This document shows positions 1 through 64,000 of a DNA stretch of 64,000 nt, piece after piece. The stretch is from NCBI GenBank assembly GCA_032622095.1, contig CP136065.1, positions 92,635,343 through 92,699,342 of the forward strand, in the 5' to 3' direction. The notes below the pieces were generated by a model. It worked only from the letters and a program-made list of their open reading frames with translations. It made no database searches and was not told the origin of the DNA. The DNA comes from Siphonodentalium dalli. Taxonomy: Eukaryota; Mollusca; Scaphopoda; Gadilida; Siphonodentaliidae. How positions within the stretch are numbered: the first letter of the stretch is position 1; each line of letters opens with the position of its first letter. Both the position numbers and the translations under genes were made by a program.

Positions 1-591
1 TTTATCACTAGCTTATTATGAGGGATAACTCATTTTTGAACAGGTTATTCACCCATGGGTCCAAATCGCCCGGATGTAAAAACTGAAACATCAGGTTGAA
101 GGACTACAGTAAATTAGTGACGTCACAACTATACGTGTGTAGCTCCTTAACCGTAAAACAACCTGTGGTTTGTGATTAATTGTTCTGCTTCATACCAATG
201 GTAATGAGATGACATTTGTCACGATAACATGTACGTGACCGGGACATTTGTTTACAAATTACAATTTACAATGGTACGGGAGTTAATAATCAGTCACTTC
301 GGATTCGACTATGTGCGTGTTGATAATTATTGAGACGTTATTGAGTCATTTTCAATATAAAACGTAGTCAAACAAGCACTTTGTTATATCATGGATAGTT
401 TATTGCTGAAAAATTAAGTTGAGATGTATTTATTTTCTGAAAGTTTGCTTGGCCGTTGCCAATTTCGGCCAATTTATTTTCGGCCCATCAACCAAATTCG
501 GAGATCGTCCAACGGAAAATCCTGTATGGCAATTTATTTTTTTAGATGAATTAATAGTAGATAGTTGAAAAGAAATTATCATCGCTGTATT
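1..591. other. Unassigned AT-rich non-coding stretch
   Basis: I see no coding exon, RNA gene or clear repeat structure here. The stretch is AT-rich and ends at the fold-back element that follows. Confidence 0.5.
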
Positions 592-768
592 TATAAGCCA
601 TCAACGTCGTTTTTCGATTAATCTGTAAGCGTATAGATGTCTCAGTCAGTGGGCGAACAACATAGTTAGTATAATTCCGCTTCGCGAAATTATTCAGTAT
701 GTAGTTCGCCCACTGAGACATCTATACGCTCATAGATCAATCGAAACACGACGTTGATGGCATATATA
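592..768. mobile_element. Fold-back MITE (hairpin, ~177 bp)
   Basis: Two arms of about 65 bp are near-perfect inverted copies. The left arm begins at GCCATCAACGTCG (597) and the right arm ends at CGACGTTGATGGC (about 749-761). Both carry GCGTATAGATGTCTCAG facing inward, and the loop is about 40 bp. There is no coding capacity, so this is a non-autonomous hairpin element. I could not define a target-site duplication and do not assign a superfamily. Confidence 0.7.
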
Positions 769-1959
769 ATTATAACTACTTTTGTTTTCATTGAAATTCG
801 GGCATTTGATTGGTCGAGACGCTAGCGCGCGACCTGATCTATCAGTCCATAGATGATGCAGTGGACGAGTCACATTGCGTAGTGTTAATTCGCGAAAAAT
901 GGGCGAGTCTAACCGTCGGCCCACATGACGTCACGTGGATGACGCGAAATCGCGGAATGGTAATTCCGGTGGAATCTTAGTGCAAAATATACTCGAAAAC
1001 TCAACGCTAGAAACATTTTACGAAGTAGTTGAAGATTAAATTGCGTGTTTCTGTTCCTTAAAGAGACTGTACTATACTTTTGTCATTGCATTTCAGCCGT
1101 TTTTGTAATGCCTGATTGAACGCTCAAAATTCGTGCCGCGTTTCTCATTTGCCCAATTTTCGGTCATAACATCAAATCATATTTAGGGTGAGAAGAATAT
1201 GACGATTGACGCAAAGCGTTGTCTTTCGTTTCTTATAAAACCAAAAGTAAGACGGTTATGCCCAATTATTTTATACCACAGGAAATGACTGCCAATTATC
1301 TACGTTTTAATTTATGACTGATCGCTGTTGGTCGCATTTTTTTTTATCAAGGGCTGAAAAATCAACCCTACACCCCTCCCCCCAAAGCTAAGAGGCGCCA
1401 GGCTGTGGTATAATAAGGCACACATATAACGCACGATTACGTGTCAAATTGAATAATAACCACAAAGGACGTTGATTGACTGCTAAAGCATTGTTTAATA
1501 TACTGGGTTTTATATACATTCTCGAACATTAAAGCAAACATATTACATAATATACCTCCAGACTCAAATTTTTAATCAATTTTAGATTATCCGCCAAACT
1601 AGTCTAAAACGCAATTTTCGCCCAGTCACGTCGGAGTGCGAACCCGCGCCACCCTCGTCTAGCCCAGACTGCGATGATGATATCCACGACTTATCCACCT
1701 CAAATGTACCATCTTATTTGGTAGCCCGCGGAATAATATTCAGTGAGAAAGACTCACCTTCTAGTGTCGGGTTTAAGGAATTCCATATTGATTATGTCAA
1801 ATGTGACTGGGATAAATAACAAACCGGCATTCAATGTATTAGTGTTACTCGGTTCTTTGTTTTAGATAAACTATCATGTACATATGCAAATACGTAGCTG
1901 AAATTGCCACCGATATCAAGGAACACGTATTACTTGAGAACGAATGCCCTTGAGCGCAC
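769..1959. other. Unassigned non-coding stretch
   Basis: No convincing exon, repeat array or RNA gene was seen. Open frames are short and have no recognisable motif. Confidence 0.45.
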
Positions 1960-2760
1960 TACTCGTCAATCTTGGGCACCATTCTGGTAGCCATTTTAAA
2001 TATAATTGCTCATCACTATGTCCCTGAATAACACTCTACAATGAATATAATAACGTTTTGGGTTGTATGAGACATTGCATGGTGACGTTGATAGCGATTA
2101 AGTGAAATATGATAGATTTCACCATTTATACTGACCATCGTATTGGCAGCCATCTTGGGTTTAGTAAGCCATTTTGTAATCCAAAACGACATGGCTGGAC
2201 TTATTGTACAGATAAGAGAATCTGAATTATGAGTTTAAGTTTGCGTAAAATATAAAACAAAATCGATTGAACAGCGAAGCCTCTCAGCAATGTTTATGGT
2301 ATACTAGTATACTACAGATCCAGTACATAGGGCCCACTAGTAAATACACAAGCAAGACAACTACCTGATTTTCCAATTGGTCAGTTGACTGTCAACACCA
2401 ACATGGCAGATGTCGATATTGGCAATAATATTTTTCATCTATCTTAATTTATTATTTGTGTTTTATCTCCACCGCTCTACATTCTGTGCTTTATGCCTTT
2501 CGATAGGATGACAGCAAGTACTTTAGGTTATTTTTTGATTTAAAAAAATACCTATATTTGATCAAAAGAGTTTCGAGATCGGGATATATATCTTAAACCA
2601 CAGTTCAGCAGTTTATCAACGGCCGTTGTGTTAGTTAAGCCATGTGAAACAAGTTCCATGTATATACCGGCCACCATATTGGCAGCCATCTTGGTTAGTG
2701 GGCCATTTTTAATCCAAGACGGAATGAAATTGCCGTATACACCAATTATCTCCACCTTTA
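1960..2760. repeat. Degenerate direct repeat around TTGGCAGCCATCTTGG
   Basis: The block TATTGGCAGCCATCTTGG, followed by a shared downstream pattern (GCCATTTT...AATCCAA), occurs at about 2141 and 2677, with a weaker relative at about 1984. This suggests an old tandem or dispersed repeat with a period near 540 bp. The copies are too diverged to set borders. Confidence 0.4.
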
Positions 2761-3164
2761 CTATATTCTTTTCTTTTTTGCATTCCGGAAGATGACAAAA
2801 TTCATATTACATTATTTTTTTGGGGGAAAATTGAAACTTGTTTAAAATTTCGAGTCAGAGAGGTCATTATATAATATTTTAATTTTAATGTTCGAGTCTG
2901 TAGATCGAAACACATATATATTAAACAATGCCCCAGTAGTCTTCCGTCGTGCGTTGTGTTAAATACGCTACTTGGCAAGTAATCGTGCGTCATATGTGCC
3001 TTGTAACAGCTAAATGCGTGGTTTAAACACGATACCGCATTCTTCATCTTCGGTTTAAACCTTATCCAGCCAGACAGGTTCAAACAGCACTGTCTCTATA
3101 TCATCTAAACTAAACAATCGTACTTGCATTTTGCGAAACGACGCGTCCTATATATATATCGAGA
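2761..3164. other. Unassigned non-coding stretch
   Basis: Nothing recognisable. A 93-codon open frame on the minus strand has no family signature. Confidence 0.4.
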
Positions 3165-3390
3165 GAGAAAATCGGTAATTACGAGCATATTTTGATTGGA
3201 AATTCATAAGCGAGTAGCGTTAACATATGTGTAGAGTTAAGTGTGGGGATAAGTTTTTGTATATTGCGATCATGTTTCCGTTTTGTTACTTTAAACCGGC
3301 AACCACACCACGTCATGCAACGATCTAGCTAAACCCGGTTTTACGGTGGCTAGACCCCGGTTTACATGGTGCAGCTGTACATACTATCGA
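3165..3390. repeat. Diverged direct repeat, copy 1
   Basis: This matches 4420-4645 in the same orientation. Shared blocks are GATTGGAAATTCATAAGCGAG against GATTGGCAATTTATAAGCGAG, GTGTGGGGATA, TAAACCGGCAAC, and a closing GGTCTAG/GGCTAGAC...GGTTGACATGG-type tail. Identity is patchy, so the duplication is old. Confidence 0.55.
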
Positions 3391-4419
3391 CTGAAGGCAT
3401 GTTCATAAGGCGAGAGTGGCGCTTGGTATTTTCATGTCACAATTGATTCATTCCCACACGATGGTTATTATAAGCGTGTTCATGTTCGCGTTAATAATCA
3501 TTCGACCGGCCTGGAAACTGTGTGGTTTGAATGCACTCTAATATCATCGAATCAGAATGAACGACCACAAACGTCAGTCTTATCGACGACTGTGTGTCGT
3601 ACAGCGAAGGTACACTACGCATTCAACCGCTTCCAAATAAACCCAGTTGGTGAATACGAGCCCATGTGTCTTGTGAAATATCGCTCGTAGAGAAATCAAG
3701 TGCATAATACATGAGTAAAACATTGAAATTAAGTGTGAGGAATTATATGGACCTTTCGGGTTGCAACCCCCAGCCTCACTAAGTTAGACCAAAAGTTGCC
3801 GCCCTGCCCGAAACAACAATTCGGTCGTTGGTGGGACATATATGTGGATGTCATTTCGTTCGGTGTGTCTGCTATGTTGCTAAACTATAGGGAATATTAG
3901 GAACCATGCATCCATTTTTGCTGACAAATCAGTGAGATCAAATTCGTCAACAATTACGACAACACACACTGCACAACATGTCGACACTTCTGTGTGAGCC
4001 GTAATTGATAAATTCGACGAAGTCATGCCTATATTCAAGAATCAATTCGGAACAATAAGAATAAGTCTTTGATAAACGTGATTGCACAGCGTAATAATGC
4101 ATGCAATGTAAATGGATCTCATACAATCCTCGAACAAATCAGCTATTGCGCAGGTGGATACAGCACAAGCTGTAAAGAATGGCTCAAATGACATGGAATA
4201 TACATCACGCACAATAGCAATATACAATTCACGGTTTATACACCTGGTCTACGCAAACCTCTAGGTTTAAACCGCCGTTTAACAGCTAAATTCGTAGATT
4301 AAAGTTTAAATCGAAGACCACAGGTCCAAGTGACACATTCGTCATCTCTGGTCCAGCTAGACCCATGGTTTCGAAGTAGTTTTTATGTGTCGTCGATCTA
4401 GTTAATCGTACTTGGGTAA
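3391..4419. other. Unassigned non-coding stretch between diverged repeats
   Basis: I see no exon or RNA gene. The stretch lies between the two copies of the 3165/4420 repeat and may be part of a larger decayed element. Confidence 0.4.
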
Positions 4420-4645
4420 TGCGGACCGTATTTGATTGGCAATTTATAAGCGAGAAGCGCTCATACATGTATGTAAAGTGTGTGGGGATATGATTTTTCA
4501 ATTGCGATAATTTGTTGTGCTTTAAAACCTTAAACCGGCAACTAAACCATATAATTCGACGGTCCAGTAAAACCTGGTCTAGGGAGGCTAGACATGAGAT
4601 GACGAATCCGTTTTGTTTGGACCGCGGTTGACATGGATGGAGAGG
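4420..4645. repeat. Diverged direct repeat, copy 2
   Basis: Counterpart of 3165-3390, same orientation, about 1.25 kb downstream. It retains TATAAGCGAG, GTGTGGGGATATG and TTAAACCGGCAACT. Confidence 0.55.
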
Positions 4646-4769
4646 TTAATAATATCGAATGATGGTGTGAAATGTGAATATGATTGTGAGAGTGGCGGTT
4701 TGGCATTGATTAGTTATCAAATGTAGTGTTCCAAATTACTCTAATTTGGGGAACGCCGGTAACCCTGCT

Positions 4770-5140
4770 AGTTGTATATAGATTTGGTGGAAAACGGCGA
4801 CAAAAATATTCTGATCGATGTTGGTGTCCCTTTCCCTCCACACCATTGACTCGAACAACACCACATGCATGTGTGCATGTATATAACATCATTCGATTCC
4901 TTATATCACGGAGATGATTATATATAAATCTGATGGAAATAGGCGACAATTATTTTTGTATCTATTTGGCGCCACCTCTCCCTCCCCGCCCATGCATGAC
5001 TCGAACGGCAAAACTGTGACATTTTTAAACCATACCATTAGACTCCTAAAGTTGGTGTAAATCAGCGACAAAAAAATATTCTTATTGATTTTTGTGCGCC
5101 TCTCCCTCGCCACAACATTCCTCATATCAAGCAAGATTTT
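4770..5140. repeat. Three imperfect tandem units (~130 bp)
   Basis: Three successive units share the order (T)GGTGGAAA-like, GGCGACAAAAATATTCT, TCCCTCC and GACTCGAAC. They start near 4777, 4920 and 5044. A related single unit lies at about 62190-62290, at the start of the second copy of the long end repeat. Confidence 0.55.
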
Positions 5141-7020
5141 GTTGCCCTCCCATTGTTCTACCCCTAACTCCGTAAGCGTCACTTTTTTTAACCTGGACAA
5201 CTATCTTCCTCGTAAATAAGTTACTCCTGTTAGACCCCTTTGGATCCCTCTGTGTGTCTCTGAAATGTGTTGTATACCAGACAGACATTCGCAAATATAG
5301 GTATAGATATTATCCCTCCTTCCAAATTACCTAGACAATATGTGGAGTTTCAATTGAACCATATCCGTCTAACTCGTCGCGGCTATTTTATGTAACACTT
5401 ACATGTATTTCTAGGCGGCGATGCAAATGCAGTTACAAGCAGGACGAAGACGGCAATCGGTGTGTACAATAAGTTATCCATTTAGTCGCTTGACAGAATC
5501 TGGTAAGCAAAAACTTTAAAATAAAAACTTACAAAATGGTATATGCAATGCACAAAATGCCAACTTACAAAATGGTATATGCAATGTTGTGCAATGCACA
5601 AAAAAACACCTCGGTTTCAACCAGGACGTAATAAACATCGAGTTTCACGCCGTTTGATTCTATACAATTGCAATGCACATTGAGCCGTTGTGTAATGAAT
5701 ATCGTCTTTTCAATACTTGACATTGTCACAGCCACGTTCCAGCTATTTTGTTCAAAATGTTTAACGACCTATTTCGATTCTGGGAACAAATTCAAAAGCG
5801 AATATTATTAGGTGTATTTTGGAGCGCGAACGAGCAATTGGCTTTAAAATGTTCTACCCTACAGTGCGGTCCGCAAAAATAATATACGCGATCAAGTGTG
5901 GGTATCCACCAGCTTTCGGTGTCAAAGCCGCAGATTTATGCTGCAAGGAGATGTCACAAAACTGGAGTTGGGATGTCAAAGTTGCGGCTTGTAAGTTTCG
6001 CATTATAAATGTTTCTTACGGCGAACTAGTACTGATAGCAACTGTATACCTGTACTTGGATAACGTCTGGTTTTGCAAACCAAAGCGCGGCGTTGAATCT
6101 GATGTTTACTCGATATTATACAACGGATTTATGTGCGTCATGCATTCCATTTCAACTAATATAATATGTAATATGTATTGAGTTATACTCAATTAAAAGC
6201 TATAAATTGTGTCAGTTCTTCACTTGTGTATCTTTGATAGTGGTGAGGTCCATAGTGGATAAAGCTCGACTAGAAATCAGGGACGTGGATAGAGGGTCTC
6301 CGTTGGAGGGGTGTCCACCTTGGGAAATTCCAATTGCACCCCCCTGAATCAGAATCAGACCAAACACAAGTTTTGCATAATTCCATTTGCACCCCCTTGA
6401 TGCTCAGCGCTTTGGCCTAATATCCTATATATTTACAAACCATGGTTCTATATTCCCGGTAAGAGAACATTCAGACGACGGTGTGGCCCGGTGTACGAAA
6501 ATTTTGAAATCTGAACAAGAAAATCGCAAAATCTTAGCATTTAACTAGCCTCAAGCCTTCCTAGAGTACGAAATTTCAAACCTGATACCCCCACTTAGGT
6601 TGGAAATTTCCAACTGACGACAATTCCAATGATAATGTTGACCAAATGTATGCCAATATTGTTTTCTTAAATTAACTAGCAGTTTTTGACTGGCCACGGG
6701 GGAGGGACCAGGACACAAGCTTTCCAAGTGTTGGAAATATCCAACCTGTCACCCTCCCCTAAGGTAGGAAAATTTCCAACTGATGACCATTTCAGTCAAA
6801 AAATTTGATCAAAATAGGAAAATATGCAAATATTGGTCCAAAAACAATTAATTCCCCCCAATAAATTGTTTGAAAATCAGACTACAAGAACATTTTCAAC
6901 CTATTGTTGGTGTGAAATTTCCAACTAATGTTTTGGCAGGTATGAAATTTCCAACTGTTGAAAATTGTGACCAAAGTTGGGGGGGGGGGTGAGACACCCC
7001 AAACCCCCCTGTCGCCAAGT
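4890..7020 (+). repeat. Long direct repeat, copy 1 (matches 62185-64000)
   Basis: From about 5100 onward the sequence runs collinear and in the same orientation with about 62280 to the end of the window, at high identity with small indels. The open frame starting at 5819 is found again, shortened by substitutions, ending at 63316. Landmarks in both are GGACAACTATCTTCCTCGTA, TTTAGTCGCTTGACAGAATC and GGAGCGCGAACGAGCAATTG. The second copy runs off the window, so its full length is unknown. It is either a dispersed mobile element or a segmental duplication about 57 kb apart. Confidence 0.8.
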
Positions 7021-7030
7021 CTCTGCTAGC
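6280..7030 (+). repeat. Dispersed repeat rich in GTTGGAAATTTCCAAC
   Basis: The palindromic word GTTGGAAATTTCCAAC and its half-sites recur many times, with blocks such as CCAACTGATGACCATTTCAG and a G-run near 6980. Relatives occur at 63420-64000 (same strand), 14330-14600, 27770-27905 and 29685-29840 (opposite strand). There is no coding capacity, so this is a dispersed non-coding repeat family of unknown class. Confidence 0.6.
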
Positions 7031-7441
7031 AATTCCCTAAATCATTGCATTTGGTGAAGCTGGTTCCACCAGTTTTGATTGGTGTACACGGAGAACACGT
7101 TGTGGAAAGGGACGTACTTCAGAATGTGAGCTACAATAGTGTTTTACAATTTAACAAACTATTAAACTTATGTTTTATTTGAACGTTGGTGAATAAATTT
7201 GCAATCAATCAATCATTTATTGAAAAAAAACCTCATGGAAACAATAAGGCTTGCAACATTCAAACATAACATATATACATGGGTATTTATATAAAATAAA
7301 CATACATACATATTTGTACAGTATATTCCACCATGCGTACGGTACCATATTTGGTATTATAAGGTCAATAATATATTATAGAAGAAACCGCTAACAGATA
7401 ATAATCGTTATCCACCAACATCAGTGAAAATATAGAAAATT

Positions 7442-7535
7442 ACACTTTCATTGTAGCTTTGACGACTATGACGTAACTGAATTTCTTTTGACGTCTATGA
7501 CATAACTGAATTTCTTTTGACGTCTATGAGACTAT
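7442..7535. repeat. Short tandem repeat (~31 bp x3)
   Basis: Three successive units carry the pattern GACGTCTATGACATAACTGAATTTCTTTT with small changes. They lie within the presumed 3' untranslated region of the minus-strand LINE. Confidence 0.75.
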
Positions 7536-8039
7536 GACGTAAATGAATTTCTTGAATAACTATCATCGAATTGTAAAATGTTAACCATCTATAGTAGCAT
7601 TACTAAAATTCTCAGGTATGAATTTCTTGCGGTGTGGGATTAATGCCTCACATTTAATCACTACGTGACATTCGTCACCAATGCCTTTATGCCAAAGTGT
7701 ACACACCCTGGTATCCTTGATTGCTTTTTCCATCTGCCGTTTTCGAAGGGTAATCTATGGTTTGATGTGTTCTTATCTTTACAATATATTGGGCTAGATG
7801 GAAAGGAATTCCAAAAACGTAACGGCTCAATTTTGGAAACGCCTTAATTGATGCATGAAAAGTGCCCCTGGTTGATGTCAGTGAGCTATTTCAATCTTGG
7901 ATACAATTATCTATTAGCGTCGGTTTCGTTGATATTTTATTAAAATTTTGACAATGGTTGCTGGTATAACCATTTAAAAATAAAGCCCACTTCTTGCAAT
8001 GTGGCTCAAATGAATTTCAACCATCATATTTCATCAGAA

Positions 8040-8400
8040 TAAGATGGCCAGTGGGTCATCATTCATAAGGCCTGATATGTTGCATATTTCTTAGCTAATT
8101 TGTATCTACCATACCAATCGTGCCAATATTACAGGGCTCTACATTTGATTTCACTGTCGATTGGGTGTCTCCATAATTCGCCATACACTTTGATGTAATA
8201 AATTTCATATTTAGGATCATTTTACAAAATCTCAAATGTATGGTTTCAATGGATTTCCAGTTTTCAAAACTCCATAATTAACTCCCGTATAAAAGAACTG
8301 GTAATACAAGTGTGTGAAAATGGATAGCATCATATCGATGGGGAGTTTTAGAATACGCACTTTATTCAAGAGGGCATACATACATGTAGCTTTCATACGA
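8040..8400 (-). pseudogene. LINE ORF2 C-terminal (reverse transcriptase tail) relic
   Basis: The minus-strand translation contains a stretch reading KATCMYALLNK, then LKLPIDMMLSIF, then a YTGVNYGV-like segment. This is the arrangement of the region after the polymerase core in L2/CR1-type LINEs (a basic helix, LPID, then a YG-E-W-like motif). Further downstream the frame gives YGELWRHPID, the familiar GELGRYP-type motif of the same proteins. Stops and shifts break it. It is a relic only, since no catalytic YxDD remains. Confidence 0.6.
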
Positions 8401-8528
8401 ATGTTTCTGGTTCGCTTCAGTGTTTCGTTGCATATGTTTTCCTTAGTCGTCCCAGGTGGGTTTTCAATCATGCGTATTGTTTTGGCCTGAGCAAATGAAA
8501 CATTTTGTTCTGTTTTATTTTCTGGATA

Positions 8529-9001
8529 TTAAATTTCTTCTTTCCATTTGGGACATCTCTGTGACACAGCCGGGTGTTCACCATCGCAATTCACACAATG
8601 AACATTCTTGTGACAATCCATCGCCACTAGACTACACCATATGTCGGTCTCCTGCTTTGTTGTTGACCATGACCATAGTTCTGACATTGAAAACATCTGG
8701 TAGGATTTGGTATATATGTTATTAGCGTCACTTTTGTGTATCAAATATTGATTGATGATGGTGGGATCTACCTTCAAATGTCAACAAATGTGACCTCAAA
8801 TTTCGTTTCAACGCTATGTTCCTTCTTTGTGAATATTCTTGCGGATATCACGTTTTGAAGAGCAAGTTCACTATAAATATCGGCTTCATTCGCGTCATAT
8901 AAAGGTGCTGTACGTAAAACGGATCGATTCATGTTATATTCCTCATGATACTCACAGGCAACAGAAACATCTCCAAGTTTATTCAATTCCGATAAATGCA
9001 A
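8529..9001 (-). pseudogene. LINE ORF1 (gag-like) relic with CCHC knuckle
   Basis: Two minus-strand frames together give an ORF1-like protein. The upstream part (9001-8774) reads as LNKLGDVSVACEYHEEYNMN and later a YDANEADIYSEL segment, typical of the nucleic-acid-binding region of I/Jockey/CR1 ORF1. The downstream part (8777-8529) has a zinc-knuckle fragment, CVNCDGEHPAVSQRCPKW, with Cys-x2-Cys-x4-His-x5-Cys. A frame change separates the two parts. The protein would coat LINE RNA, but here it is inactive. Confidence 0.65.
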
Positions 9002-9109
9002 TGACTGATATTTTTTTGTTACTTTCTACAAGTAGAAGTTCTCCACTAGCATTCTTAATGCATCTATAAATCGCATAAGGAGTCATCTTCAATGGTTGTC
9101 CATATTTTC

Positions 9110-11310
9110 GTTCAACATATCCTCGTGCAAATAAGTTCAGGTTGGACCTAAATATTCACATAGGTTCACATTTGATTCTGAAATAAGCCCATATATAGAA
9201 GACTTTCACCCGTTATTCCGTTTTATGGCGCGGGCTACAGTGAGCACGCAATATGAAGAGCTAACACATGACAAAGTCGATCTAGGTTCATAGAGCGTAA
9301 TTCAGATTCAAATAATGCCGATATATGGGTTTATTTGTATTTTTGAAATAAGTTCAATGTGAGCTTATTATCAGGAGAACAGGATGTTGTGTCAGCAGAG
9401 CCCGCAGTGTATGAGCACTCTTCGCGTTATGGCCCAATCAACTACCAGGATCCCATTCTCCACTCCCTTCAGGTCGCACCCAACGGCAAACGAGGTGCCA
9501 CAACAGGGCACACTTACCCCCCGCAGGCGGATGCATGCGCGTGGGATCATTACTATATACCTGAAATAAGAAAGTTTCATTTAGTCAGACCAGATAGTCT
9601 CCTCGTGAAAATAAGCACTTAACGGGCTTATTTTAATAAGCTCATATTGCAGCCTGTTCTATCGAAAACCCGCACATTATATACTTACAATAAAGTTTGT
9701 TTTATGTCGATAACACGATGGGGAATCACGTGGTTTCGAGTTGATGAGTACCACGCATCTGAACTTCCGGAGGCGGCAGACAACACAACGAGAAACGAAG
9801 AAATTAAGGTAATAAACAAGGATATGACATATTTCAAAGTATTTTGGCAGCTCGAGCATATGCTACACCATTTTTCAAACAAGCTGATACCTCAAATGTG
9901 TCCAAATTCACATGTGTTTGTTCTAACATTCTGACCAAAAGCCGTCATTCGAAGGATTTCCCACGACGTGTTTACTGGTGTATTCCACGAGCATTTTCTA
10001 TTTTCATGCTTTCACTCTGCTTGGACCAAAAATATTGTTACTAATGTAAAATAAAGCACACGTAGTAGGCAATAAATTGAACCCTGCTTTAACAAAATGT
10101 ATTTTTCCTTGTGAATCGTAGAAGATGGTGAGTGGCCGCCCCCAAACTTCAGGGTTTTGATTAACGGTAGTCAGCCTGTTCTCCCGAAATCCAGCACATT
10201 ATCTGCTTATAATTAAACTTGTTTTGGGTAGAAAATCAGCTTAGAAATGCCTCAGTTTGTGTCCATAATGAGCTCAAAATGAGAACATTTTAGTCACATT
10301 ATCGACTCATAATAAGACGATTCTAAGCAGAATGTCCGGATAATGCCACAAATTAGCCAACTCACAACTTTTGAGGTGTAAGCTCCTTAACATGTGTTTT
10401 CATTGTGACCCGCAACATAAAACGAAATAACCGGTAAGAGTCCATTATCTGCTTATTTCAGTATAATCAAGTAATAACATTATAGGTCGATTATGAGCGT
10501 ATTTCGACGAGGTTATGTTGCAGTAGTAGCAGTAGCACTAGCCGATGCTGCTTCGGTTTGTGATGTGCTTGGAACTACAATGAAATTTGAAAAGAATTAA
10601 GTCCCAAATTAATAATATGGAATGAATTTTCCACATCAGATTTGTGGAAGTTAACATGTCTATTTATAGTTAGTAATCTATACATTACAAACGTCTCTTT
10701 TTTGGCTTTTTTAAGAACAAAAAAGTCAAATTCTGACAACAATTTTATGATGACCTGATTGTTCATAAAGGTGAACAATGCACTCACTAAATATCAAGTG
10801 ATTATTTTGATTGTTAGTTATCATTTGGCGAACTGATGCATATAAGTCGGTCATAAATCATTGAGTCATGACAAAATTCGAACTTGACCTGTCTTTACTG
10901 ATCTGTAAAACATTGACCGAATATCAAGACATTTTGTTAAACATTGTTCAAGTTATGATCCGGACACCCAATCATTTATTATTTCTGAGCCACAAAACGG
11001 ACGCTCTATATGAGCGTAAATGGGGGCAAGAAAACGGTCGTATATGAGCGTATTCATATTACAAATAATATCGTATTGTGCGTATTTTCATCATCACGAC
11101 TTACCATATTGACGTTCTTTATATTATGTGGTTTCACTGCGGCCCGCGCCATTCAACGGAGTAAGCGGTATACGCTCATTGTGAACTTATTTCAGAATCT
11201 ACTGTTTTCCTGCCCCATTTACATTCATATAGAGCGTAATTCAGATTCAATATGAACCTATTTGAATGAGGATATGTTGCAATATGAGCTTATTTTCAGG
11301 AGAACGGGCT
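9110..11310. repeat. Nested dispersed repeats with CAGCCTGTTCTCC-type ends
   Basis: A terminal-like motif occurs repeatedly in both orientations: CAGCCTGTTCTATCGAAAA at about 9651, CAGCCTGTTCTCCCGAAA at about 10164, and inverted as TTATCAGGAGAACAGG at about 9367 and TTTTCAGGAGAACGGGCT at about 11291. Companion words (GAGCTTATT, GGATATGTTGCAATATGAG, AGAGCGTAATTCAGATTCAA) accompany them. This looks like one or more non-autonomous elements with inverted ends, one candidate running 10164-11310. There is no coding capacity and I do not assign a class. Confidence 0.45.
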
Positions 11311-11609
11311 CAAAATAACACTAGATAGGAAATTCATGTTAGTTCTTGTACTCGACGAACTATATACTATCAGATTAAACCCGTACATACATGTACTCCT
11401 ACAATTGTACATTGTGTGCTTAGCTGCCCGTTTGTTGTCTATATATAGGTGTAGCAAAGGAATCTTTATGCCGAACCTAGGCCGGATATTCATATGAGGT
11501 GTCCATTGGAATCTGTTATCGGATAGGACTGGATGACGGCGGATGGGACGATCATAATTCATTCTGCCAATCTGAAGGAAGTCACTTACTACTAATAGAA
11601 AACTCAGAC

Positions 11610-12522
11610 GTCAAACAGTGGTTTAGTGCGGAACTAGCTAAAGCAGGTAATTTGTTATTATGAAGAGTGTCAACCAATGGTTTAGTGGAGAACTAGCTAA
11701 AGCAGGTAATTTGTTATTATAAAGAGTGTCAACCAATGGTTTAGTGCAGAACTAGCTAAAGCAGGTAATTTATTATTATACATAGTGTCAACCAATGGTT
11801 TAGTGCAGAACTAGCTAAAGCAGGTAATTTGTTATTATAAATTGTGTCAACCAATGGTTTAGATCAGAACTAGCTAAAGCAGGTAATTTGTTATTATAAA
11901 GAGTGTCAACCAATGGTTTAGTGGAGAACTATCTAAAGCATGTAATTTGTTATTATAAATTGTGTCAACCAATGGTTTAGTGGAGAACTAGCTAAAGCAG
12001 GTAATTTGTTATTATAAAGAGTGTCAACCAATGGTTTAGTGGAGAACTATCTAAAGCAGGTAATTTGTTATTATAAATAGTGTCAACCAATGGTTTAGTG
12101 GAGAACTAGCTAAAGCAGGTAATTTGTTATTATAAAGAGTGTCAACCAATGGTTTAGTGGAGAACTAGCTAAAGCAGGTAATTTGTTATTATAAAGAGTG
12201 TCAACCAATGGTTTAGTGGAGAACTATCTAAAGCAGGTAATTTGTTATTATAAATAGTGTCAACCAATGGTTTAGTGGAGAACTAGCTAAAGCAGGTAAT
12301 TTGTTATTATGAAGAGTGTCAACCAATGGTTTAGTGGAGAACTAGCTAAAGCAGGTAATTTGTTATTATAAATAGTGCCAACCAATGGTTTAGTTGAGAA
12401 CTAGCTAAAGCAGGTAATTTGTTATTATAAATAGTGTCAACCAGTGGTTTAGTATAGAACTAGCTAATTACGCTATTTGTTATTATGAAGAGTGTCAACC
12501 AATGATTTAGTGCAGAACTAGT
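11610..12522. repeat. Minisatellite, 59-bp unit x ~15.5
   Basis: Head-to-tail copies of a 59-bp unit containing CCAATGGTTTAGTGGAGAAC and GCTAAAGCAGGTAATTTG follow without spacers. Units vary at a few positions (AAGAG/AATAG/AATTG before TGTC, CTAGC/CTATC). Some variants recur with two- or three-unit spacing, which suggests higher-order amplification. The last two units are the most diverged. Confidence 0.95.
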
Positions 12523-12757
12523 GCGATAGATTAGGACTTCGTGCTGTGGTTAACCACGGAAGAACGACGACCGGCGAGTAGTTTCTAGATTTGTAATCAT
12601 CACAACTTCATGTAATAATGATCAGCGACATGGCTCCCGTTAGCACCTGGTGGTAATCTTCTGAGTTTATCGTTAGAGGTCGCATCGAGCGGTAGCATGT
12701 TAGTTCTTAGACGATGTTAGGGACTCGATTTGGCTAGAAACTGTCCAGGCTTATATA

Positions 12758-12972
12758 TTAACCCTTTCAGTGCCAAGTCCGATTTTTGTATCAACCCATA
12801 TTTCCTTGATCATTTTTCAAATTTATTGATTATAATAATGTGATACATTGATGGAAAGAGCTCTAAAAGCTCTTTCCATCAATGTATCACATTATTATAA
12901 TCAATACATTTGAAAAATGATCAAGGAAATATGGGTTGATACAAAAATCGGATTTGGCACTGAAAGGGTTAA
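12758..12972. mobile_element. piggyBac-type fold-back MITE with TTAA duplication
   Basis: TTAA at 12758-12761 and at 12969-12972 flank a ~207-bp near-perfect palindrome. The ends begin CCCTTTCAGTGCCAAGTCCG on the left and close with the inverse on the right, and the centre is near GAGCTCTAAAAGCTC at about 12865. TTAA duplication with a CCC...GGG start is the hallmark of piggyBac elements. It has no transposase and is therefore a non-autonomous hairpin derivative. The right arm happens to provide a short open frame that is not a gene. Confidence 0.85.
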
Positions 12973-13929
12973 AGGCACGAGGGGCGTTGGTTGCAGAAAT
13001 ACTCATATTTGTTCAAATCGCCATCAACGGAAGGAATATTACATTATATATAACATATATATACATAACACAGCGCAATTATATTGGTTAACCACACACA
13101 CATTATATAAACGCTCTTTATATTGTTTCCATATCAGGAAAACAGTAACAAATAACGCTCTTTTTGTTCATGCAATGACATACTGTTTATGCCATATTTC
13201 TGATTGGTATAAGAACAAGGTTTGTTCATATTTTACTATTCTTTCTGTTATGGTGGATATTTGAATATTTTAACAGCATACCGAGCGCCAACGCCGCCCG
13301 TATCTTTAAAGTACTGGTTTAGTTATGAAAGTAATGACGTTTGTAATAGTTTCTAGCTGTCAGATAGAAAGTAGTCACTAAGTAAGTATTAATATAGTAA
13401 TAACGTGAAAAAGTGCAATTCTAGTACGCTGAACGCTGGGTATTACAACTGCACCGAGGAACACTTCGACATTTAATATATTTCGCATGTGAACCGATGT
13501 CGTGATCATCACACCACTCTGTTGGCTCGTCTGTCCTAGCTAACTCTGGAATCCATGCAATTTAGTGCATCGTCAGTTATAATTTGATGGAATAATGTAC
13601 CAGTAATGTGGACGGGGCTAGTTACATAAACATGACTAATTGTGGCATATAGCTACAACGACTTGTTACCACCAGACAATAATACCTGCATTTTGAATTA
13701 AATAGTATTTAAACCGAGTTCATTGCACTTATAATACGATTGTAATTTGTATTCTCGATGAGCTGGAGCGATACCCCTCGATCAGCATGAGGCTAAAATC
13801 CTTGATCACACCACACTATTACAATACGATAATTTGCCCAAACGTCCATGTATATATGGACCCCGTCCAAGTCTGAATTTAAAACTTACCTAATAAGCAC
13901 AGGATTGCATAGCGAAAGATACTTAATAA
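12973..13929. other. Unassigned non-coding stretch
   Basis: No exon or repeat was recognised. If the C-type lectin exon at 14726 belongs to a gene with plus-strand upstream exons, I did not find them here. Confidence 0.4.
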
Positions 13930-14298
13930 GGGTTCACGATTATATAGCGATTGATGTCAAATCGGGATCACGTGTGCAAAACGATGTTAGGATTATATTA
14001 AAAAAAATGAGTATATTGATTTAATCAGAAGGGCGATAACCCGCTATGTGACGTACGTTTGACTAAATAACATAGATAAAAACACTTTAAACTACACGAA
14101 TTTAACAAAACTGTTTTAATTTCTTTTAATATTTATGAATATCTGTTACCTAGTTCAAATAATCATTTCAAAATGAAGTACATTTAGTTGGCCCCGGTTA
14201 TCTCCCTTCCGATTAAATCTCATTTTTAAATATAATCCTAACATCGCGTGGCACGTGTTACTCAGATTGAATAGCAATCGCTAATTAACCGTGAACCC
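13930..14298. mobile_element. Fold-back element, ~369 bp, with imperfect ~120-bp inverted ends
   Basis: The left end begins GGGTTCACGATTATATAGCG and the right end closes CGCTAATTAACCGTGAACCC. Inner parts match in inverse order: GATGTTAGGATTATATT against AATATAATCCTAACATC, and GGGCGATAACC against GGTTATCTCCC. Arms are diverged by point changes. Non-coding, with no clear target duplication. Confidence 0.65.
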
Positions 14299-14329
14299 AG
14301 ATTAGACATTGTTTATTTAGTATTAGCGG

Positions 14330-14600
14330 ACTGCACCCCTTGAATATAACAAAGTCGGGGGGAATCCATTTGCACCCCCTTGGTTGGACATTTTCAATTT
14401 GTACCAAAGCTTTCAGAAACTGTTCAACTCCCCGTTATGGTTGAACATTTTGCAACCGATTGTCATTTCAGTCAGAACGAAAATAGGAAAATAATCTACA
14501 TTTGGACCAAAGATAACAAGCTTCGCATTGTAAGCACATTGTAAACACTTGTAGGAAATATCAAACTGTCTGAATAACGGCATGAACGGATCCTGGCACT
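14330..14600 (+). repeat. Dispersed repeat related to 6280-7030
   Basis: Contains CCATTTGCACCCCCTTGG, GTTGAACATTTTGCAACCGA, and GTCATTTCAGTCAGAACGAAAATAGG-like words shared with the end repeats. It is a decayed copy of the GGAAATTTCC family. Confidence 0.45.
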
Positions 14601-14725
14601 CTTGGCAAAATGATCCATGTAAGGAGTGGGCGTTGGGGAATTCCGCATTTTATTCAATATTGTTTATCTGTCCGTTCAGAAACCCCGGTGACTTCACAGT
14701 GTACATATACATATGATCCTTTCAG

Positions 14726-14940
14726 AATGCGGAATTGACGGACATTATACCAAAAAGAAAAAAGCTTGGCTGAATCATCTGGGCGATCCACTCCATTGGT
14801 TTGGATGGGGACACTCCCAGCCCAGTAGCTACAAAACCGGGTCCGAATGCATCATGCTAGAGAACTATGGTTGGGGCGATGAAAGGTGTTACGAGCAGAC
14901 CAGCTATCACGATGGTTATATCTGTCAGTTCGATGTTTAG
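14726..14940 (+). CDS. C-type lectin domain, C-terminal exon (partial gene)
   Basis: The exon encodes the last ~70 residues of a C-type lectin-like domain and ends in a TAG stop at 14938-14940. Visible family landmarks are a WLNHLGDPLHWFGW segment, a PSS motif, the Cys of SEC, a GWGDERC segment (the WND-like calcium region, with W-G-D), and the closing YICQF with the last conserved Cys. The usual EPN/QPD sugar-specificity motif is replaced by QPSS. A polypyrimidine tract and TTTCAG acceptor sit immediately before 14726, and the exon enters in phase 1. The N-terminal half of the domain and any signal peptide must be on upstream exons, which I could not locate. It may therefore be a live terminal exon or an orphaned one. 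Confidence 0.7.
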
Positions 14941-17346
14941 AGCTACTAATAGAAAAACCAATGCCTATTTTTAAATGACTAATGGGTTCCCCCGAAAACT
15001 ATATGCACCCATGGCAACAGTGTTTAGTAAATATATGTTTCTCGATTTGAAGCAAAATTAGGTGTATTGACATAGGATCATCGATGTATTTTCGGAGAAA
15101 AGTGGACTGATTCACCACTATTTGGACAAGTTCAAGACTATACTACCGTACACACGAAATGTTCTAACCATGTGTATTATACTAAAGCGTATATAGTCAA
15201 GCAATATACACGTGATACATTGCCTTGTATTGTGTCATTTTGTGTGTGTCCACGGCCTCCTGAATGCTGTGGTGTGATTGTTTGATAGGATTACCATTTG
15301 ATAGATTGGCATTGGGAATAACGGTTTATATTGCCGAGTCGATGTTGCTGTTAACCTTTGGTCATGAAGGTTAGTGAGTGGCGTGAATAGACGCCCTTTA
15401 CATTTTAGATTTTGCACATCATGTTTTCGCTTCCGGCATTTGATATATGGTATATAGTTACATTTACATCTACATTCAACGAAAACGCCCCTGCATTGCA
15501 ATCAGTCACGACGTGCAGGACTGTAAGACGATGAATGTGTTATCAACTGATACGGACGTCCGATCGCCTCAAAATGCGGCATGAGGACACACCGGAAATG
15601 TCTTGGCGTTACAAAATAACGAACGAGTTTTGCTATTTTTATCCGTTGGAAACTTATGTGTATAATACAAAAGCTGTGTACATCTAGCCGCTGTAACTAT
15701 ATTTGCCGCAAGCATAATGTTGACCTTTTATGTTCGAGAGTTTTCAGGATCATATGTTCGCTCAAATTTTATGGCCACTTAATTGAGCTTTTCACACTTC
15801 ATCGTTAGTGTGATGAGCTCACGGTTGCTATTAAATAACGTGTCTGCAGAAATAGTTTAACAGCGGTTGTCCTTGTGCTATTGTACACAGGTGAGCATAC
15901 ATACATTTGGCCTTTAATTGTGAAAATTATGACAAATGTCACGCAAAATGAAAAACAGTGTTATACTTGTGGGTGAATTTCAAACAGCATGGCACACATA
16001 GAAAATGCAATATGAATAGACAACAAAACAGTTGTTTTAATACAGACAATATGTCGCGTCATGACAACGGGCGTAAAATACGTCACCGCGCAGCCAGAAG
16101 TCGCGCGATCGAGTTAACCGCTCACGTGTGTTTACTATAGATACCGTTGACAGGAAGTTGTTCTGTCGCTGTTCCGATTGGACCCATGGAACATACCCAG
16201 ATATTTGATCACAGAAAAAGGATATTTCACTTCATGGCATGTAATGCCGATAAATATGTGCATTTCGTACATATTTATTGATATTGTGTGGTGGATTGAA
16301 TTACAATGGAGAAACACGTACCCTGTTTCATTGGATATTCGGGAATTTGAGCACGAAAACAGTTTGTCAAACTTACCGGCTTAGTTTCCAAATCAACAGA
16401 CAACGTTTATCTCTTTAAATATCTATCGAATGCGACTGCAAGTCACTAACTGTGAAATCGGAGCACGTGATATTTTGCCAAATTTTCAACTTGGCGTTAG
16501 TCGTTTGAATATGAACTTGTAGTTCGCACCCTTCTGTTTATATGTATTTATTGCCATTCTACCAAACTTAGTAGTTTATTTGAAAACGAGACTCCACAAA
16601 TTAGAGTGATATTTTCGAAGCAGTTTGCATCGAAAATGAAGTGAGTATGTATATGTAACTCACTTAGATATTTATACGACGCTCTGATTTGGTAAAATAC
16701 GACGCACCATTTTTGAGCGCGGAATATTTTGGAAATTTAGTTTACTTCACAAATGTTAGAAATTTACAATTCAGATATGCGTCCGATTCGAGTTGAGTGA
16801 TATAGACATGTCCATAATGGCGCAAGTTCTTTTTAAGAAACACGGGATTTTATCGGTAACGTTCTGTATATGAAAGTGAAAGTGTTTTTACGGCAATGAT
16901 AAGGTATTTTATAACGCGATTTACCTTGAACGATGTGACATTTTCGTAACAACGTACATGTACCTTTTCATCGAAAGGCTAGTGTTTGAATTTATGGAAT
17001 CGATGTATGAGTTCACGAAATGTCATAGTTATACGATCATGTAACCCAATTGATACATAATATATTAATATATATGTTTGTTAAGTGGTGCTCTGTTTTC
17101 ATTATCTATTATGTTATCATTAACGACAAACTCCTGTGACCAACGTGTGTGTTTATAGTTCAAAAGATGACAACACAAAGATATTTTTAATAATATTATA
17201 CATGTACATGATATTTGCGGTTACTTATAGATGTTTCTGGTGAACATTGGTTATATTTCCACTCATGTGTGCAATTGGAGGAGGTTCTGCTACAGAAAGG
17301 GTCACGTTACTACGTTTTCAACGTTTCGGTGAACAAAGACAAGGGC
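14941..17346. other. Unassigned non-coding stretch
   Basis: About 2.4 kb with only short open frames and no recognisable domain. No obvious repeat array or RNA gene. Confidence 0.4.
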
Positions 17347-17512
17347 CGTAATATTACGTATCCGTATTTTTACTGTTGTCCGTAAAAAATTTTACGGTTG
17401 GCCGTAATATTACGTATCCGTATTATTACGGTTGTCCGTAATATTACGGAACATTGTTCCGGCAGTATATTTCCGGAACCTTGTTCCGTAAAATAACGGA
17501 ATATTTTTTAAC
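17347..17512. repeat. Short palindromic repeat cluster around CCGTAATATTACG
   Basis: A ~52-bp unit (GGCCGTAATATTACGTATCC...) occurs twice in tandem, at about 17348 and 17400. It is followed by inverted partners built on TTCCGGAA and GGAACATTGTTCC, and the block closes with TTTTTTAACAGTGTAG. The abundance of short palindromes suggests a decayed fold-back or terminal-repeat element. Confidence 0.55.
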
Positions 17513-17756
17513 AGTGTAGTTCATGGAAGTAAAAGTACATTTTAATAAATGATTTTCGTCTCAACGTTGATATAACTGCTTAGTTAATGAAAATTGCTAT
17601 CTAGCTGTCATCTGTCATTGTTTTTGCCACCCTCGTGTCTAATTATTTGCGTGCACTCAATGTCTCTAGTTGGATAGACTGGTTCCTGGTCGAAAGCTGC
17701 AAACATCTGAAAACGTAGTAACCTGGCCCATCCAGTAGTAGTGCTGTCCAGGCAGA

Positions 17757-17914
17757 TCATACAGGGTTCTCATATGTCGGCTCAGCATCCGACCTCCCAT
17801 GCACCAAGGTTCCATCGAATATAGCGTTGTTGACGACCTGTGCCTGTGTCGATGTAACCTCAGATTCTGGGTTCATTGTGGAATACGTGTGATCATCTGG
17901 TGGCGGGAGACCTC
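17757..17914 (-). CDS. Receptor cytoplasmic-tail exon (last coding exon)
   Basis: This is the final coding exon of the minus-strand EGF-repeat receptor. It begins after an ATTACAG acceptor at 17915 (phase-1 entry) and runs ~52 codons to a stop at 17757-17759. The peptide is hydrophilic, with GLPPPDDHTYSTM near its start and EPTYENPV at its end. The two tyrosines, especially the terminal Tyr-Glu-Asn-Pro (a Y-x-N type SH2-binding motif), fit a signalling tail like those of MEGF10/Draper/scavenger-type receptors. The transmembrane exon ends in phase 2, so at least one more exon must lie between. Assignment to the same gene rests on strand, order and content. Confidence 0.65.
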
Positions 17915-18467
17915 CTGTAATATGATGAACAATAGAACTAGATATGAATGACGCTGTTATCCGATGATTCGTTATTCCGGAAATTTGTAATTCTGTATAT
18001 TGCAATGCAGGCCTAACAATATTTACCTTGACCATATAAGCCTGTGCATGTTCTTATATTTGCGAGGCTCCATATGGGAGACTCGTATATATAATAGAAT
18101 GCACTGGCACAGGATCTTTAATGCTGAACCAAACCACAACATGGCTTGCAGCCCAAATGTATACTAAGTAACGATCGCTCGAATTACGTTCTAGCCCTGT
18201 TCCGTTGATCAATATAGTTCTATAAATGCATGTATGTTCTATCAAAACGTTAACTGCGTTTACTGTACATGGACTTTATGCGTCTTATTTAACTCATATA
18301 AGTTATAGAATTCAGTCCCAATGTTTGCCTTTGATGTTCAGCCAAGCGCAGCTTGAGTATAGCTCTGTTTTTTTTACCAACCTATTCTGTTTAAAATTGA
18401 GACACAAGGCATAATCTTTGTGCCGATATTACAGTTATTATTCGAACTATTACGGCGCAATCATAAC

Positions 18468-18595
18468 CATAACATGCAGTTGGCGCATTTAGATTATACT
18501 CGACTCGAATATTTCTTCGCTCAAATCGAAGATCTGGAATAATAGAAACCATGGTTTCATAAAATCTTGTATCCGATAATATCTCGTTGGAGATC
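18468..18595 (-). CDS. Candidate linker exon of the receptor tail
   Basis: A 128-bp candidate that fits the required phases: acceptor GCAGAG before 18595 with phase-2 entry, donor TATG/GTTATG at 18468 with phase-1 exit. It would add about 42 residues with no recognisable motif. The acceptor context is mediocre and the donor is non-optimal. I include it because the flanking exons cannot be joined directly. Confidence 0.3.
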
Positions 18596-18599
18596 CTCT

Positions 18600-19892
18600 G
18601 CATTGTATATACCCAGGTTTGACCAGAAAACGGCTATACTGGTCGTATGTATATATTGACCGAAACTTACGTGTAATGTTTGATTTCGTGTAGCGTTCCT
18701 CTGTAGAATGGATACATCGCCTGGAATTATACAGAAACGGGTAACTCCTACAGTTTTCTCCAATAATGCGGATCCGATTTATGTTTCTTATTTCAGCATC
18801 CCACCCCTGCTGATTGAATGTGTCATCTCAGAGGTGTCCCTTGTTCAATATACAAGGTGATCATTTCACATTCATTGGAACAATATCCGCGAAATTTCAT
18901 TGTTTAAATTCTCTTCTGCAAATAGGTCCATGCATTATGCAAGCATTGAATTTCCATTCATATTAGATGTGTGTAGCATTAATCGCATCAACATCCATAT
19001 TGGGTTGGATAATATATGAGCTCGACTGAAATGTGAATATGTGCCGTCCACAACGAGTTCGATAAATATGATTTGAGATTCTGATACAGGTTGTATTTGT
19101 TATTGGGTGAGGATATAATTGACGTCAGATTGTGTGAGGATATAATTGAACTCAGTTTACCTCGATTATATATTAAAGGTACTCAATCCGATCAGACGGC
19201 CCCCATACCATGAAGATACAACAACAACCTTTCTTCAAAATACGCTTTAGTTATCAGAATCGATTTATTGCAACAAAATAATGCTAACCACTGTCAACAA
19301 TGCTATCAAATTTCCCAAAACTTGTTATTTATCAACATTTTGTTCAACAAAATATGGCCGTATTATCACTAAAGTATCACGAAATTTGACCGTATTACCA
19401 CTTGATTTTAGAATTATCCATCTTCATCCGCAATTTTGGCCATGTGTTTCTGGGCCACAAATCTCGAGAAATAACAAAATTCAAAAATCGATATCTGATC
19501 AATCTGAGCTTTGATGGGTGGGTCCCTCGACTCGAATCAAATATTTTTTACCCCCGAAGCCAAAGAAGTAGTAAGTTAGGAGCGTCTGATAGGATTGAGT
19601 ACCCTTGAAGATGTCATATCCGATTCGGCACCACATTAGTTAGAATTTGCTTCTGGGCGACGGAAGCATGGACGCTCTTTCAAAGAAACGATCATTGGAA
19701 TGTTTGCTAGACTGACAACACTTACACACGTGTTAAAACGTCCTGTTTTTAAAATCAATACATGGCCATAAAATCGTCCTTATAATGGGCACATGCATGG
19801 ATCCGATATAATTATTTTCTGTCATAGAAGACGTACATGATGATTTTATTTTATGAAATCGGACAGGGGCATATGTAATGTAGACCACTAAC
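18600..19892. other. Presumed intron of the receptor gene
   Basis: Between the candidate linker exon and the transmembrane exon I see no further exon. A small duplication (GAGGATATAATTGA twice near 19110-19155) is the only local repeat. Confidence 0.4.
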
Positions 19893-19983
19893 CTTCGAAT
19901 GAATAAAACAAGACATGCCAACCCAACAGCACCCAAGATGGCCGACGGAACAATTACTGCTGCTAGAGGATATCCTTCCGTTG
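19893..19983 (-). CDS. Receptor transmembrane exon
   Basis: A short exon with a strong acceptor (TTTTTTCATTTCAG) and donor (CGAAG/GTTAGT). It enters in phase 1 and exits in phase 2. It encodes about 30 residues: TEGYPLAAVIVPSAILGAVG, then a further hydrophobic run ending FIRR. That is one membrane-spanning helix with small glycine/alanine residues and a basic stop-transfer end, so the orientation is type I with the tail inside. It lies 1.1 kb downstream (in gene orientation) of the EGF exon, whose phase-1 donor matches its phase-1 acceptor. Confidence 0.8.
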
Positions 19984-20124
19984 CTGAAATGAAAAAATAA
20001 ACGACATAGAATATTCCATCTTTACACACCCGGAAGCTGGGTTTGCAATGATTAGTTTATCGCAATTGTAGTTCAGTGCGCGAAAGGTGTCAAATGTCAC
20101 CAGTACGAAATTACATACACCACG

Positions 20125-20259
20125 AGACACTATAAAAGCCCAACTGGGCGATTTTGAAAAAAATAATATTATAAAGCCCAGCTGGGCGGTTTTAGAATAG
20201 ATTTACTCCAAATCAAAAGATATTTCGGACGCAAGCCCAGCTGGGCTTTTATAGTGTCT
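20125..20259. mobile_element. MITE with 24-bp terminal inverted repeats (~135 bp)
   Basis: The left end AGACACTATAAAAGCCCAAC is mirrored by the right end TGGGCTTTTATAGTGTCT, with an additional internal copy of AAAGCCCAGCTGGGC near 20172. It lies inside the intron between the EGF exon and the transmembrane exon. No coding capacity. Confidence 0.75.
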
Positions 20260-21084
20260 TTACACCCACACATATTTATGAGGATCAGTTGATGCATGTT
20301 CTTTTAACTGCAGTACTATTCATAGTCCAGAACCACCACTTGGAAATGATGGTTTCTGTTTTCGCTAATTTCCCCGTGGTCTCGTAGCATAAGGTGTAAT
20401 GTTCAGAAGATATGGTTGTGAAAGAGATCGTACAACAAGCACATGCTTGTTTTTCTTATGATATATTTTTAAGCTTAATGATTTTATCGAAACGTGGTGA
20501 AAGCTATAACAAATGTGACCCATTCACTGTGGTATATTCGGTCAAAATCGATTTATTTTAAGACAAACACGGACATGACGCCACGAGTCTACGACACCAT
20601 TCAATCCGGACCATTGTGTAACACGTCATGCATAATAAAAGAGTAATGACTTTCTTTTATAAAAATTTTTATGATCTTGCTTACTGATGCCATCTTCGCG
20701 ACTTATTCGAATCAGGCACTGTATGTGGTATATTCTTATATAAAATGTTTAACTCTTGAGACAGTTATAGCAGTTTCTATCAATTGTCGTTTTACCATAT
20801 CCGTATTTTCAATTGCTGTTTCGAGAAGCCAACCATGGGTACACCAGCTTTGCAGACAATCACCAAGCCTACGACTGACTATAACCTGATAACAACATAA
20901 CAAAGTACAAACTTATCACGGTGAACAGAACCAACTGCGCGCAGTTTGCTTTATGAACGGCACTGTTTTCTACGAAAAGGGTTTTGAACCGTCCGAAATA
21001 TTTTCGACCACTATTAGCTATTCGAAATTATTATCTGTCGTAGTTCATTATTCGAAATGTGTCCGGTGTACATCTTAAACTCAC
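20260..21084. other. Presumed intron of the receptor gene
   Basis: No extra exon recognised between the EGF exon and the transmembrane exon. The sequence is AT-rich. Confidence 0.45.
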
Positions 21085-22035
21085 GTGGGACATCAGGATG
21101 GGAGCAATTCGCTCCTTCCCATCCGTCTTGGCATCCATGGAGACAGGTTGATGTGTGTCTGCTGCAACGCCCAAGCGCGCAGTTATTACTGCAGGAATGT
21201 TCGCATGTGTCACCATGATATCCATCTTTGCAATCAAAGACACATGTCCTGTTGTCCTGGAAACATGCGTTCTGTATATTATCGTTATATCCACAAGTGC
21301 GTGGACAACTCTTATCGCATATAATACCGTGTTTACCTGGCTCGCAACTGGAACAATTGTTCTGACCAAAACATGTTCTGCAACCTTCGGGACATTGTCT
21401 GCAATTTCCGCGATCGAGAAAGTATCCGTCACCACACACCAAGCAAACACCTGTGTCGCGTCCACATCTCACGCAATGACTGATACAGCGTTGTCGACAG
21501 TCGAGGCCGTACCAGCTATCCTGGCACCCATCAACGCAATTTCCAGTGTCGTCACACACATCGTCGCCTAAACAATGGCGATTGTCGCACGAAGTCGCAC
21601 AATTTAATCTTATGTCATATGTTCCTTGTTTGCAGGAGGAACATGCACCCGTGTTCTGGTTACATGTGTAACAATTTCCGCTACAGCGCGTGAGGCACTG
21701 TGATCCATACCATCGCGGCTGGCAGCCATTATCACAGTCCCCGGATGTTGGACAGCTACTTCCGTTGGCGCAGTGACGTTGTGCGCACATGTGGCAATTA
21801 ATGTCCAGGTTATAATAGCCAGAATTGCAGATTCGACACTCTGCACTGCCTTGGTCACATTCTGCACAGTTCAGAGGGCATTTGTCTTTACAATCTGTCC
21901 CGTGCCAACCAGGAGAGCATCCCGTTGTGCACACGCCATCCCATGTAGAGCAATTGCTCACAGATGCGCAATTACGGTCGTCACATTTGTTGACGCACCC
22001 ACTGGAGAAATTGCCGTACCACTCTGCATTACAAA
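21085..22035 (-). CDS. EGF-repeat (MEGF/scavenger-receptor type) exon of a receptor
   Basis: A single 951-bp exon on the minus strand encodes about 317 residues of cysteine-rich, laminin-EGF-like repeats. These units follow a C-x-x-GC-x2-G(W/Y)-x-G-x-x-C pattern alternating with CxxC..C..GxY units. Landmarks include CSPGWHGTDC near the start and CQDGWEGANC at the end. The acceptor is TTCTTTTAG before 22035 and the donor is CCCAC/GTGAGT at 21085, and both boundaries are phase 1, as usual for shuffled EGF exons. The open frame continues about 22 codons past the donor, but that part is probably intron. The domain is extracellular and would bind ligands or apoptotic/microbial targets as in MEGF10, Draper and SREC families. 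Upstream it joins naturally to the F-type lectin exon at 29211-29441, whose phase also fits. Confidence 0.85.
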
Positions 22036-23235
22036 CTAAAAGAATGAAGGAATATCAGTCAAACAATCGTCAGTCAGATGGCGCCATTGTCAAACGTATG
22101 TGTAATATTATGACAGGAAACACTGGGCGATGAGCGGGTTGTTCAATATGGAGGGTAATTAGGGTCACAATTACAAGTGCTAACTTGTATATGTATATAG
22201 AATGTGAAAAGCTATTTTCAATTGTCAAATGGCAGAATTTAGTGCTGTCAAATGCTGTTTCAAATGTAAAATTCCCGAATTTATTTTGTATTTCTTAATT
22301 CCAAATGAGAAAATTAAGATTATACTGAAACTTTAAATAATTAAATCTTAAAATATAATTGTTTATATATAAACCAGTGCCATGTGTCTATCAACTTCAT
22401 TAGTGAAACTTGTAACTAGCATCTTAAATTATGAAAGTAAGGTTTTAAAAATTAAAAACTAGAAGTAAGAAGTTAAAAACTAGTTGATGAAATATGAAAG
22501 TTATCGTCTAAAATTTACAAATGAATTTATGACACTTCCAACGCACTGTCAAATTATGACGGCAGAGGGCGCCACCAAACCAAATACCCGTCTGCTCTAT
22601 GTCAAATTGTTAACATCCGGTAACCACGTCAAAATAATATACAATGCGTGCAATAGCGTCACTTGCTTCTCACTGCATACAAGAAAACCATAGTCAGAAA
22701 TGGAAACGCGCTCAATATCATATATTATATTGGTTTCGCGAATGAACAACTCAGAATTCTGTTAAAATAACAATAACAACCAGCACCTAATTAACGAACC
22801 GGTGGCCGACTCGGCCGTCTCCGACCACAACCATCAGTGCGCTGCAGAACGAAAAATATCTATAAAAGTTTAAATATGAGACTTACAAATTATCTTTTAA
22901 ATTTATTTTATTGGCAATTGACATAGCTTGTCACAAACCAAAAATCAATATAAAGGACAATAACCGAAATTGAAATTCCCAACTACACCTTTTATCGGAC
23001 TCGGCCTCCTGGTCGCGCTGTTCGACTTTTAAACCGGAAAAAACAATTATCTATAATTAAAATGCCCATGGGACCACGGCTATCACGAAATTTCCGAACA
23101 GTATACACGCGGTGCGCGCGCTAATAACATACATATTAATATTCTAAAATCGATAGAGTGTTATCAGTCGTCACATATGTCTAATTTATTGCTATTTTAA
23201 TTAGAAACTTGATTTCAGACTGCTTCCTTGTCTCT
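22036..23235. other. Presumed intron, AT-rich
   Basis: No further exon recognised. It contains small local duplications (AGTAAGAAGTTAAAAACTAG-type near 22440-22485) and otherwise simple AT-rich sequence. Confidence 0.4.
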
Positions 23236-24863
23236 TATAATGAGTATAATGGAGTATAATGGAGTACAATGAGTATAATGAGTATAATGAGTATAATGGA
23301 GTATAATGAGTATAATGAGTATAATGGAGTATAATGAGTATAATGAGTATAATGAGTATAATGAGTGTAATGAGTATAATGAGTATAATGGAGTATAATG
23401 AGTATAATGGAGTGTAATGAGTATAAATGAGTATAATGGAGTACAATGAGCATAATGAGTATAATGAGTATAATGGAGTATAATGAGTATAATGAGTATA
23501 ATGAGTATAATGGAGTATAATGAGTACAATGAGTATAATGAGTGTAATGGAGTATAATGAGTATAAATGAGTATAATGGAGTACAATGAGTATAATGAGT
23601 ATAATGAGTATAATGGAGTATAATGAGTACAATGAGTATAATGGAGTATAATCAGTATAATCAGTATAATGAGTATAATGATTGTAATGGAGTACAATGA
23701 GTATAATGAGTATAATGAGTATAATGAGTATAATGGAGTATAATGAGTATAATGGAGTATAATGAGTATAATGCGTATAATGGAGTACAATGAGTATAAT
23801 GAGTATAACGAGTATAATGGAGTACAATGAGTATAATGAGTATAATGAGTATAATGAGTATAATGAGTATAATGAGTATAATGAGTATAATGAGTATAAT
23901 GAGTATAATGAGTATAATGAGTATAATGAGTATAATGAGTATAATGAGTATAATGAGTATAATGGAGTACAATGAGTACAATGAGTATAATGAGTATAAT
24001 GAGTATAATGAGTATAATGAGTATAATGGAGTACAATGAGTATAATGAGTATAATGAGTATAATGGAGTACAATGAGTATAATGAGTATAATGAGTATTA
24101 TGAGTATAATGGAGTACAATGTAGTATAATGAGTATAATGAGTATAATGGAGTACAATGAGTATAATGAGTATAATGAGTATAATGAGTATAATGAGTAT
24201 AATGAGTATAATGCAGTATAATGGAGTATAATGGAGTATAATGAGTATAATGGAGTATAATGAGTATAATGGAGTACAATGAGTATAATGGAGTATAATG
24301 GAGTATAATGAGTATAATGAGTATAATGAGTATAATGAGTAGAATGAGTATAATGGAGTAAAATGAGTTTAATGAGTATAATGGAGTATAATGGAGTATA
24401 CTGAGTATAATGAGTATAATGAGTATAATGGAGTATAATGGAGTATAATGAGTTTAATGAGTATAACGGAGTATAATGAGTATAATGAGTATAATGGAGT
24501 GTTATGAGTAGAATGAGTAGAATGAGTATAATGAGTATAATGAGTGTAATGGAGTATAATGCGTAGAATGAGTATACTGAGTATAATGAGTATAATGGAG
24601 TACAATGAGTATAATGAGTATAATGGAGTATAATGAGTATAATGGAGTATAATGAGTATAATGGAGTATAATGAGTATAATGAGTATAATGCAGTATAAT
24701 GCAGTATAATGAGTATAATGAATATAATGAGTATAATGGAGTATAATCAGTATAATGGAGTATAATGAGTATAATGGAGTATAATGAGTATAAATGAGTA
24801 TAAATGAGTATAATGAGTATATTGAGTATAATGCAGTATAATGAGTATAATGGAGTACAATGA
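23236..24863. repeat. Short tandem array, unit GAGTATAAT (9 bp, with 10-bp GGAGTATAAT variants)
   Basis: About 1.63 kb of uninterrupted GAGTATAAT units, punctuated by 10-bp GGAGTATAAT or GGAGTACAAT variants. The core at about 23828-23965 is a pure run of 9-mers. Variants (GTGTAAT, AGAATGAG, TTTAATGAG) increase toward the high-coordinate side. A 9-bp period keeps all frames open, so several long apparent reading frames of repetitive peptide arise on both strands. These are not genes. The array sits in the presumed intron between the lectin and EGF exons of the receptor. Confidence 0.97.
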
Positions 24864-25855
24864 ATTAACTAAAGGCAGTAAACAATCAAAAGCTGGGAGC
24901 TGCCTCAACTTTTACATTAAGGGCCATCGCGGATTGCTAAATATATATATACGGCCCTGTTAATAAGGCGATGACATTGACTCGTGGACGCACATATTTG
25001 ACTGGAGCAGAATGTGTTCACTGCACGCCAGTACCAGACTTTATCATGCATTAAATAGTGTACAGTACTTAACATGTACTGTACATTCAGCGAGAAATGA
25101 AAAAACAAAACTTTCGGTACATTTAGGTGTTCAGTCCGTATTGGTATCTCGAACACGAGTGTTTGGTGTATTTTATGTTACCATGATTGATACCAGCCTT
25201 TCTAATAGTAAGTGCGAGAGGAACAATGCGAGACCTCGCCAAAGCGGCCCCAACACACAAAAGACACCCCCATAAACATGGTGAAATAAATCAGACTCTT
25301 TGTATTACCGTGTTGCCAATGTGTACCTGCATGCAGCCGTGTCAAAAATCGCGATATTACTCATTGACAAGATTATCAATTGTCATTGTCTGTTGTGTGA
25401 TATATTCCCACATAGAGAAACTATATACTAGCGTCATGTAATATGTGTTTGATTCTCACATACATGAATACGTATGTATACTGTAGTTTCAATGTTGGAA
25501 ACCGCCGTCATTGTGTAACAAAACAACGCTGATTCATGATTTCACATTCTTTTGATATGTAGCTCATAACAGAGACTTGGTTGACAGCGACGTCTCTTGA
25601 TAATGTGGTTACAGCAGAGCTTCTACCACCATGTTATCGTATCACGAATACCCCCAGGAAAAAAAACGGGAGGGGTACGCCGATCATTCATCATGATTCT
25701 AAATGAAAGAGTCAATGACACTGTAGCTAAACTTGGATGGGGGATAATTCCATGCGTTACAGTCAATAGAGTGATTAAGAATGCGGAAAGTTTAAATGTC
25801 TAAGTAATACTAGATGTCAACATGAAGAGATATGCATGTATATAAAGTATAATCC
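24864..25855. other. Unassigned non-coding stretch
   Basis: No exon, RNA gene or clear repeat recognised. Confidence 0.4.
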
Positions 25856-26600
25856 AAGAGGGCCGCTGGTGGCCAGGTTTTCCAATGAAATTCAAAAAAC
25901 TTTGATGGTTCCCATCTAGTAGTAACCCTGAAAATCAATATGACGTTTGGTGACAAACTGATGAGGGATGTGGTCTGAGAGTGTGCCAAACGATTTAGTC
26001 ATGCAAAGCGGCAGTCACGTCTTTCATCAAAATTCGGAAACGTTGTATGCCTCTCACCTAGTGGTCACCAAAAATATCCATATGATGTTTGGTAACAATA
26101 CTCCGAGGGATGTGATCTGTAGGGTGTGTCAAAGGATCTAGTCAAGCAAAGTGTAAAATTCAAGATGGCTGCTGGCCCCCATGTTTTTCAATGAAATACG
26201 ATCAATAGGGTGCTCCCATCTAGAGGTCGCCCCGAGGATCCATATGCCGTTTGGCGGTGATCGGACGAGGGATATGCCATGTAGGGTAATTTAGTCATGC
26301 AAAGAATAAAAATCCAAGATGGCTGCAGGCGGCCATGTTTTTCATCGAAAATCGTCCAAATTAGATTGATTCTAAACAAACTTGTAAAGTTTCAAAACAA
26401 TTCTCCATAAATGCGGGCTGCAGGGTGTTCTGATGGATTCACATTTGAAATTCAAGATGACCGCTGGCGGCCATCTCTTTTAACAAGTATCGGCAAAAAG
26501 GGAGGCTCCCATTTAGATGTGACCCCGAAGATCCATATGAAGTTTGGCGACGATCGGATGAGAGATGTGACATGTAGGGTGTCATTCGTCATTTTGAGCT
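25856..26600. repeat. Four or so imperfect tandem units around CAAGATGGCTGC
   Basis: Units of roughly 170-190 bp repeat the order AAGATGGC(T/C)GC(T/A)GG, CATGTTTTTCA, CTCCCATCTAG, GATCCATATGA/C, GTTTGGCG, GATCGGA(C/T)GAG, GTGACATGTAGGGTG. They lie immediately before the LINE endonuclease fragment on the same strand and may be its 5' part or an unrelated element. Strongly diverged. Confidence 0.6.
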
Positions 26601-26639
26601 AAAGAACGAATGAACTTTCTGGAAAATCATACAGCTCGT

Positions 26640-27092
26640 GCCAGCTTACTGCCCTGCAACTTCAGTCGAATGGACAACACACCTGTGTTTCCAGTGTACC
26701 GGCCACCACCCTCGTGGTAATAAGCTCACATTCAAACGCTTTATGGCTGATTTTATTGAAGTTGAAGTTATTGAGGAACTGTTGTCAAAGAAATGCCAGT
26801 TCATACTTCATGGCGATATCAATATCCACGTTGATGATATTACTTTCCTGGACAAACTCGATATTTCCGGCCTCAAGCAACATGTGTCGTCGCCAACGCA
26901 TAAAAAAACACACTCTCCGTCCGATCACCACACGTTCACCGGATAAGCTAGTCGAAAAAGTTGTTGCATTAGAATGTGGCTTTCTCGACCACTTTCCAGT
27001 CTTCAATCGAGTGTTAGTCGAACAATCAGAAACAATCAAGCATGCAGTTTCACATCGCAGACTTAATCGTATTATAAATCCAGTTAAAATGT
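26640..27092 (+). pseudogene. LINE endonuclease-domain relic
   Basis: Plus-strand translation across several frames shows the C-terminal half of an exonuclease-endonuclease-phosphatase domain: VYRPPPS, then (frame change) GNKLTFKRFMADF, LHGDINIHVDD (the GDFN-type catalytic loop), GLKQHVSSPTH, then another frame change to LECGFLDHFPVF (the SDH-type region). The order and words match L2/CR1/Jockey-like LINEs. Two frame changes make it non-functional. A reverse-transcriptase piece of similar type lies 1.4 kb further on the same strand. Confidence 0.75.
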
Positions 27093-27764
27093 GATATCGC
27101 TCTCCTGTTGCATACTGGTAGGCCACAGGGATGTGATGTCAACCACCTAGTTATACTATAAACAGCGCTTATCGACTATCTTGGACAAGCATGCACCTGT
27201 TAATCACGTCGTGTGCCTGCCAGGGAATCGGCCGAGTGGTATACTGATGACACAAAAACATAAGCGACGCCAATTCGAACGACTAGGTTTGAAGTTATGT
27301 TCCGAGATTAGTTGTGAACGTACTAATTGACAGAGCCAAGCATAACTTTTACATAAATTAGTGACTGAAAATGCAAATGATTCAACGGCTCTGTTTAGCC
27401 TAGTATATACCTCATTGTTAGGGAGCGTAAAAGTCTATTTCCATCTGGGTCACCATCCGACGTCGCAGAAAGGCTCGGTACATATGAATTTTTTTCCAAA
27501 TCCACAAGACCCATCTACAAATTTTAGATACAGACCATACGCGTGTTACTGGCTGGACCAGTTTTGAAACAAGACAGTCAATGACTGTGGGGTAGCCTAC
27601 CTGACTGCAAAGACTGAAAAGACTGGGACTCTGGAGACCACAAAAGTCAGACCTTGTCATAATCATTTTAAAAGTAGTTCTGAACATGATATGTGGCTAG
27701 CGAGGCTTCACAGATAGGTGAATATCCACCTTGAAATGACCAACTGTACACTGCTGATCACCCC
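27093..27764. other. Unassigned sequence between LINE fragments
   Basis: No domain recognised. It may be insertion sequence or decayed LINE. Confidence 0.35.
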
Positions 27765-27905
27765 CTTCAGATCATAACAAGTCCTCCCCCCCCCCGACCG
27801 GATTTCCAAGTTCGTAAATCCTTTTGCGCACCTCCATTAGGATGGAATTTCACAACCGACACCTCAAACTTGCTCAATTATTGGAAATTTCCTATCTCAC
27901 AAGCA
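27765..27905. repeat. Dispersed repeat fragment (GGAAATTTCC family)
   Basis: Contains a C-run, GGTGATCA-like and GGAATTTCACAACCGACACC and GGAAATTTCCTATC words resembling 6280-7030. Confidence 0.4.
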
Positions 27906-28139
27906 TCTCTGTGGAGATGTCTATTATAATATAGCCATGTAGTCAATATAATTTAATGGCAGGACTACAGTGCATGGGTGAGGGGATTTGGGAGGGGGTG
28001 GGGGGATTAATGGTTTTGGTGTGTCTAGAAAAAAGATCAAAGGTTCAAATGAAAAAATATTTATTTGAATTTTTATTTTTGAATTTAGAATATTTTTTTT
28101 TTTTAATTGAGCAATGATTTAAATTAAACAAATATTGAA

Positions 28140-28530
28140 ATATTTTTGTTTGTTTTATGAGTTTGACCCATTTTACCCAGTGACCCCATTTGAACAAAAC
28201 TGAACCCCAGTCATCCAATGACCCTCCATACCAAATATTAGCTAAATCGGCCCAATAGTTTTTGACAAGAAGTCGTTCTAAGAATTACTATAGGGGATTA
28301 GTTATGGCCCTGGTTTCGCAACTAATTGACCTAGATACATCATTTGAACAAATCTGAATGTGATTCACCTAGGGAACGTCCACACCAAATATGAACCCAT
28401 TCGGCCTAATAGTTCTGGAGAAGAAGACGATTCTTGACGGACGGACGGATGGACGGACGGACGGACGGACGGACGAGGAGTGACGACTATAGTTCAACCG
28501 GAGACTGCGTCTCAGGTGAGCTAAAACCCT
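28140..28530. repeat. Dispersed repeat ending in (GGAC)n
   Basis: Two related blocks (ACCAAATATTAGCTAAATCGG and ACCAAATATGAACCCATTCGG, each followed by CC(T/C)AATAGTT and GA(A/C)AAGAAG) precede a GGAC tetranucleotide run at 28438-28475 and the tail GTCTCAGGTGAGCTAAAA. This is the appearance of a short interspersed element or LINE tail common in marine invertebrate genomes. It separates the two LINE fragments. Confidence 0.55.
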
Positions 28531-28544
28531 AACAATGATGCCGT

Positions 28545-28812
28545 ATGGAAAACATTTAAACCTGCAAAAGTTGACGTGGTGCGCCAATAAATACTGCACG
28601 CTTGACCCAATTCCTACAAATCTAGTCACGACTTGCGCGGATCAATTCGTTCCTGTGCTGACTGATATGGTAAATGTATCACTCAAATCTGATGTTTTCA
28701 CTGATGCGTACAAGGAAGCATTAATAAGTCATATCCCTAAAAAGTATTATCTTGACGCCGAATCTTTAAACAACTTTTGTCTTGTTTGTAAACTCATTTT
28801 TAATCTTCAGTC
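28545..28812 (+). pseudogene. LINE reverse-transcriptase N-terminal relic
   Basis: The frame reads KYCTLDPIPTNL, then FVPVLTDMVNVSLKSDVF, then YKEALISHIPKK and LDAESLNNF. This is the block just before the polymerase fingers in L2/CR1-type LINEs (the LDPIPT and KKxxLDxxxLxNYRPVSN motifs). Here NYRPVS is changed to NFCLVC and the frame soon ends, so it is a 5'- and 3'-truncated relic. It probably belonged to the same insertion as the endonuclease fragment at 26640-27092. Confidence 0.75.
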
Positions 28813-29210
28813 CTGTTCAGTCTACAATCTTTTTGTATTTTTTGTATTGTATTTTTTTTAATCGGAGACCCTATATTATACGTAGATAATATCATGCAGA
28901 TCTTACTCAATTTAACTGGCCATTTTTAATTTAGATTGTGTTGCTTGTATATATTTATTCTTTTACAATACTTCATGTTGTATCATAATTGTAGGCGTTT
29001 TTACGTTCTTAATGTATGGCCGTGTTGTCATGTAAAACATGCATGGGTTACTTGGTACTTTGTTTTTCATATTTTGTCGGTCTTGCTGTACTATTGTAAT
29101 GGCTATGTATGTCCAGAAATGTAGATTTATATCTTCCCTTGCTATATATCGCTCTTGAAACAAAACAGTCAAGCAGATTTCAGATGTCCGCTCTAATAAT
29201 AGGGACTAAC
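28813..29210. other. Unassigned, presumed intron
   Basis: T-rich sequence with no recognisable feature, up to the splice donor of the lectin exon. Confidence 0.4.
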
Positions 29211-29441
29211 CATAAGCTTCGAGTTCATTGAAGTTCAGATATGAATCAGCTGGCCGGTTGCTCTGTAACCTCAGTGCCACATATCTGCCAGTCCTGATGC
29301 TATCACAGGCGAATGTATACACAGCCTTGGCGACATCCGTATCAGTGTGACATACGTTGCTTTTGTCCAAGTTCCAATAATCCGAACTGTCCGCCACGAA
29401 TATTTGGAAGCCACTTATTCGGCCTTTTACTAGTAAGTTGT
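29211..29441 (-). CDS. F-type lectin (fucolectin) domain, C-terminal-half exon
   Basis: A 231-bp exon on the minus strand with acceptor TTAATTTGACAG and donor TATG/GTTAGT, both phase 1. It encodes 76 residues starting NLLVKGRISGFQIFVADSS, with the paired Cys of NVCHTD and TFACDS, then RTGRYVALRLQ and a closing LNFNELEAY. This is the second half of an F-type (fucose-binding, FTP) jelly-roll domain, where the GFQI(F/Y)V strand and the RYV strand are standard. The missing first half fits the exon at 55329-55535, also phase 1, though 26 kb away. Its donor phase fits the EGF exon at 22035. It would form the ligand-binding head of the receptor. Confidence 0.85.
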
Positions 29442-29684
29442 CTGTCAAATTAAAATATATTGGTGAAATGTTGCATGTCGATTCAACAAAATTCAGATAG
29501 ACGTTTGTATGTGGTGCACATGTGAATGGACGTGGATGAAATAAGCATGTATATATTCTGATATTTGTTTCCACATGACACCGATCATAAACTGTCAGTT
29601 CATTAATTTTGAGATATTTTCTATTCCGTTGCCCTGTAAACTAGTTGCCACATACATGCCAGTTATGGAATGGGACGTGGCGTC

Positions 29685-29840
29685 AGTGGGTTGGGGGCAT
29701 GGGGTCTCACACCCCAACTTTGTTCAAAAGTTTCAACAGTTGGAAATTTCATGCCTGACACAACATTAGTTGGAAATGTCATACCAACAATAGGTTGAAT
29801 TTAAAAAAAGTTAAAACAATTGTTGTTTCTATTCCAACAT
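29685..29840 (-). repeat. Dispersed repeat fragment, inverted relative to 6880-7000
   Basis: Reads TCTCACACCCCAACTTTG, CAACAGTTGGAAATTTCATG, ACATTAGTTGGAAATGTCAT and CCAACAATAGGTTGAA, the reverse complement of the end of the repeat at 6880-7000. Confidence 0.6.
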
Positions 29841-30334
29841 TTTCATATTTTCCTCATGTTGATCAACATTTATACACTGATATGGCCATTTATTATATGC
29901 TCCAAATTTAAATAGCTCTAAACATTCGAAAAATAAACGTATCAACCGCGTGTCCCATCAAGCCAATACTGAAATGTTATTTGCTTTCTGTATTTGGCTT
30001 CTGTATCGTTTCTACCGGCGAATCGCGGTCGCGCGCCAACTAAAAGAATACGCAACGAAGCTACCTGATCAGATCGCGAGCAGTTTAAATTGAGTTACTG
30101 TCCTTTCGTGCAATCGTAGATCTTGCTTACAGCGTCTTCTTCCGGATTAAACTTAAAGGTACATGATCGAAAATTAAAGAAACTAAACAAAAATCTTATA
30201 ACAATCTTATAATAGACACATATCTCACCGACTTGAAAAGGGAGAAGTGTGCTGGATAAATTTATGTCCGTGCAATTTAGAAGAATGGAGTGATGATCAT
30301 AATACTGAAACTTCCAGCAAAATTATTAATAACT
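29841..30334. other. Unassigned non-coding stretch
   Basis: No feature recognised. The sequence passes into the repeat family that borders the satellite field. Confidence 0.4.
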
Positions 30335-30752
30335 AGCTGATGTGCCCGACTTCGTCCGGGCTATTTATGTATTTCTTTGTGATCGCCTCAGTTTGGGCAG
30401 AATAAACAGCGTCTGAACTTGTTTGTGGACGTTGCAAAATTGAGTCTACTAATTGAATGTAACAACGCTGAACAATGGTGAGCGAACAACGTTATAAAGT
30501 ATTAGGAGAAAGAAAAAAACTATTGTTCGATCGGTCCAGAAACATGCCTATATGAGCGTATATGAGCAAGGTCAATGTCAAGTACATGGTCGCACGTGAA
30601 ATTGGACCCCCAAATTGTTCCCGGGATCACGTAGGCCTACATACCAAATTTTAGTCCGATCGGTCGAGCTGTTTTCGAATCTATAATAAACATAAATACA
30701 TACATTCATACATACATTCATACATACACACAGACAGAAGTTCCAAAATATA
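30335..30752 (+). repeat. Dispersed element sharing end motifs with the satellite
   Basis: Begins CTAGCTGATGTGCCCGACTT followed by CGTCCGGGCTATT. It ends with CCGATCGGTCGAGCTGTTTT, a run of ACATACATTCAT units and CACAGACAGAAGTTCC before AATATATAATACTAGCC, where the first satellite monomer starts. The interior is unlike the satellite, but both ends are the same. This suggests that the satellite grew from a mobile element of this family. Confidence 0.6.
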
Positions 30753-31813
30753 TAATACTAGCCGATGAGCCCGACGTTGTCCGGGCTATTCGAAAACCAA
30801 ATTTCAAGTCGATAGCTAAACCCGTTTCCGAGATCTGGTCTGCGCATGCGCGAAGCTGGCGTCGCACGGGCTCGGCGACCCGATAAATTCGTATCCGGGG
30901 CAAGATACATTCACATAGCAAATTTCAAGTCGATAGCTCCACCCGTTTGCGAGATCTCGTCTGCGCATGCGCGAAGCTGGCGTCGCACGGGCTCGGCGAC
31001 CCGATAAAATTCGTATACGGTGCAAGATACATTCACATAGCAAATTTCAAGTCGATAGCTCCACCCGTTTCCGAGATCTCGTCTGCGCATGCGCGAAGCG
31101 GGCGCAGCAAGGGCTCGCCAATACGACAGCGACGACCGCCTGGTCAAACTACACACACGTACCAAGTTTCGTCCCGATCGGTCGAGAGTCGTAGATTTGT
31201 ATAAATGACAGACAAACAGACAAACAGACGTAGGTCCTCAAAATATATATGAGACTAGCCGATGAGCCCAACGTTGTCCGGGCTATTCAAAAACCAAATT
31301 TCAAGTCGATAGCTCTACCCGTTTCCGAGATCTCGTCTGCGCATGCGCGAAGCTGGCGTCGCACGGGTTCGGCGACCCGATAAAATTCGTATACATTTAC
31401 ATAGCAAATTTCAAGTCGATAGCTCTACCCGTTTCCGAGATGTCGTCTGCGCATGCGCGAAGCGGGCGCCGCACGGGATCGCCAATGCGACAACGACGAC
31501 CTACTGGTCAAACTACACACACGTACCAAGTTCCGTCCCGATCGGTCGAGAATCGTAGATTTGTATTAATGACAGACATACAAACATACAAACATACAGA
31601 GGTCTTCAAAAATATATATGAGACTAGCCGGTGAGCCCGACGTTGTCCGGGCTATTCAAAAACCAAATTTCAAGTCGATAGCTCCACTCGTTTCCGAGAA
31701 CTGGTTTGCGCATGCGCGAAGCTGGCGTCGCACGGGCTCGGCGACCCGATAAAATTCGCATACGGGGCAAGATACATTCACATAGCAAATTTCAAGTCGA
31801 TAGCTCCACCCGT

Positions 31814-31950
31814 TTCTATATATTAGATGTTCCCGTATATCTCTCTGCAGATGCTAATAACGTTTAATGGTAAACAAACGCTCTTTATAGCGATGCGTCA
31901 AAAACAAACGCTCAATAAATTATCACTTGATTAACCACCGCAGTGCAAGA
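31814..31950. repeat. ~135-bp interspersed block inside the satellite (several copies)
   Basis: The block TTCTATATATTAGATGTTCC ... GCAGATGCTAATAACG ... AACAAACGCTCTTTATAGCG ... TTGATTAACCACCGCAGTGC interrupts monomers at the same place (after CCACCCG). Full copies are here, at about 32624-32756 and at 35649-35781. Truncated copies are at about 33454-33567, 35029-35090, 45362-45474 and 46812-46877. It is a second, unrelated unit that has been amplified along with the satellite. Confidence 0.85.
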
Positions 31951-32340
31951 TACATTCACATAGCAAATTTCAAGTCGATAGCTCCACCCGTTTCCGAGAT
32001 CTCGTCTGCGCATGCGCGAAGTTGGCGTCCCACGGGCTCGGCGACCCGATAAAATTCGTATCCGGGGCAAGATGCATTCACATACCAAATTTCAAGTCGA
32101 TAGCTCCACCCGTTCCGAGATCTCGTCTGCGCATGCGCGAAGCTGGCGTCTCACGGGCTCGGCGGCCCGATAAAATTCGTATCCTGGGCAAGTTACATTC
32201 ACATAGCAAATTTCAAGTCGATCGCTCCACCCGTTTCCGAGATCTCGTCTACGCATGCGCGAAGCGGGCGCCGCACGGGCTCGCCAATACAACAACGTCG
32301 ACCGCCTGGTCAAACTACACACACGTACCAAGTTTCGTCC

Positions 32341-35300
32341 CGATCGGTCGAGAATCGTAGATTTGTATAAATGACAGACAAACAGACAAACAGACAGACA
32401 GACAGACAGAGGTCTTCAAAAATATATATGAATCTAGCCGATGAGCCCGACGTTGTCCGGGCTATTCAAAAAACAAATTTCAAGTCGATAGCTCTACCCG
32501 TTTCCGAGAACTGGTTTGCGCATGCGCGAAGCTGGCGTCACACGGGCTCGGCGACCCGATAAAATTCGTATCCGGAGCAAGATACATTCACATAGCAAAT
32601 TTCAAGTAGATAGCTCCACCCGTTTCTATATATTAGATGTTCCCGTATATCTCTCTGCAGATGCTAATAACGTTTAATGGTAAACAAAAGCTCTTTATAG
32701 CGATGCGTCAAAAACAAACGCTCATTAAATTATCACTTGATTAACCACCGCAGTGCAAGATACATTCACATAGCAAATTTCAAGTCGATAGCTCCACCCG
32801 TTTCCGAGATATCGTCTGCGCATGCGCGAAGCTGGCGTCGCACGGGCTTATCCGGGATATTCAAAAACCAAATTTCAAGTCGAACGCTCTACCCAGCACG
32901 ACGTTGTCCGGGCTATTCAAAATCCAAATTTCAAGTCGATAGCTCTACCCGTTTCCGAGATCTCGTCTGCGCATGCGCGAAGCTGGCGTCGCACGGTCTC
33001 GGCGACCAGATAAAATTCGTAGTCGGGGCAAGATACATTCACATAGCAAATTTCAAGTCGATAGCTCTACCCGTTTCCGAGATCTCGTCTGCGCATGCGC
33101 GAAGCGGGCGCCGCACGGGATCGCCAATACGACAACGACGACTGGTCAAACTACACACACGTACCAAGTTTCGTCCCGATCGGTCGTGAATCGTAGATTT
33201 GTATTAATGACACACAGACATACAAACATACAAACATACAGAGGTCTTCAAAATAAATATGAGACTAGCCGATGAGCCCGACGTTGTCCGGGCTATTCAA
33301 AAACGAAATTTCAAGTCGATAGCTCTACCCGTTTCCGAGAACTGGTTTGCGCATGCGCGAAGCTGGGGTCGCACGGGCTCGGCGACCCGATAAAATTCGT
33401 ATCCGGGGCAAGATACATTCACATAGAAAATTTCAAGTCGATAGCTCCACCCGTTTCTATATATTAGATGTTCCCGTATATCTCTCTGCAGATGCTAATA
33501 ACGTTTAATGGTAAACAAACGCTCTTTATAGCGATGCGTCAAAAACAAACGCTTATTAAATTATCAGCTCCACCCGTTTCCGAGATCTCGTCTGCGCATG
33601 CGCGAAGCTGGCGTCCCACGGGCTCGGCGGCCCGATAAAATTCGTATCCGAGGCAAGGTACATTCACATAGCAAATTTCAAGTCGATAGCTCCACCCGTT
33701 TCCGAGATCTCATCTGCGCATGCGCGAAGCGGGCGCCGCACGGGCTCGCCAATATGACAACGTCGACCGCCTGGACAAACTACACACACCTACCAAGTTT
33801 CGTCCCGATCGGTCGAGAATCGTAGATTTCTATAAATGACAGACAAACAGACAAACAGACAGACAGACAGAGGTCTTCAAAATATATATGAGACTAACCG
33901 ATGAGCCCGACGTTGTCCGGGCTATTCAAAAACCAAATTTCAAGTCGATAGCTCTGCCCGTTTCCGAGATCTGGTCTGCGCATGCGCGAAGCTGACGTCG
34001 CACGGGCTCAGCGACCCGATAAAATTCGTATCCGGGGCAAGATACATTCACATAGCAAATTTCAAGTAGATAGCTCCACCCGTTTCCGATATCTCGTCTA
34101 TGCATGCGCGAAGCTGGCGTCGCACGGGCTCGGCGACCCGATAAAATTCTTATCCGGGGCAAGATACATTCACATACCAAATGTAAAGTCTATACCTCCA
34201 CCCGTTTCCGAGATCTCGTCTGCGCATGCGCGAAGCGGGCGCCGGACGGATTCGCCAATACGACAAGGTCGACAGCCTGGTCAAACTACACACACGTACC
34301 AAGTTTTGTCCCGATCGGTCGAGAATCGTAGATTTGTATAAATGACAGACAAACATACAAACAAACAAACAGACAGAGGTCTTCAAAATATATATGAGAC
34401 TAGCCTATGAGCCCGACGTTGTCCGGGCTATTCAAAAACCACATTTCAAGTCGATAGCTCTATCCGTTTCCTAGATCTCGTCTGCGCATGCTCGAAGCTG
34501 GCGTCGCACGGGCTTGGCGACCCGATAAAATTCGTATCCGGGGCCAGATACATTCACATACCAAATTTCAAGTCGATAACTCCACCCGTTTCCGAGATCT
34601 CGTCTGCGCATGCGCGAAGCGGGCGCCGAACGGGCTCGGCGATCCGATAAAATTCGTATCCGGGGCAAGATACATTCACATAGCAAATTTCAAGTCGATA
34701 GCTCCACCCGTTTCCGAGATCTCGTCTGCGCCTGCGCGAAGCTGGCGTCGCACAGGCTCCGCGACCCGATAAAATTCGTATCCGGGGCAAGATACATTCA
34801 CATACCAAATTTCAAGTCGATAGCTCCACCCGTTTCCGAGATCTCGTCTGCGCATGCGCGAAGCTGGCGTCGCACTGGCTTCGACGACCGACTGGTCAAA
34901 CTACACACACGTACCAAGTTTCGTCCCGATCGGTGGAGAATCGTAGATTTGTATTAATGACAGACAGACATACAAACATACAAACATACAGTGTATCTTG
35001 AAATTTGGTATGTGAATGTATCTTGCCTCTTTATAGCGATGCGTCAAAAACAAACGCTCATTAAATTATCACTTGATTAACCACCGCATTGCAAGATACA
35101 TTCACATACCAAATTTCAAGTCGATTGCTCCACCCGTGTCCGAGATCTCGTCTGCGCATGCGCGAAGCTGGCGTCGCACGGGCTCGGCGGCCCGATAAAA
35201 TTCGCATCCGTGGCAAGGTACATTCACATACCAAATTTCAAGTCGATAGCTCCACCCGTTTCCGAGATCTCATCTGTGCATGCGCGAAGCTGCCGCCGCA

Positions 35301-35365
35301 CGGGCTCGCCAATATGACAACGTCGACCGCCTGGTCAAACTACACACACGTACCAAGTTTCGACC
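32341..35365. repeat. ~3,025-bp tandem duplication, copy 1 (carries the empty target site)
   Basis: Positions 32341-32905 repeat almost exactly at 35366-35930. Positions 32900-35430 repeat, after the palindromic insertion, at 44807-47220. Copy 2 lacks one 122-bp monomer (corresponding to about 34748-34870) and has a few substitutions. The two copies therefore abut at 35365/35366, and copy 2 is split by the 8.9-kb insertion. Confidence 0.9.
32900..32905. other. Empty target site of the palindromic element
   Basis: GACGTT occurs once here in the context ACCCAGCACGACGTTGTCCG, with flanks on both sides identical to those that flank the filled site at 35930/44807. It is the pre-integration form of the locus, preserved in copy 1 of the tandem duplication. 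Confidence 0.9.
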
Positions 35366-35924
35366 CGATCGGTCGAGAATCGTAGATTTGTATAAATGAC
35401 AGACAAACAGACAAACAGACAGACAGACAGACAGAGGTCTTCAAAAATATATATGAATCTAGCCGATGAGCCCGACGTTGTCCGGGCTATTCAAAAAACA
35501 AATTTCAAGTCGATAGCTCTACCCGTTTCCGAGAACTGGTTTGCGCATGCGCGAAGCTGGCGTCACACGGGCTCGGCGACCCGATAAAATTCGTATCCGG
35601 AGCAAGATACATTCACATAGCAAATTTCAAGTAGATAGCTCCACCCGTTTCTATATATTAGATGTTCCCGTATATCTCTCTGCAGATGCTAATAACGTTT
35701 AATGGTAAACAAAAGCTCTTTATAGCGATGCGTCAAAAACAAACGCTCATTAAATTATCACTTGATTAACCACCGCAGTGCAAGATACATTCACATAGCA
35801 AATTTCAAGTCGATAGCTCCACCCGTTTCCGAGATATCGTCTGCGCATGCGCGAAGCTGGCGTCGCACGGGCTTATCCGGGATATTCAAAAACCAAATTT
35901 CAAGTCGAACGCTCTACCCAGCAC

Positions 35925-35930
35925 GACGTT
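35925..35930. repeat. 6-bp target-site duplication, left (GACGTT)
   Basis: GACGTT directly abuts the first base of the element (AGAAGAATAGGGG). The same hexamer abuts the last base on the other side (44807-44812). Six-base duplications are typical of Polinton/Maverick integration. Confidence 0.92.
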
Positions 35931-36230
35931 AGAAGAATAGGGGTCTCGTTAGACCCACATCTAAAAATAGAATCTTTGGGTCTAAAATTGGTTGTACTAA
36001 AATATTCCTAAAATATCAAAAACCCCAAAAAAAAAATTTCAAAACTTCAAAAATTTATTTTTTCCAAAAAATTTCAAAAACCCTAAAATTAATTTTTTCC
36101 ACAAAAAAATTCAAAACCTCCAAATTTCAAAAAAAGAAAAAATTTCAAAACCCTCAAAATTATTTCTCTAAAAAAAAAGGTTAAATAAAAAATTTATAAC
36201 GAGTTTTTTCGGTTTCTGATAATCTCGATA
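35931..36230. other. Left terminus: subterminal stem-loop and A-tract zone
   Basis: Nine bases from the end is a perfect 6-bp stem with a 4-base loop, GGGTCTCGTTAGACCC (35942-35957). It is followed at about 35996-36190 by runs of A/T interspersed with TTTCAAAA and AACCC(T/C) words. The mirror image is at 44508-44806. Stem-loops and A-rich zones near ends may be recognised by an integrase or a replication protein. This is inference. Confidence 0.6.
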
Positions 36231-38095
36231 TTAAAAAATATCGAATGTTAAATTATTTGCTCGTAATATCTTTCGTTATTTTTTTGTTCAAATATTTTTC
36301 ATGAATTTATTAATCGATGTTTAGAAATAGCTTTATACCAATTATATGTGTATGGACAGTCGCTGTAATGTTGGACATTGTGACCAACGGTATGAATGCA
36401 TACATTCCAGTGTTTAACGGACGCAGTTCATATAATTGTCATACCTGAAAATAGACACCATTACTTTTTACATAAATAATAAAGAGCGTTTATTCTTTAC
36501 TTATCTCTATATGAAGTTATTGAGTATATGACAGGCGTGTGTATTTTCGTCAATTATTGGAAGTATTCAAATGTACTATGTTGAATCCCTAACGGTCGAA
36601 AATTGTAATGTGAAATTAGACCCCTCCAGAATGAATTGTCATATTGAATGAATGATGATTTAATCTCAGCCATTTTTACATGGAACATGAGCGATGTACA
36701 CTCAATCACACACGCCACATTGGTGTTAACAATGTGTCTTTCACACCTTTGCTTTACCAAATGAATTCTATTATTTCCCCGGTCACAGCTATATGGTATT
36801 CAGAAAACATATCGATTTGAGCAGAAATAGTTGTTTAACGGAAATTTCACATCTTACCAACAACAGTTACAGACATAATCATAGTATTATACTGTCTTGC
36901 ATGTACACACGCTATGACATCATTAAAGGCAAGTCATATTTCAGACTAACTCCTGAAAAGTTACCTATAATTCTGCTGTGGTTAAGCAGTCCATTATTTA
37001 GGGCATACCTGTATGTAGGCCTACCAGAGGATGAATAGTCTGCCGGAGAAGTACTGTGTAGACAGGTCTTGTCGGTAAGAGAGTCAGACGAGTAGTGAAG
37101 GCTCGGCTATTAAAACATAGTAATGCGATAGCGAACATCAAACGAGTCTGCGCACGCATATCTGTCAAAGGATACAAGGGCAGTCATTGGTCAATTTATC
37201 CCCGGTGTCAGCTCAGTACCCAATCGGGACGAAGCCGAAGGTCAACTCATTTTTTTTTGCTCATTATAGTACGTCACTTGGACATTTTATCAGTTTATCA
37301 CGTCATCACTAAATGTGGCAATCGGGTATCCACCGATGCCTGCAATTTATTATTTATAATAATTGGACTCATTGATCTCACGTAAATAATACTCTTAGTT
37401 GTTCCAATAAAATAGTTATCAAATTCGATCACCAATAGATTTGACTGTGGAATATAATGACCTTTAACTTATTTATCGATCTATGTTAGAACATGGTCTT
37501 AACAAAAAACTTGACCATAACAAAAATTACCTTACATTTATGCATGAATCTAATTAGACCATGCGTAAATATTGTCAGCTTATCGTCTGATGAGCAAATC
37601 CGATGTTTATCAAAAATAGTACAACTTCCAGTTGGTAATTACTCTTACGAATGAAGAGCGTTGAACATATACGAAATTACTACACGAATGAACTGAAATT
37701 TATATTTCACATCTTACCAACAACAGATACAGACATAGTCATAGTGTTATACTATCTTACATGTACACACGCTATGACATCATTCGAAGGGGCAATACAC
37801 TCAAGGAGTTAAAGTGACACGAAACAAGGGACGTGATGCAATATTGGTGTTTGAATATTAAAAGGAACACAAGACACTCTAAAGGGACACTCATTATGAA
37901 TGAATGTTAACAATACAAGCGCAGTGGTTGAAAGTTAAAATGACAGATCAATATTTAAGGGTCAAATTTTCGGGCACTTAATGCACCTTTTATCATTACG
38001 TATCGTTTCTCACTCTACAATTCCCAATAATCCACACACTCTCTCCCTCCCCCAGCTTATAGATATATAACGAAAACGAGAATATCATGTTGATG
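36231..38095. other. Outer arm non-coding region with direct repeats
   Basis: No open frame above ~100 codons and no recognisable domain. Blocks at about 36845-36932 and 37700-37790 are direct repeats of each other (CACATCTTACCAACAACAG(T/A)TACAGACAT..., ATGTACACACGCTATGACAT). A second block at 37025-37212 is repeated at 39915-40107, upstream of the ATPase gene. The same arrangement is mirrored at 42642-44507 in the other arm. Confidence 0.7.
37025..37212. repeat. Internal direct repeat of the arm, outer copy
   Basis: Shares AGTCTGCCGGAGAAG, ACAGGTCTTGTCGGTAAGAG, AAAACATAGTAATGCGATAG and CGAACATCAAACGAGTCTG with 39915-40107 in the same orientation. The ATPase gene lies between the two copies. 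Mirror copies are at 43525-43712 and 40630-40822. Confidence 0.85.
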
Positions 38096-38098
38096 AAG

Positions 38099-38104
38099 TT
38101 TATT
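38099..38104 (-). promoter_or_regulatory. Polyadenylation signal AATAAA of the left ATPase gene
   Basis: On the minus strand AATAAA lies a few bases after the stop codon at 38110, in the context TTTCAATAAACTTCATC. It is the mirror of 42633-42638. The signal indicates eukaryotic expression of the gene. Confidence 0.7.
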
Positions 38105-38109
38105 GAAAT

Positions 38110-39810
38110 TTAATCGTCCGAATTGTCATCACTTTCGCCAGAAGTGTCATATGTTACGTCCATGAATTTTTCTAGCATCGGTTTGTACTTTAATATTGAC
38201 ATTTTCACTGCATCACGTTCTCCATAACCATTATTCAAATATTTGTCGACTTTATCCATGACTCTGTTGTGCAGAGTCCCATTGCGCAGCTGCAGATACG
38301 ATACTATTGTCCAAGCATAATCAGTCATAAAGTGTATCATATCTTTACTTTTAAGGTCCTTGTCAGCTTGTTCTTTTGCTTCTGCGTCTTTCGAGCCATT
38401 TTCCTTATACGTGTCCACTTTATCACTCCATTCCTCATGTGTTTTATCTCTACTTTCATCACGCAAACTTTTGAAGTATTCATCTTCATTCAATTTAAAT
38501 TCCTTATTCTGACTATCATCCGGGTCCTCAGTTAATTTTCGTTTTAACTTATTTTCTTGACACCAGTTTTTTACGTGTCTCTGAACATCATAATGATCTA
38601 CGAACAAAAGCCCGCATTCATTACAAGGGTACGACATGTCTTCTTGAATGTCTCTGTTTTGATGGTTCTTCTTATTAATTTCATCGAGCTCACCAGGTGG
38701 CCGTATGTCGTTAGTATAGTCATTATGTTGACCCTGGGGCACAATATAATTATATGTTATGCCCTTCTGTTGACCGGGGAGTTCTCTGTCATCGTATTTC
38801 ATCGCATTCTGTTGACCCTGGGTCTCAGTGTCTTTTGTATGTTTTATCATCCCATTCTGTTCATCTGGGTGTTCTCTGTCTTTTTGGAGATTATATTTCA
38901 TGCCATTCCATTCACCCCTATGTTGGTTCGTGTCCTCTTTTAGTACATTCTGTCGCAGACGTAATGTGTCCGGTGTTGCGGCTTTTAAATCCACCAGTAG
39001 GTAACCGTACGGTTCACTCGTCGCTTCCGAAAACTCTCGAACCATACGCTGAGGACATTCAGGATACATCTGTCTTGATAATGTTGAAATTAATCCCTTG
39101 TCGATTGGGTTATTGAACAATACCAAATATTGACAATTTCGTCGTTGCGTTGGATCTTTGTTGTAGTAGAAATTCTGGTTCAAACTTATCAAAGATAAGT
39201 TCAAATGGTGACTTCCTTCGGAATGCAAATCATTAACTCTCGGGTCTTTTGATGAAGTTTGCATCAAGTCATCGAGTATAACTAGATTTTTATACCGGGG
39301 GTTGATAAGCGAATCCAAGTTTGCTGGTATTCCTCGTATAAAGTTGACCTGAGGGGTGACGGTATACTTTAATTCGTCATATAGGGGCTGCCAATATTTA
39401 TAAAACCATATTATTCTGTCAGGTGCGGGTGATATTTTTGAGGCAGACTTTTGTAGTAAGGTTTTCACGAAGTATGTCTTACCACAAGATGTCGGTCCAC
39501 TTACACATGCCGTGAATGGATGCTTGAAAATAAAATCTTCATGAACATTGGCCATTGGATCATCAAAGCAGGATGTTATGTCGCTTTGTTGCTGTGTCCC
39601 CTGCTGGTGTTGTAGTATCTGGTGTGGCTGTAATGGCTGTTGTTGTGGCTGATGATACTGCTGCCTGTTGCTGCTACGGTCTGTTGCTGTTGCTTGGTGC
39701 TGCTGCTGTGGGTGTCGGTTAACAAACTCAGTGTGCTTAGATTGTACATGTCTTATCAAATCATGGTTCCGCACATACCCCCTAGAGCAAATTGAACACT
39801 GGTGCTTCAT
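38110..39810 (-). CDS. Zinc finger-packaging ATPase-zinc finger fusion protein (left arm copy)
   Basis: An intact, intronless 566-codon gene read from the centre outward. Residues 5-26 form a C2H2 finger (Cys5, Cys8, His21, His26), and about 33-75 are Gln/His-rich. Residues 95-290 are a P-loop ATPase with Walker A GPTSCGKT (105-112), Walker B NLVILDDL (175-182, Asp180/Asp181) and a polar sensor-like SLISLNQNFY (206-215). About 295-380 hold six imperfect ~17-residue repeats around GQQNxMKY. Residues 396-417 form a second finger (Cys396, Cys399, His412, Cys417). The C-terminal ~140 residues are charged and end in an acidic tail. The ATPase resembles A32/FtsK-HerA-type genome-packaging motors of Polintons and related viruses. 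The flanking fingers and repeats are an unusual fusion for that family, which is usually much shorter. The protein is identical to the right-arm copy. Confidence 0.85.
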   Translation of the reverse strand: MKHQCSICSRGYVRNHDLIRHVQSKHTEFVNRHPQQQHQATATDRSSNRQQYHQPQQQPLQPHQILQHQQGTQQQSDITSCFDDPMANVHEDFIFKHPFTACVSGPTSCGKTYFVKTLLQKSASKISPAPDRIIWFYKYWQPLYDELKYTVTPQVNFIRGIPANLDSLINPRYKNLVILDDLMQTSSKDPRVNDLHSEGSHHLNLSLISLNQNFYYNKDPTQRRNCQYLVLFNNPIDKGLISTLSRQMYPECPQRMVREFSEATSEPYGYLLVDLKAATPDTLRLRQNVLKEDTNQHRGEWNGMKYNLQKDREHPDEQNGMIKHTKDTETQGQQNAMKYDDRELPGQQKGITYNYIVPQGQHNDYTNDIRPPGELDEINKKNHQNRDIQEDMSYPCNECGLLFVDHYDVQRHVKNWCQENKLKRKLTEDPDDSQNKEFKLNEDEYFKSLRDESRDKTHEEWSDKVDTYKENGSKDAEAKEQADKDLKSKDMIHFMTDYAWTIVSYLQLRNGTLHNRVMDKVDKYLNNGYGERDAVKMSILKYKPMLEKFMDVTYDTSGESDDNSDD

Positions 39811-40168
39811 TTATACTTGACTAAAATGTCTCGGTATATGGATTTCCTTTATACAAATGTTCCTTATAACCTAAAAATATGTCATGTCCGTATGTTTGAT
39901 AACTTTATGTAGATGAAATAGTCTGCCGGAGAAGCACTGTGTATACGGGGAATCAACAGGTCTTGTCGGTAAGAGAGTCAGACGAGAAGTGAAGTATCGA
40001 CTATTAAAACATAGTAATGCGATAGCGAACATCAAACGAGTCTGGACACGCATATCTGTCAAAAGATACAAATAGCCGTCATTGGTCAATCTATCCTCGG
40101 TATCACTTTTCGTTTTACAAAATCAATTTCACCGAGAGGTTCCCTCGTCATTTGTAGTGACGTAATTG
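39811..40168 (-). promoter_or_regulatory. Upstream region of the left ATPase gene with inner direct repeat
   Basis: A non-coding stretch between the start codon at 39810 and the GCC array. It includes 39915-40107, the inner copy of the arm's direct repeat. Being directly upstream of the gene, it is the likely promoter region. The mirror-image region at 40570-40926 serves the right copy, so the two genes diverge from the centre. No TATA-type box is assigned with certainty. Confidence 0.45.
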
Positions 40169-40569
40169 TGGCACCGCCGCCGGCGGCGGCGGCGGCGGCG
40201 GCATTGCGGTATTTGCCGGCGGCGGCGGCGGCATTGCGGTATTTGCCGGCGGCGGCGGCGGCATTGCGGTATTTGCCGGCGGCGGCGGCGGCGGCATTGC
40301 GGTTTTTGCCGGCGGCGGCGGCGGCATTGCAGTATTTTACTGCGGGGTCCGCCGGCGGCGGACCCCGGCGGCGGTGGCTGCACCGCCGCCGCAGTAAAAT
40401 ACCGCAATGCCGCCGCCGCCGCCGGCAAATACCGCAATGCCGCCGCCGCCGCCGGCAAAAACCGCAATGCCGCCGCCGCCGCCGCCGGCAAATACCACAA
40501 TGCCGCCGCCGCCGCCGGCAAATACCGCAATGCCGCCGCCGCCGCCGCCGCCGCCGGCGGCGGTGCCAC
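40169..40569. repeat. Central GCC/GGC array in inverted arrangement
   Basis: Units of ~30 bp (a GGC run, then GCATTGCGGTATTTGCC) repeat on the left side, and their reverse complements on the right. Reading inward, the left spacers are TATTT, TATTT, TATTT, TTTTT. The right ones, in the same sense, are TATTT, TATTT (with a GCATTGTGG variant), TTTTT, TATTT. The outermost GGC run has 7 triplets on the left and 8 on the right. The arms are therefore least alike here. Long alanine/arginine or proline frames across it are composition artefacts. Confidence 0.92.
40332..40402. other. T-shaped (parvovirus-like) hairpin at the palindrome centre
   Basis: The innermost stem is GTATTTTACTGC against GCAGTAAAATAC. 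Between them lie two separate perfect hairpins that abut: GGGGTCCGCC-GGC-GGCGGACCCC (40344-40366) and GGCGGCGGTG-GCTG-CACCGCCGCC (40367-40390). A long stem topped by two side-by-side short hairpins is the layout of adeno-associated-virus-type inverted terminal repeats, where the 3' end folds back to prime replication and later forms dimer junctions. The fold is seen in the sequence, the function is inference. Confidence 0.8.
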
Positions 40570-40926
40570 AATTACGTCACTACAAATGACGAGGGAACCT
40601 CTCGGTGAAATTGATTTTGTAAAACGAAAAGTGATACCGAGGATAGATTGACCAATGACGGCTATTTGTATCTTTTGACAGATATGCGTGTCCAGACTCG
40701 TTTGATGTTCGCTATCGCATTACTATGTTTTAATAGTCGATACTTCACTTCTCGTCTGACTCTCTTACCGACAAGACCTGTTGATTCCCCGTATACACAG
40801 TGCTTCTCCGGCAGACTATTTCATCTACATAAAGTTATCAAACATACGGACATGACATATTTTTAGGTTATAAGGAACATTTGTATAAAGGAAATCCATA
40901 TACCGAGACATTTTAGTCAAGTATAA
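40570..40926 (+). promoter_or_regulatory. Upstream region of the right ATPase gene
   Basis: Mirror of 39811-40168. It includes the inner direct repeat (40630-40822) ahead of the start codon at 40927. Confidence 0.45.
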
Positions 40927-42627
40927 ATGAAGCACCAGTGTTCAATTTGCTCTAGGGGGTATGTGCGGAACCATGATTTGATAAGACATGTACAATCTAA
41001 GCACACTGAGTTTGTTAACCGACACCCACAGCAGCAGCACCAAGCAACAGCAACAGACCGTAGCAGCAACAGGCAGCAGTATCATCAGCCACAACAACAG
41101 CCATTACAGCCACACCAGATACTACAACACCAGCAGGGGACACAGCAACAAAGCGACATAACATCCTGCTTTGATGATCCAATGGCCAATGTTCATGAAG
41201 ATTTTATTTTCAAGCATCCATTCACGGCATGTGTAAGTGGACCGACATCTTGTGGTAAGACATACTTCGTGAAAACCTTACTACAAAAGTCTGCCTCAAA
41301 AATATCACCCGCACCTGACAGAATAATATGGTTTTATAAATATTGGCAGCCCCTATATGACGAATTAAAGTATACCGTCACCCCTCAGGTCAACTTTATA
41401 CGAGGAATACCAGCAAACTTGGATTCGCTTATCAACCCCCGGTATAAAAATCTAGTTATACTCGATGACTTGATGCAAACTTCATCAAAAGACCCGAGAG
41501 TTAATGATTTGCATTCCGAAGGAAGTCACCATTTGAACTTATCTTTGATAAGTTTGAACCAGAATTTCTACTACAACAAAGATCCAACGCAACGACGAAA
41601 TTGTCAATATTTGGTATTGTTCAATAACCCAATCGACAAGGGATTAATTTCAACATTATCAAGACAGATGTATCCTGAATGTCCTCAGCGTATGGTTCGA
41701 GAGTTTTCGGAAGCGACGAGTGAACCGTACGGTTACCTACTGGTGGATTTAAAAGCCGCAACACCGGACACATTACGTCTGCGACAGAATGTACTAAAAG
41801 AGGACACGAACCAACATAGGGGTGAATGGAATGGCATGAAATATAATCTCCAAAAAGACAGAGAACACCCAGATGAACAGAATGGGATGATAAAACATAC
41901 AAAAGACACTGAGACCCAGGGTCAACAGAATGCGATGAAATACGATGACAGAGAACTCCCCGGTCAACAGAAGGGCATAACATATAATTATATTGTGCCC
42001 CAGGGTCAACATAATGACTATACTAACGACATACGGCCACCTGGTGAGCTCGATGAAATTAATAAGAAGAACCATCAAAACAGAGACATTCAAGAAGACA
42101 TGTCGTACCCTTGTAATGAATGCGGGCTTTTGTTCGTAGATCATTATGATGTTCAGAGACACGTAAAAAACTGGTGTCAAGAAAATAAGTTAAAACGAAA
42201 ATTAACTGAGGACCCGGATGATAGTCAGAATAAGGAATTTAAATTGAATGAAGATGAATACTTCAAAAGTTTGCGTGATGAAAGTAGAGATAAAACACAT
42301 GAGGAATGGAGTGATAAAGTGGACACGTATAAGGAAAATGGCTCGAAAGACGCAGAAGCAAAAGAACAAGCTGACAAGGACCTTAAAAGTAAAGATATGA
42401 TACACTTTATGACTGATTATGCTTGGACAATAGTATCGTATCTGCAGCTGCGCAATGGGACTCTGCACAACAGAGTCATGGATAAAGTCGACAAATATTT
42501 GAATAATGGTTATGGAGAACGTGATGCAGTGAAAATGTCAATATTAAAGTACAAACCGATGCTAGAAAAATTCATGGACGTAACATATGACACTTCTGGC
42601 GAAAGTGATGACAATTCGGACGATTAA
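40927..42627 (+). CDS. Zinc finger-packaging ATPase-zinc finger fusion protein (right arm copy)
   Basis: Exact inverted duplicate of the left-arm gene, also 566 codons and intact. It starts at an ATG in the context AGTATAAATGAAGC. It carries the same C2H2 finger, Gln/His-rich linker, Walker A (residues 105-112), Walker B (175-182), repeat region and CCHC-type second finger. Two identical genes diverging from the hairpin centre could be co-transcribed outward in opposite directions. No other Polinton gene is found beside it. Its retention as an open frame in both arms suggests either a very young insertion or selection, and the ATPase may act in packaging for a helper element. Confidence 0.85.
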   Translation: MKHQCSICSRGYVRNHDLIRHVQSKHTEFVNRHPQQQHQATATDRSSNRQQYHQPQQQPLQPHQILQHQQGTQQQSDITSCFDDPMANVHEDFIFKHPFTACVSGPTSCGKTYFVKTLLQKSASKISPAPDRIIWFYKYWQPLYDELKYTVTPQVNFIRGIPANLDSLINPRYKNLVILDDLMQTSSKDPRVNDLHSEGSHHLNLSLISLNQNFYYNKDPTQRRNCQYLVLFNNPIDKGLISTLSRQMYPECPQRMVREFSEATSEPYGYLLVDLKAATPDTLRLRQNVLKEDTNQHRGEWNGMKYNLQKDREHPDEQNGMIKHTKDTETQGQQNAMKYDDRELPGQQKGITYNYIVPQGQHNDYTNDIRPPGELDEINKKNHQNRDIQEDMSYPCNECGLLFVDHYDVQRHVKNWCQENKLKRKLTEDPDDSQNKEFKLNEDEYFKSLRDESRDKTHEEWSDKVDTYKENGSKDAEAKEQADKDLKSKDMIHFMTDYAWTIVSYLQLRNGTLHNRVMDKVDKYLNNGYGERDAVKMSILKYKPMLEKFMDVTYDTSGESDDNSDD

Positions 42628-42632
42628 ATTTC

Positions 42633-42638
42633 AATAAA
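42633..42638 (+). promoter_or_regulatory. Polyadenylation signal AATAAA of the right ATPase gene
   Basis: AATAAA five bases after the stop codon, mirror of 38099-38104. Confidence 0.7.
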
Positions 42639-42641
42639 CTT

Positions 42642-44507
42642 CATCAACATGATATTCTCGTTTTCGTTATATATCTATAAGCTGGGGGAGGGAGAGAGTG
42701 TGTGGATTATTGGGAATTGTAGAGTGAGAAACGATACGTAATGATAAAAGGTGCATTAAGTGCCCGAAAATTTGACCCTTAAATATTGATCTGTCATTTT
42801 AACTTTCAACCACTGCGCTTGTATTGTTAACATTCATTCATAATGAGTGTCCCTTTAGAGTGTCTTGTGTTCCTTTTAATATTCAAACACCAATATTGCA
42901 TCACGTCCCTTGTTTCGTGTCACTTTAACTCCTTGAGTGTATTGCCCCTTCGAATGATGTCATAGCGTGTGTACATGTAAGATAGTATAACACTATGACT
43001 ATGTCTGTATCTGTTGTTGGTAAGATGTGAAATATAAATTTCAGTTCATTCGTGTAGTAATTTCGTATATGTTCAACGCTCTTCATTCGTAAGAGTAATT
43101 ACCAACTGGAAGTTGTACTATTTTTGATAAACATCGGATTTGCTCATCAGACGATAAGCTGACAATATTTACGCATGGTCTAATTAGATTCATGCATAAA
43201 TGTAAGGTAATTTTTGTTATGGTCAAGTTTTTTGTTAAGACCATGTTCTAACATAGATCGATAAATAAGTTAAAGGTCATTATATTCCACAGTCAAATCT
43301 ATTGGTGATCGAATTTGATAACTATTTTATTGGAACAACTAAGAGTATTATTTACGTGAGATCAATGAGTCCAATTATTATAAATAATAAATTGCAGGCA
43401 TCGGTGGATACCCGATTGCCACATTTAGTGATGACGTGATAAACTGATAAAATGTCCAAGTGACGTACTATAATGAGCAAAAAAAAATGAGTTGACCTTC
43501 GGCTTCGTCCCGATTGGGTACTGAGCTGACACCGGGGATAAATTGACCAATGACTGCCCTTGTATCCTTTGACAGATATGCGTGCGCAGACTCGTTTGAT
43601 GTTCGCTATCGCATTACTATGTTTTAATAGCCGAGCCTTCACTACTCGTCTGACTCTCTTACCGACAAGACCTGTCTACACAGTACTTCTCCGGCAGACT
43701 ATTCATCCACTGGTAGGCCTACATACAGGTATGCCCTAAATAATGGACTGCTTAACCACAGCAGAATTATAGGTAACTTTTCAGGAGTTAGTCTGAAATA
43801 TGACTTGCCTTTAATGATGTCATAGCGTGTGTACATGCAAGACAGTATAATACTATGATTATGTCTGTAACTGTTGTTGGTAAGATGTGAAATTCCCGTT
43901 AAACAACTATTTCTGCTCAAATCGATATGTTTTCTGAATACCATATAGCTGTGACCGGGGAAATAATAGAATTCATTTGGTAAAGCAAAGGTGTGAAAGA
44001 CACATTGTTAACACCAATGTGGCGTGTGTGATTGAGTGTACATCGCTCATGTTCCATGTAAAAATGGCTGAGATTAAATCATCATTCATTCAATATGACA
44101 ATTCATTCTGGAGGGGTCTAATTTCACATTACAATTTTCGACCGTTAGGGATTCAACATAGTACATTTGAATACTTCCAATAATTGACGAAAATACACAC
44201 GCCTGTCATATACTCAATAACTTCATATAGAGATAAGTAAAGAATAAACGCTCTTTATTATTTATGTAAAAAGTAATGGTGTCTATTTTCAGGTATGACA
44301 ATTATATGAACTGCGTCCGTTAAACACTGGAATGTATGCATTCATACCGTTGGTCACAATGTCCAACATTACAGCGACTGTCCATACACATATAATTGGT
44401 ATAAAGCTATTTCTAAACATCGATTAATAAATTCATGAAAAATATTTGAACAAAAAAATAACGAAAGATATTACGAGCAAATAATTTAACATTCGATATT
44501 TTTTAAT
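42642..44507. other. Outer right arm, non-coding mirror of 36231-38095
   Basis: Contains mirrored direct repeats (42947-43037 with 43805-43892, and 43525-43712 with 40630-40822). A few substitutions distinguish it from the left arm, for example near 43709. No recognisable coding region. Confidence 0.7.
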
Positions 44508-44806
44508 ATCGAGATTATCAGAAACCGAAAAAACTCGTTATAAATTTTTTATTTAACCTTTTTTTTTAGAGAAATAATTTTGAGGGTTTTGAAATTTTTT
44601 CTTTTTTTGAAATTTGGAGGTTTTGAATTTTTTTGTGGAAAAAATTAATTTTAGGGTTTTTGAAATTTTTTGGAAAAAATAAATTTTTGAAGTTTTGAAA
44701 TTTTTTTTTTTGGGTTTTTGATATTTTAGGAATATTTTAGTACAACCAATTTTAGACCCAAAGATTCTATTTTTAGATGTGGGTCTAACGAGACCCCTAT
44801 TCTTCT

Positions 44807-44812
44807 GACGTT
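44807..44812. repeat. 6-bp target-site duplication, right (GACGTT)
   Basis: Directly follows the last base of the element (ATTCTTCT) and continues into GTCCGGGCTATTC of the satellite, matching the empty site at 32900. Confidence 0.92.
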
Positions 44813-47624
44813 GTCCGGGCTATTCAAAATCCAAATTTCAAGTCGATAGCTCTACCCGTTTCCGAGATCTCGTCTGCGCATGTGCGAAGCTGGCGTCGCA
44901 CGGTCTCGGCGACCAGATAAAATTCGTAGTCGGGGCAAGATACATTCACATAGCAAATTTCAAGTCGATAGCTCTACCCGTTTCCGAGATCTCGTCTGCG
45001 CATGCGCGAAGCGGGCGCCGCACGGGATCGCCAATACGACAACGACGACTGGTCAAACTACACACACGTACCAAGTTTCGTCCCGATCGGTCGTGAATCG
45101 TAGATTTGTATTAATGACACACAGACATACAAACATACAAACATACAGAGGTCTTCAAAATAAATATGAGACTAGCCGATGAGCCCGACGTTGTCCGGGC
45201 TATTCAAAAACGAAATTTCAAGTCGATAGCTCTACCCGTTTCCGAGAACTGGTTTGCGCATGCGCGAAGCTGGGGTCGCACGGGCTCGGCGACCCGATAA
45301 AATTCGTATCCGGGGCAAGATACATTCACATAGAAAATTTCAAGTCGATAGCTCCACCCGTTTCTATATATTAGATGTTCCCGTATATCTCTCTGCAGAT
45401 GCTAATAACGTTTAATGGTAAACAAACGCTCTTTATAGCGATGCGTCAAAAACAAACGCTTATTAAATTATCAGCTCCACCCGTTTCCGAGATCTCGTCT
45501 GCGCATGCGCGAAGCTGGTGTCCCACGGGCTCGGCGGCCCGATAAAATTCGTATCCGAGGCAAGGTACATTCACATAGCAAATTTCAAGTCGATAGCTCC
45601 ACCCGTTTCCGAGATCTCATCTGCGCATGCGCGAAGCGGGCGCCGCACGGGCTCGCCAATATGACAACGTCGACCGCCTGGACAAACTACACACACCTAC
45701 CAAGTTTCGTCCCGATCGGTCGAGAATCGTAGATTTCTATAAATGACAGACAAACAGACAAACAGACAGACAGACAGAGGTCTTCAAAATATATATGAGA
45801 CTAACCGATGAGCCCGACGTTGTCCGGGCTATTCAAAAACCAAATTTCAAGTCGATAGCTCTGCCCGTTTCCGAGATCTGGTCTGCGCATGCGCGAAGCT
45901 GACGTCGCACGGGCTCAGCGACCCGATAAAATTCGTATCCGGGGCAAGATACATTCACATAGCAAATTTCAAGTAGATAGCTCCACCCGTTTCCGATATC
46001 TCGTCTATGCATGCGCGAAGCTGGCGTCGCACGGGCTCGGCGACCCGATAAAATTCTTATCCGGGGCAAGATACATTCACATACCAAATGTAAAGTCTAT
46101 ACCTCCACCCGTTTCCGAGATCTCGTCTGCGCATGCGCGAAGCGGGCGCCGCACGGGTTCGCCAATACGACAAGGTCGACAGCCTGGTCAAACTACACAC
46201 ACGTACCAAGTTTTGTCCCGATCGGTCGAGAATCGTAGATTTGTATAAATGACAGACAAACATACAAACAAACAAACAGACAGAGGTCTTCAAAATATAT
46301 ATGAGACTAGCCTATGAGCCCGACGTTGTCCGGGCTATTCAAAAACCACATTTCAAGTCGATAGCTCTATCCGTTTCCTAGATCTCGTCTGCGCATGCTC
46401 GAAGCTGGCGTCGCACGGGCTTGGCGACCCGATAAAATTCGTATCCGGGGCCAGATACATTCACATACCAAATTTCAAGTCGATAACTCCACCCGTTTCC
46501 GAGATCTCGTCTGCGCATGCGCGAAGCGGGCGCCGAACGGGCTCGGCGATCCGATAAAATTCGTATCCGGGGCAAGATACATTCACATAGCAAATTTCAA
46601 GTCGATAGCTCCACCCGTTTCCGAGATCTCGTCTGCGCCTGCGCGAAGCTGGCGTCGCACAGGCTTCGACGACCGACTGGTCAAACTACACACACGTACC
46701 AAGTTTCGTCCCGATCGGTGGAGAATCGTAGATTTGTATTAATGACAGACAGACATACAAACATACAAACATACAGTGTATCTTGAAATTTGGTATGTGA
46801 ATGTATCTTGCCTCTTTATAGCGATGCGTCAAAAACAAACGCTCATTAAATTATCACTTGATTAACCACCGCATTGCAAGATACATTCACATACCAAATT
46901 TCAAGTCGATTGCTCCACCCGTGTCCGAGATCTCGTCTGCGCATGCGCGAAGCTGGCGTCGCACGGGCTCGGTGGCCCGATAAAATTCGCATCCGTGGCA
47001 AGGTACATTCACATACCAAATTTCAAGTCGATAGCTCCACCCGTTTCCGAGATCTCATCTGTGCATGCGCGAAGCTGCCGCCGCACGGGCTCGCCAATAT
47101 GACAACGTCGACCGCCTGGTCAAACTACACACACGTACCAAGTTTCGACCCGATCGGTCGAGAATCGTAGATTTGTATAAATGACAGACAAACAGACAAA
47201 CAGACAGACAGACAGACAGAGGTCTTCAAAATATATATGAGACTAACCGATGAGCCCGACGTTGTCCGGGCTATTCAAAAACCAAATTTCAAGTCGATAG
47301 CTCTACCCAGCCCGACGTTGTCCGGGCTATTCAAAAACCAAATTTCAAGTCGATAGCTCTGCCCGTTTCCGAGATCTGGTCTGCGCATGCGCGAAGCTGG
47401 CGTCGCACGGGCTCAGCGACCCGATAAAATTCGTATCCGGGTCCAGATACATTCACATACCAAATTTCAAGTAGATAGCTCCACCCGTTTCCGAGATCTC
47501 GTCTGCGCATGCGCGAAGCTGGCGTCGCACGGGCTCGGCGACCCGATAAAATTCGTATCCGGGGCAAGATACATTCACATACCAAATTTCAAGTCTATAA
47601 CTCCGCCCGTTTCCGAGATCTCGT

Positions 47625-50600
47625 CTGCGCATGCGCGAAGCGGGCGCCGCACGGGATCGCCAATACGACAAGGTCGACAGCCTGGTCAAACTACACACAC
47701 GTATCAAGTTTTGTCCCGATCGGTCGAGAATCGTAGATTTGTATAATTGACAGACAAACATACAAACAAACAAACAGAGGTCTTCAAAATATATATGAGA
47801 CTAGCCGATGAGCCCGACGTTGTCCGGGCTATTCAAAAACCAAATTTCAAGTCGATAGCTCTATCCGTTTCCGAGATCTGGTCTGCTCATGCGCGAAGCT
47901 GGCGTCGCACGGGCTCGGCGACCCGATAAAATTCGTATCCGGGGCAAGATACATTCACATACCAAATTTCAAGTCGATAGCTCCACCCGATTCCGAGATC
48001 TCGTTTGCGCATGCGCGAAGCTGGCGTCGCACGGGCTCGGCGATCCGATAAAATTCTTATCCGGAGCAAGATACATTCACATAGCAAATTTCAAGTCGAT
48101 GGCTCCACCCGTTTCCGAGATCTCGTCTGCGCATGCGCGAAGCTGGCGCAGCACGGGCTCGCCAATACGACAACGTCCACCACCTGGTCAAACTACACAC
48201 ACGTACCAAGTTTCGTCCCGATCGGTCGAGAATCGTAGATTTGTATCAATGACAGACAAACATACAGACAAACAAACAGACAGAGGTCTTCAAAATATAT
48301 ATGAGACTAGCCGATGAGCCCGACGTTGTCCGGGCTATTCAAAAAACAAATTTCAAGTCGATAGCTCTATCCGTTTCCGAGATCTGGTCTGCGCATGCAC
48401 GAAGCTGGCGTCGCACAGGCTCGGCGACCCGATAAAATTTGTATCCGGGGCAAGATACATTCACATAGCAAATTTCATGTCGATAGCTCCACCCGTTTCC
48501 GAGATCTCGTCTGCGCATGCGCGAAGCTTGCGTCGCACGGGCTCGGCGATCCGATAAAATTCGTATCCGGGGCAAGATACATTCACATAGCAAATTTCAA
48601 GTCGATAGCTCCACCCGTTTCCGAGGTCTCGTCTGCGCATGCGCGAAGCGGGCGCCGCACGGGCTCGCCAATACGACAACGTCCACCGCCTGGTCAAACT
48701 ACACACACGTACCAAGTTTCGTCCCGATCGGTCGAGAATCGTAGATTTTTATAAATGACAGACAAACATACATAAAGACAAACAGACAGACAAACAGAGG
48801 TCTTCAAAATATATATGAGACAAACCGTTGAGCCCGACGTTGTCCGGGCTATTCAAAACCCAAATTTCAAGTCGATAGCTCTACCCAGCCCGACGTTGTC
48901 CGGGCTATTCAAAAATCAAATTCCAAGTCGATAGCTGTACCCGTTTCCGAGATCCGGTCTGCGCATGCTCGAAGCTGGCGTCGCATGGGCTCGCCGACCC
49001 GATAAAATTCGTATCAGGGGCAAGATACATTCACATACCAAATTTCAAGTCGATAGCTCCACCCGTTTCCGAGATCTCGTCTGCGCATGCGCGAAGCTGG
49101 CGTCGCACGGGCTCGGCGACCCGATAAAATTCGTATCCGGGGCAAGATACATTCACATACCAAATTTCAAGTCGATAGCTCCACCCGTTTCCGAGATGTC
49201 GTCTGCGCATGCGCGAAGCGGGCGCCGCACGGGATCGCCAATACGACAAGGTCGACAGCCTGGTCAAACTACACACACGTATCAAGTTTTGTCCCGATCG
49301 GTCGAGAATCGTAGATTTGTATAATTGACAGACAAACATACAAACAAACAAACAGAGGTCTTCAAAATATATATGAGACTAGCCGATGAGCCCGACGTTG
49401 TCCGGGCTATTCAAAAACCAAATTTCAAGTCGATAGCTCTATCCGTTTCCGAGATCTGGTCTGCTCATGCGCGAAGCTGGCGTCGCACGGGCTCGGCGAC
49501 CCGATAAAATTCGTATCCGGGGCAAGATACATTCACATACCAAATTTCAAGTCGATAGCTCCACCCGATTCCGAGATCTCGTTTGCGCATGCGCGAAGCT
49601 GGCGTCGCACGGGCTCGGCGATCCGATAAAATTCTTATCCGGAGCAAGATACATTCACATAGCAAATTTCAAGTCGATGGCTCCACCCGTTTCCGAGATC
49701 TCGTCTGCGCATGCGCGAAGCTGGCGCAGCACGGGCTCGCCAATACGACAACGTCCACCACCTGGTCAAACTACACACACGTACCAAGTTTCGTCCCGAT
49801 CGGTCGAGAATCGTAGATTTGTATCAATGACAGACAAACATACAGACAAACAAACAGACAGAGGTCTTCAAAATATATATGAGACTAGCCGATGAGCCCG
49901 ACGTTGTCCGGGCTATTCAAAAAACAAATTTCAAGTCGATAGCTCTATCCGTTTCCGAGATCTGGTCTGCGCATGCACGAAGCTGGCGTCGCACAGGCTC
50001 GGCGACCCGATAAAATTTGTATCCGGGGCAAGATACATTCACATAGCAAATTTCATGTCGATAGCTCCACCCGTTTCCGAGATCTCGTCTGCGCATGCGC
50101 GAAGCTTGCGTCGCACGGGCTCGGCGATCCGATAAAATTCGTATCCGGGGCAAGATACATTCACATAGCAAATTTCAAGTCGATAGCTCCACCCGTTTCC
50201 GAGGTCTCGTCTGCGCATGCGCGAAGCGGGCGCCGCACGGGCTCGCCAATACGACAACGTCCACCGCCTGGTCAAACTACACACACGTACCAAGTTTCGT
50301 CCCGATCGGTCGAGAATCGTAGATTTTTATAAATGACAGACAAACATACATAAAGACAAACAGACAGACAAACAGAGGTCTTCAAAATATATATGAGACA
50401 AACCGTTGAGCCCGACGTTGTCCGGGCTATTCAAAACCCAAATTTCAAGTCGATAGCTCTACCCAGCCCGACGTTGTCCGGGCTATTCAAAAATCAAATT
50501 CCAAGTCGATAGCTGTACCCGTTTCCGAGATCCGGTCTGCGCATGCTCGAAGCTGGCGTCGCATGGGCTCGCCGACCCGATAAAATTCGTATCAGGGGCA

Positions 50601-50811
50601 AGATACATTCACATACCAAATTTCAAGTCGATAGCTCCACCCGTTTCCGAGATCTCGTCTGCGCATGCGCGAAGCTGGCGTCGCACGGGCTCGGCGACCC
50701 GATAAAATTCGTATCCGGGGCAAGATACATTCACATACCAAATTTCAAGTCGATAGCTCCACCCGTTTCCGAGATGTCGTCTGCGCATGCGCGAAGCGGG
50801 CGCCGCACGGG
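47625..50811. repeat. 1,578-bp tandem duplication in the satellite
   Basis: Positions about 47625-49202 and 49203-50811 are collinear at an offset of 1,578 bp and look nearly identical, including rare variants such as the CAGCCCGACG short unit and the CATACATAAAGACAAACAGA tract. The near identity marks a very recent duplication or an assembly duplication. Confidence 0.88.
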
Positions 50812-51529
50812 CGCGCCAATACGACAACGTCCACCGCCTGGTCAAACTACAAACACGTACCAAGTTTCGTCCCGATCGGTCTAGAATCGTAGATTTGTAT
50901 AAATGACATACAGACAGACAGACAGACAGACAGAGGTCTTCAAAATATATATGACTAGCCGATGAGCCCGACGTTGTCCGGGCTATTCAAAAAACAAATT
51001 TCAAGTCGAAAGCTCCACCCGCTTCCGAGATCTGGTCTGAAAACCAAATTTCAAGTCGATAGCTCTACCCGTTTCCGATATCTGGTCTGCGCATGCGCGA
51101 AGCTGGCGTCGCACGGGCTCGGCGACCCGATAAAATTCGTATCCGGGGCAAGATACATTCACATACCAAATTTCAAGTCGATAGCTCCACCCGTTTCCGA
51201 GATCTCGTCTGCGCATGCGCGAAGCTGGCGTTGCACGGGCTCGGCGACCCGATAAAATTCGTATCCGGGGCAAGATACATTCACATAGCAAATTTCAAGT
51301 CGATAGCTCCGCCCGTTTCCGAGATCTCGTCTGCGCATGCGCTGCACGGGCGTCGCACGGGCTCGCCAATACGACAACGACCACCGCCTGGTCAAACTAC
51401 ACTCACGTACCAAGTTTCGTCCCGATCGGTCAAGAATCGTAGATTTGTATTAATGACAGACAGACAAACAAACATACAGACAGAGGTCTTCAAAATATAT
51501 ATGAGATATATGATGATGTGACAGTTTCC

Positions 51530-52670
51530 AGTCAGATTCCTTCAACTTCTAAGATGACTACTGTGTCTCTCCAGACTGCAACTGACCTACCAGCACCAAT
51601 AATGGTTGCTACGACTAGCGGTGATCCTGGTCAGTTAAGTTCTCGATTCCATCAGTTATCTAACATTGATGTACATGGCTTTAACTAGCAACGAAATAAC
51701 TATAACACAAGGAGAAACCCACGGCTGACATGAAGTTATTTAAGACATTTCTACTCAACAAGAATGAGTTTATTCCTCAAGGTATGCTTTGTCAATAGTT
51801 ATCAAATTTCATGCTCTCGGTCAGAAAGAAAGACGGCTCTGAATATGAACCCACAACTCTCCGAGCATATTATTCAACCATTGACAGGTACTTAAGTGAC
51901 AAACAATGCCCTATTTCAAGTGGTAGTGACCACCAGTTTTCCAAAAGCAGACAGACACTCAAAAAAGAATTCGAAACATTTAAAAGGAATGGGCAAGGGA
52001 AACAAACCATGCATTAGCCACAGAACCATTGGCAGATGATGCCATCGATGCATATTATGCTGCAGATGTTATGGGTCTAGCAATCCAACATCAGTGATGA
52101 ACTCCATGTGGTTCATGTGTACACCATATGTGGGGATGAGGACTGGAGAAGAAACCCACTATCTACGATGGGGTAATATTGAGCTACACATGGACGATAG
52201 TGGACTGAAATATTTCATATACACACAGGAGCGTCAAACCAAAACTCGGACAGGGGAGAATATATGGCAAACCAAGCCCATGGCTTATTCAACTGGACAC
52301 ACAGAGATCAGAGATCAGAGATCCGGTTATGATATATGAGCTCTACTCTAGACAACGACCTAATGGCACAAAAGACCCCGACAGCCCAGTTGTCCTCGAT
52401 ATCAACCAAAATGGGATGGAAGAACGGAAATCCATGCATGGTATAAATGGAATGGTGTAGGGATAAATTTTATTTATAACATTATGACGAAGATGTTGAA
52501 AGATGCTGGCATAGTAAATAATGCATAAAATGAAGACGTCGGTGTTGAAACAGAATGGGAAAACGTGACAAATGAATAACAGTGTTCGCAAACGTATGGT
52601 TCAGAACTTAAATGGTGAAGGCATCCCACCACATCAAATTATTCAAATATCCGGTAATCTAGTTTGATCG
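51530..52670 (+). pseudogene. DUF3504 / Crypton-type recombinase-derived relic
   Basis: Plus-strand translation across several frames gives LSVRKKDGSEYEPTTLRAYY and YLSDKQCPI, then TEPLADDAIDAYYAAD-like words, then NSMWFMCTPYVGMRTGEETH, LRWGNIELHMDDSG and ERQTKTRTGEN, and finally GEGIPPHQIIQISG. These are the ordered blocks of the DUF3504 domain, a catalytically degenerate tyrosine-recombinase fold found in KIAA1958/ZMYM/QRICH1 proteins and their Crypton-type relatives. Numerous stops and frame changes show it is dead. No introns are evident, so it may be a retrocopy or a decayed transposon. It begins right at the satellite border. Confidence 0.75.
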
Positions 52671-52977
52671 CAACGTTTCAAACCATACATATATATCACT
52701 GGCGATTTCACGAGGTTGCGACTGACGCAGGTAAACGCATCTGATTTCGAAACTGTTTGAAATATCCCCATTGCCCAGTCAAACACTGAAAAACTAATTT
52801 AATAAACACAAATCGGGGTGTGAATTCTCATTGGTCGCCCCAATGAATTATTTTCCACACCCTGGCTAGTGGCCATTAGACTACGGATCCAATCCATTTA
52901 GAATATGTTACCATCCATGCATGTGAAGGGACAGTTAGGGAAAATCAAAGCCCAATTAGGACCGGATGCAAATTGAA
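52671..52977. other. Unassigned non-coding stretch
   Basis: Nothing recognised between the DUF3504 relic and the decayed lectin exon. Confidence 0.4.
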
Positions 52978-52989
52978 TTACGCAAACTT

Positions 52990-53225
52990 TGATTTGGTGT
53001 AGTTTGGTAGGTGTGTGCTATTGTAAATTACAGGGTGGATACCCGACCCTCTATCCACGTCACTGGTCATGGCGCGGGCAGAGCCAAACGCATACACATC
53101 TTTGGTGGTACTTGTACCAGTGTGACATGCATTGATGTCGACGCCGACTGTTTTACCCGAGCCTATAAAATCAAAATATATTACTGTCATGTTGGATGTT
53201 GATTCAACAAAATTTAGAAGACGTT
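52990..53225 (-). pseudogene. Decayed F-type lectin exon (C-terminal half), copy B
   Basis: On the minus strand, sequence resembling the region before and within the exon at 29211-29441 is present: AATTTTGTTGAATC(A/G)ACAT upstream, then a frame with NACHTGTSTTKDVYAF matching NVCHTDTDVAKAVYTF. The GFQIFV segment is missing and later parts drift. It is a partial, non-functional duplicate. Confidence 0.6.
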
Positions 53226-53740
53226 CATTTAAGAAATTACTTGAAGATCGATTGGGATCATTGGATTTTGACCGTCAGAGTAATTAAACAAAATGTGCGA
53301 ATCCCGATCTTCAAGTAATTCCTTATTATCATATAACACAGTCTTCCAATAACAACAGGCAGCGATCGCGTACACATATCGGCTTAAAGGGACATAGGTG
53401 CATGGTGCATCGTCTTTTATGCAGCGGAGGCTGTAGTTATTGGTTGATGAACATCGGAAGCGTTCATGTAACCGGTATGGTGATTTGTACGTACAGACGA
53501 TAATTGTGTGAATGTAAAATATGTGCGATTATATGTTGGTGCACATGTAATTGGATATGGATTAATAGGCATGCCAATATTCTGATATTAATCCACACAT
53601 GCCCTGTGCACATACATGTGATCTACATGTATATGTACATGTGTTATGAGGCGTTGATAGCTGAGTGTATTTTCATGAACAAATTTGGCTCCAACGATTT
53701 TGATGATGATTTAAAACATTGTCCGAGTTTTCCTCTCAGA
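53226..53740. other. Unassigned non-coding stretch between decayed lectin exons
   Basis: Contains an imperfect inverted pair AATTACTTGAAGATCG / CGATCTTCAAGTAATT (about 53235 and 53305) and otherwise nothing recognised. Confidence 0.45.
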
Positions 53741-53741
53741 A

Positions 53742-53846
53742 ATAATGTTGAGAATTTCGAATACATAACGATAATTGGTATGGTATGTGTTGTCCCAATG
53801 GCGATAATTCGAACCGTCGGTCAAGTATATTTGGAAGCGATTATTG
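53742..53846 (-). pseudogene. Decayed F-type lectin exon (C-terminal half), copy C, split by an element
   Basis: The minus-strand frame reads RFQIYLTDGSNYRHWDN and later YRYVFEI, the GFQIYV and RYV strands of an F-type domain with the middle lost. The exon stops abruptly at 53847, where a GTCCCCCGAC-ended element begins. The 5' part of the same exon and its upstream flank (with VEDTFTIIPIY matching VESTCNISPIY) reappear beyond the element, at about 54690-54770. The exon was cut by the insertion. Confidence 0.65.
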
Positions 53847-54680
53847 TCCCCCGACGTTCTGAAAGAAAAGGGGGACTATAGAAACGGGTTCCGTCCGTCC
53901 GTTCATCCGTCCGTTCGTTCGTTCGTCTTTATGTCCGTTCGTCCGTCCGTCACACTTTTGTAATCATCTCCTCCTACAGATTTCATGCCAGAGATTTAAA
54001 ACTTCAGAATATTGTTGCTTATATATTGAATATGTGCAACATGTATAAGGATTAACTGTCATGTGGACTGTTTTTATGGAGATGTAACCGTGAGGTAAGT
54101 GGTCATAACTTGTGTAAAACCCGAAGAAGGGTTTTACATACAAGCTATAACCTCTTAACTCACGGTTACATCTCCATAAAAACAGTCCACATGACAGTTA
54201 ACCGTTATATTTATATACATTTAGCGAAAAAGCCACTTTTGTAAATGTATTTAAATCGAAGAGTGTATTGTGACAAAACCAGCCCAAAAAACCCATAGCA
54301 CCCTTGGCAAAAGTTAACAGGAACAATTTCTCTTTATATTGAAACCCAATGATTTATTAAGTCAATCCTGCGCGAGTCCAAATGCGCCCAAAACATTACG
54401 CGTTCGTCTTTCCAAAACATATGACGCGTCGATGTAATTATGAGGCTGCATTTATGAGCTGTTGCGCGTTCACCGAGAAATAATTGCAACTAGCCACGTG
54501 GGCGCCGACCAATCAGAATGCTGGATTTTGTGATAATCACACTTAGTATGTAAATATATATAGATGACGGGAACATATTTTTTGACGGAGTTATTAACCC
54601 TTTTCGATTTAGAAACTTTCAACATTTTTTTAAATTTCTTTAACAAAGCGGCATCGACTTGCCACGTTGTCGGGGGACAC
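53847..54680. mobile_element. Non-autonomous element with GTCCCCCGAC ends (~834 bp)
   Basis: Starts GTCCCCCGACGTTCTG and ends ACGTTGTCGGGGGAC, giving ~10-bp inverted ends. Just inside the left end is a GTCC/GTTC-rich tract (53888-53950). It lies inside a decayed lectin exon and itself contains a TTAA-flanked hairpin. No open frame of note. Its class is not determined because no clean target duplication is visible. Confidence 0.6.
54052..54201. mobile_element. TTAA-flanked hairpin MITE (150 bp)
   Basis: TTAACTGTCATGTGGACTG at 54052 is mirrored by CAGTCCACATGACAGTTAA ending at 54201. The arms are ~65 bp and nearly perfect, closing around AAACCCGAAGAAGGGTTT. TTAA at both outer ends fits piggyBac-like target use, but the terminal bases differ from the element at 12758. 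It is nested within the GTCCCCCGAC element. Confidence 0.75.
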
Positions 54681-54689
54681 TGTTGTCGG

Positions 54690-55328
54690 CTTACCTTTTA
54701 TTTTTTCTAAATAAATAACATATACATATATCGGTATAATGGTGAATGTATCTTCAACAAACGTTAGATGATTTTTTACGTTCATATGTGGATGCATATG
54801 CGAGTGAATATGGATGAAAAATCGTGTTTGTGTGTATATGTTGATATTTATCCTACCAAATTTGGAAGTTCAAACGAGCTATATTGTTATACCCGTTTCA
54901 AACAATTATCATATCAGGTCTATACCAAATGTCTTCGACTTCACGTACAGTGCATATGATATTGCCATAACCATTCGAAGCTTGCTACATGAAGCTCTGT
55001 TCTGATCGACCTTTGCATGTGACCTTGACCCATCCGTGGGTTATAATATACCATCAACTACAATGTGTATGTGTGTAAGCAAACTTGGTTCCAACCAAGT
55101 GGATGTTGGTGCAATACAGTATTCCCACATCTCCTCAGAAATGTCAAGGTGATTGCATCACGACAGAGCAAATCCATAAGTATAAGCCCAACCTCGTGAG
55201 CCTTTCGAAAATATAAGATAATTCCATTGGTATGATGTGTGCTTTAAACTCAATTTATACAGCCTTGTTTTGATAGCGGTTGCTCACATATACAGTATAT
55301 CAACTATGATTATACATAACATACTCAC
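54690..55328. other. Presumed intron with lectin-exon flank
   Basis: Holds the displaced 5' flank of decayed exon copy C (about 54690-54770) and no other recognisable feature. Confidence 0.4.
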
Positions 55329-55535
55329 GTCCTCGGTTATAGAGATCAACCTGGCGTATTCCGTAATCGGCTCCCAGGTTAACGTACCACCAGGGTCGAT
55401 TCCAATCTTCCGAATGAACGCCAGACGTGGAGCTCCACCCTCTATTCCCATCAACGCCCCCTCTGCTGTGAAAATTTCCTAGGTAAATATATGCCATGGA
55501 AATGCCTGTATCTGGCTTCTTTAGTGCTACGTTGT
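55329..55535 (-). CDS. F-type lectin domain, N-terminal-half exon
   Basis: A 207-bp exon on the minus strand with a strong acceptor (TTTTTTTCTCTGCAG) and donor (GGAC/GTGAGT), phase 1 at both ends. It encodes about 68 residues: NVALKKPDTGIS at the start, GGVDGNRGWSSTSGVHSEDW in the middle, then PWWYVNLGADYGIRQVDLYN. This is the first half of a fucolectin domain: the NVA strand, the cysteine-poor DGNR calcium-site region, and the PWW-x-VDLG-x-x-Y motif. It has no internal stop. Its phase fits the C-terminal-half exon at 29211-29441, but the decayed exon copies at 53-54 kb could have been its original partners. It is therefore either part of the long receptor gene or a surviving exon of a dead neighbour. 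Confidence 0.75.
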
Positions 55536-55634
55536 CTGCAGAGAAAAAAAATACTTGGAGCCGGACCCGGCAATGTAAATCAAATTTAAGGAACCCATCG
55601 TTTAAGGCGACGCTAAAAGCAGATTTAAAACTCG

Positions 55635-55754
55635 AATGAACACCAGACGTGAAGCTCCACTCTCTGTCCCCATCAACGCCCCCTTCCTTGGGAAAATATG
55701 CGTATGTCCGTGGCTGGGAAATGCCTGTATCCGTCTTGTTTATAGCTACGTTGT
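55635..55754 (-). pseudogene. Truncated copy of the F-type lectin N-terminal exon
   Basis: After an acceptor-like CTTTTCTTCCCAG the minus strand reads NVAINKTDTGIS, then GGVDGDREWSFTSGVHSS, closely matching the intact exon 100 bp further downstream in gene orientation. Everything from the EDW...PWW motif onward is missing and no donor follows. The adjacent LINE ends just upstream at about 55760. Confidence 0.75.
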
Positions 55755-55759
55755 CTGGG

Positions 55760-57035
55760 AAGAAAAGTGTAAATATACTGGGCTCGGAAATATGGTGTTA
55801 ATTTTTCTGGACATGAAATATTCTCCATGTTCCACAGATGAATCTGTCCACATTCTGTTAGGATGTTCTTTATTTTTTCTATCCACGAAATTTTACTGAC
55901 GAAGCATCGCATACTTTTATGGATAGTAAATACAAAATTTTGCAAAATCTGTTCTGGTTGATATTCTTATTTTTCACAAAACGCAGATTGATTGTGTATT
56001 CAATAGGCAGCCTACCGCTCTCGCCATATAACATATAATTGGGGGGTAGACGACCTCAGATGGAGAACGTTTCTTATAAATGTTCTGTGTATAACTTCAA
56101 ACATATCGTTATTCCCTGATCCCCATACCTCACAACAATACAGCATGATTGTCAACACTTGTGCGTCAAATAATTCAAAGTTATTTTTTAAAAGAACAAG
56201 CAGTGGGTTCTCGATTTTGAAATAATGGAATACATTGCACCCGAGTACGAGCCTGATTTTGTATGAATAATTCCAAGATAGTTAAAGTTCTTGACTACTT
56301 CAATTTTCTGACCTTTGTATGTAAATGTCCTATTTTTAGGCAAACTTCGTTTAGAAATCAACAGTATTTTGGTTTTCTCAATGTTCACATTTAAAGGGGT
56401 ACTGTACGCCAAATGTTGTTGTTGGTTTCTATAGTCTCCGATTCGGAGAATAAGGTAACAAATTTTCCATTATTTGAATGTCTGTTGAGTACGAAGTAGT
56501 GTTACGGATGGCAAATTTACCGGAATGCAAAAATACAAATTGTCGTTGTCGAGTAATTTTTGTACAGTTTTCAACCAAATGAATCAAATAAAAGTTATAT
56601 TATATGCATACTAGTCCCATATAATCATTTCAGTTATTGTATCGTCGCTAGTCAGTGAGTGGCTTGGGTGTTCTCCCCGTATCATCATAATGTTTAAAGC
56701 GATCGTGTGTGCGATTGGTTTAACAATCCAGTATCCCTCAATTACTTTATTTGAATACGGAAAATCGTAATTTAATTGACGCCATTTTATGGCTCCAGTC
56801 ATAAATTCAATTTATATCAAATTATTAACTTTTAAATTATTAAATTTTAAGATAGCCTATTAACCTGAGCGTTTACAGAATACATCTTCGACTCAAATTA
56901 CTTATGTTTCTATATATTATCGATATTAGATCGTTGTTGTCACCGGAAATTTAATGAAAATGGCGTACAGTACCCCTTTATCTTCCACTTATCGCAGTAC
57001 CTTTGGTAGCTACTAAGTACTTTCTGCAAATGTAA
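55760..57035 (-). mobile_element. L2/CR1-like LINE fragment, interrupted by a TA-flanked element
   Basis: On the minus strand, reading from 57035 down: LQKVLSSYQRYCDKWK (the segment before the RT thumb), the 585-bp insertion, then VNIEKTKILLISKR, FTYKGQKIEVVKNFNYLG, and after frame changes FDAQVLTIMLYCCEVWGSGN, and IRNVLHLRSSTPQ. This is the C-terminal third of a LINE reverse transcriptase with the usual SKR, YLG and EVWG motifs. The 5' region is absent (truncation), and several shifts inactivate it. The 3' end abuts the truncated lectin exon. Confidence 0.8.
56394..56978. mobile_element. TA-flanked terminal-inverted-repeat element (585 bp)
   Basis: AAGGGGTACTGTACGCCA at 56394 is mirrored by TGGCGTACAGTACCCCTT at 56978, with a TA duplication on both sides (56392-56393 and 56979-56980). 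Taking out the element and one TA leaves the reverse-transcriptase reading frame of the host LINE uninterrupted, which confirms the borders. TA duplication and TIRs fit the Tc1/mariner group in a broad sense. No transposase is encoded. Confidence 0.85.
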
Positions 57036-57059
57036 CGGCGTTTCAGCCATAAGTACGGT

Positions 57060-57305
57060 GTAAATTAGAAAAATAAAAATATTTCACCTATCCTTGTTAC
57101 AAAGTTACATTTGGAAGTCGTTTCAAAAATGCGACGTGATTTTATCACAAAGTTACAAATGCTTATCAGAAAATAACTCCTACTAGAAATATGGTAATAT
57201 TTCACCCGTCCTTGTTTAAAAAGGGTTACACAGTTACATTTGCAAGTCGTTTCAAAGTTACAAATGCTTATCAGAGATTAGCTCCAACTATAAAAATGAA
57301 AATAT
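57060..57305. repeat. Imperfect tandem duplication (~115 bp)
   Basis: Two units share AAATATTTCACC(T/C)(A/G)TCCTTG, TTACATTTG(G/C)AAGTCGTTTC, and ACAAATGCTTATCAGA. Confidence 0.65.
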
Positions 57306-57968
57306 TTGGAGCCCGTGCAGTTTAAGCCTAAGTCAACTATACCTGATTCATGTGCAGATGCAGAACGGTCCACATGTGTCCCAACATCCATATTGTATTC
57401 CAGAATCCAAGGATTTAGGCACAAACCCATTTTATATGATGTGCCCTTAAAATGGTGAACCCCAAATTTGAGCCCGTGCAGTGTACACTTAAGTCAACTA
57501 TACCTGAGTCATGTCCAGAAGCAGGAGATTCCAGATATGTCCCAACATATATTCCCAGAATCCAAAGATTTAGGCACCTACCCATTTTCTATGATGGGCC
57601 CTTTAAATGGTGATACCCAAATTTGAGCCCATGCAGTTTAAACCTACGCCAACTATATCTGAGTCATGTACAGATGCAGGACGGCCCAGAGATGTCCCAA
57701 TATCCATATTATATTCCCAGAATACAAAATTTTGGCGCCTATCCATTTTCTATGATGGGCCCTTAAATATTTGAACCCCAATTTGGAGCCCGCGCAGCGA
57801 AACCCTAAGTCAACTGTACCTGAGTCATGTAGAAGATACAGGAGGGTCCAGATAATTGCCAACATCCATATTACACGCCCAGAATACAAAATATAGGCAC
57901 ATAACTATTTTCTATGAAGGGCCCTTAAAATGGTGAACACGAAATTTGAGCCCATGCAGTTTAAACCT
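57306..57968. repeat. Tandem repeat, ~160-bp unit x4
   Basis: Each unit contains GAGCCC(G/A)(T/C)GCAGTTTAA, AAGTCAACTATACCTGA, GTCATGT, CCAACATCCATATT, CCAGAATCCAAAG/GATTTAGGCAC and CCCATTTTCTATGATGGGCC. Starts are near 57308, 57470, 57626 and 57783. One to two inverted relatives are at about 59000-59165. Confidence 0.8.
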
Positions 57969-57999
57969 TTAAGAAAAATGCAATATCTCTTGGCGATTA

Positions 58000-58375
58000 A
58001 CAGATAATATCATTAGTTACGGGCACTGATTTGGTTGCTGTTGAAGCCAAATATCACAAGTGTCTGTCGTCATTCAAGAATCGGTAAAGTAGTCAACAAC
58101 GTCAGGCTCACAAACCAACGAAATATTTTGCAGTCACGCGTTTTTGCAGAATTAGTGTCGTTTTTAGAACATGAGGTTGCCAATGGAAACTACATTCTCA
58201 AACTGCTGGAAAAAATACTCTTCTTGGAATCACCGAACTAAATGGTTTCCATAGGCGACAGTGTTAACGTTTCGACCAAATTCACTGAATTGAAGCCTGC
58301 AGGCCATACCAGTGATGTTTACCCAGCTGATCACGAAAATGCAAGAAAAATCATAGGTCATGTGTTTACTTTTTA
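58000..58375 (+). pseudogene. Decayed fragment of a repetitive gene family (VAVEAKYHK motif)
   Basis: One plus-strand frame reads GTDLVAVEAKYHKCLSSFKN, and after a frame change FAELVSFLEHEVANGNYILK. The LVAVEAKYHKxC segment followed by a helical LxxxLExEVxxGN segment resembles an uncharacterised multicopy protein region I associate with repetitive invertebrate gene families. I cannot name the family with certainty. Stops interrupt it, so it is a relic. Confidence 0.4.
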
Positions 58376-58699
58376 AAATAAATCCCCACGTGTACGACAG
58401 GGCTATCTCACAGCCAAATTTGATCTGGGGAAAACCCAGAACTACAGCAGCTAGTTAAATAAATTTCCCGCTCACAAAAATCCATTCCCTCATTAATTCA
58501 CCAGTTTAAATTATTACCGCCACACAGTGGGTGTACACTGGTGTAGAGTTTCTCATATTGTGTGGTCGATCGATAATCCACTGGGCGATTGTATTATTAT
58601 GGTTATGTCGTACTTGAGTATAAATCGTACCGATATTTACGATAGTACGATAAAGATTAGCACATGTGTTTACGTCACCGGTGTAATTGTGGGGACATG
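58376..58699. other. Unassigned non-coding stretch
   Basis: No feature recognised. Confidence 0.4.
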
Positions 58700-58980
58700 T
58701 TTCTATTATGAAGGTTCGCTATCCCGAAGGTCCGCTATTCCGAAGGTTCTCTATTCCGAAGGTTTTTGTTATTTTTAGGTTAATTCTATATTCTAAAGTA
58801 TTGATACTAATTTTAGAGGGTTCATTTTCACAAAGATTCGTTTTATGGAGTGTGCGCTCACATCCGAACTGACCCTGCGCGCATATCGATACAGATACAG
58901 GAGGAAATAACTTAACTTAGAACATTAAATGTGATTTTGTTTTGTTTTCGCGGGTTTTCTTGAGATTTAATTTCATTACG
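58700..58980. repeat. Direct repeat with TCCGAAGGTTC units, copy 1
   Basis: Short units around CTATTCCGAAGGTTC repeat three or four times (58718-58770), followed by GTTATTTTTAGGTTAATTCT and GAGGAAATAACTTAA...AAATGTGATTTTGTTTTG. The whole order is repeated at 59190-59462. Confidence 0.75.
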
Positions 58981-58999
58981 GGGGCCCGTATCGTTGAAT

Positions 59000-59165
59000 T
59001 CTTGGCATATAATATGAATGTTGTGGTATATATGGACCCTCCCGCATTGGGACATGCCACAGGTACAGTTGACTTAAGTGATGTTCTGTGTGGGCTCCAA
59101 TTTGGAGTTCAATATTTTAAGGGCCAAATTTAGAATTTTATGGGTCCATACCTTTGAACTCTGGG
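59000..59165 (-). repeat. Inverted relative of the 57.3-58.0-kb tandem unit
   Basis: Reads GGCATATAATATGAATGTTG, CACAGGTACAGTTGACTTAAG, GGGCTCCAATTTGGAGTTCA and ATTTTAAGGGCC, the reverse complement order of the unit at 57306-57968, with a second partial copy from 59125. Confidence 0.6.
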
Positions 59166-59189
59166 CATATAATATGAATATTGGGGGGC

Positions 59190-59462
59190 ATGTTCCGAAG
59201 GATCACTATCCCGAAGGTCCACTATTCCGAAATTTCTCTGAATGTTCGCTATTCCGAAGGTTCACCAATCCGAAGGTTCGTTATTCCGAAGGTTCTGTGT
59301 TCCGAAGGTTTTTGTTATTTTAAGATTAATTCTATATTGTAAAGTATTGAGAGGGTTCATTATCACGAAGATTCTTTTCATGGAGGAAATAACTTAAAAC
59401 ATTAAATGTGATTTTGTTTAGTTTTCGCGGGTTTTCTTGAGTTTAACTTTAATGTCATTACG
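59190..59462. repeat. Direct repeat with TCCGAAGGTTC units, copy 2
   Basis: Counterpart of 58700-58980, with more of the short units (about six) and the same closing CGCGGGTTTTCTTGAG and CATTACG. Confidence 0.75.
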
Positions 59463-59769
59463 TATGACCTTATTTCTCATTACATATTCACGCCAAGCAG
59501 CCCACACAATTGCTATGTTTCCTTGCGATTTAATGTGATTACGTGTGACCTAATATCTCAATAATCTGAGGCAAGAGTACGCCTGCTAAAGGCGAATTAT
59601 AACAGTTGGGGCTATAACGCTCAATGAATACTGGAGGCTATAACAAACTGCGCAGCAGATTATCGCTGAATGGACGAGTATGATATGAGCCTAACTGCGA
59701 TTGTGACTTTGTTTAAAGGCCCACTTAATTTCCGAGTCATTCATTTTTTTATAGTATATACGGTTTTAA
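59463..59769. other. Unassigned non-coding stretch
   Basis: No feature recognised. Starts with GTGATTACGTGTGACC-type words also seen just upstream. Confidence 0.35.
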
Positions 59770-59771
59770 TA

Positions 59772-60648
59772 ACAATTTATGCAGGGGGGGGGGGCGGAAA
59801 AAAAATGCAAACACAGGGTGGAAAAAACTGTTTTCTTCGATTTGGGAATCCCCCCCCCCCCAAAAACAGCAAAAACTGCAGTTTTTTTCCACTGACCATT
59901 TGACCCCCCCCCCCCCCAGAAAAATCAAATCTACCCCAACCGGACAACAACTCGGTTTGACCGGAAACCGAAAAAAACACCGGAGTGTATATCATAAATT
60001 GTTACAATTCATGAGAAGGTGCTTGGCCACTTAGTTTAGATTATTATGACTAAAATGGTCATTGTCTACCAGTAGAACGCAGATTTGTACCTCGTGATGT
60101 CATGACATGTACAAACATGTATATTGGTGATCGCAACGCTTTGTATGCACTTTAAAAAAAATGACAACTAGTCATTACCTCGAATTTGAATAAGATGCAA
60201 ATGAGATGAGTGAGATACCAGCATATAACTGTTTTCTGATACCATTGGAGGAGAAATTTTTTAATACATGGGATAGTTCTGCAGTAAAAATTTGCCAGAT
60301 AAGCGATCGCAGGGTAGAATTATGCAATCGACTGGTAGACACTGACATAGTCGGCATTATTAAGAGGGTTAATGGGGTCAATATCACATGTAAACCAAGA
60401 CAGTGGTTATCCAAAATTGTTTTATGTGGATTATACTACTCATGTATATATGATTTGGTTATTAAGGTTAATCCATATTCTATAAAATGAGAGAAAATTG
60501 AAGTTGTGAGTCTGAAAATACATATTTGGAAAAAAATTACATGAATAAGGAAAAAAATAACGTGTAAATGTTTGACGCCTATGTACCCCCCCACCCCCGG
60601 TACGTTGTGTCCCGCTGTTTTTTCCGCCCCCCCCCTGATTTATGCCAT
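59772..60648. repeat. Element bounded by inverted G/C-run ends
   Basis: The left border TTATGCAGGGGG(G)n CGGAAAAAA is mirrored by TTTTTTCCGCCCC(C)n TGATTTATGC at about 60625-60645. The interior has more homopolymer C-runs (59850-59860, 59906-59918) and otherwise unremarkable sequence. It may be a non-autonomous element with homopolymer-expanded ends, or a decayed repeat. Confidence 0.4.
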
Positions 60649-60784
60649 AAAATTTGAATAAAATACTATAATTCATCACCATTTGAAACGCAGAATACTT
60701 CTATCTCCTAGTTTGAAACACCTTTAAAATACCGCGTCGTATATCTAGCAATTAGCAACCAACATGTCCTCTTCGGCTTTCCAT

Positions 60785-61350
60785 AGATTTCAACGTAAGT
60801 TGATACTTATGGGTATTTGTGTCCCGGAAGTGTTTTGGACGGGTCAAATCGTGACCCCGACCTGACCTTGACCTTTAAAACTGTCAATGCAAGGTCAATT
60901 TGGGTAAAACGGACAAATTTCGGCGAAATTTGATACCTAGGGATACTTTTGTCCGGGGAGAGTTTTGAACGATTCAAATCGTGACCTCGGCGTGACCTTC
61001 AATGCGGTCAATCAAAGGTCAAATCGGATAAAACGGATGGATTTCGACGAAATTTGATACCTATGGGAACTTTTGTCAGGGGAGTATTTTGGACGGGTCA
61101 AATCATGACTCCGACCTTACCTTGACCTACAAAATTGTTCACTAAAGGTCAAGTGGGGTAAAACGGACGGATTTCGACGAAATTTGATACCTAGGGGTAC
61201 TTTTCTCCGGGTGGGGGTGTTTTGGACGGGTCAAATCATGACCCTGACCTGACCTTAACTTTCGAAATAGTCAATTGTAGGTCAAATCGCGCCTTTCACC
61301 AGAAATCAGATGGGAAATAGCCCGGGCGAAGTCGGACCCATCAGCTTGTG
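60785..61350. repeat. Tandem repeat, ~125-bp unit x4, with a shared end motif
   Basis: Units begin TTGATAC(T/C)TA(T/G)GGG and continue TTTTGGACGGGTCAAATC, GACC(T)TGACCTTGACC and AAAACGGACGGATTTCGACG. The block ends with AGCCCGGGCGAAGTCGGACC and CATCAGCT, the reverse complement of the CTAGCTGATG...CCGGGCTATT end found at 30335 and in the satellite. It is thus a third, inverted member of that end-sharing family. Confidence 0.75.
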
Positions 61351-61379
61351 TAATAAAGAAGACAGTTTGAAGAAAGTAA

Positions 61380-61512
61380 TGTCCGACACTCCGACCACTC
61401 CTTTCGTGGACCCCCCCCCCCCCCCCCATTGGACCGCCCGTGGAATATAGGCTCTATACTGAGGGGCGCGGTAATATTAGCGCCCAAATGGAATAGCAAA
61501 CCCATCGTGCAC
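61380..61512. repeat. Direct repeat, copy 1 (partner 62052-62180)
   Basis: Contains TCCGACACTCCGACCACTCC, a C-run, GTGGAATATA, and TAATATTAGCGCCCAAATGG, all shared with 62052-62180. Confidence 0.8.
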
Positions 61513-62051
61513 CTCCCGACAAACACAGCGACAGCCAATTCGAGAATTGGCGAATTGGATTCTAGCGTACTATTCAGAATCCTATTGGAAACCCGTCCCC
61601 CTCGATCCCTCCCCGGGATTATAAGTCAAATGACGTGCGGGTCTGGTTGAGGACCCGCCAGTGGTCAAGATCCCAACTCCGGCACCCCTCCCATCGACAT
61701 GTAGAGAGTTAATGCGAAAACAAACGAATCGGACTCTGGCTCCCAATTGGATTCCAGAGTCCGATTCAAAAAACGACCCTATTGGAGCCCCCCCCCCCGG
61801 TGTGTACTATATATAATTTGAACTGGGGATCGGGTAGAGAATTTGCGGATCGACATGATTCCAAATTTTCCACTCCCTCCCACCAACATACTGTGCTTTA
61901 TTAAGGAAACAACGCGAACCGCACTCTGGCTTTCCAGAGTCCTAATCAAAAATCAGAAACGCTCCTCATGGAACCTCCCATGTTTTTCTGAATTTAATCA
62001 TCGGGATATTGCTTCCATGTGGTTTGATGCCCACACATAGTTTCATATTCA
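61513..62051. repeat. Spacer with CTCTGG...CCAGAGTCC inverted words
   Basis: Contains GACTCTGGCTCCCAATTGGA / TCCAGAGTCCGATTC near 61730-61770 and a related CACTCTGGCTTTCCAGAGTC near 61922. No coding region. Probably part of the same repeat as its flanks. Confidence 0.45.
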
Positions 62052-62180
62052 GCTTCCGACACTCCGACCACTCCCTTCCCGGACCCCCCGCCCCCATTGG
62101 ACTCTCTCGTGGAATATAAGCTCTATACTGACGGGCGCGGTAATATTAGCGCCCAAATGGAATAGCAAACCCATCGTACT
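62052..62180. repeat. Direct repeat, copy 2
   Basis: Same order as 61380-61512, ending ATAGCAAACCCATCGT and leading straight into the long end repeat. Confidence 0.8.
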
Positions 62181-62184
62181 CCTC

Positions 62185-64000
62185 ATATCATGGAGATTCT
62201 ATATACATAAAAAATATTCTTACCAATGTCTGTGCCCGTCTCCCTCCCCTGACTCGAACGGCAACACTTTGGCATCTTTATAACACAACATAACATTCCC
62301 CATATCAAGCAGATGATCGATTTTGTTGCCCTCCCAATGTTCTACCCCTAACTCCGTAAGCGTCACTTTAGAAATTTTAACCTGGACAACTATCTTCCTC
62401 GTAAATAAATTACTCCTGTTAGACCCCTTTGGACCCCTCTGTGTGTCTCTGAAATTTGTTATAGACCAGACAGACATTCGCAAATATAGGTATAGATATT
62501 ATCCCTACTTCTAAATTACCGAGACAATATGTGGAGTTTCAATTGAACCAAATCCGTCTAACTGGTCGCGGCTATTTTATGTACCACTTACATGTATTAA
62601 TAGGCGGCGATGCAGATTCAGTTACAATCAGGACGAAGGCGGCAATCGGTGTGTACAATAAGTTATCCATTTAGTCGCTTGACAGAATCTGGTATGCAAA
62701 AACTTTAAAATAAAAACTTACAAAATGGTAGTATATATGCAATGCACGAAATACCATCGCGGTTTCAACCAGGACGTAATAAACATCGAGTTTAACGCCG
62801 TTTGATTCTATACAATTGCAATTCACATTGAGCTGTTGTGTAATGAATATCGTCTTGTCAATACTTGACATTGTCACAGCTATTTTGTTCAAATATTTAT
62901 CGACCTATTTCGATTCTGGTAACAAATTCAAAAGCGAATATTATTAGGTGTATTTTGGAGCGCGAACGAGCAATTGGCTTTAAAATGTTCTACCCTACAG
63001 TGCGGTCCGCAAAATAATATACGCGATCAAGTGTGGGTATCCACCAGCTTTCGGTGTCAAAGCCGCAGATTAATGCTGCAATGAGATGTCACAAAACTGG
63101 AGTTGGGATGTCAAAGTTGCGGCTTGTAAGTTTCGCATTATAAATGTTTCTTACGGCGAACTAGTACTGATAGCAACTGTATACCTGTACTTGGATAACG
63201 TCTGGTTTTGCAACCCAACGCGCGGCGTTGAATCTGATGTTTACTCGATATTATACAACGGATTTATGTGCGTCATGCATTCCATTTCAACTAATATAAT
63301 ATGTAATATGTATTGAGTTATATACTCAATTAAAAGCTATAAATTGTGTCAGTTCTTCACTTGTGTATCTTTGATAGTGGTGAGGTCCATAGTGGATAAA
63401 GCTCGACTAGAAATCAAGGACGTGGCTAGAGGGTCTCCGTTGGAGGGGTGTCCACCTTGGGAAATTCCAATTGCACCCCCCCCCCCCTGAATCAGAATCA
63501 GAATCAGACCAAACACAAGTTTTGCATAATTCCATTTGCACCCCCTTGATCCTCAGTGCTTAGGCCTAATATCCTATATATTTATAAACCATGATTCTAT
63601 ATTCCCGGTAAGAGAACATTCAGACGACGGTGTGGCCCGGTGGACGAAAATTTTGAAATCTGAACAAGAAAATCTCAAAATCTTAGCATTTAACTAGCCT
63701 CAAGCCTTCCTAGAGTTGGAAATTTCAAACCTGACACCCCCACATAGGTTGGAAATTTCCAACTGACGACAATTCCAATGATAATGTTGACCAAATGTAT
63801 GACAATATTGTTTTCTTAATTTAACTGCAGTTTTTGACTGGCCACGGGGGAGGGACCAGGACACAATCTTTCCAAGTGTTGGAAACATCCAACCTGTCAC
63901 CCTCCCCTAAGGTAGGAAAATTTCCAACTGATGACCATTTCAGTCAAAAATTTTGACCAAAATAGGAAAATATGCAAAATTAATATTGGTCCAAAAACAA
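62185..64000 (+). repeat. Long direct repeat, copy 2 (continues past the window)
   Basis: Collinear with about 4890-6850. It lacks one internal stretch around 5545-5600 and carries a few indels and a longer C-run (63476-63486). The open frame of copy 1 is interrupted at 63072 here. The GGAAATTTCC repeat runs to the window edge. Confidence 0.8.

What the first reader, a model, noticed from the sequence alone, without database searches (positions are those of the whole stretch)
35931..44806. 8.9-kb near-perfect palindrome with Polinton-like ends: an integrated head-to-head dimer?
The sequence shows base x pairing with 80737-x over almost the whole 8,876 bp, bounded by a GACGTT duplication and AG...CT ends. 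Polintons/Mavericks are known for 6-bp duplications, AG starts and an A32-type ATPase. They are not known to me to be complete palindromes of two ATPase genes. I infer that a ~4.4-kb linear replicon with one integrase-type end and one hairpin end was copied through its hairpin and integrated as a dimer. Alternatives are a Polinton with 4.4-kb terminal repeats that lost its interior, or inverted duplication after insertion.
Basis: partly seen in the sequence, partly recalled or inferred. Interest (0 to 1): 0.95.

Follow-up and report, generated by a model that had tools for sequence, protein, structure and literature searches.

The report
Palindromic satellite of a Polinton
An 8.9-kb mobile element in a mollusc-like genome reads the same on both strands, can fold at its centre into a T-shaped hairpin, carries two copies of a virus-type DNA-packaging motor gene, and looks like a parasite that borrowed the ends of a larger virus-like transposon in the same genome.

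Summary
The palindrome is real. Arms 35931-40202 and 40535-44806 differ at 3 of 4,272 positions, GACGTT is duplicated, and a neighbouring array unit matches the empty site (594 nt, one mismatch). It is not a one-off dimer: all 24 elements behind the 40 best-scoring genome hits are head-to-head palindromes, and 12 of 13 whose ends were read have perfect 6-bp duplications. The two arms agree in 310 of 312 element-by-site cells (213 expected if independent), so one arm is copied from the other, during moves or by conversion. The tip sequence is present in 15 of 18 centres; 14 of these 15 fold as a T-shaped double hairpin. The same genome holds 16.2-kb Polintons (PolB, integrase, protease-like and capsid-like genes, own small ATPase, TBP, PC4) with matching ends (12 of 12 checked); in 7 of 9 palindromes compared, homology stops at the Polinton's inner TIR boundary. 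The palindrome's 566-aa zinc-finger A32 ATPase is a different lineage (32% identity). I read it as a non-autonomous Polinton satellite, moved in trans, copied through a hairpin, possibly diverting packaging. Trans-mobilisation and packaging are inferred, not shown.

The parts
35931..40202 (+). left arm of the palindrome
   Evidence: 3 mismatches in 4,272 against the right arm
40535..44806 (-). right arm of the palindrome
35925..35930 (+). target-site duplication GACGTT, left
44807..44812 (+). target-site duplication GACGTT, right
35931..36841 (+). [quoted passage not shown]
43896..44806 (-). mirror copy of the Polinton-type terminal repeat
35931..35955 (+). terminal AGAAGA motif plus hypervariable block; the same block is at the other end
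38110..39810 (-). 566-aa C2H2 zinc finger + A32-type packaging ATPase, left copy
40927..42627 (+). 566-aa C2H2 zinc finger + A32-type packaging ATPase, right copy (identical)
40187..40352 (+). left half of the CGG-rich stem (30/33-nt units)
40383..40547 (+). right half of the CGG-rich stem
40344..40366 (+). tip hairpin 1 (10-bp stem)
   Evidence: DNA fold of 40325-40410, z -8.6
40367..40390 (+). tip hairpin 2 (10-bp stem)
   Evidence: DNA fold of 40325-40410, z -8.6
32606..33199 (+). array unit that matches the empty insertion site
   Evidence: 594 nt, 99.8%

Best explanation
The locus is one recent copy of a high-copy, non-autonomous satellite of a Polinton. It consists of the Polinton's own terminal repeat at both ends and a foreign cargo: a zinc-finger A32 packaging ATPase gene plus a CGG-stem, T-tipped hairpin, present in mirror image. 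Shown: the palindromic state of all 24 sampled elements, perfect 6-bp target duplications in 12 of 13, ends shared with full-length Polintons in the same genome, near-perfect concordance of the two arms, a recurrent foldable tip, and a distinct ATPase. Inferred: the Polinton's integrase and protein-primed PolB act on it in trans; a displaced strand folds back into a 4.4-kb hairpin whose single AGAAGA end is re-primed and copied through the tip, which regenerates the 8.9-kb dimer and makes both arms identical every cycle; the dimer is then inserted by the integrase. Speculative: its ATPase lets it compete for, or redirect, packaging into the Polinton's capsids.
For: Palindrome, TSD and empty site. 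All 24 elements behind the 40 best hits have both arms (16 as pairs within the hits; 8 more by fetching the partner side). Arms agree in 310 of 312 element-by-site cells (13 informative ORF sites, 24 elements), 213 expected if drawn independently; within-element ORF differences mean 1.6 against 6.9 between elements. T-shaped tip of the window copy: z -8.6, 0 of 200 shuffles as good; tip sequence found in 15 of 18 centres, 14 of the 15 folding with two hairpin loops. TSDs in 12 of 13 elements. 16.2-kb Polintons with the same ends: two read in pieces, each with its own 6-bp TSD; 10 of 10 further PolB copies, taken from plus-strand places, have the same left end at the predicted place. Homology ends at the Polinton's inner TIR boundary in 7 of 9 palindromes compared. 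Helper encodes PolB, rve+chromo integrase, a weak Peptidase_C5 match and a small A32-like ATPase and a 420-aa capsid candidate. ATPases 32% identical. Repeated end motifs serve jumping-back in protein-primed replication of Mavericks (PMC8097293, section 7 and part 1 of section 14).
Against: No replication intermediate, monomer or particle was seen. Arm concordance could also come from gene conversion between arms. Variants of the ATPase shared between copies or arms are 4 synonymous to 13 non-synonymous, close to the neutral expectation of 19% synonymous, so there is no sign that the ATPase is kept by selection within this young family. Three of 18 centres lack the tip and one tip folds as a single hairpin. 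The full Polinton has its own ATPase, so the satellite's is not obviously needed. The sample of 24 is the best-scoring part of 1,564 candidates; other copies, single-armed ones included, were not examined.
Confidence: 0.7

Rival explanations
1. A static palindromic transposon: it was formed once, moves as an ordinary double-stranded 8.9-kb element, and its arms are kept alike by gene conversion between arms (for example in a cruciform).
For: Arms agree in 310 of 312 cells, which conversion could also give; central deletions, as expected of palindrome processing, are seen (L025, L027, L003).
Against: Single-arm differences persist in 20 of 24 elements (0-5 per ORF pair, mean 1.6), so conversion after insertion is slow compared with the moves; variants shared between elements are almost never split between arms.
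Confidence: 0.18
2. An internal-deletion or fold-back (snap-back defective) genome of a zinc-finger-ATPase Polinton whose ATPase-bearing end was duplicated, as happens in adenovirus stocks (recalled), later dispersed without function of its own.
For: Five of the ten bivalve or metagenome proteins that I read in full join this type of ATPase to an integrase, a chromodomain or an adenovirus-type protease (P0046, P0047, P0067, P0092, P0104, picked because their domain column showed it), so it seems to belong to full Polintons elsewhere; protein-primed replication can give fold-backs.
Against: The Polintons in this genome that share its ends carry a different, 221-aa ATPase and none of its interior apart from a ~31-nt motif; a T-tip recurs in 15 of 18 copies. 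The two readings are compatible if the satellite arose this way in another lineage and then took over this Polinton's ends.
Confidence: 0.25
3. Assembly artefact: a single-arm element read as a palindrome.
For: Long palindromes are a known artefact of long-read data (recalled); no reads were available here.
Against: Symmetry stops at the ends with a TSD; 24 of 24 elements, with arm-private mutations and unequal stem repeats on the two sides.
Confidence: 0.03

Closest known systems
Polinton/Maverick (self-synthesising virus-like transposons)
   Same: 6-bp target duplications, inverted ends beginning AG with a short repeated end motif (here AGAAGA), A32-type packaging ATPase; ends shared with full Polintons of the same genome
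   Different: 8.9 kb, a complete palindrome, no PolB, integrase or capsid gene found; terminal inverted repeat is 4.27 kb against 46-1,447 bp in vertebrate Mavericks (PMC8097293)
Adeno-associated virus and other parvoviruses (rolling-hairpin replication; helper dependence for AAV)
   Same: central tip predicted as T-shaped with two small hairpins on a long stem; head-to-head dimer form; inferred helper dependence (AAV shape recalled; abstracts on rolling hairpin seen in listings)
   Different: the hairpin is in the middle of an integrated dimer, not at both genome ends; no Rep-type protein found in the four ORFs scanned; ends and target duplications are of the integrase type
Satellites with their own packaging gene, such as phage-inducible chromosomal islands (recalled)
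   Same: small helper-dependent element with a packaging-related gene of its own and shared helper signals
   Different: eukaryotic, transposon-like helper, ATPase motor rather than a terminase small subunit; hijacking is untested
Virophages/Polinton-like viruses (recalled, and abstracts in the listing)
   Same: Polinton-related hyperparasitism
   Different: virophages encode capsid proteins (recalled) and parasitise giant viruses; this one carries a single recognisable gene and seems to parasitise a Polinton
Fold-back and long-TIR DNA transposons (recalled)
   Same: long inverted repeats
   Different: coding arms, a structured tip and helper-type ends

Membership tests
Polinton/Maverick | 6-bp target-site duplication | tested here: met
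   12 of 13 elements whose ends were read
Polinton/Maverick | inverted ends starting AG with a repeated end motif | tested here: met
   AGAAGA at both ends of 12 palindromes and 2 Polintons
Polinton/Maverick | protein-primed PolB and rve/chromo integrase encoded | tested here: not met
   the ATPase is the only ORF above 150 aa per arm outside the GC-rich centre; four ORFs scanned with Pfam
Polinton/Maverick | capsid and protease genes | tested here: not met
   same ORF lists; Pfam scan of four ORFs only
Polinton/Maverick | A32-type packaging ATPase | tested here: met
   Pox_A32 over cut-off; 25 of the 28 members of alignment A1, the window protein included; fold
Polinton/Maverick | length about 15-25 kb (PMC6431247) | tested here: not met
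   8,876 bp
Satellite of a Polinton | shares ends with a full helper in the same genome | tested here: met
   12 of 12 PolB-952 copies looked at (both ends of 2; left end of 10)
Satellite of a Polinton | lacks helper core genes but carries a gene not derived from the helper | tested here: met
   ATPase 32% identical to the helper's; interior unmatched apart from a ~31-nt motif
Satellite of a Polinton | moves only when the helper's enzymes are present | not testable with these tools
   needs an experiment
Parvovirus-type hairpin replicon | T- or Y-shaped hairpin tip | tested here: met
   DNA folding of the window tip z -8.6; tip sequence in 15 of 18 centres, 14 of 15 fold with two hairpin loops
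Parvovirus-type hairpin replicon | Rep/NS1 nickase-helicase | tested here: inconclusive
   not found among the four ORFs scanned with Pfam
Parvovirus-type hairpin replicon | strand copied through the hairpin | tested here: inconclusive
   arm concordance 310 of 312 fits, but gene conversion would too

The most novel reading that the evidence does not exclude
A new class of animal mobile element: a 4.4-kb hairpin replicon, integrated as its own head-to-head dimer, that has put on a Polinton's terminal repeats, is replicated and integrated by that Polinton, is homogenised by copying through a T-shaped tip at every cycle, and uses a zinc-finger packaging motor of foreign lineage to take over the Polinton's capsids. 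It would be the eukaryotic transposon counterpart of capsid-hijacking phage satellites.
Probability: 0.35. Interest if true: 0.95.

Novelty: new variant of a known kind. Interest (0 to 1): 0.87.

Why it matters
Polintons are thought to be virus-like, but particles have not been observed (abstract of PMC8097293, seen in the listing). A high-copy satellite whose two arms record the copying events would give genomic evidence that Polinton-type replication can pass through a folded-back hairpin, and a dedicated packaging ATPase in a satellite would imply that Polinton capsids are made and worth stealing. The shared ends of satellite and helper make the system testable.

Tried and rejected
Relatives of the ATPase in viral contigs and genome contigs, and an 18-nt end pattern in viral contigs, gave none; the tools warn that records near the window's genome may be left out, and the 18-nt pattern spans positions that later proved hypervariable. 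No paper describing such an element appeared in the listings (none listed). Of papers I read only PMC6431247 (section 10 and passages) and PMC8097293 (section 7, part 1 of section 14, and passages). The library is open-licence only, so absence there is weak evidence. Purifying selection on the ATPase within the family was tested and not seen. The idea that the variable terminal block is a hairpin was looked at by eye and dropped: only some copies could pair. The second Polinton family (PolB 1,301 aa, L079) has no match to the palindrome. Three small ORFs of the arm gave no Pfam family over its cut-off. One tip (L029) does not fold as a T at minimum energy.

Wanted and not obtained: genome-wide counts of the ends, of the tip and of zinc-finger ATPases outside palindromes. 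The genome search answered only. It reported 'busy'. Copy numbers are therefore lower bounds. In one search the helper ends had been cut at their TIR boundary, so its stop points meant nothing; one search repeated the comparison with longer helper stretches, and only that is used. In one search, stretches outside the ORF (divergent end types, flanks) inflated some distances; the ORF-only one search is used instead. mis-set the ends by one base; one search replaces it. A first concordance count on 12 elements gave 204 of 204 cells, with 24 elements and a stricter site rule, replaces it.
Full report
WHAT IS THERE. The window is G000:C5:92635343-92699342 of a 2.23-Gb assembly in 9 contigs. Between 35931 and 44806 lies an almost perfect palindrome: 3 mismatches in the 4,272 positions outside the centre. 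It is flanked by the duplication GACGTT. Joining the flanks with one GACGTT gives a sequence that a unit of the surrounding tandem array matches at 99.8% over 594 nt (32606-33199), so the element was inserted into that array and the duplication was made by the insertion.

THE GENE. Each arm holds one identical 566-codon frame. It has a C2H2 finger at residues 3-26, a Pox_A32 match over the cut-off at 94-234, a second finger-like stretch near 392-418 and a helical C-terminal part. In the alignment of the window protein with 27 relatives the Walker A Gly-Lys, an Asp-Asp pair and four Cys/His residues of the second finger are invariant, while the N-terminal finger is missing in several rows. Of these 28 sequences 25 match Pox_A32 and 11 match adenovirus IVa2. 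The AlphaFold model has mean pLDDT 72 and pTM 0.46, but 16 of the 20 ten-residue blocks from 91 to 290 are at 90 or more. Its 12 best solved matches are STIV/STIV2 B204 genome-packaging NTPases (TM-score about 0.6 by target length); among viral models A32-like and IVa2 proteins come up. Five bivalve gene models run from this type of ATPase into an integrase, a chromodomain or an adenovirus-type protease (P0046, P0047, P0067, P0092, P0104), which suggests that in other bivalves it sits inside full Polintons. Those are gene models, not DNA that I could read.

THE CENTRE. The last ~165 nt of each arm are 30/33-nt CGG-rich units that form a stem. At the very tip are two adjacent perfect 10-bp hairpins (40344-40366 and 40367-40390) on an outer stem. 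The 86-nt tip folds at -42.5 kcal/mol against -19.9 (sd 2.6) for shuffles, z -8.6, 0 of 200 as good; the shape resembles the terminal hairpin of AAV (recalled). In the window the stem has 2 substitutions plus unit shifts in about 165 nt (counted by eye) against 3 in about 4,270 nt outside (Fisher p 0.013). CGG repeats also mutate fast, so this says little.

A FAMILY, NOT AN ACCIDENT. The ATPase gene has 1,564 candidate places in the genome by a loose first look, of which the best 40 were scored, all at 99-100% identity. They fall into 24 elements: 16 show both arms among the hits, and for the other 8 the partner arm was found by fetching the facing side, so 24 of 24 are head to head. This sample is biased to the best copies. 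Of 18 centres examined, 15 hold the tip sequence, with length changes in some, and three have central deletions; 14 of the 15 tips fold with two hairpin loops, one with a single one. The frame is open in 30 of 30 best-scoring copies, while four of the partner arms fetched later have indels or a gap (L060, L061, L062, L065). Of 13 elements whose ends were read, 12 have the same kind of ends and a perfect 6-bp duplication; in the thirteenth one end is altered and the other was not found.

ARMS ARE COPIED FROM EACH OTHER. At 13 ORF sites where two alleles each occur in at least two elements, the two arms of an element agree in 310 of 312 cells, against 213 expected if arms were drawn independently. 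The two exceptions are one rare base at one site, seen in one arm of two elements. Differences between arms of one element (mean 1.6, range 0-5 in the ORF) are otherwise private to that element, as expected of mutations after insertion, while elements differ from each other by 6.9 on average. So at each move, or between moves, one arm is made from the other. A strand that folds on itself and is copied through the tip does this automatically. Gene conversion between arms is the alternative, but the persistence of single-arm differences in 20 of 24 elements shows that it is not fast in resting copies.

THE HELPER. A search of the same genome for DNA_pol_B_2 gave 149 matches, 69 of 1,596 candidates being scored. 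By my reading of the list, 11 places have a PolB type of about 1,300 codons (one of them with 1,098) and the rest mostly frames of about 952 codons, with a stop noted in one. Two copies of the 952 type were read in pieces. Both are 16.2 kb (C2:222982882-222999106 and C1:212062264-212078497), with terminal repeats of about 1.2 and 1.1 kb and TSDs CGTAGG and TATGCC. In the C2 copy the genes found are PolB (8.7e-52), PC4 (4.1e-15), TBP (3e-32), an integrase with rve (5e-15) and chromodomain, a 148-aa frame with a weak adenovirus-protease match just below the cut-off, a 221-aa A32-like ATPase (Pfam matches below cut-off, but E=8e-30 to the palindrome's ATPase in a single comparison), a 420-aa frame some of whose relatives are named 'F54H12.2-like' (a name that I recall for Maverick capsid proteins) and unassigned frames. 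The first 911 nt of the palindrome are 95.6% identical to the left end and 94% to the right end of the C2 copy; the C1 copy matches in pieces at about 83-92% apart from one short 96% piece. Ten further PolB copies, chosen from plus-strand places, all have the same left end at the predicted position (10 of 10). Nine of the 24 palindromes were compared with long helper stretches: in 7, homology stops at position 1,182-1,183, at the helper's inner TIR boundary (1,186/1,192), in three of these in broken blocks; in one of the other two it stops near 1,140, and in the window copy at 904-909. Beyond that only a ~31-nt promoter-like motif is shared. The helper's ATPase and the palindrome's are 32% identical over 206 aa.

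HOW IT PROBABLY WORKS. Shown: the anatomy, the target duplications, the shared ends, the arm concordance. Inferred: the Polinton supplies integrase and protein-primed polymerase. Mavericks are said to need repeated end motifs for jumping back (PMC8097293), and AGAAGA is such a repeat. A displaced satellite strand would close on itself as a 4.4-kb hairpin with a T-tip; priming at its one end and copying through the tip gives back the 8.9-kb dimer. Speculative: the satellite's own packaging motor with DNA-binding fingers steers the helper's capsids to satellite DNA. Against the last step, variants shared between copies or arms show no excess of synonymous changes (4 to 13), so selection on the ATPase within this young burst is not visible.

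WHAT REMAINS OPEN. Total copy number, the origin of the cargo and the existence of a free 4.4-kb form are unknown. The terminal block between AGAAGA and CACATC is strongly variable between elements yet identical at both ends of each (14 of 14 elements, 13 distinct blocks), and the variants of palindromes and helpers overlap: by my tally all 7 second-half variants of the 12 palindromes also occur among the 12 helpers. This speaks for exchange of ends between satellite and helper, but why this block varies is unexplained.

Noticed in passing
window 35937-35955 and mirror; ends in L031-L054, L077-L081, L082-L091: A hypervariable block just inside the AGAAGA end differs between elements but is identical at both ends of each of 14 elements; palindromes and Polintons share variants.
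   Followed up: partly
L077:8680-9869: The 16.2-kb Polinton encodes a TATA-binding protein and a PC4 coactivator, unusual for a Polinton as far as I recall.
   Followed up: no
L079: A second Polinton-like family in the same genome with a 1,301-aa PolB and a 198-aa frame matching adenovirus IVa2, without a match to the palindrome.
   Followed up: no
L025, about position 1305: A palindrome that lost its whole CGG centre, so that the arms meet almost without a spacer, as if the hairpin tip had been cut out and rejoined.
   Followed up: no
window about 31000-51500: A long tandem array with higher-order units (for example 35127-35426 and 45474-45773 are 96% alike), into which the element inserted.
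   Followed up: partly
window about 23200-24900, minus strand: A long simple-repeat-like stretch that reads as overlapping low-complexity frames (THYTPLYSLYS) in several frames.
   Followed up: no
window 37179-37209 and 40075-40123; L078 about 7609-7639: A CCAAT-type promoter-like motif shared by palindrome and Polinton outside the terminal repeat.
   Followed up: partly
L003/L016 (C4:15.97 Mb): A copy with only CGG repeats at its centre, an altered left end and a right end not found at the expected place.
   Followed up: partly
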